A stretch of 41,963 bases of DNA from Candidatus Bathyarchaeota archaeon (GTDB taxonomy: Archaea; Thermoproteota; Bathyarchaeia; 40CM-2-53-6; RBG-13-38-9), in NCBI GenBank assembly GCA_026015185.1, contig JAOZGX010000036.1, positions 1-41,963 of the forward strand, in the 5' to 3' direction. Position 1 is the first letter of the stretch. Each line of letters begins with the position of its first letter. A program made the position numbers and the translations under genes. This document shows positions 1-41,963 of the stretch, one piece after another. A model generated the notes under the pieces. The model did no database searches and was not told the origin of the DNA. It worked only from the letters and a program-made list of their open reading frames with translations.

Positions 1-510
1 TAATAAAGAAATTAGATTAGAATCTGAATCATTGAAACATTCTCTGATTGAAGCCTCGATCTTGCACTCTATGACTTCTCCTTTGTCATCCATCAACATA
101 TATAACTCTCTGTCTGTATTCCTAAAAATCACAAAACTCTGATAATCCTCTTTGTATTTTAATAGAAAATCGACTATGATCTCAGCAGGTACATAATTCT
201 CAAACAGATATTTTTCATCAACTATGACAGCAATATTCCCTCGCATATTGTAAGGTACATTCATTCTATCATTAATGCCGTTCAATTCCTCTCTGGCTTC
301 TTTGTTAGTTCCAAAATCTTCAATTCTAATGTTTGTAATACCTGCTTCTTCGAAAGCTCTTTCTATCTCTGACATATATTCCAAACACGGTTCGCAATAT
401 TTGTCACCATAGATCACAATAGAGCCTTCAGAAGCTTCAATGGACAGAATTACATTTGTTAGTAAGAAAAAACACAGTAGTAGTAAGAAATAATTTTTTT
501 TTGAATCCAT
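1..510 (-). CDS. Exported thioredoxin-like protein (partial)
   Basis: The reading frame begins with ATG at 510 and runs off the window edge, giving 170 codons without a stop. The N-terminus (MDSKKNYFLLLLCFFLL, then TNVILSIEAS) is a signal peptide or membrane anchor. It is followed by a beta strand and a CEPC dithiol motif (near residues 39-42), the arrangement of a thioredoxin-fold active site, so the domain probably faces outside the cell. The C-terminal part is missing; relatives can be followed by a CcdA-like membrane domain, but that cannot be tested here. It lies 73 bases after the methyltransferase gene on the same strand, with an A/T-rich possible promoter in the gap. The fold is fairly clear from signal peptide plus CxxC; the exact role in thiol or disulfide chemistry is inferred. 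Confidence 0.7.
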   Translation of the reverse strand, partial: MDSKKNYFLLLLCFFLLTNVILSIEASEGSIVIYGDKYCEPCLEYMSEIERAFEEAGITNIRIEDFGTNKEAREELNGINDRMNVPYNMRGNIAVIVDEKYLFENYVPAEIIVDFLLKYKEDYQSFVIFRNTDRELYMLMDDKGEVIECKIEASIRECFNDSDSNLISLL

Positions 511-583
511 TCTAAATGAACCAATTTTGTTTTTTGATAATAAAATTTGAACACAGAACAGGTGATATTTTATGTATTTAGTT

Positions 584-1639
584 TTATTTTTGAATAGTCT
601 CATAAAGTGTAATTACATTCTCTACTGGTACATGTTGGTCAACTGTATGACAAGGAGCCAATATAAGTCCTCCATCGAAACCAAGGGTTTCTATTCTATC
701 CAATACTTCCTTCTTAACCTCACTAGTACTTCCAAAGGGAAGGGTCTTCTGTAGAGATATAGTTCCATGAAAAGCAATTTTCTCCCCATATAATTTTTTG
801 ATTTTTATAGGGTCCATACATTCAGGTTGTATAGGATTCAAGATATCTATTCCTGCATCTATTAAATCAGGAATTATCGGCTCAACATTTCCGTCTGTAT
901 GAAACATAACGAAAACATCCTTCTTTTTCAACTCTCCAAACCATTTTCGATATCTTGGAATGAAAAATTTGCGTATAATATCTGGCGATAACATTAGACC
1001 TGTCTGCATACCTAGATCATCAGACAGAAAAATCATATCGACTCCGATGTCAGCAAAATATTTGTCCTGTTCAATTTTCCATTCTAAAAGCCTATCTAAT
1101 AACCTCTCTATGAATTTTTGATTTGTATATAGGTCTCGAATAAAATTCCTATAACCCCTAAGAGCCCATCCATGTTCAAATAACCCTATGGAACCATTTC
1201 CAGAAATGAAGTATTCGTCTTTAAACTCTTTAACAAGATCGCTGGCTCTATCAAATCTACCTGGTGCATGAATATTTGGAAATTCAAACTCGTCCAGCTC
1301 TACATGTTCTAATGGGTGATGTGTAAAATGCCAATACTCATCTGTCGATCCAGCTTTACGCTTAATATTCCACTCATCCCATACTGTTGCATAAAAATTC
1401 TCAAAATCCTTTGAAATATTTTGGACAGCAAGCACCTTCTCAGGCTCAAATCCTTTTGGTGGATCCATAGCTACTTGCCTGATATCTGTTCCTAGAGCTT
1501 TGAGAATATCCTCGTTATTTTCTGTATTGAAATGATCATGTAATTTTATCCAGAACTCAGGCCTAAACCATCCATCTGCTGGAATTCTGTCAAAATCTCG
1601 CCTTTCAATTGATGCTAAAACCCTTTCTCTGGATTTCAT
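584..1639 (-). CDS. URO-D-type corrinoid methyltransferase
   Basis: This 351-residue protein belongs to the uroporphyrinogen decarboxylase/MtaA superfamily, whose members move methyl groups to or from a corrinoid protein. The body shows the family TIM-barrel landmarks SDDLGMQTG, MFHTDGN (His247), PIQPE and LAPCHT (Cys330) near the C-terminus. In zinc-dependent MtaA/MtbA enzymes the ligands come from HxC and a distal Cys; here HxC is HTD, so His and distal Cys are kept but the middle Cys is not. I place the start at the ATG at 1639, eight bases after the stop of the upstream corrinoid gene and behind GGTGA; a TTG at 1660 overlapping that gene is the alternative. Coupling to the corrinoid gene argues that the two proteins are partners. 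The substrate is unknown. It is not expected to make haem. Confidence 0.85.
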   Translation of the reverse strand: MKSRERVLASIERRDFDRIPADGWFRPEFWIKLHDHFNTENNEDILKALGTDIRQVAMDPPKGFEPEKVLAVQNISKDFENFYATVWDEWNIKRKAGSTDEYWHFTHHPLEHVELDEFEFPNIHAPGRFDRASDLVKEFKDEYFISGNGSIGLFEHGWALRGYRNFIRDLYTNQKFIERLLDRLLEWKIEQDKYFADIGVDMIFLSDDLGMQTGLMLSPDIIRKFFIPRYRKWFGELKKKDVFVMFHTDGNVEPIIPDLIDAGIDILNPIQPECMDPIKIKKLYGEKIAFHGTISLQKTLPFGSTSEVKKEVLDRIETLGFDGGLILAPCHTVDQHVPVENVITLYETIQK

Positions 1640-1647
1640 CGTTTCAA

Positions 1648-2271
1648 TCACTTCACCCAAGACTTGATTATGTTTACACCTTCTACCGCATTGTTTACGG
1701 CTGCATCTAAGCCAAGCTTGTTTGCATATTCCTCTCTTACCGCTGCACCACCAGCAATGAGCTTAACCCTATCTCTTATACCTGCCTCTTTCAATGACTT
1801 GTCTACTTCTTCTAATGTTGGCACAGTAACTGATAGTAACGCAGATACGCCTACAATTTTCGCATTAGTACTTTTTGCTTTTTCGGCAAAAACCTTCGGT
1901 GGGACATCTATTCCTAAATCTAACACTTCAAATCCAGCTGATATAAGCAATGTAGAAACTATATCTTTTCCAATGTCATGTAAATCTCCTTTGATGGTTC
2001 CAAGAATAATTTTTCCTTTTCTACCGAATTCTGATACTTCGAGCTTTGGTTTCAAAATTTTCAATGCTTCTTTCATTGTTTCGCCTGCCATTATAAGTTC
2101 TGAAAAGAAATAATCTCCGCTCTCAAATTTTAACCCGACTTCTTCCATACCTTTCCCAAGAATGTTTAGTAAATCATTTGGAGATGAACCCTTTTCTAAC
2201 TCGCTTTCAACAATGTTGGCTATATCTTCAATTTTTAGCTCAACAATTGCCTTCTTGACATCTTCTAACAT
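1648..2271 (-). CDS. Corrinoid (B12-binding) methyl carrier protein
   Basis: This 207-residue protein has the two-part MtaC/MtbC/MttC architecture: a helical cap domain (about residues 1-80, with SELIMAGETM) and a Rossmann-like cobalamin domain (about 86-207). The B12 signature DLHDIG lies at residues 96-101, with His98 as the expected lower axial cobalt ligand; VGVSALLS and the glycine-rich IAGGAAV complete the domain. Such proteins shuttle a methyl group between a substrate-specific methyltransferase and an acceptor. It starts at ATG 2271 behind GAGGT (2279-2283), with an A/T-rich TATA candidate around 2327-2336. It is the first gene of a two-gene operon with the methyltransferase. A second, similar but distinct pair lies at 24647-26431. 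The carrier role is well supported; the substrate is not shown. Confidence 0.92.
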   Translation of the reverse strand: MLEDVKKAIVELKIEDIANIVESELEKGSSPNDLLNILGKGMEEVGLKFESGDYFFSELIMAGETMKEALKILKPKLEVSEFGRKGKIILGTIKGDLHDIGKDIVSTLLISAGFEVLDLGIDVPPKVFAEKAKSTNAKIVGVSALLSVTVPTLEEVDKSLKEAGIRDRVKLIAGGAAVREEYANKLGLDAAVNNAVEGVNIIKSWVK

Positions 2272-2376
2272 TTAATTTACCTCTTATGAAAAGCGCTTGC
2301 TATTTGTACGAAGCTAATACTTGAGTATATTATTTAGAGATTTTGTAATAACTAGCAAGATAAGATAAATGATTAA

Positions 2377-3510
2377 TTATTTATCTTTAGGAAGCAAAAA
2401 TGTTAGAATTCCTGCAACAAAAATGAAAGCTATGGGAATAAAAAGCGATTGTTGTAAACCGAATCGGTCAGCAAATCCTCCAATAATTATAGGCGATACA
2501 ATTGCTCCGACTCCTCCTATACCTGAAACAAAACCCACATTAGCACTCAAAGCCTCCCTCGGAACTATATCACTCAGCATTGTAAATAGTATTGGAAATC
2601 CTAGGAAGATAAAGAATCCAGATAAGCCTAACCCTATCAGGGAAAGAGGTGGAGTAGTAATAAGAAACGCTAAGAAGCTTACACTCGTTCCAAACGAGCT
2701 TATCGCAAAAACCTTACGTCTACCTATATGATCTGATAAGTGTCCTCCTATTGGCTGTGTTACCAAACCTGCAATCATCATTATAAAAACAGATGCACCA
2801 CTCCAAATAAGATCAGCTTGAAAAACATTTACGAATAAAGTTGGAATAAAGCTTACAGTTCCATAAAAGAAAGCTTTCCTTAGAATAGAAATTATTGTAA
2901 GAATTATTATAATCGGTCCTATTGTCTTAAATATGAAACTTTTTTCTACAGCTGTGTTTATTTCTTGAAGGAAAATTAAGGCCATTAAGCTTACTATGAC
3001 ACCTGCAAATAGAATAAACCATAAAGAGAATTTTAATCCATAGAGGCTAGCAATCATAGAGGTTAATAAAGGGAAAAAGGCTCGTCCAGCACTACCGCCA
3101 AAGCCATGTATCCCCATACTCAATCCACGCCTTTCTCTTATAGAATATCCAATAAACGCTACACCCTCGGGATGATAGATACTATATCCTAATCCTGCTG
3201 CAAATGCTGTGGAAATCATAAGAGTGAGATTATTAGCATATTGCATCAGAAAAAGAGATAATGTAAATATGAACAATCCGCCGCATAAATAGAGCTTTTT
3301 TCTACCAGTTATATCAGAAGCGTATCCGGCAATGGGTTGAAGAAATGAAGAGGAAATGGTATAGCTTGCGATTATGAGCCCCATTTGATAGAAGGAGAGT
3401 GATAATTTCTCAACAATTATAGGAAGGATTACAGGTAGCACCATATCTAGTCCATCGTTAACAAAATGTGTTGTGGAAAGAGTTCCTAATAGTACACTGC
3501 GATATTTCAT
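2377..3510 (-). CDS. MFS transporter, fosmidomycin-resistance-like
   Basis: About 377 residues with 12 predicted hydrophobic segments. The N-terminus (STTHFVNDGLDMVLPVILP) and the first cytoplasmic loop (YASDITGRKK) match the Fsr-like branch of the major facilitator superfamily; the second half repeats the loop as LSDHIGRRK, as expected from MFS internal duplication. It is an inner-membrane secondary carrier, probably proton-coupled; the substrate cannot be read from sequence. I place the start at ATG 3510; a TTG at 3525 would add five residues but leaves almost no space to the upstream GGTGA. It sits alone on the minus strand between the corrinoid gene and the ferritin cluster, without evident operon partners. 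Confidence 0.85.
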   Translation of the reverse strand: MKYRSVLLGTLSTTHFVNDGLDMVLPVILPIIVEKLSLSFYQMGLIIASYTISSSFLQPIAGYASDITGRKKLYLCGGLFIFTLSLFLMQYANNLTLMISTAFAAGLGYSIYHPEGVAFIGYSIRERRGLSMGIHGFGGSAGRAFFPLLTSMIASLYGLKFSLWFILFAGVIVSLMALIFLQEINTAVEKSFIFKTIGPIIIILTIISILRKAFFYGTVSFIPTLFVNVFQADLIWSGASVFIMMIAGLVTQPIGGHLSDHIGRRKVFAISSFGTSVSFLAFLITTPPLSLIGLGLSGFFIFLGFPILFTMLSDIVPREALSANVGFVSGIGGVGAIVSPIIIGGFADRFGLQQSLFIPIAFIFVAGILTFLLPKDK

Positions 3511-3617
3511 AGCGAAAGTAAACAATCACCATCTAAAATAAGGTTAACGAAAAACTCAATAAGATATGCTCATCTTTAGCGTTATCAGAATATTTTTGAT
3601 GCAAGCGTTAATCGTTT

Positions 3618-3627
3618 AAAAAAAAAA
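3618..3627 (-). terminator. Oligo-T terminator after ferritin-like gene
   Basis: Read on the minus strand this is a run of ten T, about 45 bases downstream of the stop of the ferritin-like gene. Archaeal RNA polymerase terminates at oligo-T tracts without needing a hairpin, so it is a plausible end for the ferritin/desulforedoxin transcript. Confidence 0.5.
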
Positions 3628-3672
3628 TTGAAAATAGAGTAAATAAAAAATCAGAATCTAAATGAAGTTTAC

Positions 3673-4158
3673 TTACATTCCACCTAGATCTTCTAGTATG
3701 CTTTGTAGATCTTCTTCGTGTTCTACTTCTTCTTCAAGTATATCAAGAATCATATTGTAAGTTATAGGATCTTTATCTTTAACCGTCTCGAGTAATTTTT
3801 TATAGATATTGATAGCGCATTGTTCGCCCTTAATATTCTGTTCTAAAAGAGCTTTTACAGAAGGGTCCTCTGGAGCCAAGTACCCACAATTAGTCATTTC
3901 ATACCAATCTTCTGGCTTAAGAATAGGTGTACCCCCTAATGTTATGATTCTTTCAACAAGCATTCCCGCATGCTTCAACTCGTCTCCTGCATGTTCTTCA
4001 AGTTCTGCGGTAACAGCACCACGCATAGGACCTCTTGCAACTTTTGCACCCGTCCAATATTGATAATAAGCTAACCATTCATCTGCAAAAGCTTTGTTCA
4101 ATGACTTAATAAGTTCATTCGTATCCATGCCTACTATTTCTTTTCCTTTTGTGCCCAT
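3673..4158 (-). CDS. Dps-like ferritin (thioferritin/DPSL type)
   Basis: A 161-residue four-helix ferritin-like protein. Candidate diiron ligands appear in order: Glu27 (ADEW), Glu60 and His63 (DELKHA), Glu112 (KGEQC), Glu144 and His147 (EEVEHEED), the ExxH-twice pattern of diiron ferritin-like proteins. Two cysteines, Cys91 (TNCGY) and Cys114 (GEQCA), sit near the site; a paired cysteine near the diiron centre is the hallmark of archaeal Dps-like (DPSL, thioferritin) proteins, which use peroxide to oxidise and store iron. The start at ATG 4158 is secure, with GGAGG six to seven bases upstream. It is 15 bases downstream of the desulforedoxin-type gene, so the pair is one transcript for iron and peroxide handling. 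Assignment to DPSL rather than another ferritin-like subfamily rests on the cysteine pair and is moderately sure. Confidence 0.85.
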   Translation of the reverse strand: MGTKGKEIVGMDTNELIKSLNKAFADEWLAYYQYWTGAKVARGPMRGAVTAELEEHAGDELKHAGMLVERIITLGGTPILKPEDWYEMTNCGYLAPEDPSVKALLEQNIKGEQCAINIYKKLLETVKDKDPITYNMILDILEEEVEHEEDLQSILEDLGGM

Positions 4159-4173
4159 ATTACAACCTCCATT

Positions 4174-4299
4174 TTATTCCACTAAAATCATGGGTTGACC
4201 GCAGCAAATTAATTCTCCACCGCCAACCTCTTTGACTACTACAACATTTTCACAAATTTCACACTTATAAACTTCCCCGACTTTTCTAACTGCGACCAA
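4174..4299 (-). CDS. Desulforedoxin-type mini-protein
   Basis: A 41-residue protein with two cysteine pairs: CEIC (Cys13, Cys16) and ICC (Cys32, Cys33). The CxxC...CC layout and the ending [10 protein letters not shown] match the Fe(SCys)4 domain of desulforedoxin and the N-terminal domain of desulfoferrodoxin, so it should bind one iron and carry electrons. There is no neelaredoxin (superoxide reductase) domain after it. It starts with TTG at 4299 behind AAGGTGGG; no ATG or GTG is available in frame, because an in-frame TAA lies a little upstream. It ends 15 bases before the ferritin-like gene, suggesting that it feeds electrons to, or works with, that ferritin; this partner role is inferred from context. 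Confidence 0.82.
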
Positions 4300-4407
4300 C
4301 AGCCCACCTTCTAAATATTTTTCTGAAATACCACCTAATGATTTATTATTTCATAAATTAGTTATGTTGAAACAAGAGCAGTACGTTTTTGTAATAACAA
4401 GAGTTTT

Positions 4408-4557
4408 TTATCTTTCTACCCTTATCTCAATTTCTTTCCAGTTCTCATTTACGCCTTTCAAAGAAGATATTGCGCCTGAAATGCTTCCACTTAATACATT
4501 CGCAACGAATTTATTTAGGGGGATTTCTTTACCATCCAAATTAAGTTTTACATTCAT
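4408..4557 (-). CDS. Small conserved-looking protein, 49 residues
   Basis: A short frame from ATG 4557 to TAA, preceded by GTGAT close to the start. The product begins MNVKLNLDGKEIPLNKFVAN and ends KEIEIRVER: an amphipathic strand-rich start, a small Gly/Ser/Ala segment (LSGSISGAISSLKG), and a charged strand at the end. It contains no cysteine and no membrane segment. The look is of a small soluble archaeal protein, perhaps binding DNA or a partner protein, but I do not recognise a family. It lies upstream of the desulforedoxin gene on the same strand with a gap of about 108 bases, so co-transcription is possible, not certain. Coding status rests on protein-like composition and start signals only. 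Confidence 0.6.
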   Translation of the reverse strand: MNVKLNLDGKEIPLNKFVANVLSGSISGAISSLKGVNENWKEIEIRVER

Positions 4558-4665
4558 AAAAATCACTTTAAGGATTTAATTTATGATAGAATTTTTTCTA
4601 ATAAATATATGGCTTTTCCGAATTAAGGTTGTAAAATGAATAGTCATGAATTTAGTGACCACTTT

Positions 4666-5550
4666 TCATCTATGTTCACTCATGGCTTTTGGATAACCTT
4701 CATCCTCTAATTGGATAGTAGCGTGATCAATTCCGAATTCTTCCTTCAACGTGTTTATAAGACGAGCCATCAATCTCTTTCTATCAATTCCTTTTTTCAC
4801 TACTACATGCCCGCTCATACAACACATCTTTTTTGGTGCTATACACCAGACATGCAGATCATGAACTCTCTCAACCTCTTTGGGCTCAAGTAATTTCTTC
4901 TCTAACGCATTCATGTTAATGTGAGAAGGAACACCCTCTAGAAGAATATTCAACGATTCTTTGATCAATCTACTTGAACTGTAGAGTATTAACAAGCCAA
5001 TTGCAATACTGATTAAACTATCTGCCTGATACCAGCCCATGAATAACATAATCAACCCTGCTGAGATCGCTCCGATTGAACCAAGAGTATCGGCGATCAC
5101 ATGTAGGAAAGCGCCTTTCACATTGAGGCTTTCTTCTTTATATTTAGAAAGTATGATCCCAGAGAGACAATTAGCAATTAGTCCAAATATTGCAATAACT
5201 AGCATACCTAGGCTTTTAACTTCAACAGGGTGAAGAAAACGCTCAATAGCTTCGTGAAATATGTAAATCACGATTGCCCATAAGAAAATTCCATTTAAAA
5301 AAGCCGCAAGTATCTCAATACGATAATAACCATAAGTTTTTTTCATATCAACAGGTCTAAGAGCTAGCCAAGATGCTACAAATGCAAATACTAACGCAAA
5401 AACATCGATCAGCATATGCCAAGCGTCTGTTAGAAGTGCTAAACTATTTGTCAAAAGCGCTCCGATCAGTTCTATTATAAAGAAAGTAGCAGTAATCACT
5501 AATACGATTCCTAGGGACTTCAAACTTAGATATTGTTTTTTGTTTGCCAT
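4666..5550 (-). CDS. CDF family zinc/metal efflux transporter
   Basis: A 294-residue cation diffusion facilitator of the CzcD/ZitB branch. Six hydrophobic segments are followed by a cytoplasmic ferredoxin-like domain from about residue 205. The transport site is visible: His45 and Asp49 in DAWHMLID (TM2) and His150 and Asp154 in HVIADTLGS (TM5); the 2His-2Asp set is typical of zinc/cadmium-selective members. The C-terminal domain has VHDLHVWCIAP and the odd MCCMSGHVVV, with adjacent cysteines that could bind metal. It starts at ATG 5550, with an ATTATAACA TATA-like element 15-20 bases upstream. The next gene on the right is divergent, so the promoter region is shared. Zinc export is the likeliest role. 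Confidence 0.92.
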   Translation of the reverse strand: MANKKQYLSLKSLGIVLVITATFFIIELIGALLTNSLALLTDAWHMLIDVFALVFAFVASWLALRPVDMKKTYGYYRIEILAAFLNGIFLWAIVIYIFHEAIERFLHPVEVKSLGMLVIAIFGLIANCLSGIILSKYKEESLNVKGAFLHVIADTLGSIGAISAGLIMLFMGWYQADSLISIAIGLLILYSSSRLIKESLNILLEGVPSHINMNALEKKLLEPKEVERVHDLHVWCIAPKKMCCMSGHVVVKKGIDRKRLMARLINTLKEEFGIDHATIQLEDEGYPKAMSEHR

Positions 5551-5646
5551 GATTGATATCCATGTTATAATGACTTCGATATAAGTTTCTGGCCCAAGGA
5601 AAATTTATATTACTAATGTTGGTAGCTATCATTTTCCACTCACAAA

Positions 5647-6849
5647 GTGAAAAAAGACGCCTTCTGTTAAGATATTAGAAGATATTTTTTGGGTTGGAGC
5701 TATAGACTGGAATATCAGAAATTTCCATGTGATTACTCACACAACTCATCGCGGCACAACATATAACGCTTACTTAATTAAAGATGAAAAAATCGCATTA
5801 GTTGATGCAGTTCATGGGTCTTTCGCCGAAGAGATGATAGGGAAGATTAAGGAAGTTATTGATCCTTCAAAAATAGACTATATTATTGCCAATCATGTTG
5901 AATCGGACCATTCTGGATCAATTTATAAGATCTTAGAATTAGCTCCAAACGCAAAAGTTGTAGGTACGACTGCATGTAAAGATGGTTTACAAAAGCATTA
6001 CTTCGGTGATTGGGATTTCCAAATTGTAAAGACTGGAGATGAGATAAGTCTAGGTAAGCGAGCTCTAAAATTCATTGAAGCACCTATGCTTCATTGGCCA
6101 GATAGTATGTTTACATACGTTGAAAAAGATTCTCTCATTCTACCTAATGATGCTTTTGGCCAACATTGGGCATCTTCAAAAAGGTTTGATGATGAAGTGG
6201 ATAATAGTATACTGATGGATGAGGCTGCGAAATATTACTCGAACATTGTATGGCCCTATAGCCAGCATGTTTTAAAGAAAATTGAAGAAGTTCAAGAATT
6301 AGGCTTAAAGATAAGCATGATAGCCCCTAGTCACGGCATCATATGGCGAAGCAATCCAACAAAAATATTGGAAGCCTATCTACGCTGGGCAAAAGGCGAA
6401 ACTGTAGACAAGATTTTAGTTGTATACGATACTATGTGGGGCAGCACTGAAAAAATGGACAAGGCAATAATTGAAGGCATTTCCAGTGAAGGAATTGAGA
6501 CAATGGTATTCAGGTTACCTTTTTCTGATTTGGGCGATATAATTAAGGAACTTCTTGAGGCTAGGGGTCTGTTAGTCGGATCATCAACTATAATAACGGC
6601 TTTCTACCGACAGTAGCTCCATTTTTAGAAGAACTTCAAGGTTCAAGACCTAAGAATAAATGCGTAGCTGCATTTGGTTCCTATGGTTGGGGCGGTGGAG
6701 CAATACAAGCTATCGAAGCTAAGCTAAAGAATATAGGTTTGGAGACCATTTTACCATCATTAACCTTCCGATGGGTTCCAACTAATGATGAAGTGCAAAA
6801 ATGCTTTGACTACGGAAAGGAATTCGCAAATAAGTTAAAAAGTGGATAA
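5647..6849 (+). pseudogene. A-type flavodiiron protein, two frameshifts
   Basis: The gene encodes an FprA-type flavodiiron protein (oxygen or NO reductase, about 400 residues) but is split by two single-base indels. The open central frame (5729-6616) has the metallo-lactamase diiron ligands NHVESDHSG, LHWPDS, NDAFGQH and SHGIIW, then the flavodoxin start VVYDTMWGSTEKM. The expected N-terminus (KTPSVKILEDIFWVGAIDWN) lies just upstream but lacks a start in frame: GTG at 5647 joins it only if the six-A run at 5650-5655 had five A. The second break is near 6590, where STIITAFYRQ precedes a stop; adding one A to ATAATAA restores NNGFLPTVAPFLEEL and the FMN-domain end AFGSYGWGGGAIQA to the stop at 6847-6849. 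Either it is a recent pseudogene or the assembly has two A-run errors. All catalytic residues are intact, which favours error or very recent decay. Confidence 0.85.
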
Positions 6850-6952
6850 ATTTCAAGTAACAAATAGAATTGCTTGATCAGTTATTGTTAGTATTGCATA
6901 TTAACTGCAACTTGAACGCAAAAATTGTATTTTAGTCTGAAGACTTTAGATC

Positions 6953-8242
6953 TTAAAATAATGCATTGCAGAATTCACAGTACCATCTTTGATAGATAGG
7001 TGAGTAGTTGATCATACGATTACATATTGGGCAGACTGGATAAGCTTGGCCATAATGTCTAGTGTTTTCTCTACACATCTGTGGGCTAAAATATCTCGAA
7101 TCAGTTCTTTTTTTCTTAGGAATTTTTCGCACTCGTTTATTTTTAGGACTGTCGATATCTCGAATTAGGAAGAATGTAATCATTAAGATAGAGAAACTAC
7201 CAATTGAAATGACTAAGAAAAATAGACCAAATATCGATAGACTCGTAGCGAGATTGCTAATTGTTCCAAAAAACGTGCTTACTATAATGCCAAGACCAAG
7301 AAAACCCACACCTCCTATATCATTGAAAAAATACGAGAGCTGATAAATTCCAAACATTATGAGTAATGCCCCGATCATTCTTACAAAATATATTTTGTTG
7401 CTTTGTTTTTCTAGAATTAATTCTGGTTTTATTCTAGAGAGTGTAAATCCAATTGTTACAGCAAAAACCCCCGATGATGCCATAATCCCCTCTGTAAGCT
7501 GAACAGAGAACCCTAGAGCTTGAAACATGAAGATATAAGCAAAATATTGAAAAAGTACAATCATTAGTACAGCGAAAATAGAACCTTTCCATGCTTGCCT
7601 TAGTGTTTCAAATTCTTCCCTAAGGAAGATAAATGGCATTAAGGCCAATAATACTCCAAACCAAGCAAACTCTCTCCAAATCAGAAAATTGTAGTTTGTA
7701 ACAAGTTCCATTGCAGGTTTAACAGCTACATTTCCAACTGCGTATAGAAAAGCCGAAGCTAAGAAAATCCAAAGTCCTTTGTTTTCAACTGTAAATAATT
7801 TACGTCCTTGAATATTTTCGCTCAGTGATGTCATGATTGCACCAAACATAGCTACCAATATCCATAGTATTACACCAATACCATAGAACTCACCAAGGAA
7901 AATATAGCTTAAAGGTATCACGAAAATGGGCTTAATCCCAACTATCGGCCCGGCCATTGAAGCATCATATCTTGTTAAACCATAATACATTAGAAGATAA
8001 GCTAGGACTGAAGTTCCGCCGGATATTATCGCATAAGGGATCACTTCTAAAGGAGGTAGATAGATTTCGTCTGGCGCAATTGTATAAGATAATAATGGAA
8101 AGATTAGTACAATGAAAATTCCTTGCATATAGATAAAAGAAATAAAATTTTTGATCTTGTTTGAAATGATGTATTTAGCGATAAAAGTAAAGAATGTGAA
8201 GAATAATGAAGCAGTCAGAGCATAAAGAATAAATGGTTCCAA
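6953..8242 (-). CDS. EamA/DMT-type permease with zinc-ribbon tail
   Basis: A 429-residue membrane protein with about ten hydrophobic segments in two similar halves, the first ending in GEFYGIGVILWILVAMFGAI, as in drug/metabolite transporter (EamA-like) permeases. After an additional pair of hydrophobic segments (about residues 310-362) comes a strongly basic linker (KNKRVRKIPKKKR) and a C-terminal zinc ribbon with Cys404-x2-Cys407 and Cys422-x2-Cys425; Cys394 or so (MCREN) is a further cysteine. The last segment WYCEFCNALF is a typical zinc-ribbon end. The permease probably exports or imports a small metabolite; the ribbon would sit in the cytoplasm. The combination of permease and ribbon is unusual. 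Start ATG 8242; the gene is followed by the convergent flavodiiron remnant. Confidence 0.75.
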   Translation of the reverse strand: MEPFILYALTASLFFTFFTFIAKYIISNKIKNFISFIYMQGIFIVLIFPLLSYTIAPDEIYLPPLEVIPYAIISGGTSVLAYLLMYYGLTRYDASMAGPIVGIKPIFVIPLSYIFLGEFYGIGVILWILVAMFGAIMTSLSENIQGRKLFTVENKGLWIFLASAFLYAVGNVAVKPAMELVTNYNFLIWREFAWFGVLLALMPFIFLREEFETLRQAWKGSIFAVLMIVLFQYFAYIFMFQALGFSVQLTEGIMASSGVFAVTIGFTLSRIKPELILEKQSNKIYFVRMIGALLIMFGIYQLSYFFNDIGGVGFLGLGIIVSTFFGTISNLATSLSIFGLFFLVISIGSFSILMITFFLIRDIDSPKNKRVRKIPKKKRTDSRYFSPQMCRENTRHYGQAYPVCPICNRMINYSPIYQRWYCEFCNALF

Positions 8243-8286
8243 AGATCAATCACATTTTTTGAAATTTATGTTCGTTAAGGCTCATT

Positions 8287-8526
8287 CTAAGGTATTCTTA
8301 AACGAATTAAGTAAAATATTATTGATAAAACTGAGATGACTATCAGTAATGGCGAAGTTGCAAACCAAAAATTGTCGCGATGATAAATATACAATAAAAG
8401 TGGAGGAACTTTTTGTATTTCTGGAATATATTTGATTAAATGCGGAATTAGAATAAATAAAATACCTATGATTATGAATAACAAACCAATCCAAGTAAAA
8501 GAAATATCATGACTATTTGTTTTCAT
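8287..8526 (-). CDS. Small two-helix membrane protein
   Basis: A 79-residue protein with two hydrophobic helices, about residues 10-30 and 58-76, joined by a loop (YIPEIQKVPPLLLYIYHRDN) that lies on one side of the membrane. I recall similar small archaeal proteins with the P-x-I-x-K-x-P-P loop and a following Y-x-x-D/N, but no function is established. It starts at ATG 8526 with AGGAATG a little upstream and sits 44 bases before the EamA-type permease on the same strand, so it may be co-transcribed and act as a small partner of that permease; this is inference. A shadow frame on the same strand is ignored because the present frame has the helices and the better start. Confidence 0.7.
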   Translation of the reverse strand: MKTNSHDISFTWIGLLFIIIGILFILIPHLIKYIPEIQKVPPLLLYIYHRDNFWFATSPLLIVISVLSIIFYLIRLRIP

Positions 8527-8616
8527 TAGAATTCATTCCTAAATCAAGAAACTGAAATAGAAAAATATTGCTTTATAACCAACTTTCAGGATTTAGAATT
8601 TCTTAGATAATATGAC

Positions 8617-9420
8617 CTATGATAATAACTTCGCGAGCATTGCAATGGCTGCTAGGAGTAATAGAATTGAAAAGATCTTTCTCAATTTTCTTGGTTTGAT
8701 TTTTCCTGCTTTTCTAGCACCTAATTGGGCTCCCAAAATAATGCCTGGTGATGCTAGAATGAGATATCGATAATCTATATTTCCTAAGAAAAAGTGGGTT
8801 GCAAAAGCTGTTGATGAAGTTAAAGAAATCATAAGGCTAGATGTAGCTACAGCAACATGAATTGGAACCCCAGCGAATATGAGAATTGGTACTTTCATTA
8901 TTCCACCTGAAATACCGAAAAAACCTGCAGCCAAACCTGCAAAAAAACCGAGTATTAAAGCCCAGAATAAATTCACCTGATAATTGAATCTTTGATCATT
9001 TCTATCAATAATTTCTCGTTTCCAAACTAAATGATTGAATTTGAAATTTGTTTGAATGGAGGGTTGTGAAATGAGAAATAAAGAGATCATTATTAAAATC
9101 AGAATGAATAGAAAAATTAGTTGATCGGATGATACATAACTTGTAAGATATGCCCCAAGAATAGAACCGGGAATTGATGCGCACTCAAGTACTATTGCCA
9201 ATCCCCAATCCCCCCTTCTTTGTCTATAATATTCAGCAAATGAAGAGAATCCTACAAACATAGCAATAGAGATGGTAGTTCCAATGGCTGAATGTGCTGA
9301 TAAACCTGCAAATATTAGTAGAGGCACAACTAAGAAGCCACCGCCTAAACCTAACATAGAAGCCACAAAACCAATTCCGAAAGTGGCTAATATGATCATT
9401 AAATATATAATAACAGTCAA
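8617..9420 (-). CDS. TauE/SafE (TSUP) family permease
   Basis: A 267-residue membrane protein with about eight hydrophobic segments and the TSUP duplication: the first half begins GFVASMLGLGGGFLVVPLL and the second begins GFFAGLAAGFFGISGGIMKVP, both carrying the glycine-rich G-x-G-G-G/S-G-G core and following Pro. TSUP proteins move sulfite, sulfonates or organic acids across the cytoplasmic membrane. The C-terminus (GARKAGKIKPRKLRKIFSIL) is basic and fits a cytoplasmic loop. The start is taken as TTG 9420; an ATG seven residues inside would cut into the first helix. The gene stands alone, and nothing in the neighbourhood indicates its substrate. Confidence 0.88.
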   Translation of the reverse strand: MTVIIYLMIILATFGIGFVASMLGLGGGFLVVPLLIFAGLSAHSAIGTTISIAMFVGFSSFAEYYRQRRGDWGLAIVLECASIPGSILGAYLTSYVSSDQLIFLFILILIMISLFLISQPSIQTNFKFNHLVWKREIIDRNDQRFNYQVNLFWALILGFFAGLAAGFFGISGGIMKVPILIFAGVPIHVAVATSSLMISLTSSTAFATHFFLGNIDYRYLILASPGIILGAQLGARKAGKIKPRKLRKIFSILLLLAAIAMLAKLLS

Positions 9421-9599
9421 GACATTACCGACTCATATTTTTCTTTTAAAATAAAGAAATGTGCTGATGCTTCAATTGCATCGATGATTAAAAGATTTAA
9501 TCTGATTTTGAAGAGAAACTTTAGCATGAGTATTTTTTAATACCTTAATTTCTTTTGAAATATCATAAATCAGAGATTTTCAATTGGAGGATGTTGCAT

Positions 9600-10250
9600 T
9601 TGAATAATATGCGGATTAAATTACTTGCGATTTTCATAATTGTATTAGGCCTCTATAATATTATTTCTGCTATTACAGTTCTTCCTTTTCATTTTATTTT
9701 TATTGGGGCTTTTACTGAGGCAGTTATTGCTATTTCAGGCTTCTCATCTTTATTAGTAGGATTCTTACTTACTGTAGTAGGTTATGGTTTATATCAGGAA
9801 TATAGATTCTTTTGTTTTTTATCAATAATTCTATTACTTGCTTCAGCCACTTCAAACTTATTTCAAGAGAATATTATCGGCGCATTAATTTCCTCATTCA
9901 TATTAGCAACAATAATTCTTGAGAGGGAATCTTTCTCAAAAAGCCTTCCTTTCAGATTTGAGATAAAATATATTATCGCATTTTGGATAATGGCCTTCGT
10001 TCTAATTTATGGCATGATAGGAGCATTATATTTAGGAAATCAATATGAGCCACCAATTGAGACAACAATTCAAGCTCTTTATTATGCCGTTATTACGGTA
10101 ACTACTGTGGGATACGGCGATTATGTGCCAATAACTGATGCAACACGTCTTTTTACAATCTCTTTAATCTTTATAGGTGTAGGTTCATTCATCTCAGCTA
10201 TTGGAATAATATTCCAACCTTTTATGAAAAGATTAACAAAAGGAGCTTAA
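9600..10250 (+). CDS. Potassium channel protein (TVGYGD filter)
   Basis: A membrane protein of about 216 residues. The C-terminal third has the two-helix pore module: an outer helix (FWIMAFVLIYGMIGALYLG), a pore helix (ALYYAVITVTT), the K+ selectivity filter TVGYGDYVP, and an inner helix ending at KRLTKGA. Four preceding hydrophobic segments lack an arginine-rich S4, so voltage gating is not evident, and there is no RCK/TrkA-N domain. A TTG at 9600 is the best start, nine bases after GGAGG (9586-9590); ATG 9609 is possible, and a TTG at 9555 lacks a ribosome site. It is probably a tetrameric K+ channel setting membrane potential. The DNA methyltransferase gene follows on the same strand after 52 bases. 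Confidence 0.88.
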   Translation: MNNMRIKLLAIFIIVLGLYNIISAITVLPFHFIFIGAFTEAVIAISGFSSLLVGFLLTVVGYGLYQEYRFFCFLSIILLLASATSNLFQENIIGALISSFILATIILERESFSKSLPFRFEIKYIIAFWIMAFVLIYGMIGALYLGNQYEPPIETTIQALYYAVITVTTVGYGDYVPITDATRLFTISLIFIGVGSFISAIGIIFQPFMKRLTKGA

Positions 10251-10302
10251 GAATGCATAAATTTTGATCATGAATCTTTGCACATGCTTTACAGGTGGAA
10301 TA

Positions 10303-11220
10303 ATGAGCTTCATAGAAATGAATGAGATAACTCAAAAGGATTATGAGAAATTCTTCAAAAAGTATAAAGAGGTAAACATTGGAAGCACAAGAGTAAAACT
10401 TCAAGGAGAATGGGATATATCTGAATATGGACCGACAAAAGAATATAAGCATGAACAAGAAACTGTCTGGAGTTTTCCGGATAGAGGTAATTGGGCAACC
10501 CATAAAGGCAACTATAGAGGCAACTGGTCACCTTATGTTCCACATAATTTGATTTTGAAATATTCAAGAAAGGGCGATATTGTTTTAGACCAGATGGTTG
10601 GAAGCGGAACTACTCTAATCGAATGCAAGTTACTAAATAGAAATGCGATTGGTGTTGATGTAAATCACGACGCTATTATGGTGTGTTGTGATCGTTTGAA
10701 TTTCAATTATTCTTCAAATGAAGGCAATAAATTAGAAATCAAGACCTATGTTGGTGATGCGAGAAAATTAGATAAAATAAAATCAGAAAGCATTGATCTA
10801 ATTGCTACACATCCGCCTTATGCTAGAATAATCACTTATACAAAACAAAGAACTGAAGGTGACCTTTCTAGTCTTTCAATAAGGAAATATGTTGAGGAAA
10901 TGCAAAAGGTAGCTGAAGAGTCCGTTAGAGTTCTCAAGCCCAATAGATATTGTGCGATATTGGTGGGCGATACACGTAGGAGCAGGCATTACGTCCCTAT
11001 AGCATATAGAATCATGCAAAAATTTCTAGATGCTGGCTTTATTCTAAAGGAAGATATTATAAAACGACAATGGAAAATGAAAGGAACAAGAGAAAAATGG
11101 AGAAGCAGAAAAAACGATTTTTTTCTAATTGCACATGAACATCTGTTCGTTTTTAGAAAACCCCATCGTAAAGAAGAACTATTAAAATATAAGAATAGCA
11201 TGACTCCTTTATTGAAATAA
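10303..11220 (+). CDS. Orphan DNA methyltransferase (N4/N6 amino type)
   Basis: A 305-residue SAM-dependent methylase. Motif I is DQMVGSGTT (residues 96-104), motif II GVDVN follows, and the catalytic motif IV is THPPY (169-173), so the order is I then IV. HPPY departs from the usual SPPY (N4-cytosine) or DPPY/NPPY (N6-adenine), so the target base is open. The C-terminal part has VLKPNRYCAILVGD and a basic stretch (TREKWRSRKNDF) suited to nucleic acid binding. The start is ATG 10303, with AGGTGG six bases upstream; a longer frame from 10264 lacks a ribosome site. No restriction endonuclease gene is adjacent: left is a K+ channel and right is a copper-handling operon, so it is likely a solitary regulatory methylase. 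RNA as substrate cannot be excluded. Confidence 0.82.
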   Translation: MSFIEMNEITQKDYEKFFKKYKEVNIGSTRVKLQGEWDISEYGPTKEYKHEQETVWSFPDRGNWATHKGNYRGNWSPYVPHNLILKYSRKGDIVLDQMVGSGTTLIECKLLNRNAIGVDVNHDAIMVCCDRLNFNYSSNEGNKLEIKTYVGDARKLDKIKSESIDLIATHPPYARIITYTKQRTEGDLSSLSIRKYVEEMQKVAEESVRVLKPNRYCAILVGDTRRSRHYVPIAYRIMQKFLDAGFILKEDIIKRQWKMKGTREKWRSRKNDFFLIAHEHLFVFRKPHRKEELLKYKNSMTPLLK

Positions 11221-11251
11221 ATCTAAAAAGAATAAACCTATTTTCTAATTC

Positions 11252-11392
11252 TCAGATATATTGCTCAGGATTCTTATCAAAATTCTCTTTACACATATTG
11301 TCACAGAAATAATATTTTTTTCCCTTATACTCGCTTATCAATTCTGTTTGCTCTTCATTTACATCCATTCCACATACAGGATCTTTTACCAA
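11252..11392 (-). CDS. YHS-domain metal-binding mini-protein
   Basis: A 46-residue stand-alone YHS domain: VKDPVCGMDV at the start, then KGKKYYFCDNMCKENFDKNP with the FCxxxC motif (Cys30, Cys34) plus Cys7. It closely resembles the N-terminal head of the copper ATPase encoded immediately upstream (KDPICGMYV ... YYFCSGTCLKTF). The start is TTG 11392, preceded by GGAGATG which directly follows the ATPase stop; the gap is 14 bases, so the two genes form an operon. YHS domains bind copper or other soft metals, so a cytosolic copper carrier or sensor for CopA is likely. It is too short for standard length cut-offs. Confidence 0.88.
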   Translation of the reverse strand: MVKDPVCGMDVNEEQTELISEYKGKKYYFCDNMCKENFDKNPEQYI

Positions 11393-11406
11393 AACTTATC
11401 CATCTC

Positions 11407-13485
11407 CTAGATTTCAGGTTTAAACCTCCTTAACAGAAGAGAATTAGTAACAACAGATACTGAACTGAAAGCCATAGCCGCTGCAGCAAAGATTGGATTC
11501 AACAATATCCCAATAAATGGATAGAGTATCCCAGCACCTACAGGAATTAAAGCACTATTGTAAAAGAATGCCCAGAATAAATTCTGTTTAATCTTACTCA
11601 CGGTCTTATGGCTTAATTGAATGGAAGCGACAACATCTCGCAGATCATCCTTTATTAGGACAATTCCACCACTTTCCATCGCGATATCGCTACCACTTCC
11701 TATAGCGATACCCACATCTGCTTGAGCAAGAGCTGGTGCATCATTAATTCCATCGCCTACCATGCCGACGATTTTCCCCTCATTTTGAAGCTCTTTTATC
11801 TTGTCAACTTTTTCACCGGGTAAAACTTCAGCGATAACTCTACTTATTCCAATTTTTTTAGCGATAGCATCTGCTGTCCTTTTATTGTCGCCAGTCAGCA
11901 TAATAATCTCTAATCCCATTTTTTGAAGTTGCCTAATTGCTTTAATCGAAAATTCCTTAAGAGTATCAGCAACAGCGATAATCCCGGTAGCTTGACCATC
12001 AATTGAAAGAATCATTGATGTTTTACCATCTTTCTCCAGAGCAATTATATTATTCTCAATTCCATCAATAGACACTCCCTTCTCACGTAACAATTTTCGA
12101 TTACCGACAAGAACATCCTTCTCATTTATCTTGCCCATGACTCCATGACCTGGAATAACCTCAAAGTATTCTAAATTTGGAATCTTAGCCCCTCTTTCCT
12201 TTGCCCCCTTCACTATCGCTTGGCCTAAAGGATGTTCAGAACCTTTTTCAACTCCAGCTGCATACTCCAAAGCGTCTTCTTCATTAAAACCTTCTAAAGC
12301 TATCATATCTGTTATTGATGGTTCTCCCTTAGTTAGGGTACCAGTCTTATCGAAAACTATAGTCGTCAATCTTCTTGCCTTCTCTAGACTCTCTCCACCT
12401 TTTATCAGTAAACCGTTTTCAGCTCCTTTGCCTGTTCCTACCATTATCGCTGTCGGTGTTGCTATTCCAAGTGCGCATGGGCAAGCCACTATTAATACAG
12501 CGATAAATATTGTTAAAGCGAAAGTGAAACTTTTAGAGCCTATAAAAAACCAAAGAAGTGAAGAAACAATTGCAATAAGAATAACAGCTGGAACAAAGTA
12601 TGCAGCGACCCGATCTGCCAATCGTTGACTAGGTGCAGATGATTGTTGAGCTTCTTCAACCAATCTGATTATTTTAGCTAAAGTACTATCTTGACCTAAT
12701 TTTGTCGCTTTTATTTTTATTAATCCTTCTTTGTTGATAGTAGCACCAATGACCTCACTCCCAATATCCTTCTCAACAGGAATACTCTCACCAGTAACCA
12801 TTTTTTCATCGATAGATGCATGCCCTTCAATTATTATTCCATCTACCGATATTTTCTCTCCAGAACGAACTATCACGATATCGTTTTTTTGAACCTTCTC
12901 TACAGGCAATTCAACCTCATTACCATCGCGAATGATCTTGGCCATTGTAGGCTGTAGATCCATTAACTTTCGAACAGCTTCAGATGCCTTACCTTTTGCA
13001 ATATCCTCAAGCAACTTTCCAACGAGTATCAAAGTAATTATCAATGCTGCTGTATCGAAATAAACCTCCTTAGTATGGAAAATTCCTGGTATAAACGTGA
13101 CTATTGTACTATAGATCCATGCAGCTGAAGTGCCTATGGCTATTAGAGTATCCATGTTGGCTGTTTTCTTTTTTAGAGCTTCAAACGCTCCTTTATAGAA
13201 TCTCCATCCTGCAATAAATTGTACAGGAGTAGCAAAGAGGAAAAGCCACATATTGTTTGGAATTATCGGGGGCAAAATAGGAAAAAATGAAAAGATTAAA
13301 GTTGGTATGCTTAATGCTAAGCTAAATATTACAAGAATCTTGAGATTTCTCAACTCAACCTCTGGCGCTTCAAAAGTCTTCAGACAAGTTCCACTACAGA
13401 AGTAATACTTTTGACCCCGGATTTCTTTCATGAAAGGTGGATTTTTTTCATCTACATACATTCCACAAATAGGATCCTTTGCCAT
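11407..13485 (-). CDS. copA: Copper-translocating P1B-type ATPase
   Basis: A 692-residue heavy-metal P-type ATPase. Order of domains: YHS head (1-40; Cys7, Cys30, Cys34), membrane segments, actuator with TGES (231-234), the membrane metal site CPC (335-337), phosphorylation motif DKTGT from Asp379, P1B-type SEHPL (His418), GDGIND (577-582), and a last helix with MAFSS (Met671, Ser674-675). CPC with MxxSS is the P1B-1 signature for Cu(I). The usual N-terminal HMA (CxxC) domains are replaced by YHS, as in a subset of archaeal and bacterial copper pumps. It uses ATP to move Cu(I) across the cytoplasmic membrane, normally outward. Start ATG 13485 with AGGTC upstream and a TATA candidate (TGATATAATC) further back. 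It is followed by a YHS mini-protein gene. Confidence 0.95.
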   Translation of the reverse strand: MAKDPICGMYVDEKNPPFMKEIRGQKYYFCSGTCLKTFEAPEVELRNLKILVIFSLALSIPTLIFSFFPILPPIIPNNMWLFLFATPVQFIAGWRFYKGAFEALKKKTANMDTLIAIGTSAAWIYSTIVTFIPGIFHTKEVYFDTAALIITLILVGKLLEDIAKGKASEAVRKLMDLQPTMAKIIRDGNEVELPVEKVQKNDIVIVRSGEKISVDGIIIEGHASIDEKMVTGESIPVEKDIGSEVIGATINKEGLIKIKATKLGQDSTLAKIIRLVEEAQQSSAPSQRLADRVAAYFVPAVILIAIVSSLLWFFIGSKSFTFALTIFIAVLIVACPCALGIATPTAIMVGTGKGAENGLLIKGGESLEKARRLTTIVFDKTGTLTKGEPSITDMIALEGFNEEDALEYAAGVEKGSEHPLGQAIVKGAKERGAKIPNLEYFEVIPGHGVMGKINEKDVLVGNRKLLREKGVSIDGIENNIIALEKDGKTSMILSIDGQATGIIAVADTLKEFSIKAIRQLQKMGLEIIMLTGDNKRTADAIAKKIGISRVIAEVLPGEKVDKIKELQNEGKIVGMVGDGINDAPALAQADVGIAIGSGSDIAMESGGIVLIKDDLRDVVASIQLSHKTVSKIKQNLFWAFFYNSALIPVGAGILYPFIGILLNPIFAAAAMAFSSVSVVTNSLLLRRFKPEI

Positions 13486-13643
13486 AAGCTGAACAGACCT
13501 TTCTTAAAGATTTTAGATTATATCAGAATAATTATCTTTTCCAAAAATCTAAGCAATCATTTTAATTAACCTTTTTATTTTTTGGTGCACTTATATTGTT
13601 CTTTAAAATTCAAAACAAATCAATCAAATAAACGGTGTAAAAA

Positions 13644-14603
13644 ATGAGTCAAAAGAGCAATAAATGGAAATATCTTACAATAGCCCTGTTCTTGATCATA
13701 GTCATTTTCGGTGTACTTATTGCAACTAGAGGAAGAAGAAGCAGAGTTGAAGTGGATGATGCATCTCAAATATTGGCAGATCTAGGCGATGAGATCGAAG
13801 CGATAGGTAGGTCTTGGACAAGTATCGAATCAGAACTCAAAGATTTGCGTCCTGTAGATTTAACCTATGAAACCTCAAACTTAAATCGTGAAATCGATTA
13901 TTCAAAGACTGCAAGACAGAATATTGCTGATATGAAAGATGAGCTAGAATCAATCAAGGATAATCATGATGATGTATCTAACTTTTTAGATGATTTGGGG
14001 GATTTAGAACTACTAGACTGGCATTATGACTATGTTGATCTACACGAATCGATATTGGGGAAGGATAATGACCGTGTTGCCAAAACTGAAGAATTGCTTG
14101 AAAATCTAGATTCGTACTATGCTTACTCAGAACAATTTCTTGAAGGTTTGATTGCCAATGTAGAAATGGAGGAAAGCCTTCAAAACGGCATTGATGAATA
14201 CTTGGAAGAGGACTACTCAGGAGCAAGAGAAGAATTTGAGAATGCTAAGGATAAGAACTCGGAAGTAGAAGCTTACGTTAAAGAAGCATCAGTAATAATG
14301 GATTTCAATTACTTAGACAAGATCGAAACCAATCGTCAAGATGCTGAGGAAATAATAGAAAAATTCATTCAAGTCTGCGATCTAGTGGATCAGGGTTCAT
14401 ATGATGAAGCGAGCGATTTATACGAAGAAGCTGACGAAGATTACAAGTCTCTTGATAGATTGCATATAAGTGATTTTAAAACAGAGAATACTAACTGGTG
14501 GACCAATAAAATAACATCTGTGCATGAAGCGATAACAGAACTGACAAGAGATATAGATGATCTGGAATACGACGCAAAGAATTTAGTAGAAAGAAATGCA
14601 TAA
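13644..14603 (+). CDS. Membrane-anchored acidic helical protein, unknown
   Basis: A 319-residue protein with one N-terminal membrane helix (residues 10-27, ALFLIIVIFGVLIA) preceded by Lys/Trp and followed by RGRRSR, then an almost entirely helical, very acidic domain (Asp/Glu-rich, e.g. DDLGDLELLDWHYDYVDLHE). Heptad-like spacing suggests coiled coils. The positive-inside rule is ambiguous because basic residues lie on both sides. Two segments (DYSGAREEFENAK and SYDEASDLYEEADEDY) resemble TPR-like helices with the Y-x-x-A pattern, so it may be a scaffold on the outer or inner face of the membrane. Start ATG 13644 follows GGTGT. It is divergent from copA and shares its upstream region. I do not recognise a family. 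Confidence 0.8.
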   Translation: MSQKSNKWKYLTIALFLIIVIFGVLIATRGRRSRVEVDDASQILADLGDEIEAIGRSWTSIESELKDLRPVDLTYETSNLNREIDYSKTARQNIADMKDELESIKDNHDDVSNFLDDLGDLELLDWHYDYVDLHESILGKDNDRVAKTEELLENLDSYYAYSEQFLEGLIANVEMEESLQNGIDEYLEEDYSGAREEFENAKDKNSEVEAYVKEASVIMDFNYLDKIETNRQDAEEIIEKFIQVCDLVDQGSYDEASDLYEEADEDYKSLDRLHISDFKTENTNWWTNKITSVHEAITELTRDIDDLEYDAKNLVERNA

Positions 14604-14610
14604 TTAAATT

Positions 14611-14637
14611 TCCTTTTTTTTATTTTTTTCCGTTTTT
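14611..14637 (+). terminator. T-rich terminator
   Basis: Directly after the acidic membrane protein gene, three T tracts (eight, seven and five T) occur within 27 bases on the plus strand. Oligo-T clusters of this kind end archaeal transcripts. The gene to the right is convergent. Confidence 0.55.
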
Positions 14638-14646
14638 CTGTAAATA

Positions 14647-15942
14647 TTATTTTAGAGCTGAATCAATCTCAGTAGCCCAACTTGACAAAGCTTCATCCTT
14701 ATACCATCTTCCAGCTAGTTGTAGACCTATTGGTAAACCACTATCATTGAAACCCGCCATTAGATTTATTATAGGCAATCCACTATGAGTCCAAGGTAGA
14801 TTCATTATTGGATTTCCAGTGCTTTCAAGACTCTTTGGAGCCACTCCTGTAGATGAAGGTGAGAGCCATACATCAATATTATTTTCATCCATAAGTTGAC
14901 TCAGTTCATCACGTAACTTCTTTCGTCCATCTAAAGCATCTTCTAGAGATTTATCTGATATTTTTCGACCTGATTTAATAAGTTCAGCAGTTTTAGAACG
15001 ATATAGTTCACTATGGTGATTGAACAATTTATCATGAACCTTCGCTGCATCAGCCGCCACAATCAGATAATGCCTTTCAGATATTTCCTCAAAATCAGGC
15101 ATTGCTGCTATTGGTATTACATCAAAACCGGCTTTCATCAGTCGCTTACAATTATTTCGGAAAGATGCAAGTCCTTCTTTTGAAGCTTTATCAAGATAGG
15201 GGCCTTCTGGAATGCCCAAAATTGGTTTATGGGAGGATTCTTCTTCCCTCCAGCCATTACATAAAAAGCTGGCTATGAAACTCACATCTTCAGCATTATA
15301 GACAAAGAATCCAACATGATCTACAGATGGAGAAAGTGGAATTACACCTGCTTTAGAAATCCGATCATAACTCGGTTTATAACCAATCACTCCACAAAAA
15401 GATGCAGGTCTAATGATTGAACCCACTGTCTGTGTACCAAATGCCAAAGGGCATATTTTTGATGCAACAGCTGCTGCTGAACCACTACTTGAACCACCAG
15501 GTGTATGGGACGGATTGTGTGGATTTCTGGTTGGACCCGGCGCTAAATAAGCAAACTCTGTAGTAACAGTCTTACCCATAATTAGGGCACCTGCTGATTT
15601 CAAAGTAGTGACACAAGCCGCCTCCTTTCCTTTCAATTCCTCTTTTGGCAATTGACTACCAGCTCTAGTATCAAAACCATTTACATGGAAAATGTCTTTA
15701 ACACCGATAGGAATTCCAAAAAGCGACGGTCTCTTCTTTGGATTAGGATAGAGTTCTAAGAGTACCTTAGCTTCTTCTCGTAACCGCTTAAACCGTTCTT
15801 TTTCAGGTATGAAAGAGAGTACCTTGGGTTCTTTGGTTTTAAATCGAAGCTCAAGTTCACCTAGATATTTCATAATGATTTCATCATCACTACTTAGAAT
15901 GCTAGTCAATGAGATCATGTCTTTATCTAGAAAAGCAGGCAT
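14647..15942 (-). CDS. Amidase signature family hydrolase
   Basis: A 431-residue amidase-signature enzyme. The Ser-cisSer-Lys triad is in place: Lys82 in PIGVKDIF, the cis-serine in GGSSSGSAAAVAS (about 151-153), and the nucleophile Ser175 in QTVGSIIRPASFCG. The middle glycine of the usual QTGGS is Val174, a small oddity. The C-terminal end GLPIGLQLAGRWYKDEAL is family typical. It is shorter than GatA (about 480 residues), and no gatB or gatC lies nearby, so it is more likely a hydrolase of a small amide than part of the tRNA amidotransferase. Start ATG 15942. The neighbours (membrane methyltransferases, dehydrogenase) do not settle the substrate. Confidence 0.88.
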   Translation of the reverse strand: MPAFLDKDMISLTSILSSDDEIIMKYLGELELRFKTKEPKVLSFIPEKERFKRLREEAKVLLELYPNPKKRPSLFGIPIGVKDIFHVNGFDTRAGSQLPKEELKGKEAACVTTLKSAGALIMGKTVTTEFAYLAPGPTRNPHNPSHTPGGSSSGSAAAVASKICPLAFGTQTVGSIIRPASFCGVIGYKPSYDRISKAGVIPLSPSVDHVGFFVYNAEDVSFIASFLCNGWREEESSHKPILGIPEGPYLDKASKEGLASFRNNCKRLMKAGFDVIPIAAMPDFEEISERHYLIVAADAAKVHDKLFNHHSELYRSKTAELIKSGRKISDKSLEDALDGRKKLRDELSQLMDENNIDVWLSPSSTGVAPKSLESTGNPIMNLPWTHSGLPIINLMAGFNDSGLPIGLQLAGRWYKDEALSSWATEIDSALK

Positions 15943-16017
15943 AATTTGATTAACTCCAAATAATAGCTAAATCAGATTAAATGAAGGTCTTTAATATCTA
16001 ACACAATCACAATGATT

Positions 16018-16518
16018 TTAATTCTTGCTATAGAGCATTCGTGGGAACCACTTTGAAACTTGTTTTTTGTATTTCAGATACTTATCGTCAAATATCCTGA
16101 TGAGATCATCTTCCTCGTAAGCAGTCGCCCTATCATAAATGAAGAAAATTAGAATCCAAATGACTAAAGATAGTAAAGAAATTGTAGCAAGAACGAATCC
16201 TAGATAGAATAATACAGTTCCAAGATACATTGGATGTCGGACTATTGCATAGACACCTTTATTCAAAATGGTATGTGATTTACTTATTTTTCCAAAAATC
16301 ATTTGATGTGAAACTACCATTAGATAGAAAGACATTCCTAATACAAAAACTGCAAAGATCAGTCTAACATATAATGGAATGAACTCTGCAAGAAATGTAG
16401 TAAATTTAAAAATAAATGAATCAATTGACCAAAAAACGAAAAAAGCCAATGCCAGTATTATTTGTATTGAATCCCAATTTGGATATTCTGAACCTAGATG
16501 TTTTCTATACATCATCAT
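16018..16518 (-). CDS. Isoprenylcysteine methyltransferase-like membrane enzyme
   Basis: A 166-residue polytopic membrane protein with the ICMT/PEMT core: NKGVYAIVRHPMYLGTVLFYLG near the middle (the RHPxY motif that binds SAM) and the C-terminal AYEEDDLIRIFDDKYLKYKKQVSKWFP (the conserved E-E...F...Y..Y...V.R/KW.P pattern). Enzymes of this group methylate prenylated or lipid substrates at the membrane from SAM. Prenylated CaaX proteins are not established in archaea, so a lipid or quinone substrate may be more likely. Start ATG 16518, the last of three adjacent ATG choices being uncertain. A related enzyme lies at 17439-18011, with a short-chain dehydrogenase between them on the same strand. 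Confidence 0.82.
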   Translation of the reverse strand: MMMYRKHLGSEYPNWDSIQIILALAFFVFWSIDSFIFKFTTFLAEFIPLYVRLIFAVFVLGMSFYLMVVSHQMIFGKISKSHTILNKGVYAIVRHPMYLGTVLFYLGFVLATISLLSLVIWILIFFIYDRATAYEEDDLIRIFDDKYLKYKKQVSKWFPRMLYSKN

Positions 16519-16555
16519 TTACATCCAATTAATGTGAGTTAATGTTTGATGAATT

Positions 16556-17314
16556 CTAGTGGATTGTCCAACCACCATCAACAGGAACAACAGCGCCCGT
16601 TATCATGCTTGATTGATTAGACACCAAAAAGCATACAGCATTTGCAACATCATCAGTAGTAGCAAGCCGTTTTAGGGGGATTTTATTCATAACATAATCA
16701 TTGAATTCCTTATCCACAAACATCTTTTTAGTGAAAGGCGTTTCAACAAATGTCGGTGATACAGCATTTACTCTAATATTATACTTTGCCCATTCAAATG
16801 CTAGGACTCTGGTTAATTGATCTACAGCTCCTTTACTGGAACAATAAGCAGCACGAAAGGGTAAAGCTACCTTACCTGCTTGTGAAGATATATTAATAAT
16901 AATCCCTTTCTTTCTCGGGATCATCGATAGTATGCCTACAGCTTGGCAACAGAAAAAAAGTCCTTTGATATTTGTATCCATTATCGTGTCCCAAGCTTCA
17001 AGAGTAACTTCTTCAGCATTTTGAGGGATATTAACTCCTGCACTGTTTACCAATATATCAATCTCCCCGAAATCTTTACGGATTTTTTGAGCAGCTTCAG
17101 CTATTTCATCGATTTTTATAACATCCACAGAATCCCATCGACATTTCCTACCGAGTTTCAGTATTTCGTTTCCTGTTTCAGCTAATTTACTTTCAGTCCG
17201 ACTCCAGAGAACAATATCGGCTCCCAATTCAGCCAGTTTAATAGCAGATGCTTTACCAATTCCACTGCTTCCACCAGTTACTAAAGCAATATTGCCCGAA
17301 AAATCTATACTCAA
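16556..17314 (-). CDS. Short-chain dehydrogenase/reductase (SDR)
   Basis: A 252-residue classical SDR. The nucleotide site TGGSSGIG lies at about residues 14-21, the NNAG-equivalent is VNSAGV, the catalytic Ser is in IINISSQAG, and Tyr/Lys are in AAYCSSKGAV (YxxxK). The end PVDGGWTIH is typical of this fold. An Arg in the WSRTESK segment after beta-2 suggests preference for NADP(H). The start is TTG 17314 and is fixed by the Rossmann fold beginning at residue 9. It lies 37 bases before the first ICMT-like gene on the same strand, so it is probably co-transcribed and may act on the same lipid or isoprenoid pathway; this is inference. Confidence 0.92.
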   Translation of the reverse strand: MSIDFSGNIALVTGGSSGIGKASAIKLAELGADIVLWSRTESKLAETGNEILKLGRKCRWDSVDVIKIDEIAEAAQKIRKDFGEIDILVNSAGVNIPQNAEEVTLEAWDTIMDTNIKGLFFCCQAVGILSMIPRKKGIIINISSQAGKVALPFRAAYCSSKGAVDQLTRVLAFEWAKYNIRVNAVSPTFVETPFTKKMFVDKEFNDYVMNKIPLKRLATTDDVANAVCFLVSNQSSMITGAVVPVDGGWTIH

Positions 17315-17438
17315 TTTTCTGCACTCTGTTCATTTAATATTTCTATTAATAGGTATGGAATGTTCCCTTAAGAATTGTTTTATGGCGCCTTCGCTAACAA
17401 AACCAACCTTCAGAGAACTCCTTAGGTCTTAATTACTT

Positions 17439-18011
17439 TTACCCAGATTTTGGTATCCCGATCCATCTTGGGGTTCTTTTCATATATTCACGATAGGTTT
17501 TGCCATAATGGTCAATGCATTGTTGTTCTTCAAGACCGATAAAAACTATCGCTCCAATGATCATTATAATTGTAATTACTAAGAAAATCCATGAAGCGGT
17601 AATTATACTTACGCCTAAGAGAAATACAAAATTAGTAACATACATTGGATGTCTTGAATACCGATATAGTCCTTTAGTAACCGGCTTACCAGGTTTAGTA
17701 TTAGCCCAATTAACTAATATAATTACGCTGCCAATTAGTCCTATCAATGTGATAGGGAGACCTACATAGAACCATGTTGTCCCTAATTTTAATGGGAGGA
17801 AAAAGGAGTATATCACAGCCGGAATAAAGATTAACTTAGAAAAAACACAGAAAATCATTTTCAGTTTGGACAAACCGCTTGTAGATGGATGGGGAGCTCT
17901 TACTTTCGCTACACGAAAAAAGAAAGGCCAAGTAAATATTGAGGGGATCATGAAAATCCAAGCATTCCATAAACCTAATTCAAAATCTATAGGGAGAGAC
18001 ATATTCTTCAT
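17439..18011 (-). CDS. ICMT/PEMT-like membrane methyltransferase
   Basis: A protein of about 190 residues with five or so membrane helices and the SAM-binding core PVTKGLYRYSRHPMYVTNFV, then EEQQCIDHYGKTYREYMKRTPRWIG at the end, the same architecture as the enzyme at 16018-16518 but not closely similar outside these motifs. The start is probably ATG 18011: the TTATAA of the upstream promoter element (18034-18053) lies 25 bases before it, the spacing expected for a leaderless archaeal mRNA, whereas the longer TTG start at 18032 would overlap the promoter. It methylates a membrane-borne substrate; which one is unknown. Confidence 0.82.
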   Translation of the reverse strand: MKNMSLPIDFELGLWNAWIFMIPSIFTWPFFFRVAKVRAPHPSTSGLSKLKMIFCVFSKLIFIPAVIYSFFLPLKLGTTWFYVGLPITLIGLIGSVIILVNWANTKPGKPVTKGLYRYSRHPMYVTNFVFLLGVSIITASWIFLVITIIMIIGAIVFIGLEEQQCIDHYGKTYREYMKRTPRWIGIPKSG

Positions 18012-18033
18012 CCAGTTAATAATTAAATTCAAT

Positions 18034-18053
18034 TGTTATAATTAAGAATTAAT
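18034..18053 (-). promoter_or_regulatory. Promoter element, copy A of the 17-bp motif
   Basis: On the minus strand this reads ATTAATTCTTAATTATAACA. The core AATTCTTAATTATAACA recurs with at most one mismatch at 22050, 26943 and 39370, each time just upstream of a minus-strand gene. TTATAA is a plausible TATA box, 25 bases from ATG 18011. Confidence 0.6.
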
Positions 18054-18147
18054 ATTGAAAGCTTCCAGGATGAAGAGTGGGATTTCCGCACATGGAGCTC
18101 ATATATTTAAACACAAATAACCGAATTCACAATGATTTCAACACTAT

Positions 18148-19245
18148 TTAACGGATATTTAGAACCTTTATTGTTTCCTTCAGCCTTTTCCTTATTGGGA
18201 TGTTTTGAGGGCACTTCGGCTCACATTCACCACATTCTATACAGGCTTCTGCCCACCTTCGCTTTTTGTTTCTTCCCATTTGCCGATAACGCTTTTGTGC
18301 TTGTTTTTCAAGCCCCCATACCTTGAATATATTCATGGCTTTGAAGTTACCAGGAATGTCTACATTATTAGGACAAGGCATACAATAACCGCATTCAGTA
18401 CAATATAGATCCGATAAACGTTTGATTTCTTCTAAAGCACCAATAACTCTCACTTTTTCTTCAGTGGATAACGACTGTTTTCTATTAGCAGTTGCTATAT
18501 TTTCATCTACCATCTCAATTGACGTCATCCCTGAAAGAGCAACAGACACATTAGGGTTTGAAAGTACAAAACGCAAAGCAACCTCAGGTGTACTATTACC
18601 GATCTTGAACATACTTTGTATCTTATCAGAAGGAAATGCAAGTCTGCCTCCCCCAATCGGCCCCATAATCTCTACTCCCATCCCTTTCTTGTGAGCATAA
18701 GCAATGGTTTCCTCATTTCTTCGATCTAGGAGGTTATATTGAACAAGCATGCCATCGAAATCACCTGAATCTATCAACTTCATTATGTTTTCGGGTTTAT
18801 CATGTGATGAAAAGCATGTATGTCGAATAATTCCATCATCTTTTACCTTCCTGAACCTCTCAATTGGTCCTTTTGGATCCAACATCTTACGATAATTATC
18901 CCAGCGAAGTGCATGAAGATGATAGAAATCGATATAATCTACATCAAGTCGCTTTAATGACTTGTCTAAATATTCTTGCCATTCATCACCAGATTTTCCT
19001 TTATAGTGGTTTTTGGTAGCTATATAGACCTTATCCCTTCTACCTTTAATTGCCTCGCCTACTAAATCTTCATTTTTCTGTCTAGAATACATAGAGGCAG
19101 TATCAACATAATTTATACCCAAATCAAAAGCATGTCTCAGAATTTCTACCGATTTATCAAATGAACCTGAGCATGGAAGGCGCATTGCACCAAATCCTAA
19201 AACTGATACCTTTACTCCAATTTTTCCATACTTTCGATACTGCAT
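18148..19245 (-). CDS. Aldo/keto reductase with two [4Fe-4S] sites
   Basis: A 365-residue protein: an aldo/keto reductase barrel (1 to about 265) and a ferredoxin-like tail. The AKR tetrad is visible as Asp48 and Tyr53 (YVDTASMYS), Lys78 (IATKNH) and a His in YHLHAL (109 or 111). The tail has CTECGYCMPC (Cys282, 285, 288, 291) and CIECGECEPKC (Cys335, 338, 341, 345), each followed by Pro, the pattern for [4Fe-4S] clusters. This fusion is common in anaerobes and presumably lets electrons from ferredoxin or another carrier reach the barrel; the substrate is unknown. Start ATG 19245. The gap to the upstream DUF3795 gene on the same strand is about 50 bases. Confidence 0.93.
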   Translation of the reverse strand: MQYRKYGKIGVKVSVLGFGAMRLPCSGSFDKSVEILRHAFDLGINYVDTASMYSRQKNEDLVGEAIKGRRDKVYIATKNHYKGKSGDEWQEYLDKSLKRLDVDYIDFYHLHALRWDNYRKMLDPKGPIERFRKVKDDGIIRHTCFSSHDKPENIMKLIDSGDFDGMLVQYNLLDRRNEETIAYAHKKGMGVEIMGPIGGGRLAFPSDKIQSMFKIGNSTPEVALRFVLSNPNVSVALSGMTSIEMVDENIATANRKQSLSTEEKVRVIGALEEIKRLSDLYCTECGYCMPCPNNVDIPGNFKAMNIFKVWGLEKQAQKRYRQMGRNKKRRWAEACIECGECEPKCPQNIPIRKRLKETIKVLNIR

Positions 19246-19295
19246 CTTATTACCCGTTCAAGATCTTAATCTTCAAATAGCACTTGCGATAGAAT

Positions 19296-19679
19296 CTAAT
19301 CAAATTTCCCATATGGACCTTTCCAATTCTTAGCTATTTTCATAAATTTCGCATATCCTTTTGTTCTGATAAATTCTATTGATTGCTTATATTTTCGATA
19401 TTTATATCCACTTTTATCATGAAAACTTAGAATAATATCGCAGGTATTGTAATCTAGACAATCGGCACATGTTTCAAATTTCCTCTCCCTAAAACAACAC
19501 ACCTTAATTTTACATTTGGCTTTATTGATGTCTCTTCCTCCATCTTCATATCCTAACTTACAACCTGGACAATGACTTCCAGAGATAGATTCGCGACAGG
19601 TTTTACAATATGCACCGCAACATCCAATTTCTCTTATTGGCAAAATCCCCACTTCACTCAAGAGTATATTTTTCTCCAA
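19296..19679 (-). CDS. DUF3795 cysteine-rich protein
   Basis: A 127-residue protein in which the first 80 residues hold twelve cysteines: GCCGAYCKTC (20, 21, 25, 28), HCPGC (37, 40), KCKIKVCC (56, 61, 62) and CADCLDYNTC (71, 74, 80). This is the DUF3795 pattern, frequent in anaerobic archaea and bacteria and thought to bind zinc or an iron-sulfur cluster; no function is proven. The tail GYAKFMKIAKNWKGPYG is a basic helix. The start is TTG 19679; a shorter start closer to the first cysteine pair is possible. It precedes the ferredoxin-tailed reductase on the same strand. Confidence 0.85.
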   Translation of the reverse strand: MEKNILLSEVGILPIREIGCCGAYCKTCRESISGSHCPGCKLGYEDGGRDINKAKCKIKVCCFRERKFETCADCLDYNTCDIILSFHDKSGYKYRKYKQSIEFIRTKGYAKFMKIAKNWKGPYGKFD

Positions 19680-19736
19680 TTTTACACTTTATATTTAAAT
19701 TAATGGCTAGATAATTAGAATAAATGGAGAAAAAAG

Positions 19737-20027
19737 ATGCCTCGTTTTATAGTATTAGGTAATTTTACAGAACAAGGTATTAAGAATATTAAAGATGTAT
19801 CCAAAAGGGATGAAAGTGCTAGGCGAATGATAGAGGAATCTGGAGGGAAGATGCAGCTTTATTATACTTTGGGTGAATATGATTTTATAGCGATTATTGA
19901 GTTACCTAAAGATGAAAATATCGTTGAATTCCTCTTCCAAATCGGCAGCTTAGGTAATGTTCGCACCAAGACATTGAAAGCTTGGAGCGAGTCTGAAATT
20001 TCAGATATAGCCTCCCTAATTCCATGA
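19737..20027 (+). CDS. GYD domain protein
   Basis: A 96-residue protein with a ferredoxin-like alpha/beta fold of the GYD family: MPRFIVLGNFTEQGIKNIKD at the start, then YYTLGEYDFIAIIELPKDE (the G-x-Y-D centre) and the ending IGSLGNVRTKTLKAWSESE. These proteins are related in fold to dimeric barrel domains; no catalytic role is established. Start ATG 19737 behind GGAGAA. The gene is divergent from the DUF3795 gene, with only about 57 bases between the two starts, so their promoters overlap. Confidence 0.85.
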   Translation: MPRFIVLGNFTEQGIKNIKDVSKRDESARRMIEESGGKMQLYYTLGEYDFIAIIELPKDENIVEFLFQIGSLGNVRTKTLKAWSESEISDIASLIP

Positions 20028-20058
20028 TACTTTAGCTTCATTTCAATCCCTCTTTTGT

Positions 20059-20070
20059 ATAGCGCGTGCG
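20059..20070. repeat. ATAGCGCGTGCG, variant of the CG-palindrome motif
   Basis: ATAGCGCGTGCG differs by one base from ATAGCGCGCGCG found at 36293 and 39668. It lies in the short gap between two convergent genes in otherwise A/T-rich DNA. Role unknown. Confidence 0.45.
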
Positions 20071-20098
20071 AAAATAGTAGATTCGCTTGCGTTAATGA

Positions 20099-20830
20099 TC
20101 ATTTTTTATTACTTGTCACAAGTTTACTCCAGTCACGAACTATCCTCTTTTCTCTGTGATAGTTATTCAATTCTCCTCCCAATTTACCAAATAATCCAGT
20201 GCTAGAAATAACTTCAACAGTTGCGAGTATTATTACAGGATGAAAGCTAAACACGTTCATTGTACCTAAATATCTAATAATACCCAAAATACCTGCAGTA
20301 ATTGAAGTCCAAGAACCTGCAAATAAGAAGAACCATTTTCTTTTAGGGGGCATAGCTCTCAAATAACTTGAGTAATTGACCTTTAGAGTTGGAAAAACTA
20401 ATGGACTGATCACAAAACTATCAAGTTTTATTCTAGTAAATTTACCTGCGATAAAGCGACCAAAAGGATAAAGAAAACACATCGTCCACCATATACTCCA
20501 ATATTCATACTCTGCAATTCCTCCCTGAAGATTAAAAATTACGGCATAGAAAAATATGTATTCACAAATGGCTGCTAAAGAAAAACAGATGGGCAGAGCT
20601 ATCCATAATGGAATCGAACCTCCAAATTTTTTTGAATAAAGCAAATCACGTATTTTACTGGCTTTGTTAACAACTACAGCATCGGGATTAGGCATCCGTT
20701 TTATTTGACCAACAATTTTCCAAAAACGTTTCTCCACCCATCTTAAGTTTAAAACATCTTGGTCTTTTGTAATCTGTTTATGAATTTCATCTAAATCTTT
20801 AGTCATTTTCGATACTGTTTGCTTCTTCAT
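20099..20830 (-). CDS. Membrane protein of unknown function, 243 residues
   Basis: The N-terminal about 75 residues are soluble and basic (helix with DLDEIHKQITKDQD), followed by four or five hydrophobic segments (about 76-98, 110-125, 160-190, 195-215) and a basic cytoplasmic tail (REKRIVRDWSKLVTSNKK). The region RFIAGKFTRIKLDSFVISPLVFPTLKVNYSSY is a polar loop between helices. I do not recognise a family. It is the third gene of a minus-strand cassette with two other membrane proteins (gaps of 7 and 13 bases), so it is certainly co-transcribed and probably works with them. Start ATG 20830. Confidence 0.8.
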   Translation of the reverse strand: MKKQTVSKMTKDLDEIHKQITKDQDVLNLRWVEKRFWKIVGQIKRMPNPDAVVVNKASKIRDLLYSKKFGGSIPLWIALPICFSLAAICEYIFFYAVIFNLQGGIAEYEYWSIWWTMCFLYPFGRFIAGKFTRIKLDSFVISPLVFPTLKVNYSSYLRAMPPKRKWFFLFAGSWTSITAGILGIIRYLGTMNVFSFHPVIILATVEVISSTGLFGKLGGELNNYHREKRIVRDWSKLVTSNKK

Positions 20831-20837
20831 ATCTTAA

Positions 20838-21248
20838 TCACTTTTTGTAAAGGTATCCAAGTATAAGTCCGTATGCGATCCACATAGGTAAACCGATTAG
20901 GATTAAGCGGATAGCAGAAGGATGTCCCAGATTAACGAGATAAAGGAAAGATCCTGCTGAAATATCTTTGATTACCCAGATTATCAGTCCAAATAATAAG
21001 CCTTTGATAACACCCTTTCTTGGAATTGAGTCATAAACTACTGTGTATATTCCACCAAAAATTAAGCCCCAGATTAATGCAAGCGTAGTAAATGCTATAG
21101 AAAATAAAACCATTAAAGAAAAGTCCCATATTTCAGGACCGCCAACAACTTCAATAATACCAAGATTGCTGAATATGGATGAGTAAATCACTCCTACTAT
21201 GCCAGCAACGACTCCAGCAATAGCACCTGAACGAATTCCACTTTTCAT
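20838..21248 (-). CDS. Four-helix membrane protein, glycine-rich start
   Basis: A 136-residue protein with four hydrophobic segments. It begins GIRSGAIAGVVAGIVGVIYSS, a small-residue helix, then LALIWGLIFGGIYTVVYDSIPRKGVIKGLLFGLIIWVIKDISAGSF and the ending MWIAYGLILGYLYKK. The protein encoded at the right edge of the window (41660 onward) is a clear paralogue in this second half (LIWGTIFGLIY, GKGVLKGLFFGLMIWLIKDVAAGS), and a 59-residue fragment at 41473 resembles the first helix. No known family is recognised. It is the middle gene of the cassette 20099-22035; start ATG 21248. Confidence 0.8.
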   Translation of the reverse strand: MKSGIRSGAIAGVVAGIVGVIYSSIFSNLGIIEVVGGPEIWDFSLMVLFSIAFTTLALIWGLIFGGIYTVVYDSIPRKGVIKGLLFGLIIWVIKDISAGSFLYLVNLGHPSAIRLILIGLPMWIAYGLILGYLYKK

Positions 21249-21261
21249 ACTCTAATCACTA

Positions 21262-22035
21262 TTACAGGAGCTCTTTCCAAGATCTGTAATTAAAGTATAA
21301 ACCAACTAACGAGATCATATAGAATAATATGAATGTTAAGTCAAATACCCCTCTAGAGAATGTATACCAGATTGGTCCGTCCTGTAGACTAGGTGTAATT
21401 ACTAAATAAGCCATCGCAATTGCCAAGAAATACATTCCTGCGATAAATGCACGTTTGAATAGCTTAATGTAAAACGGGAGTAGTATCCAACCGATAAGTA
21501 TTAGGATCATATAAAGCATACGAGACAAGTCAGATGTAAAAGTCGTTGCACCATAAGCTGTAAGGCCCCAAGTAATAATAGCTAACCAACAAGCTATTGC
21601 ACCTGTTTGATTAGAAGTATATACTAATTTCACCTGCCCAATTTTACCCAGATCTTTGAAAGTTTGATAGCTGAAGTATATGCAGGCAATTGAGATTAAA
21701 AACCAAACAACATATGTGAAATCATATAAACCTCGTGAAAAGGTGAACCAAGGTGCAGTTCCCAACAACTCTGTTAAAAATGCAAGATAACACATTGGAA
21801 CAGCTAAGATGAATATTCCAATAACGAAAGCAGGTCTGAATAGTTTAATGTAAAATGGTATTAGTATCCATCCAATAATTAGGAACAATATGTATATTGG
21901 GTGTGATTTGCTGGACCAAATTGCATAAAAATATGCTGTTAATCCCCACATGAAACTTGCCATTAAACAAGATATTGCACCTGTTTGATTAGGAGTATAA
22001 CTATTAGGCAAATATTCACATCCCCGAATAATCAA
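21262..22035 (-). CDS. Tandem-duplicated membrane protein (NQTG repeats)
   Basis: A 257-residue protein made of two copies of one unit of about 115 residues. Copy 1 (about 13-128) starts YTPNQTGAISC and contains WGLTAYFYA, IIGWILIPFYIKLFRPAF, TFSRGLYDFTYV and YFSYQTFKDL; copy 2 (about 139-257) starts YTSNQTGAIAC and contains WGLTAYGAT, LIGWILLPFYIKLFKRAF, TFSRGVFDLTFI and YFNYRSWKELL. Each unit has about four hydrophobic segments. The NQTGA, GWILxPFYIKLF and TFSRGxxD positions are shared by both copies and are likely functional. No known family is recognised. It is first in the cassette with 20838 and 20099, behind promoter copy B (22050-22066). The start is TTG 22035 or a little further in. 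A truncated relative lies at 39464-39688. Confidence 0.82.
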   Translation of the reverse strand: MIIRGCEYLPNSYTPNQTGAISCLMASFMWGLTAYFYAIWSSKSHPIYILFLIIGWILIPFYIKLFRPAFVIGIFILAVPMCYLAFLTELLGTAPWFTFSRGLYDFTYVVWFLISIACIYFSYQTFKDLGKIGQVKLVYTSNQTGAIACWLAIITWGLTAYGATTFTSDLSRMLYMILILIGWILLPFYIKLFKRAFIAGMYFLAIAMAYLVITPSLQDGPIWYTFSRGVFDLTFILFYMISLVGLYFNYRSWKELL

Positions 22036-22049
22036 TAGCTTATTTTACA

Positions 22050-22066
22050 TGTTATAATTAAGAATT
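22050..22066 (-). promoter_or_regulatory. Promoter element, copy B of the 17-bp motif
   Basis: Exact copy of the 17-bp element in copy A (minus strand AATTCTTAATTATAACA), 15 bases upstream of the taken start of the tandem-repeat membrane protein gene and so the likely promoter of its three-gene cassette. Confidence 0.6.
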
Positions 22067-22168
22067 GGCAATAATTGATTTTTCCAAATTGATTAATATC
22101 AACATTTACGAGTTATACTTTTGGAGTACTATTCTTAAGTTATAGAATTTATTCGGAGCGTGAAAAAT

Positions 22169-23113
22169 ATGGCAGTCAAGTTTGGAGTTCAGATCTGGCA
22201 GGAAGATTTTGATCTTAATGGAATAAAGAATGCATTTATCGAAGCTGAAAAGATGGGGTTTGAATCAGCATGGATCTATGACCATTTTTATCCTATGTCA
22301 AAGATCACAAGTGACTATATGCTTGAGGCATGGACACTTCTTCCTCAGCTGGCAATAGTAACAAATAACCTTAGGTTGGGTGTTTTAGTGACATGTAACT
22401 CCTATAGGCACCCATCAGTATTGGCCAAGATAGCGACAACTGTCGATATAATAAGTAGAGGAAGGTTGGAACTCGGAATGGGGGCAGGATGGTTTGAAGA
22501 GGAATACGCTGCCTATGGCATACCTTTTCCATCGCCCAAGATTAGATTGGAACAGATGGAAGAAGGGATAGAGCTTATGAAAAGGATATGGACCCAAAAA
22601 AAAGCAAACTTCAAAGGTAAACATTATTCTATAAAGGATTTAGTCGCACATCCAAAACCCATCCAGAAACCTTATCCACCAATTATGATTGGGGGAAAAG
22701 GTGATTTTCTGTTAAAAATAGCGGCTAAATATGCTGACAACATCAATTTGGTGAATTGCACTCCAGAAGAATACGGTCAAAGACTTAGCGTTCTAAAGAA
22801 TCATTGCTCAAAAATTGGGCGAGATTACAATAAGATAACAAAGAGCTGGCACGGTCAGATCATAATTGAAGAAAGAGAGAAGGCAAAGGAACTAGCTCAT
22901 AAATTCAAACAGGAATCCTCTATTAAAAGTGTGCAGGAAACAGATTTTGAAGATTTCTTAGATAAAATGATTTTTGGCACTCATGAGGATTGTGTTGAGC
23001 GGATACAGAGTTATATTGACGCGGGGGTTGAATATATCATACCTCATTTTCCATTTTCTGATGGTCTTAAGGCTCATAGAATCTTTATTGATGAGATTGC
23101 TTCTGCTTTCTAA
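22169..23113 (+). CDS. F420-dependent LLM-class oxidoreductase
   Basis: A 314-residue luciferase-like (bacterial luciferase/F420 reductase) TIM-barrel enzyme. Family landmarks are GVQIWQEDFD at the start, ESAWIYDHFYP, LRLGVLVTCNSYRHPSVLAKIATTVD, GRLELGMGAGWFEEEY, and KPIQKPYPPIMIGG. In archaea such proteins usually use coenzyme F420; the close match to the F420 subgroup (TIGR03560-like) favours this over FMN, but the cofactor is inferred. Start ATG 22169, nine bases after GGAG; the GTG at 22160 is too close to the ribosome site. The 3' end overlaps the convergent YhfC-like gene by 29 bases. The substrate is unknown. Confidence 0.9.
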   Translation: MAVKFGVQIWQEDFDLNGIKNAFIEAEKMGFESAWIYDHFYPMSKITSDYMLEAWTLLPQLAIVTNNLRLGVLVTCNSYRHPSVLAKIATTVDIISRGRLELGMGAGWFEEEYAAYGIPFPSPKIRLEQMEEGIELMKRIWTQKKANFKGKHYSIKDLVAHPKPIQKPYPPIMIGGKGDFLLKIAAKYADNINLVNCTPEEYGQRLSVLKNHCSKIGRDYNKITKSWHGQIIIEEREKAKELAHKFKQESSIKSVQETDFEDFLDKMIFGTHEDCVERIQSYIDAGVEYIIPHFPFSDGLKAHRIFIDEIASAF

Positions 23114-23741
23114 TAATGTATGCATATAAGGCTGAAAAAGTAGCCATTAACAAGATTATGGCCTCTACATGCCAAGATGGTAATCTAAGAACTTGATGAA
23201 GCATCATGGAGATAAAGTCTACTGTGGAATGAATTGTCACTGCAATAAAAACCAATGAGAGCTTACTTGAAGTTACTGCCTTATATACGATAAACGTCAT
23301 CGCAACATGGAATAAGATCGCAAAATTTCTTTCAACAGCACTGACTAGTAAATTAGAAGAGATTCCATACCCTTGGATGCAGAATGCAGCTAATATACCA
23401 GTAGTAATTACGATAATTGCTTCAACAATTCCCCAACCCAAACCGAAAGAAAGGACATGCTTCCAATCTACTTGTAGATATTTGATTTTCTTTACAAATC
23501 CAAATTTTAATCCTTCTTCAAATACACCCGCAAGTAAGGCCGTTATAGCAAAGAAAAGAATTCCTGACCCAACTATTCTAGGAAGTATCAAAAGAACTGG
23601 CAATCTTGCATAGAACGATGCAATCCAGCCGAAGGAGCCAAGAGTAAAAGCAAGCCACATCAATTTCTTTCTTCGTGCTATGAAAATGAATAATGTAAGA
23701 GAAGGAACCAATGCTATTGATACAGCAAGCCAAATGACCAT
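23085..23741 (-). CDS. YhfC-like intramembrane metalloprotease
   Basis: A 218-residue protein with about seven hydrophobic segments carrying the putative active-site motifs of the CPBP/PrsW/YhfC group: AGVFEEGLKF (Glu75, Glu76, Lys79), GLGWGIVEA (Glu107), VERNFAILFHV (Glu137, His145) and TIHSTVDF (His171, Asp175). The family is thought to cleave membrane substrates with a metal bound by Glu/His in the helices; the activity of this protein is unproven. Start ATG 23741. It is convergent with, and overlaps, the F420 oxidoreductase gene by 29 bases. Confidence 0.8.
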   Translation of the reverse strand: MVIWLAVSIALVPSLTLFIFIARRKKLMWLAFTLGSFGWIASFYARLPVLLILPRIVGSGILFFAITALLAGVFEEGLKFGFVKKIKYLQVDWKHVLSFGLGWGIVEAIIVITTGILAAFCIQGYGISSNLLVSAVERNFAILFHVAMTFIVYKAVTSSKLSLVFIAVTIHSTVDFISMMLHQVLRLPSWHVEAIILLMATFSALYAYIIRKQKQSHQ

Positions 23742-23775
23742 CTAGATCATGACCATCTCTAGCTTCAAAATCGTC

Positions 23776-24000
23776 CTATTTTAAATATTCTACATTCTTT
23801 ATGCAACCATTAGGAATTACATATACATGTTCGTAAGTCTCGTCAGATTTTCCTATGGCTAAAATCAAATACTTCTCATCTCTTTTGAGCTGCCATCCAA
23901 TTAACTCAATCGTGTCAGGTTTTAACTCATCCAAGTCTTGTTCATATTCAAATTCTTCAAATTCGGTTACATCATGATAAGTGACTTTAACAAGATCCAA
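23776..24000 (-). CDS. Small acidic beta-rich protein, unknown
   Basis: About 74 residues from a TTG start at 24000, chosen because GGGTGAT precedes it by about eight bases; a GTG at 24012 lies inside that ribosome site. The product (DLVKVTYHDVTEFEEFEYEQ, then IELIGWQLKRDEKYLILAIG and VYVIPNGCIKNVEYL) has alternating beta strands with an acidic loop, like a small SH3-like or LSm-like barrel. I do not recognise a named family; short proteins of this look are common in archaea. It lies just upstream of the YhfC-like gene on the same strand. Confidence 0.65.
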   Translation of the reverse strand: MDLVKVTYHDVTEFEEFEYEQDLDELKPDTIELIGWQLKRDEKYLILAIGKSDETYEHVYVIPNGCIKNVEYLK

Positions 24001-24167
24001 TACGAATATCACCCATTAATTCTATATGACAAAAATTATCTAGAATATAGCATTAATATGATTTCGATAAAAATTGATCAATTGAATGAGAGTATTAAAA
24101 GTTGGTTGTAATAGGATTTACATACTCTTATTTGCGATTTTTTGTATTTATATGAGGTTTGATTAAA

Positions 24168-24563
24168 TTGGTTAAGAAGAAGTATATTTTCAAGCCAGAG
24201 GACTACGTAGACGCACCCATTCCAAAGATGGGAAAGATGACTAGAAAGATGATAATCGACTCCAGTACTGTTGACGCTAAAGAGCTAACATTCCTTTATG
24301 GAAGATACGACCCAGATGCTGTTGGTGGAGACTATGAGAAGAAATGTTCACATCCAAACGCTGAAGAGATTATCTATATCACCGGCGGTAAAGGATACGT
24401 AGGCATCACCGATAAAGAATTTTTAGTCGAGAAAGGAGATACTATTTGGGTTCCTAAAAAAGCGGTTCACTGGATGTATAATCCGTTTGATAAGCCATTT
24501 GAGATGCTCACAATCTACTCACGAGCTTCACTTAAAGAAGCAGGTTTAGTAGTTCACGAGTAA
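24168..24563 (+). CDS. Cupin domain protein
   Basis: A 131-residue single-domain cupin. The first metal motif is H-x-N-A-E-E-I-I-Y-I-x-G-G-K-G (CSHPNAEEIIYITGGKG, His and Glu present), and the second is KGDTIWVPKKAVHWMYNP (His near the end). This barrel binds a divalent metal and can act as an isomerase, dioxygenase or sensor. The start is TTG 24168, nine bases after GAGGT; the TTG at 24159 is too close. It lies 83 bases upstream of the second corrinoid/methyltransferase pair on the same strand and could be an accessory enzyme for their substrate; this is inferred from position only. Confidence 0.85.
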   Translation: MVKKKYIFKPEDYVDAPIPKMGKMTRKMIIDSSTVDAKELTFLYGRYDPDAVGGDYEKKCSHPNAEEIIYITGGKGYVGITDKEFLVEKGDTIWVPKKAVHWMYNPFDKPFEMLTIYSRASLKEAGLVVHE

Positions 24564-24646
24564 CAAGTATTATTATGTGAGAGAAAAAATTAGAAAGCAT
24601 CCAAAAAATTTTATTCACTAAACCGCTTGATAAAGGCTGAAGAATA

Positions 24647-25285
24647 ATGATTAATGATTTTGAGAATTCTATAATCAATCTCGATATCGAAAAAGCAATT
24701 CAATATTGTAAGGAGTTAATTGAGTCAGGTCAAGCTGAACCAATCGATATTCTGAAAACAATAAGTAGAGCACTAGATGTCGTTGGGCAGAAATATGAAG
24801 AGAAAGAATACTTCCTTTCAGAGCTGATCATGGCAGGGGAAATTGTGAATGAATTATTGAAAATTATAGATCCTCTATATAAGAGAGATGAAAGCACTAG
24901 AGTTGCAACAATCGTTTTGGCTTCAGTTAAAGGAGATCTGCACGATATCGGTAAGAATATCCTGGGGATGCTTTTACGATCATCTAACTTTAATGTAATA
25001 GATTTGGGAACTGATGTCGATTCTAATGAAATCGTTAAAGCTGTAAAGGAAAATGAAGCTGATTTTGTAGGATTATCTGCCCTGCTTACTACAACGATAC
25101 ATGAGTTCGGGCATATAGTTGAAGATTTCGATAAAGCAGGCATACGTAATAAGGTGAAGATAATCGTTGGGGGTTCAGCAGTAAATGAAGATGTTGCTGG
25201 AAAATACCATGTTGACGGATGGGGAAAAACAGCAGTGGAAGGAGTGAGGATATGTCGGCAGTGGGCTAAGCAGGGAGGAGATTGA
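24647..25285 (+). CDS. Corrinoid (B12-binding) methyl carrier protein
   Basis: A 212-residue paralogue of the carrier at 1648-2271: helical cap domain (about 1-78, with SELIMAGEIV) and cobalamin domain with DLHDIG at 97-102 (His99 as axial ligand), then VGLSALLTTT and IVGGSAVN. It should carry a methyl group on cobalt between methyltransferases. The ATG start at 24647 has only a weak ribosome site. Its stop TGA is directly followed by the ATG of the methyltransferase gene, behind GGAGGAGATTGA, which makes translational coupling and a functional pair nearly certain. The two carriers in this window are clearly related but differ at many positions. Confidence 0.92.
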   Translation: MINDFENSIINLDIEKAIQYCKELIESGQAEPIDILKTISRALDVVGQKYEEKEYFLSELIMAGEIVNELLKIIDPLYKRDESTRVATIVLASVKGDLHDIGKNILGMLLRSSNFNVIDLGTDVDSNEIVKAVKENEADFVGLSALLTTTIHEFGHIVEDFDKAGIRNKVKIIVGGSAVNEDVAGKYHVDGWGKTAVEGVRICRQWAKQGGD

Positions 25286-26431
25286 ATGAATCACAAGGAA
25301 CGGTTCCTTACAGCGTTAGACTTGAAAGAAGCTGATTGCGTACCCGTTACTGACCTGGGGCTAGATGCTCCTATCGTGGATAAAATCTTACAGAGAGAGA
25401 AAGGTACTGGATTAAGCAAGGCTGGTAAAACTGTATTAAGTTTCACTGGGGGAAGCGAAAATTGGGACGCCTCAATAGACTACAGGCGTTCTATGATTGA
25501 GGCCTGTATTAAGCTTGATTTTGATGCTATTCCAGCTTTATGTGATTATTCGCTTACAACTAAGGATTATAAACCCAAAAATATCGATGATAAAAAGTTC
25601 ATCGATCAATGGGGGCGAATAATGCAAACAAGCATAGAAGGAAAAACGACCTATTTCATGGACGGAGTTGTGCATACGCCTGAGGATTTAGAAGTCTATG
25701 AACCGCCAGATGCTTTTCATCCTGATATCATCGAAATGATGAATGAAACTTTGAAACCTTTTAAGAACGAAGATATCGTTCCAATGGCTCAATGCCATAG
25801 CGGTTGGCATCTTGCATTTCAGATTAGAGGTGGAATAGATAAGATAGCTATTGATTTTTATCGAAACCCAAAATTTGCGCGTGCTCTTTTCGATAAGATC
25901 TCAAAAATTTGTCAAGATTTTGCAGAGTCGATGATAGAAGCTGGAGCAGAGGTACTACTTGTTACTGATGATTATGCTGATAATCATGGACCTTTAATTA
26001 GTCCTAAGCTTTTCAGAGAATATGAACTTCCTAACTTACAGAAGATAGTTAATATAGCAAAGAAACATGGGATTCCGATAATAAAGCACACTGATGGCAA
26101 CCTCAATCCTATCCTAGATGACATAATTAGCACTGGGATAGATGGATTGCATCCAATTGAGCCTGGTGTTATGGATATAAAGGACGTTAAGATGAAATAC
26201 GGAAATAAGATCTGTATATTGGGAAACGTTGACTGTAGATACATATTACCTTTTGGCAGTGATGATGATGTTAGAAAAGACGTTCGAAGATGTATAGATG
26301 CGGCTGGTGAAGGTGGTGGATATATTTTAGCCTCTAGTAATTCATTGCATGCTAATGTTAAAATCGATAATATTTATACAATGGTTGATGAAACCAGAAA
26401 ATATGGCAAATATCCATTAACAAAAAAATAA
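25286..26431 (+). CDS. URO-D-type corrinoid methyltransferase
   Basis: A 381-residue member of the uroporphyrinogen decarboxylase/methyltransferase family, partner of the corrinoid protein encoded immediately before it. It shares the barrel landmarks TDDYADNHGPLISP, IIKHTDGN (His268), LHPIEPG and ILGNVDCRYILPFG with the first copy (584-1639). The distal zinc cysteine is not there: the matching segment is LASSNSLHAN (Ser350, Ser351, Ser353). With Asp in place of the middle cysteine too, a classical H-x-C...C zinc site is not available, so methyl transfer may use another mode, as suggested for demethylase relatives. Start ATG 25286 with GGAGGAG. The substrate is unknown; a methoxylated or N-methyl compound is a guess. 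Confidence 0.87.
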   Translation: MNHKERFLTALDLKEADCVPVTDLGLDAPIVDKILQREKGTGLSKAGKTVLSFTGGSENWDASIDYRRSMIEACIKLDFDAIPALCDYSLTTKDYKPKNIDDKKFIDQWGRIMQTSIEGKTTYFMDGVVHTPEDLEVYEPPDAFHPDIIEMMNETLKPFKNEDIVPMAQCHSGWHLAFQIRGGIDKIAIDFYRNPKFARALFDKISKICQDFAESMIEAGAEVLLVTDDYADNHGPLISPKLFREYELPNLQKIVNIAKKHGIPIIKHTDGNLNPILDDIISTGIDGLHPIEPGVMDIKDVKMKYGNKICILGNVDCRYILPFGSDDDVRKDVRRCIDAAGEGGGYILASSNSLHANVKIDNIYTMVDETRKYGKYPLTKK

Positions 26432-26502
26432 GTTTGTGTACTAGTAACTAATCCCGCTATAAGCCCAAAAATAGTACCGATATCTTGGGAATCATTCAGA
26501 CC

Positions 26503-26889
26503 TTAGTCATTTTTACTTCGAGAAAGCTCTAAATGTTTCTTGACTGTAGCTACCAGGTCTTCGGGGGAAAACGGTTTGATGAGATGTCCATCTGCTCCTA
26601 CCTCTTCACTTATCTTACTATCAGCTTCTCGTCCCAATACTGTATACATTAAAATCGGAATCGAACTTGTTTGAGGGTCCTCTTTTAGAATTTTACAGAC
26701 TTCTGTACCGGTTTTACCTGGCATCACGACATCTAGAATTATGAGATCTGGCTTCTCTGAATTCACTTTTTCTAAAGCCTCATCACCATTTGTAGCCTCA
26801 ATAACCTGATATCCTCCCTTCTCCAGCATTATTTTTGCTGCATTGAGAAGATCTGGCTCATCATCTGCAACTAATATTCTGTCTGGCAA
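26503..26889 (-). CDS. Stand-alone response regulator receiver protein
   Basis: A 128-residue CheY-like receiver domain and nothing else. The phospho-acceptor is Asp53 (LIILDVVMPG), with the acidic pair Asp9-Asp10 (VADDEPD), the switch Thr83 (MYTVLG), and Lys105 (IKPFS). Such single-domain regulators act on partner proteins rather than on DNA. No histidine kinase is encoded in the window. It starts with TTG 26889 after AGATGATGAGAT, and promoter copy D lies upstream (26943-26960). It is convergent with the second methyltransferase gene. Confidence 0.92.
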   Translation of the reverse strand: MPDRILVADDEPDLLNAAKIMLEKGGYQVIEATNGDEALEKVNSEKPDLIILDVVMPGKTGTEVCKILKEDPQTSSIPILMYTVLGREADSKISEEVGADGHLIKPFSPEDLVATVKKHLELSRSKND

Positions 26890-26942
26890 ATCTCATCATC
26901 TCTTTTCATAAATAGCCCTTTTAATTAAGATGTTAATAAACT

Positions 26943-26960
26943 TGTTATAATTAAAAATTA
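26943..26960 (-). promoter_or_regulatory. Promoter element, copy D of the 17-bp motif
   Basis: Sixteen of 17 bases match the element of copies A and B. On the minus strand it precedes the receiver-domain gene by about 54 bases. On the plus strand the divergent dehydrogenase gene begins 40 bases further, so the region serves both directions. Confidence 0.5.
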
Positions 26961-26970
26961 GGAAAAGTTA

Positions 26971-26980
26971 CCTTTTAAAG
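26971..26980 (+). promoter_or_regulatory. TATA box for a leaderless dehydrogenase mRNA
   Basis: CCTTTTAAAG, with ACC upstream resembling a BRE, lies about 25 bases before ATG 27002. This spacing suits a leaderless archaeal transcript and supports that start over the ATG at 26981, which would be inside the promoter spacer. Confidence 0.5.
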
Positions 26981-27001
26981 ATGATTTTTGAGAGTGATTC
27001 A

Positions 27002-27964
27002 ATGAACACCATTGAAGATATTAAGAAAATGGCTGTTATAGGGGCTGGTGTCATGGGGCATGGTATAGCTGAAATCTATGCTTTGAATGGATTCACAGTT
27101 TCTATTATGGACGTTAAAAAAGAGATCTTAGAAAGGGGCATAACTCAAATTGAATCTGAACTCAAGACTTTAACAGCCAATAAATTCGTTACCGAACAAG
27201 AGTCTTTTGATGCATTGAACAGAATATCTATTTCTACCAATCTAGAAGATGCGGTTAATGAATGTAACTTTGTGACCGAAGCTGTTGTTGAAAACCTAGA
27301 GTTAAAAAAGAAGGTGTTTGCTGAGCTTGAGAAATATGTCTGTGAGGATGCTATTCTTGCAAGTAATACTTCAGGTATAATGATATCTAAAATTGCTGAA
27401 GGCTTAAAAAGACCTGAAAACGTTATCGGAACTCACTTCGCTGTGCCTCCACACATTGTACCTGGTGTTGAAATTATTAAAGGCAAAGAAACCTCCGACT
27501 CAACATTTCAAATATCTTATGAACTGATGAAAAAGATCGGCAAATTACCTTTTGTAGCTAAGAAGGATGTTGACGGATTCGTTCTCAATAGGCTTCAGCT
27601 AGCCCTAGCAAGAGAAGCATTCTATTTAGTGGAAAATGAAATTGCTACGCCCGAGGATATTGATGTTTGCCTTAACAGCACTATAGGTTTTAGATGGTTT
27701 ACTATTGGGCCTTTTAAACAGATGGATTCTGCTGGCATAGATTCATGGGCCAATGTGGGAAGCTATTTGTTTGCAAGTTTATCAAATTCAAAAAAAGTCC
27801 CAAAAGCCATAACTAACAAAGTTGCGAAAGGAGAATTAGGTATGAAGTCAGGAAAAGGCTTCTATGATTATACTAAATTGAAAATGGAAGATGTAACAGC
27901 AGAGAGGGATAACGGATTCTTGAAGACACTTGAATTGATGGAAACTTTGAAAAATAGAGCATAA
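27002..27964 (+). CDS. 3-hydroxyacyl-CoA dehydrogenase family enzyme
   Basis: A 320-residue two-domain NAD-dependent dehydrogenase. The Rossmann site is VIGAGVMGHGIAE (Gly14, 16, 19), followed by TEAVVENLELKK, ASNTSGIMISKIA and GTHFAVPPHIVPGVEIIKG (catalytic His). The C-terminal helical domain begins DVDGFVLNRLQLALAREAFYLVENE. In typical hydroxybutyryl-CoA dehydrogenases the His segment is HFFNPP; here HFAVPP suggests a different hydroxyacid, e.g. an L-gulonate/lambda-crystallin-type substrate. The start at ATG 27002 fits the promoter spacing and GTGATT before it. It could serve fatty- or amino-acid breakdown, but no beta-oxidation genes are nearby. Confidence 0.87.
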   Translation: MNTIEDIKKMAVIGAGVMGHGIAEIYALNGFTVSIMDVKKEILERGITQIESELKTLTANKFVTEQESFDALNRISISTNLEDAVNECNFVTEAVVENLELKKKVFAELEKYVCEDAILASNTSGIMISKIAEGLKRPENVIGTHFAVPPHIVPGVEIIKGKETSDSTFQISYELMKKIGKLPFVAKKDVDGFVLNRLQLALAREAFYLVENEIATPEDIDVCLNSTIGFRWFTIGPFKQMDSAGIDSWANVGSYLFASLSNSKKVPKAITNKVAKGELGMKSGKGFYDYTKLKMEDVTAERDNGFLKTLELMETLKNRA

Positions 27965-28052
27965 TCACTTCGTTTTTTGAAGTATAACGAAACAATTGCG
28001 TAGAAAATGGTTAAAATCGGTTAATGAGGTAGGTTTCAAACCCTTGAAGATA

Positions 28053-28127
28053 TGGGCCGGAAGGGATTTGAACCCTCGACCTCTACGGTGTGAGCGTAGC
28101 GTTCATACCAAACTGAACTACCGGCCC
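28053..28127 (-). tRNA. tRNA-Val (CAC)
   Basis: A 75-base cloverleaf on the minus strand: acceptor GGGCCGG paired with CCGGCCC, D arm GTTC/GAAC, anticodon stem CTACG/CGTAG with loop CTCACAC (anticodon CAC, reading GUG), T arm GAGGG/CCCTT with loop TTCAAAT, discriminator A. No intron, and CCA is not encoded. An extra G precedes the acceptor stem. A TATA-like T-run with ATA lies about 24 bases upstream. Confidence 0.95.
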
Positions 28128-28150
28128 CAGTAAGAACTAAATTTTCAAAT

Positions 28151-28160
28151 TATAAAAAAA
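28151..28160 (-). promoter_or_regulatory. Putative TATA box of tRNA-Val
   Basis: Minus strand TTTTTTTATA, about 24 bases upstream of the tRNA 5' end, the normal place for an archaeal TATA element. No internal box is needed in archaea. Confidence 0.5.
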
Positions 28161-28293
28161 ATTTGATTTCAAATATTTTTGTATATGTAATTAGCCCAGC
28201 TCGTAATGTACTAATCAAGCTCACTTTATTTGCAAAATCTTAAATTCAACCTCAAACAATTCGATTGTGTTAGGTTTAGTTGCGGTGAGTTAC

Positions 28294-29616
28294 ATGAGTA
28301 GATTAGTAGACATAATAGAGAAAGCTTCAATCTCAAAATTTCATTATATATTACTCGCATTATGCAGCTTAATTTATGCTCTTGCAGCTATGAATGTTAT
28401 GCTGATAGGCGCTACTCTTCCTTCTATAGTCAGCGAATGGAATTTGGATAAAATTACTACTGGTATCCTTCTAAGTGCTGGCGGATTAGGAATGTTTGTT
28501 GGTGCTTTAAGTTTTGGAGTTATCGCTGATATAATTGGACGCAAGAAAGCTCTAATTATCACAGTAGCTCTGGCAAGCATTTTCACTGGCTTATGCTCAT
28601 TAGCATGGAATGTTACTTCAATGCTTATTCTGCGTTTTCTTGCAGGTATCGGTTTAGGTAGTGTATTGCCTCAACCCGGTGTATACATATCAGAATATAT
28701 TCCTACTAAGAATAGGGGGAAATTCATAGGATTAGTAGAAACTTCATGGGTTTACGGCGCTCTACTTGCGATTTTATTCCCTTATGTAATTATTCCGCTT
28801 TATGGTTGGAGACTTTCATTTCTAGTAGCTTTCATACCCTTAATTCTCATTCCTTTCATTGTTGCTTTTATGCCTGAATCTATCCGATATCTTGAATCGA
28901 AAGGATTGAATAACACAGCTATGAAATTACTGCGTAAGTATGGTTTGCCTTTAAGCTCGATAAAGAAAATTACGAAGAGGACTTTAACAAAGTATTCAGT
29001 CAAAAGAGCTTTGGGGATGCTTTGGTCTAAGCAGTACTTGAGCAGAACACTCATGCTGTGGCTAACTTGGTTTGTACTTGTCTATACTTATCATGGCATA
29101 TTTCTCTGGCTGCCAAGAATATTTGACCAAATTATTCAAACAAGAGAATTACTAGGTTACTTGTACTGGACACTCATCATAACATTATTCCAAATACCAG
29201 GATATTACTCGGCTACATTCCTATTAGATAAATTGGGAAGAAGAACTGTGTTAGGAATATATCTTTCTGTTGCTGGAATAGCTAGCTATATGTTTTCCAT
29301 ATCACAAGGATTCCAACAGATCATGATCACGATGGCGATTATCTCGTTCTTTAACTTGGGCGCATGGGCGGCTCTCTACACATATACACCGGAGTTATAT
29401 GCAACAAGAATTAGAGGTACAGGTTTTGGGGCTGCAGCGAGTTTTGGTAGATTAGCTATGGTTCTTGGACCTTATTTAACAGGATACATATGGGCCGGTT
29501 GGGGCCTTTCCTTAGTATTCGTAGTCTTTGCAGCCGTACAAATTATCAACGCTTTAGTCGTAGGAGCTTTCAGAATAGAGACAAAAGGAAAAACTCTAGA
29601 AGAGATTTCAGGATAA
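28294..29616 (+). CDS. MFS transporter, sugar/aromatic-acid-porter-like
   Basis: A 440-residue major facilitator protein with 12 hydrophobic segments. The loop GVIADIIGRKKAL (between helices 2 and 3), RFLAGIGLGSVLPQPGVYISEYIPTKNRGK (helices 4-5 with the R-x-x-x-G-x-G motif) and PESIRYLESKG before the central loop match the sugar-porter/SV2 and AAHS branch; the second half has LDKLGRRT and the TPELYATRIRGTGFG motif. It is thus a proton symporter for a sugar or aromatic acid; the substrate is not deducible. Start ATG 28294, five to six bases after GGTGA; a longer frame from 28267 lacks a site. The downstream gene is convergent, with 19 bases between stops. Confidence 0.9.
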   Translation: MSRLVDIIEKASISKFHYILLALCSLIYALAAMNVMLIGATLPSIVSEWNLDKITTGILLSAGGLGMFVGALSFGVIADIIGRKKALIITVALASIFTGLCSLAWNVTSMLILRFLAGIGLGSVLPQPGVYISEYIPTKNRGKFIGLVETSWVYGALLAILFPYVIIPLYGWRLSFLVAFIPLILIPFIVAFMPESIRYLESKGLNNTAMKLLRKYGLPLSSIKKITKRTLTKYSVKRALGMLWSKQYLSRTLMLWLTWFVLVYTYHGIFLWLPRIFDQIIQTRELLGYLYWTLIITLFQIPGYYSATFLLDKLGRRTVLGIYLSVAGIASYMFSISQGFQQIMITMAIISFFNLGAWAALYTYTPELYATRIRGTGFGAAASFGRLAMVLGPYLTGYIWAGWGLSLVFVVFAAVQIINALVVGAFRIETKGKTLEEISG

Positions 29617-29635
29617 CATTGGCTATAGGGTTATT

Positions 29636-29857
29636 CTATACTAACTCAACCATTTTCTTATTTTTCATAAGCCTAGATACGCGAATTACTCCTCTTATTT
29701 CAAGTTTCATCAATGATCTATTGATATCTCTTGCACTTATCCAGTTGTACTTACCATCTAAATCCTTCAGAAGCTCTGCATCAGTTAGATTTCCTTTTTT
29801 AGCCAAAACTTCTATAATGGCTGTATGCAATGGAATCGGGTCCCACATCTTATTCAT
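29636..29857 (-). CDS. Small winged-helix protein
   Basis: A 73-residue protein: WDPIPLHTAIIEVLAKKGNL (helix 1), TDAELLKDLDGKYNWISARDINRSLMKLEIRGVIRV (helices 2-3 and wing), ending KNKKMVELV. This is the winged helix-turn-helix order with a recognition helix ARDINRSLMKLE, so DNA or RNA binding is likely. Start ATG 29857 or ATG 29848. It is 15 bases downstream of the cdc48 stop on the same strand, thus in its operon. It may be a transcription regulator or an archaeal proteostasis partner; the latter is inferred from linkage alone. Confidence 0.78.
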   Translation of the reverse strand: MNKMWDPIPLHTAIIEVLAKKGNLTDAELLKDLDGKYNWISARDINRSLMKLEIRGVIRVSRLMKNKKMVELV

Positions 29858-29872
29858 TTAATACCACTTCCA

Positions 29873-32047
29873 TCATGTTACTGGAACTGCTACTTTTTCT
29901 TTAGCAACTCGCTTCATAACACTCTGATACCAAGCTAGTATATCAGGAGTTATGCTTGGTTTAATCTTGGACATCGCATCTCTAAAATCACTCAATGTCA
30001 CTTCACGTGCTTTCTTATTTCTTCTTAATGCATTCATTGCAGCTTCACGGGAAACAGCTTCAATATCGGCTCCGGAATATCCTGCAGAATTCTTTGATAA
30101 TTGTGATAGGTCAACATCAGCAGATAACGGCATACCTTTTGTGTGAATTTTAAAGATTTCATTCAAAGATTTAACATCTGGAGCTGGAACAAATATCAAT
30201 CTATCAATTCTACCAGGTCTCAATACAGCAGGATCAACAACATCAGGTCTATTTGTAGCCCCAATCACAACAACATTTTCAAGCGATTCTATTCCATCCA
30301 GTTCTGTTAGAAGCTGACTAATTACTCTTTCAGAAACTCCAGAGTCGGAATATCCCATTCCACGTCTGGGAATTATCGCATCGAATTCATCAAAAAATAT
30401 TATCGCAGGAGATGCTGTACGTGCTTTTCTGAAGACTTCTCTTATTGCTTTCTCGCTCTCTCCTACCCATTTTGAGAATATCTCAGGTCCTTTTATTGAG
30501 ATGAAATTTGCCTCGCTCTCTGTAGCAACGGCTCTTGCCAATAGGGTTTTACCACAACCTGGCGGTCCATATATTAAAATTCCCTTAGGCGGTTTTATTC
30601 CCATCCTCTTAAATGCATTAGGATCTTTTAGCGGCCACTCTACTGCCTCTTTAAGCTCTCCCTTTGCCCCTTCAAGCCCACCGATATCAATCCACTTGAT
30701 AGTGGGGATTTCTACGTATACCTCTCTCATGGCTGTAGGCGTTATTTCACGAAATGCTTTTGTGAAATCACCTATATTTACTTCCATGCTATCCAACATA
30801 TGGGGCGGGATCTTCTCTTCTTCTAGATTTATCTCAGGAACATACCTTCTTAGGGCTTTCATAGCTGATTCACGGCATAAAGCTGCAATATCTGCTCCCG
30901 TATAGCCATGTGTTATCTCAGATAGTTTTTTCAGTTCGACATCTTTAGCTAATGGCATGTTCCTTGTGTGGATCTGGAGTGTCTCTAATCTACCTTTTTT
31001 ATCAGGAACGCCTATCTCTATTTCTCTATCGAATCTACCCGGCCTTCTCAATGCGGGGTCTATCGCATTTGGCCTATTAGTAGCGCCAATTACGATAATA
31101 TTTCCTCTGGTTCCAATTCCATCCATTAGAGATAATAACTGTGCTACTACTCTTCTCTCAACCTCTCCAGTAACTTCCTCACGCTTAGGGGCTATAGCAT
31201 CCATCTCGTCTATGAAAACGATGCTTGGTGCTGTTTCTTGAGCTTTCTGAAATATTTCTCGAAGTCTGGCTTCAGATTCACCGTAGAATTTGGACATTAT
31301 TTCAGGTCCAGAAATAACATAAAAATTAGCATCAGACTCATTCGCTACAGCTTTTGCCAATAACGTCTTACCACAACCAGGTGGTCCATATAAGAACACT
31401 CCTCGGGGCGGATCAATACCCAATTTCTGGAAAAGTTCAGGATGCCTTAGTGGGAGTTCAACCATCTCTCTTATTCTTTGTACTTGCTCATGAAGATCCC
31501 CTATGTCTTCATAAGTAACCATCGGTATGCCTTTTTTTTCTGGAGCCGGCTCACTTAAAACATTTACAGCAGTGCTCTCGATAATCTTGACAGCCCTTTT
31601 TGGCTTTGTTCTTGAGACTATCAAAGGCACTGCACTACCGAAAACTGAGAGCAGTGCCATGTCCCCTTCCATAAAAGGCATGTCCATGAATCTTCGTTTA
31701 ACAAAATTGATGAATTCATCATCAACGTTTAACCTTACGTCTGTGGGAGCAAAAATAATAGCCTGGGCATCATTAACCTGTCCATTGCTAATATTGATGT
31801 ACTCATTAAGAGCAACGCCTGTATTTCTCCTAATGAGACCATCCATTCTGATCGTATTCTTACCTTGATCCTCATTGTACGCAGGCCATGCTATTGCAGT
31901 AGTAGTCTTCTTTCCTCTTATCTCGATAAAATCTCCAGCGGTTATTCCAAGTTTTTTCATTGTATCATTATCAATTCTGACTTTTCCATGTCCTACATCT
32001 CTTTGCTTAGCATCTGCGACTTTTAGTTGAATTTCTCTAATTGCCAA
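29873..32047 (-). CDS. cdc48: CDC48/p97 type AAA+ ATPase
   Basis: A 724-residue Cdc48/VAT homologue: N-domain (double-psi barrel, about 1-95, and the 4-stranded part to about 170), D1 and D2 AAA modules. D1 has Walker A GPPGCGKT (221-228), Walker B FIDEMD (278-283) and a GATNRP sensor; D2 has GPPGCGKT (494-501), FFDEFD (551-556) and GATNRP. The aromatic KWVGE pore loop of D2 and KFYGE of D1 are present. It unfolds proteins with ATP, often for the proteasome, in the cytoplasm. The C-terminus is plain (VAVPVT), without a hydrophobic-Tyr-X tail. It begins with TTG 32047 after GGGAGGAAATTAAATT. The winged-helix gene follows. Confidence 0.97.
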   Translation of the reverse strand: MAIREIQLKVADAKQRDVGHGKVRIDNDTMKKLGITAGDFIEIRGKKTTTAIAWPAYNEDQGKNTIRMDGLIRRNTGVALNEYINISNGQVNDAQAIIFAPTDVRLNVDDEFINFVKRRFMDMPFMEGDMALLSVFGSAVPLIVSRTKPKRAVKIIESTAVNVLSEPAPEKKGIPMVTYEDIGDLHEQVQRIREMVELPLRHPELFQKLGIDPPRGVFLYGPPGCGKTLLAKAVANESDANFYVISGPEIMSKFYGESEARLREIFQKAQETAPSIVFIDEMDAIAPKREEVTGEVERRVVAQLLSLMDGIGTRGNIIVIGATNRPNAIDPALRRPGRFDREIEIGVPDKKGRLETLQIHTRNMPLAKDVELKKLSEITHGYTGADIAALCRESAMKALRRYVPEINLEEEKIPPHMLDSMEVNIGDFTKAFREITPTAMREVYVEIPTIKWIDIGGLEGAKGELKEAVEWPLKDPNAFKRMGIKPPKGILIYGPPGCGKTLLARAVATESEANFISIKGPEIFSKWVGESEKAIREVFRKARTASPAIIFFDEFDAIIPRRGMGYSDSGVSERVISQLLTELDGIESLENVVVIGATNRPDVVDPAVLRPGRIDRLIFVPAPDVKSLNEIFKIHTKGMPLSADVDLSQLSKNSAGYSGADIEAVSREAAMNALRRNKKAREVTLSDFRDAMSKIKPSITPDILAWYQSVMKRVAKEKVAVPVT

Positions 32048-32283
32048 AATTTAATTTCCTCCCAAGCATTGATGATATATAATAGATAATTTGAGAAAAA
32101 GGCTAAATTTAGAGGCTGGATTACTTAACAATCTGCTTAGTCAATTCCTTAAATGAAGTTCCATCCTTATTAACATTTGTACTTTAAAGATATTTAATTT
32201 AGCGTCTGCTATGCATAAGATTTGATCTAAACAAATAATCAATGATTAGAGCTAAAGGATATTTTTCTGATTTTTATTGGATT
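32048..32283. other. Non-coding gap upstream of cdc48
   Basis: 236 bases without a convincing gene. It contains the strong cdc48 ribosome site near 32055-32060 and an A/T-rich stretch at 32185-32200 (TTTAAATATCTTTAAAG-like on the minus strand) that could be the cdc48 promoter with a leader of more than 100 bases. Confidence 0.4.
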
Positions 32284-32556
32284 TTACATAGATACGCGAC
32301 TAACAGAAATTGCTTGTATCTCACTAACTTCATCTATAGAAGTAAGGTTTTTCTCAACCTCTTCCATTCGACCCTCTTCTTCTGGCATTGTTATGTGAGC
32401 AATAATAACAACTAATCCGAATGCAATAGGCTCATCCTCAAATTTATAAATTGAAGCATAACTAGGCAAACTTTGCGTTATCTTCTCTTTCAGTTTATTC
32501 AAATCAGTATTTGCTTCAGAAGGAAATATCTTAATTGAAGCTATAACCTCTGCCAA
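32284..32556 (-). CDS. ef1b: Archaeal translation elongation factor 1-beta
   Basis: A 90-residue guanine exchange factor for EF-1alpha. It starts with the family's MAEVIASIKIFPSEANTDLN, carries EDEPIAFGLVVIIAHITMPEEEGRMEEVEKNL, and ends with SEIQAISVSRVSM, matching archaeal aEF1B in length (about 90) and fold (ferredoxin-like). The start is TTG 32556, with AGGAG further upstream. The zinc-ribbon gene precedes it by 18 bases, a pairing conserved in archaea that indicates one translation-related transcript. Confidence 0.96.
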   Translation of the reverse strand: MAEVIASIKIFPSEANTDLNKLKEKITQSLPSYASIYKFEDEPIAFGLVVIIAHITMPEEEGRMEEVEKNLTSIDEVSEIQAISVSRVSM

Positions 32557-32574
32557 TTTATTTCAAAAACTCCT

Positions 32575-32760
32575 TTACGGTCCTTTTATTCCACATTTCG
32601 GGCATTTATAGGATCTTCCAAATAATCTGCATTTTTCACAGCGCCAGATTACTACTTCCCCACAACCTGGACAAGGGAATTTTATTGCTCGTTCACCAGG
32701 TGCGATTATCTTACCGCACCAGTTACATAAAGGCATTTTAACATTAGCAGTCTCACTCAA
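32575..32760 (-). CDS. Small zinc-ribbon protein (HVO_2753-like)
   Basis: A 61-residue protein with four CxxC knuckles at Cys12/15, 30/33, 41/44 and 53/56, enough for two zinc sites. This is the small archaeal zinc-ribbon family typically encoded just upstream of EF-1beta; it is thought to bind RNA or act in translation, but no function is settled. The start is TTG 32760. It is the first gene of the pair with EF-1beta. Confidence 0.93.
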   Translation of the reverse strand: MSETANVKMPLCNWCGKIIAPGERAIKFPCPGCGEVVIWRCEKCRLFGRSYKCPKCGIKGP

Positions 32761-32888
32761 TTTGATGCCCCTAATTTTTTTATTTTATTAATGTGATAAT
32801 CAAACTAGTCAGATTTCTCTTTTTATCATCTTGACTTTAGATTTTAAGTTTAATGCAAACGTAGATTGTAGTATATAAGAATGACTGA

Positions 32889-34487
32889 TTAAGGTTCTTT
32901 AAAAAGCGGATTGTCTTGGACATAACTTTTTCCTGTCACCAAAGCTTCTCTTGCTTTTGATAATTCAATTCCTAAATAAAATGAATGTTCGGCTTTAGAG
33001 ATCAAATCTCTTTTCAATACCTCTTGATACAAGTTGAATGGATCTTTTGCTTTTAGAATAATATCTGGTTTGAAATCCTTTGATTTAAGATGGATGGCTA
33101 CAATCTTTTCATTCTTTCTATCTATCATTATTTTAAAACTGCCTTTGGGATCATGAACATTTACTAAGCTATGTTTAAATTTTTCAAATTTTTCAATATC
33201 TAACTCAAACTTATCGTCGTAGAGTTCCTCGATCCTTCGTTTTTCTTTTAATCTGAGTAAGTCCAATCCTAAATCTTTAGGCGGACTTTTTCTGATTTTA
33301 GATAGGACAGCCATATCTATTGCCGTCGAGACCTCTTTAACACATCCGCGAGTTTTATCACTTGCTTCTGTAACAAGCACTATACTAGCTTTTAACTCTG
33401 TAGCTAAAGATGCAAGTAAAAGATTCGCACCTAGAGAATCACAATCTATTAACTCTGTAACATTACCTAAACCGAAAAGAATGGGAATTTTTGGCACTTT
33501 TTCAAAAAATTCATAATATCCTATTATCGAATCCATTAGACCTGGATTGAAGGGTGATTTTAGAATAGGATCCGCGATAATCTTCTTAAATCCGATTTTT
33601 TTAGCAACATCTAAGTTCTGTGTTAGTTGCTCCACTCTTTCAGAGACTTTCTCTGAGCATGCCCCACTTTTATTAACTGGAGTAACAACAACTGGAATGT
33701 TGAGTGCAAATTTCGATATATCTTCCATATTTTGTGCATTAATACTTAAGATTAGATCTATTCCTTCATTAACTGCTACTTCTATTTCATCTACGTCACT
33801 CGTATCGATGCTAATAGGAGTGTTAACTGCTTTTCTTACAATCTTTATTATTCTTTTGACTTGATTTGGATCGCTATCTTCTGATAGCATACCGATATCT
33901 ATGATGTCTGCTCCTGATTGAACAAAATATTTGGCCGTTTCTAAAATCTTTGAATTTGTTAATAATGACGCATTTACTATTTCTGCAAGAATACGAGGTC
34001 CAAACTCTCTGTCTATCCAAAACTTGTTTGAATTATTTCCAATTGGAATTCCAATACCCGCTTTGATTTTATTCTTTTCTTGCTCCTTAAATTTAACAAG
34101 TTCACCTAGGATTAGCCTCTTTAATTTCTTAGTCATCAATTCACAAGCTGGAATTGTAGTGGATAATTCATCCTCACCTAAATTATTCAAGACAAACGGT
34201 AAATCAGCTGCATATTTGGGTCCTTTATATACAGGTATTTCTATCTCAGCGGTAATTATTTTTGAATCTCCAAATGCTAATCCAGGAATAATTATAAAAT
34301 CAATATTTTTTAGATTCTTGGATTTTAGAGATTTGGCTATGAATTTTGTATTCATAAGTGCAGCTACTTGTATTGGCAATGATATTACTTGTGATTGTAC
34401 ATTGCACTTAGATACATATTCTTCTACTACTTCGTAGGCTAAAGTTCCTGTAATGATTAGCAATTTTTTTTTGGATAGGGGATTCAA
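32889..34487 (-). CDS. Dihydropteroate-synthase-like protein, H4MPT pathway
   Basis: A 532-residue protein of the archaeal DHPS-related family (as in MJ0301): an N-terminal domain of about 150 residues (KKLLIITGTLAYEVVEEYV ... IIPGLAFGD), a DHPS-like TIM barrel (about 170-420, with ADIIDIGMLSED, PISIDTSDVDE and ILVTEASDKTRG), and a C-terminal domain. In methanopterin synthesis it would join the hydroxymethylpterin diphosphate to the ribofuranosyl aminobenzene/phenol unit. It starts with TTG 34487, two bases after the stop of the RFAP synthase gene, so it belongs to the same operon. Its position next to RFAP synthase supports the role strongly. Confidence 0.93.
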   Translation of the reverse strand: MNPLSKKKLLIITGTLAYEVVEEYVSKCNVQSQVISLPIQVAALMNTKFIAKSLKSKNLKNIDFIIIPGLAFGDSKIITAEIEIPVYKGPKYAADLPFVLNNLGEDELSTTIPACELMTKKLKRLILGELVKFKEQEKNKIKAGIGIPIGNNSNKFWIDREFGPRILAEIVNASLLTNSKILETAKYFVQSGADIIDIGMLSEDSDPNQVKRIIKIVRKAVNTPISIDTSDVDEIEVAVNEGIDLILSINAQNMEDISKFALNIPVVVTPVNKSGACSEKVSERVEQLTQNLDVAKKIGFKKIIADPILKSPFNPGLMDSIIGYYEFFEKVPKIPILFGLGNVTELIDCDSLGANLLLASLATELKASIVLVTEASDKTRGCVKEVSTAIDMAVLSKIRKSPPKDLGLDLLRLKEKRRIEELYDDKFELDIEKFEKFKHSLVNVHDPKGSFKIMIDRKNEKIVAIHLKSKDFKPDIILKAKDPFNLYQEVLKRDLISKAEHSFYLGIELSKAREALVTGKSYVQDNPLFKEP

Positions 34488-34489
34488 TT

Positions 34490-35476
34490 TTATTCATCTA
34501 TCTCTAATTCATGTCCTTTATTATTCGCCTCTGAATAGAAGACCTCTCCTCCATTAAATTCATCTTCAAGATAGCTTCTAATCGTAGTTGAAAGTTTTCT
34601 TGCTTCTGTGACTCCTTCTACGATTCCATAAGTTGTAGGTCCAAAAGAACTTTGACCCACTCCATAAGCTCCATTATTTTTCATTAATTTTATGCATGCT
34701 TTTGTTGTTGAATGCATTAAATCACTTGTTGATTTTGCAAAACCTAATTCTTCGAGAGCTGAAATACCAGAGCCGAAATCTTCAATATCTTCTTCTAAAA
34801 TCGCTGGAAGTATCTTCATTAAAATTAATCTGCACATTTCTCCCACTTCTTGAGGAGGAATGGGACACCTTTCTTCAAATATTCTTACTTCCTTTCGTCC
34901 ATGCAAGCCTTTTTGAATATTTGGTATTGCAATTACAAATTTCCAATTTGTTGGAAATTTATATCGCATTAGAATCGGAGGCGGAGGTAATTTCGAAATA
35001 CTAGAAGGTACAAAAATATTTTCTCTTTTTATTGTCTTGAGACTGTGGCCTCCATCTAAAATAAATCCACCAGTCTGAAATGCAGCCGTACCTATTCCAG
35101 ATGTCCCTCCTCGGCCCATTATTTCGGCTAGTTGTCTTGTGCTCAATTCAATTTTATGTAATCTTGATAAAGCACTTCCAATACCTAGATAACCTTGTGT
35201 GGTAGAACCCAATCCAACATGTCTTGGTATTGTTTTCAGAATTTTTATAGTTACTTTTTCCTTCAAATTGAAATGGTTATAGAAAATTATGGCTGCTTTT
35301 TCGAATAATTCGGTTTGTTCTCCATGCACTTCTAATTCCTTACTTGGAGTAACCTCAAGTTCATAATTGGGAAAATTAAGTGCTAAACCTATACTACCAT
35401 TTATTCTGTTAAGCGAACCATTCATATCTATTAATGAGAAATGAAGTCTTGAAGGTGTTTTAACTGATACTCGCAC
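34490..35476 (-). CDS. Beta-ribofuranosylaminobenzene 5'-phosphate synthase
   Basis: A 328-residue GHMP-superfamily protein of the beta-RFAP synthase family, the committed step of tetrahydromethanopterin synthesis (PRPP plus p-hydroxy- or p-aminobenzoate). The N-terminus VKTPSRLHFSLIDMNG and the glycine-rich loop PRHVGLGSTTQGYLGIGSA (84-102) are family hallmarks; GRGGTSGIGTAAF follows. Start GTG 35476, seven bases after GGAGG, overlapping the DUF447 gene by 17 bases. It is the middle gene of the three-gene operon DUF447, RFAP synthase, DHPS-like. Confidence 0.94.
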   Translation of the reverse strand: MRVSVKTPSRLHFSLIDMNGSLNRINGSIGLALNFPNYELEVTPSKELEVHGEQTELFEKAAIIFYNHFNLKEKVTIKILKTIPRHVGLGSTTQGYLGIGSALSRLHKIELSTRQLAEIMGRGGTSGIGTAAFQTGGFILDGGHSLKTIKRENIFVPSSISKLPPPPILMRYKFPTNWKFVIAIPNIQKGLHGRKEVRIFEERCPIPPQEVGEMCRLILMKILPAILEEDIEDFGSGISALEELGFAKSTSDLMHSTTKACIKLMKNNGAYGVGQSSFGPTTYGIVEGVTEARKLSTTIRSYLEDEFNGGEVFYSEANNKGHELEIDE

Positions 35477-36119
35477 TGTTTTTCCTCCATTTCTCGCATT
35501 GGTTTATCAAGTCTTGCATAATTTTTGAATAAATAGAATTGGATGATACTCTTTTTATGAGGTTTTCATAATGCTTAACTAATGCTAGTAATTCATCTGC
35601 TTTTTCATACTCTCTCTCAGCAACAAATACTTTGATTCTTGTAGTATGTATTATCGATTCTATAGTCGCGAACAATGCTCTTGTGTAAGGTATTGATTTT
35701 ACATCGTTTTTTTCAATGTGAATTATTCTACACTTGAAAATGGTTTTTGTTTTAGTTTCCTCTATTACTTCAACTAAAAACTCCAAGTTGAAATTGGCCT
35801 CTCTAATAAGAGGTGCTTGGACTTTATGTGACTTTTGAAATGTAATTTTAGATAGCATTCTTTCAGGATTTTCTTCTTTTAGTGCAGTATAATAGAAAAC
35901 CTCAGCATCGTATGTAACGTTGGCTACTCCACATTTATGATCTATTAAATTTTGAAGAGTTTTTGAACCTTTATACATTTCAAGTTGAAATTTGTCTGGA
36001 TCTAGAAATTTTAAACCCATAGGTGCAGCGTTAGGCTTTTTATTCAAGTCATATGTGGATACTATTACTTCGTATATGCATCTATTTACTAAGTTTAAGT
36101 AGTCTATCTGCAATTCCAT
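35460..36119 (-). CDS. DUF447 protein, linked to H4MPT synthesis
   Basis: A 219-residue protein with a flavin-reductase-like split barrel (YEVIVSTYDLNKKPNAAPMGLKFLDPDKF; KGSKTLQNLIDHKCGVANVTYDAEVFYY) and a helical C-terminus. DUF447 genes are found beside RFAP synthase and H4MPT genes in archaea and in methylotrophic bacteria, so a part in H4MPT or its precursor is implied; the exact reaction is unproven. Start ATG 36119. Its 3' end overlaps the RFAP synthase start, indicating translational coupling. Confidence 0.9.
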   Translation of the reverse strand: MELQIDYLNLVNRCIYEVIVSTYDLNKKPNAAPMGLKFLDPDKFQLEMYKGSKTLQNLIDHKCGVANVTYDAEVFYYTALKEENPERMLSKITFQKSHKVQAPLIREANFNLEFLVEVIEETKTKTIFKCRIIHIEKNDVKSIPYTRALFATIESIIHTTRIKVFVAEREYEKADELLALVKHYENLIKRVSSNSIYSKIMQDLINQCEKWRKNSASIS

Positions 36120-36422
36120 TAATATCCATTATGCTTTTAGTTAGAATAGTAAATTTTGTAATAGCTAATACTAAAGGGATAACAAATCTGTAAATTCTAT
36201 GGTGTAAATATCACTTTTTAAGGTTTGACAAAAGTTTTAAATATGCAACTGAAGGGCCGACCAAAAACATTCTTCCTTTGCTTTAATCTGATATAGCGCG
36301 CGCGCTGATCTCCATCGAATAACCTTTTGATTGGATTCAGATTTATTTGGTTTTTTTGTTTCTCTTTGCTTGAGACAATTTCTCGAACCTACCTTATATC
36401 ATGATCTAGCACATATTTGGTG
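36120..36422. other. Gene-free gap between H4MPT operon and membrane gene
   Basis: 303 bases without a gene I can support. It holds the promoter region of the H4MPT operon at the left (A/T-rich with a TTTTAAATAT stretch near 36232) and the palindrome AGCGCGCGCGCT at 36295-36306. The gene to the right (36423) ends here, so the palindrome is near its 3' end. Confidence 0.6.
36295..36306. repeat. AGCGCGCGCGCT palindrome
   Basis: A perfect 12-base palindrome of alternating C and G, preceded by ATAT, in A/T-rich DNA. It is identical to 39670-39681 and close to 20059-20070. Alternating CG could adopt Z-form DNA; function unknown. Confidence 0.55.
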
Positions 36423-36818
36423 TTAGCTCTTAGGTCTTGACAACAATGCAAGTGCGCCACCAATGATACCTAGTATCGCACCGATAAGGAAGCCACCCAT
36501 AGATCCTCCCACAAGACTAAAGATTGAGAAGATCAGTATCATGGTCCCCCAAACAATACAGCACTTGCGTAGGCCTTCATCAGCTTCTCCAGGACGAATT
36601 TTAAGCATGATGGCAGAATACAATACAATTATCCCTGATATTAATCCAAGAATCCACGTTACTGTCATTATGCCATGACTTTGCCGTCCCATCATGCCAA
36701 CTATTCCACCTGTCAACCAAGTCCCCCACATCTTGGTATAGAGGCTACCCAGAATAATCAAGATACCCGCGATTATTGAAACGATATAAGCTGTTTTCAG
36801 TTTAATAGTTTCTGACAT
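36423..36818 (-). CDS. Four-helix membrane protein, DUF4064-like
   Basis: A 131-residue protein with four hydrophobic segments: TAYIVSIIAGILIILGSL, TVTWILGLISGIIVLYSAI, CIVWGTMILIFSIFSLVG and FLIGAILGIIGGALAL. The glycine/alanine-rich last helix and the size fit the small DUF4064-type archaeal membrane families, which have no assigned function. Start ATG 36818 with GAGGT nearby. The gene looks more G/C-rich than the H4MPT operon beside it. It might be of foreign origin, a view based on composition by eye. Confidence 0.75.
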   Translation of the reverse strand: MSETIKLKTAYIVSIIAGILIILGSLYTKMWGTWLTGGIVGMMGRQSHGIMTVTWILGLISGIIVLYSAIMLKIRPGEADEGLRKCCIVWGTMILIFSIFSLVGGSMGGFLIGAILGIIGGALALLSRPKS

Positions 36819-36917
36819 TTTTTACCTCAATAATGACTTCAGTGTACAAAATATAAAACTTGACTACCATTGTTAATAGCTCAACCAACATATGACTTTT
36901 CGATATAGAGCGCGTAT

Positions 36918-37451
36918 TTATCGATGCGTACTTGCATGTTTTTTTAAATCTTGTAACTTTTCAAATTGCTTTTTACAGTTAGGACACTTGAAGAACTGTT
37001 TAGGAGGATTAATTATATCAATAGGTTGTGGCAGCAAATTTCTAAATATAAATTTGTATTCCACTATCGCCTGTGCCTTAATAATAGTTAACGCAAGAAT
37101 TAGGACATATATTAAACCAATTAGATATTCTGAAATAATTTTTGAAAAGTGAATAAGAGGAAGGCCTTGTAAGATAAAAAGATCATAAGAGACTGCTATA
37201 AACATAGTTAAAAAAGATACAAGATACACATTTCCTCTCCTTACCAATAGAAAAATGGCAGGAATAAATCCCCATATAGCCCCGCCCCAACTGAAATTCT
37301 GGAACCATTGTAATGATACATTGATCTGAGTTGTGAAATCTATTACAGCTAATAGGTATTTAACTACAGCAACTCCTAAAGCTCCGAGAAATCCTCCAAA
37401 AAATGGGATTGCGATGCAAAAAATGGTAGATGGCTTATTGGAACCTATCAT
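36918..37451 (-). CDS. Membrane protein ending in a C2H2 zinc finger
   Basis: A 177-residue protein with four hydrophobic segments (about residues 10-34, 50-67, 75-95 and 105-125), a linker, and a classical C2H2 finger at the very C-terminus: Cys156-x2-Cys159-x12-His172-x3-His176, with the core Phe163 and Leu169 in place (KCPNCKKQFEKLQDLKKHAS). By the positive-inside rule the finger should be cytoplasmic. Such fingers bind DNA, RNA or protein; the tie to a membrane is unusual. Start ATG 37451. Function unknown; I recognise only the finger. Confidence 0.78.
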   Translation of the reverse strand: MIGSNKPSTIFCIAIPFFGGFLGALGVAVVKYLLAVIDFTTQINVSLQWFQNFSWGGAIWGFIPAIFLLVRRGNVYLVSFLTMFIAVSYDLFILQGLPLIHFSKIISEYLIGLIYVLILALTIIKAQAIVEYKFIFRNLLPQPIDIINPPKQFFKCPNCKKQFEKLQDLKKHASTHR

Positions 37452-37612
37452 TACTTTTTCTAAAATAAATTATGTGTTAAATAATTAAAAAATGGTAGTG
37501 TTATTAATTGTGTGTGTGCGCACCAAGGTACCCGATGACGACGAAAAATTCTAAAATTGATTCTACATATACACTTTAGCACGCGTTTAAACTACGACAA
37601 TTGGTGAAGAGA

Positions 37613-38506
37613 ATGAAAGCGATTATAGTCTCAAAATACGGGCCACCAGAAGGTCTTCAGCTAAAAGATGTAGAGAAGCCAACACCAAAGGCTAATGAAG
37701 TTCTGATTAAAATTCATGCAACAACAGTGACAAAAGGGGACGTGATACTTCGAAGTCTCTCATTCCCTGTCAGACTAGTGTTTCGTCTTGTGTTTGGCCT
37801 TGGAAAAAACAGAATACTCGGACATGAGCTCGCTGGGGAAATTGAAGCAGTAGGCAAAGATGTTACACTGTTCAAGAAAGGGGACCAAGTTTTTGCATCT
37901 GCTGGTATGAGAGGGGGTGCTCATGCAGAGTACATATCTCTGCCTGAAGACGGGATACTGGCAATAAAACCGACTACTATGACCTTTGAGGAAGCTGCTG
38001 CAGTTCCTGTTGGGGGACTTACAGCATTGGGTATTCTTAGGAAAGGAAACATTCAGAGTGGAAAGAGAACCCTCATCTATGGAGCTTCTGGAAGTGTAGG
38101 TTCTTATGCTGTACAGATTGCCAAGTATTTTGGAGCTGAAGTTACGGGCGTCTGCAGCACAGCGAACTTAGAATGGGTGAAAGATCTGGGAGCTGAAAAG
38201 GTAATCGACTACACGAAAGAGGATTTTACTGAAAGCGGTGAGACCTATGATGTTATTTTTGACGCCGTTAGCAAGATTTCGTCATCACACAGTAAAAAAT
38301 CACTAAGGGAGAAGGGGATCTTTCTTTCCACCAAATCTTCAGTAAAGGAAAAGGCCGAAGAACTAATCTTCCTCAAAGAGCTTGTTGAAGCTGGGAAGAT
38401 CAAAGCAGTCATAGATAGACGCTATCCCTTGGAACAGATTGTCAAGGCGCACCGCTATGTTGACACAGGGCACAAAAAGGGAAATGTAGTCATAACTTTG
38501 AAGTAG
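37613..38506 (+). CDS. Zinc-independent MDR dehydrogenase, internally shortened
   Basis: A 297-residue quinone-oxidoreductase/zinc-free alcohol dehydrogenase type protein. GroES-like part: [47 protein letters not shown]; Rossmann part: [30 protein letters not shown]; end: [29 protein letters not shown]. Close family members are about 325-330 residues; here the text goes from KGIFLST directly to [21 protein letters not shown], so about 30 hydrophobic residues are missing in frame. The start is ATG 37613, after GGTGA; a frame from 37601 is longer but lacks a site. G/C content is visibly above the neighbourhood. It may retain partial activity or be decaying. Confidence 0.85.
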
Positions 38507-38522
38507 AATAACAAAACCAAAC

Positions 38523-39344
38523 TTATTCTTTCTTCTTGAACTTGAATTGAGATAATGTTTCAAAACCCCACAAATATGTGACAATGACAGTAGTGACGAT
38601 TATAAAGATACTGGCAATAATCGGACCTAAAGGTGAACTGTATATGGGAAGAATGTTTGCAAATGTATTATCCACTGCGTGAATTAAGATCGCGGCAAAT
38701 ACGCTTTTTCCTGTGTTGTTGAAAATCCACACGATAAGAATACGTGTTACCGCTAAATTTGTACATTGTCCTGCTATCCATAATGTACCACCTTGAAGAT
38801 TTTGAAGAGAAAGCAATGGGATGTGCCATATTGTCCATATTATCCCCAAAACAATACTAGCGTTTAAGGCGTTCCATCGTTTTTCCATTGGATCAAATGC
38901 ATATCCCTGCCATCCTACCTCTTCACCTAGAGCCATTATGAAAAATATTAGAAACAAGATTGGTGTTGCTACAACTGGAATTGGATTTTCGGGGATCGGT
39001 ATCCCTACTGAAATCATTAATCCTAATGATGAGAAGTATATGACGGGCATTAAGAAGAAGATCGGAACATACCATAATTTTCCTGTAATTCTTTTATGAT
39101 CAAATGATCTTTTCAATAATTTCTTTGCAGTATCGAGTCCATTTTCTCTGTAAGTAAGAATGAAAGCCGCTGTTATTGGGGTGAAAACCATTAATATTCC
39201 AATGGGATTCATCGGCATTTCTTCTGGTATAAATTGTGTGGTCAAGGCAGTAAGTATCCAGATTGGCAAAGAGATAAGAAAAGTCAATGCGAAAAAAGTT
39301 GTAATGTTTCTTGTCGCTTTGGTAGTTGCATTTGTGTTATTCAT
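38523..39344 (-). CDS. CPBP family intramembrane metalloprotease
   Basis: A 273-residue membrane protein of the CAAX-protease/bacteriocin-processing (CPBP) group. The motifs are GEEVGWQGYAF (Glu141, Glu142), IWTIWHIPLLSL (His174) and ILIHAVDNTF (His222, Asp225), spread over eight hydrophobic segments. It should cleave membrane-embedded or prenylated substrates, but no partner is known here. Start ATG 39344; the TATA-like part of motif copy C (39370-39386) lies about 28 bases upstream. The neighbouring MDR gene is convergent. Confidence 0.88.
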   Translation of the reverse strand: MNNTNATTKATRNITTFFALTFLISLPIWILTALTTQFIPEEMPMNPIGILMVFTPITAAFILTYRENGLDTAKKLLKRSFDHKRITGKLWYVPIFFLMPVIYFSSLGLMISVGIPIPENPIPVVATPILFLIFFIMALGEEVGWQGYAFDPMEKRWNALNASIVLGIIWTIWHIPLLSLQNLQGGTLWIAGQCTNLAVTRILIVWIFNNTGKSVFAAILIHAVDNTFANILPIYSSPLGPIIASIFIIVTTVIVTYLWGFETLSQFKFKKKE

Positions 39345-39369
39345 TTTTCTTCCCCCTTATTTTATTATA

Positions 39370-39386
39370 TGTTGTAATTAAGAATT
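39370..39386 (-). promoter_or_regulatory. Promoter element, copy C of the 17-bp motif
   Basis: Minus-strand AATTCTTAATTACAACA, 16 of 17 bases as in copies A and B, about 26 bases before ATG 39344 of the CPBP protease gene. The spacing fits a TATA element. Confidence 0.55.
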
Positions 39387-39463
39387 AATAATATCAGATT
39401 CACAATAAGTAATCATTAATCTTTTATCCCTAAATACTGAAGATAATAAAGTTAAGCCAGTAT

Positions 39464-39688
39464 GTGATATTTTTAGCAGGAGCTGTTTATACTAAAAGCC
39501 AAGTCGGTGTCATGACTGTCACATTAGCTACTATAGTTGGTATAATGTTAGGGCATGGATTTGCGTGGCTCCAAGGTTTTGCATCCCCCTTCTGGAAGTG
39601 GTTTATGCTCTTTTGCTTACTTCTACCTCTTTACATTAAATTAGTAAGACAAGCCTTCCTCTCTGGAATAGCGCGCGCGCTTTTCTGA
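39464..39688 (+). pseudogene. Truncated NQTG-type membrane protein
   Basis: A 74-residue reading frame from GTG 39464. Its text (AGAVYTKSQVGVMTVTLATI, then PLYIKLVRQAFLSGI) lines up with one unit of the tandem protein at 21262-22035: YTKSQVG with YTPNQTG, FCLLLPLYIKLVRQAF with IIGWILIPFYIKLFRPAF, in the same order and spacing. The similarity stops after SGI, exactly where the GCGCGCGCGC stretch begins, and the frame ends ARALF and TGA. It is therefore a fragment of about half a repeat unit. Whether the piece is translated is unknown; no ribosome site is convincing. Confidence 0.6.
39670..39681. repeat. AGCGCGCGCGCT palindrome at a gene break
   Basis: Second exact copy of the 12-base CG palindrome (first at 36295). 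It sits at the point where the truncated NQTG-type frame loses its similarity to the full-length relative. Confidence 0.55.
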
Positions 39689-39766
39689 ATCAATTAATCA
39701 ATGGATGAACCTGATATTTCATCCAAATACCGTAATGGAAGAATAACTTAATTTTCATTTAGTTTT

Positions 39767-41473
39767 TTAGTGATTATTTTTATGCTTGTCTCTCTTTAGT
39801 AGGATACTAGAGATTATGCATGCGAAACTTATCAAAGCAAAGTATGGCAATAATATTATCAAATCATTCATAGGAATCAGAACGCCACCAACTACACTAC
39901 TTGTGCGTACGCGTTTAACTGGAAAACCTGGTCCTCCTTGATCTACAATAATACTGTTCACTTCGTTATCATCATCACCTAAATCACCATCAGTGATTGT
40001 GAGGGTCAGGATGTTATCACCGTCGTTACTGCCCATCAATGAGGTGACGTCGATCCATCCTTCAGGCTCATGGTACTTCCAGTACTCTGTTTTAATGTCT
40101 GAAGGAAACGTAATTGTTACTGTAGCTGAAGCACCAGGGGTTAAGCCTATTATTTTGAAGCTGAAGAAGCCGTGCGGAAATCTGAGATCTGGTTTTCCAG
40201 CAGTTGGAAGGTTACTTTCATCCACTGCTTCCAAATCCGCTAAAGCATATGGTTCTTCTACGTCGAAGAAGACGTTACCTGAACCCGTGGTAGAGGCAGT
40301 CACTTGCTCAGGCATATATCTGAGATGCGGATACGTCACGTCTTCACCAATACACCAGATATCAGCAAAGTCCCAGATAACGAACGTAGCCTGTTGCTTC
40401 AACTCATCCGTCGTCTTTCCTGTTCCACCATCGGACCATGTCATGCCAGAAGTGTCTTTGTCCCAGTAGCAAAGGATAATATCACCAAGATAATTGACCC
40501 CTGCAAATCCACCCATAAATTTAACTCCATTAACGCTTCCATTGGAGTAGCAATGGGCAATTTTACCCTCATCATTTACTGCTACAAATCCGCCCACAGG
40601 TTGAATACCACTGACGTTACCAGTAGAGTAGCAGTCAGTAATTTTGCCATACCAGATTGTTTCCTCCCCATTCTGTCCTGCAAACCCACCTACAAAACCT
40701 TCACTATTGACACTACCAGTCGAGTAACATTTACTAATTGCACCATCATTGCCTCCTACAAATCCACCTACAGTAGTTGAACCGTTGACGCTTCCAGTGG
40801 AGTAGCAACTTGTAATTGTATCAAAATCATCGACTCCCACAAACCCCCCCACAGCATAGTCACCACGAACGCCACTAGAAGAGTGGCAATTGGTAATCAC
40901 ACCAAAATCATCATTCTTTCCTACAAATCCTCCTACAGAATCATCTCCACTGACACTTCCAGCGGAGTAACAGTTAGTAATCGTACTATAAAGATAATTT
41001 TTTCCTACAAATCCACCCACCAAATAACGGCCACTAACATTTCCCATCGAGTAGCAATCACTAATCAAACAATTAAACGTAGAACTAGCCTCACACTTTC
41101 CTACCAGTCCACCTACATTATCTCTACCCGTTACATCGATGTCTACAAGTCCTACGTTTTTCACTTCTGCACCGCCGGTAATATGTCCAAACAAGCCCAC
41201 ATAGTCTTCACCGGTTCTGTTAATGTAGAGGTTGCTAATCACGTAGCCTTGACCATCGAAGTGACCCGCAAAAGCAAAAGGCCAGAATTCCCACTGTCCA
41301 ATGGGGGCGAAGCCTAAACCACCATTCCATGTTAACGTTTCAGAAGCATCAATGTCATTACCCAATATGTAATATGCATCCAAATCGTCTTCCATCGCTT
41401 GCAGATGCTCCACCGTCGTAATGACGTACGGATTACCCGGGGAACCATCACCTCCACTGAACGCCCCTACCAT
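39767..41473 (-). CDS. GLUG-repeat surface protein with anchor-U domain
   Basis: A 568-residue protein counted from ATG 41473. The start FSGGDGSPGNPYVITTVEHL is the usual head of GLUG-type adhesins; about nine GLUG repeats follow (core VGGFVG, with SCYSTGSV between), then a domain with LTPGASATVTITFPSDIKTE and LTITDGDLGDDD that matches the choice-of-anchor U domain, and a C-terminal membrane helix with a basic tail (KRDKHKNNH). This is a cell-surface protein that could bind glycans or other cells. No signal peptide is present in this frame: the start ATG overlaps the stop of a membrane-helix fragment (TGATG). A frameless GTG at 41536 would give an unlikely start. Composition is visibly G/C-richer than average. 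Confidence 0.83.
   Translation of the reverse strand: MVGAFSGGDGSPGNPYVITTVEHLQAMEDDLDAYYILGNDIDASETLTWNGGLGFAPIGQWEFWPFAFAGHFDGQGYVISNLYINRTGEDYVGLFGHITGGAEVKNVGLVDIDVTGRDNVGGLVGKCEASSTFNCLISDCYSMGNVSGRYLVGGFVGKNYLYSTITNCYSAGSVSGDDSVGGFVGKNDDFGVITNCHSSSGVRGDYAVGGFVGVDDFDTITSCYSTGSVNGSTTVGGFVGGNDGAISKCYSTGSVNSEGFVGGFAGQNGEETIWYGKITDCYSTGNVSGIQPVGGFVAVNDEGKIAHCYSNGSVNGVKFMGGFAGVNYLGDIILCYWDKDTSGMTWSDGGTGKTTDELKQQATFVIWDFADIWCIGEDVTYPHLRYMPEQVTASTTGSGNVFFDVEEPYALADLEAVDESNLPTAGKPDLRFPHGFFSFKIIGLTPGASATVTITFPSDIKTEYWKYHEPEGWIDVTSLMGSNDGDNILTLTITDGDLGDDDNEVNSIIVDQGGPGFPVKRVRTSSVVGGVLIPMNDLIILLPYFALISFACIISSILLKRDKHKNNH
40472..41203 (-). repeat. GLUG repeat region
   Basis: Nine degenerate units of about 24-37 residues, each with a V/M-G-G-F-V/A-G core, e.g. 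VGGLVGK, VGGFVGK (twice), VGGFVGV, VGGFVGG, VGGFAGQ, VGGFVAV, MGGFAGV and an initial VGLFG. It is a protein-level repeat; the DNA copies have diverged, so no recent amplification is indicated. Confidence 0.85.
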
Positions 41474-41652
41474 CAGAAATCCAGAACTAGAATATAGACT
41501 GCCAAATGACTTGTATAGTAAACATTTTCTCGCCACCAGGGATCGTAGAAACCTAACGAGAAAGCGATATCGACAAAGAATTGATAGACTATTGCAGAAA
41601 CAATTCCAGCAATTAGCCCAGATACAGCACCAATCTTTAGAGATTTATCCAT
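41473..41652 (-). pseudogene. Truncated paralogue of the four-helix membrane protein
   Basis: A 59-residue frame from ATG 41652 to TGA 41473. MDKSLKIGAVSGLIAGIVSA parallels the start of the cassette protein at 20838-21248 (GIRSGAIAGVVAGIVGV), with one helix and then VDIAFSLGFYDPWWRE. The second half, with the conserved WIG-x-IKD region, is lost. It starts seven bases after the stop of the next paralogue and its TGA overlaps the GLUG start. It may be a decayed gene or, less likely, supply an N-terminal helix to the GLUG protein by a frameshift. Confidence 0.6.
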
Positions 41653-41659
41653 AATTTAA

Positions 41660-41963
41660 TCACTTTGGAGGTTTTCTATAGAGGGCTCCAAGAACAAGGC
41701 CATATACTATCCACATGAAAAATCCAGCTATTATTAAAGCAACTGATATAGAAATTTCCACCCACATAAGAGCCACATATGAACCCGCTGCGACATCTTT
41801 AATCAACCAGATCATTAAGCCGAAGAAAAGTCCTTTTAAAACTCCCTTGCCTGGTGCAGAGTCATAATACCTTGAGTATATTAATCCGAATATAGTTCCC
41901 CATATTAAAGCAAGTGAGATAAAAGCTAGAGCATATGTTACATAAAAAGAAGGGTCCCATATT
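41660..41963 (-). CDS. Four-helix membrane protein paralogue (partial)
   Basis: Only the last 100 residues are in the window; the gene begins beyond the right edge. IWDPSFYVTYALAFISLALI, GTIFGLIYSRYYDSAPGKGV, LKGLFFGLMIWLIKDVAAGS and the end VYGLVLGALYRKPPK line up with the cassette protein at 20838-21248 position by position (KGVIKGLLFGLIIWVIKDISAGS there). It has three hydrophobic segments in the visible part. Function unknown. It ends seven bases before a truncated paralogue, so this edge carries a second, disturbed copy of the cassette. The coding frame is secure from the paralogy. Confidence 0.82.
   Translation of the reverse strand, partial: IWDPSFYVTYALAFISLALIWGTIFGLIYSRYYDSAPGKGVLKGLFFGLMIWLIKDVAAGSYVALMWVEISISVALIIAGFFMWIVYGLVLGALYRKPPK

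Follow-up and report, generated by a model that had tools for sequence, protein, structure and literature searches.

The window analysed here is a stretch of 41,963 nucleotides, contig C36 of a bathyarchaeal MAG of 1,808,448 bases (118 contigs, 96.6% complete, 2.59% estimated contamination), and it carries two gene pairs, each made up of a corrinoid (B12) carrier protein and a URO-D-fold protein predicted to be a methyltransferase. Pair 1 lies on the minus strand. Its carrier (1648-2271, 207 aa) contains the Pfam domains B12-binding_2 (8.6e-17) and B12-binding (1.1e-20), conserves all positions of the DLHDIG, SxL and GG motifs, and matches TIGR02370 at 9.6e-54, under that model's cut-off. The stop codon of the carrier gene (1648-1650) is separated by 8 nt from the ATG of MT1 (584-1639, minus strand; URO-D 1.2e-22), a protein of 351 aa from this ATG with the motif HTDGN...PCH; an alternative TTG start, at which the listed frame begins, is found at 1660. 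Pair 2 lies on the plus strand and consists of a carrier of 212 aa (24647-25285; B12-binding 3.7e-26, B12-binding_2 1.2e-12; DLHDIG) and MT2 of 381 aa (25286-26431; URO-D 9.9e-41), the TGA stop of the carrier gene directly abutting the MT2 ATG, with GGAGG just upstream. A sequence-only reading of this DNA had described two tightly coupled corrinoid/URO-D pairs with DLHDIG carriers in opposite orientation; the Pfam domains, at levels far beyond chance, the coordinates and the junctions all agree with that description.

An MFS transporter gene (2377-3525, minus strand; MFS_1 6.7e-44) is located 105 nt upstream of pair 1 on the same strand, and a small cupin protein (24159-24563, plus strand; Cupin_2 8.5e-13) is encoded 83 nt before the pair 2 carrier, also on the same strand. 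The former is possibly an uptake protein for pair 1 and the latter possibly an accessory of pair 2, both links being unproven; no MFS transporter was seen beside the pair 1 counterparts in the relatives G115 and G004. The H4MPT-synthesis genes that had been recognised in the window were confirmed as a block at 32889-36119 on the minus strand, encoding a dihydropteroate-synthase-like protein (TIGR00284, 362.9 bits, cut-off 256.7), a beta-RFAP synthase (NF040726, 340 bits, cut-off 328) and a DUF447 protein (DUF447_N, 3e-23). Scans for sigma-70 promoters and terminators gave no excess over shuffled sequences. Near the end of the window (39767-41536, minus strand) a 589-aa protein with many similar internal segments is encoded, by eye probably a surface protein.

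The Pfam name URO-D and a fold common to HemE could be taken to mean that MT1 and MT2 are uroporphyrinogen decarboxylases or inactive relatives of them, a reading we find hardly credible: MT1 has no match to the HemE model TIGR01464 and MT2 reaches 50.6 bits against a cut-off of 303, the MRQAGR motif of E. coli HemE is found in neither protein, both genes are paired with those of corrinoid proteins, and a place inside the true uroporphyrinogen decarboxylases is rejected by the AU test (p 6.6e-5 for MT1, 0.003 for MT2). In the AlphaFold2 models (pLDDT 93 for MT1 and 90 for MT2) the predicted fold is non-discriminating, the best PDB match being MtaA (4ay8; TM 0.74/0.77 for MT1, 0.72/0.80 for MT2) and HemE the next. 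In a URO-D tree of 38 rows, in which the MtaA and CdmB rows are C-terminal fragments only, a single 28-row clade (99/96) takes in every one of the seven URO-D proteins that the genome encodes and excludes HemE, CmuA+MtaA and the group formed by CdmB and archaeal homologues of it. Within this clade MT2 belongs to a 9-row clade (100/99) and MT1 to a 19-row clade (99/97). A single origin of the pairs, with MT1 and MT2 as one clade, was rejected (AU p 1.8e-40); judged by these alignments, the pairs are two deeply separated clades and not variants of one system. Inside its own clade MT1 is separated from G115, L112 and L128 in the best tree, and a grouping with them is not rejected (p 0.088).

Since the closest structure is MtaA and the best NCBIfam profiles of both proteins are the MtaA/CmuA ones, MT1 and MT2 might be thought to act on the acceptor side as MT-II enzymes, using a thiol as methyl acceptor in the way that MtaA and MtbA use coenzyme M. 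However, all MtaA/MtbA/CmuA scores are far under cut-off (for TIGR01463, 67.6 for MT1 and 76.7 for MT2, cut-off 235.4), and a grouping with MtaA+CmuA is rejected for both proteins (AU p 0.0002). The HxC...C of MtaA and CmuA, presumably a metal signature, is replaced by HxD...H in MT1 and HxD...N in MT2, and the loss of the Cys ligands argues against thiol methylation. Thus MT1 and MT2 share a fold with the soluble CoM methyltransferases MtaA/MtbA and CmuA and differ from them in active site, clade and the absence of Mcr from the genome; an MT-II role appears very unlikely. H247 is present in all of 50 MT1-type proteins, with D249 and H331 conserved in more than 90%, and nine MT2-type proteins all have H268, D270 and C317; these conserved residues are putative metal ligands.

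A third reading takes the pairs for O-demethylases of aromatic compounds, of the MtoB/MtvB type, which would use the methoxyl groups of lignin; such use has been proposed for other Bathyarchaeia. The layout and fold are alike, a CdmB fragment search found CdmB/MtoB-like proteins in 14 of 151 relatives, and lignin-linked growth has been published for another bathyarchaeon, according to the available part of PMC10989822. In this genome, however, none of the seven URO-D candidates scored matches the CdmB fragment at 1e-10, the motif is HxDG in MT1 and MT2 vs mostly FxEG in the MtoB/CdmB-like proteins, and membership of the MtoB/CdmB-like clade is rejected (AU p 0.0006 for MT1, 0.0005 for MT2), a clade whose name rests on the CdmB fragment because genuine MtoB, MtvB and OdmB were left out of the tree. 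We consider this reading improbable. A placement within true uroporphyrinogen decarboxylases, which the sequence-only reading had named as grounds for refutation, is thus rejected, and MT1 and MT2 fall outside the MtaA/CmuA and MtoB/CdmB-like groups as well.

The same early reading had reported no MttB/MtbB-type, MtrH or RamA-like gene in the window, and none of the genome's matches lies there; whole-genome profile searches gave a single MttB match (contig C9), a single MtrH match (C68) and a single RACo_C_ter match (C56). The apparent absence of acceptor and activator is a window effect. The MtrH protein is over the TIGR01114 cut-off (327 vs 271.4 bits) and scores 319.9 against the MtgA (methylcorrinoid:H4F) model, the cut-off of which is 550. 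Fer2, Raco_middle and RACo_C_ter domains were recognised in the RACo protein, whose scores stay under the subfamily cut-offs for AcsV and RamA. With 482 aa and no internal stop, the MttB homologue scores 487 of the 525 needed and has its own corrinoid protein. The CODH/ACS subunits CdhA, CdhC, CdhD and CdhE are above their cut-offs, and the whole-genome profile search gave 0 MCR_alpha matches. The searches also gave seven URO-D and seven B12-binding_2 matches; the DLHDIG, S/L and GG columns are invariant across the seven carriers and correspond to DxHxxG...SxL...GG, which we take to be the base-off cobalamin-binding motif of such proteins. By gene content, then, the genome appears to hold the parts of a three-component system, namely carriers with the base-off motif, MtrH as a putative MT-II and a RACo-type activator.

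Because these partners are present once each on other contigs, we propose that each pair is probably the substrate half of a three-component corrinoid system, the two halves sharing one MtrH and one activator. MT1 and MT2 would act as MT-I enzymes: each would demethylate a substrate of its own and methylate the Co(I) form of its cognate carrier. Methyl groups on either carrier would then be transferred to H4MPT by the single MtrH, and carriers that have slipped to Co(II) would be re-reduced by the single RACo-type protein. As the CODH/ACS is of the H4MPT type and Mcr is absent, methyl-H4MPT would be converted to acetyl-CoA or oxidised rather than yield methane. Against this proposal, neither MtrH nor the activator is linked to a pair, and both are encoded on short contigs of a MAG whose estimated contamination is 2.59%. 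A route from a methylated compound to methyl-H4MPT, considered likely from the window alone, gains support from the one MtrH, the one RACo-type activator, CdhA/C/D/E and the lack of Mcr. Sediments are rich in Bathyarchaeia, which are suspected of methylotrophic acetogenesis; here the window supplies two candidate MT-I types with carriers, and the genome supplies the likely shared MtrH and activator. That a non-methanogenic bathyarchaeon holds a methyl-entry module is well supported; it would work like the Mto system.

Core MetE enzymes reportedly use methylcobalamin, which we counted in favour of the opposite, biosynthetic direction, in which methyl groups would run from methyl-H4MPT through MtrH and the carriers to a methylated product. 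Such a reading of carrier and MtrH couples was raised for Bathy-6 in the portion of PMC7886697 at hand. Against it, several URO-D/carrier pairs per genome would fit many substrates better than many products, and transporters adjoin some pairs; we give the biosynthetic direction only a small chance.

The proposal that each carrier serves its own methyltransferase was compared with the relationships of both partners. In a tree of 39 carriers the pair 1 carrier groups with those of G004, G115, L112 and L128 (100/99), each of which lies beside an MT1 homologue (46% identity in G115 and 61% in G004, where the gene is interrupted in the assembly), and the pair 2 carrier is joined at 100/99 by the one from G003, which is encoded next to an MT2 orthologue of 68% identity. 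Carrier and methyltransferase thus share nearest relatives in both pairs, and the pairs look inherited as units. The 62% MT2 orthologue of G115 has no adjoining carrier, which counts against strict coupling. The neighbours of these MT2 relatives disagree: in G003 (L097:10987-15043) the genes upstream of the orthologue and carrier encode an Asp/Glu racemase-like protein and a membrane-like protein of 490 aa that has no Pfam match, and in G115 (L098:6038-9560) the orthologue adjoins an aldehyde ferredoxin oxidoreductase and a 4Fe-4S ferredoxin.

Co-occurrence was scored in 139 genomes, i.e. the 151 searched less 12 having HemE-like matches only, as judged from bit scores. Non-HemE URO-D proteins and carriers occur together in 46 genomes, URO-D proteins only in 18, carriers only in 17 and neither in 58 (Fisher p 8e-9, uncorrected for kinship). 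Carrier presence rises with URO-D copy number, from 17 of 75 genomes with no copy to 12 of 28 with one or two and 34 of 36 with three or more. The 18 of 64 URO-D relatives without a carrier match include G057 (12 copies) and G133 (four copies), so that some URO-D proteins may dispense with a carrier.

Several known systems resemble the one proposed. The Mto system of Methermicoccus shengliensis (MtoABCD), in the accessible text of PMC8630106, likewise has a URO-D MT-I, a small carrier, an MtrH-like MT-II (MtoA) that leads to a pterin, and a reductive activator; there the genes form one operon specific for methoxylated aromatics, whereas here the MT-II and activator are unlinked and single-copy, and MT1 and MT2 fall outside the MtoB/CdmB-like clade. 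The chloromethane system CdmBCA, as far as PMC13222342 was available, also combines a URO-D MT-I with a separate carrier, but CdmB is without the HxD motif and belongs to a different clade. URO-D MT-I clades with unknown substrates already appear in the tree legend of that partly available paper, and therefore uncharacterised clades of this kind are as such not new. The type 1 mlp clusters, as presented in the obtainable part of PMC10418091, share URO-D methyltransferases and a carrier with our pairs; in these clusters several Mlps, which branch with enzymes of the MtaA type, are encoded together with an activator. Each pair here has one URO-D protein and one carrier, and the window holds no activator, in place of the Mlp2+Mlp3, carrier and activator in one cluster that define the type.

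Within the Bathyarchaeia, methyl flow into H4MPT and CODH/ACS was proposed for the Bathy-6 carrier and MtrH couple (PMC7886697, consulted portion); the MT-I is unidentified there, while the present window encodes candidates for two MT-I types, each paired with a carrier of its own. Corrinoid O-demethylation was also described, in the available text of PMC10989822, for MtgB of Ca. Baizosediminiarchaeum, a protein of about 300 aa without homology to known MT1, which is set apart by its description only from the URO-D proteins of 351 and 381 aa reported here. Mtr remnants are treated in PMC9635834, and further related work is found in PMC11264602 and PMC8407382, the three being available in part. 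To this body of work the present analysis adds two particular corrinoid/URO-D pairs, whose methyltransferases fall in separate clades and look co-inherited with their carriers, together with the contigs that encode the partners they probably have in common.

MT1 matches were found in 22 of the 151 searched genomes, its own included, at 1e-30, and MT2 matches in 15 of 151 at 1e-40; the MT2 clade was met in archaeal relatives, to which its search was confined. An MT1-family profile scan of contigs confirmed at least 567 relatives, of which 80 were kept, from archaea and many bacterial phyla, so that the substrate of one member would inform many genomes. A carrier lies near the URO-D gene in eight of the 80 kept loci, a count lowered by misses at contig ends and in overlapping ORFs. 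Among the genomes whose locus showed no adjacent carrier, 50 of the 70 listed were searched further; 46 of these have a TIGR02370 match at 1e-20, as a stand-alone carrier frame of at most 310 aa in 44 and as longer frames only in two, and four have none. When the carrier regions of 20 of these genomes were fetched, the carrier was recovered as an ORF in 16, with a RamA-like gene within three genes in seven, MttB in three and URO-D in one. A plasmid search returned five records, every one below 60% identity and one of them CmuA.

The substrate lead for MT1 comes from gene neighbourhoods in bacteria; neither this genome nor its archaeal relatives contribute to it. From 50 of 62 bacterial MT1 loci 133 co-oriented genes were collected, of which 120 were used (13 were dropped for extreme length or shortness), and 120 of the 178 genes of the same loci outside the co-oriented run served as control. 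Peripla_BP_4, BPD_transp_2 and BPD_transp_1 were counted 10, 8 and 8 times among the neighbours and 2, 2 and at most 2 times in the control, a sugar-transporter enrichment that is weak because transporters cluster in operons anyway. Some loci (L127, L134, L135, L156 and L164) combine an ABC transporter and sugar genes with a carrier and a URO-D gene (names assigned by eye). A sugar context in archaea was considered and dropped, as 69 archaeal neighbour proteins (65 of 88 plus four from L060) gave five GFO_IDH_MocA and four Radical_SAM matches and no clear theme. Our best guess, a tentative one, is that MT1 demethylates an alkyl methyl ether such as an O-methylated sugar. A wider and more speculative proposal, which we regard as rather doubtful, is that the large MT1 family (HxDG...PxH), which extends over several archaeal lineages besides the many bacterial phyla, consists of O-demethylases that depend on corrinoid and act on methyl ethers of carbohydrates or on other alkyl methyl ethers, and that this bathyarchaeon couples MT1, together with MT2 from a second, archaeal family, to H4MPT-based acetyl-CoA synthesis; if so, anaerobes would have in the methoxyl groups of methylated polysaccharides a C1 source that has been overlooked. 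Nothing on the combination of methyl sugars and corrinoid was found in the literature searched.

Other arrangements were noted in passing. On contig C9 (L018:5219-10838) the corrinoid protein and MttB homologue are accompanied by cupin-like and flavodoxin-like genes (by eye) and by a URO-D protein with an HxC...H motif. On C104 (L022:7299-8676) a DUF166 protein and the seventh corrinoid protein follow the CODH/ACS genes, and on C56 (L025:5168-7656) the end of a further DUF166 gene abuts the RACo activator gene; a role of DUF166 in corrinoid or CODH/ACS upkeep is possible. In two relatives of pair 1 (L057:7225-11495 and L128:6366-10654) consecutive genes encode a carrier, two URO-D proteins in tandem and a glycerate-kinase-like protein (DUF4147/MOFRL), and at an acidobacterial locus (L230:2414-9470) a carrier and a RamA-like activator are surrounded by four URO-D genes.
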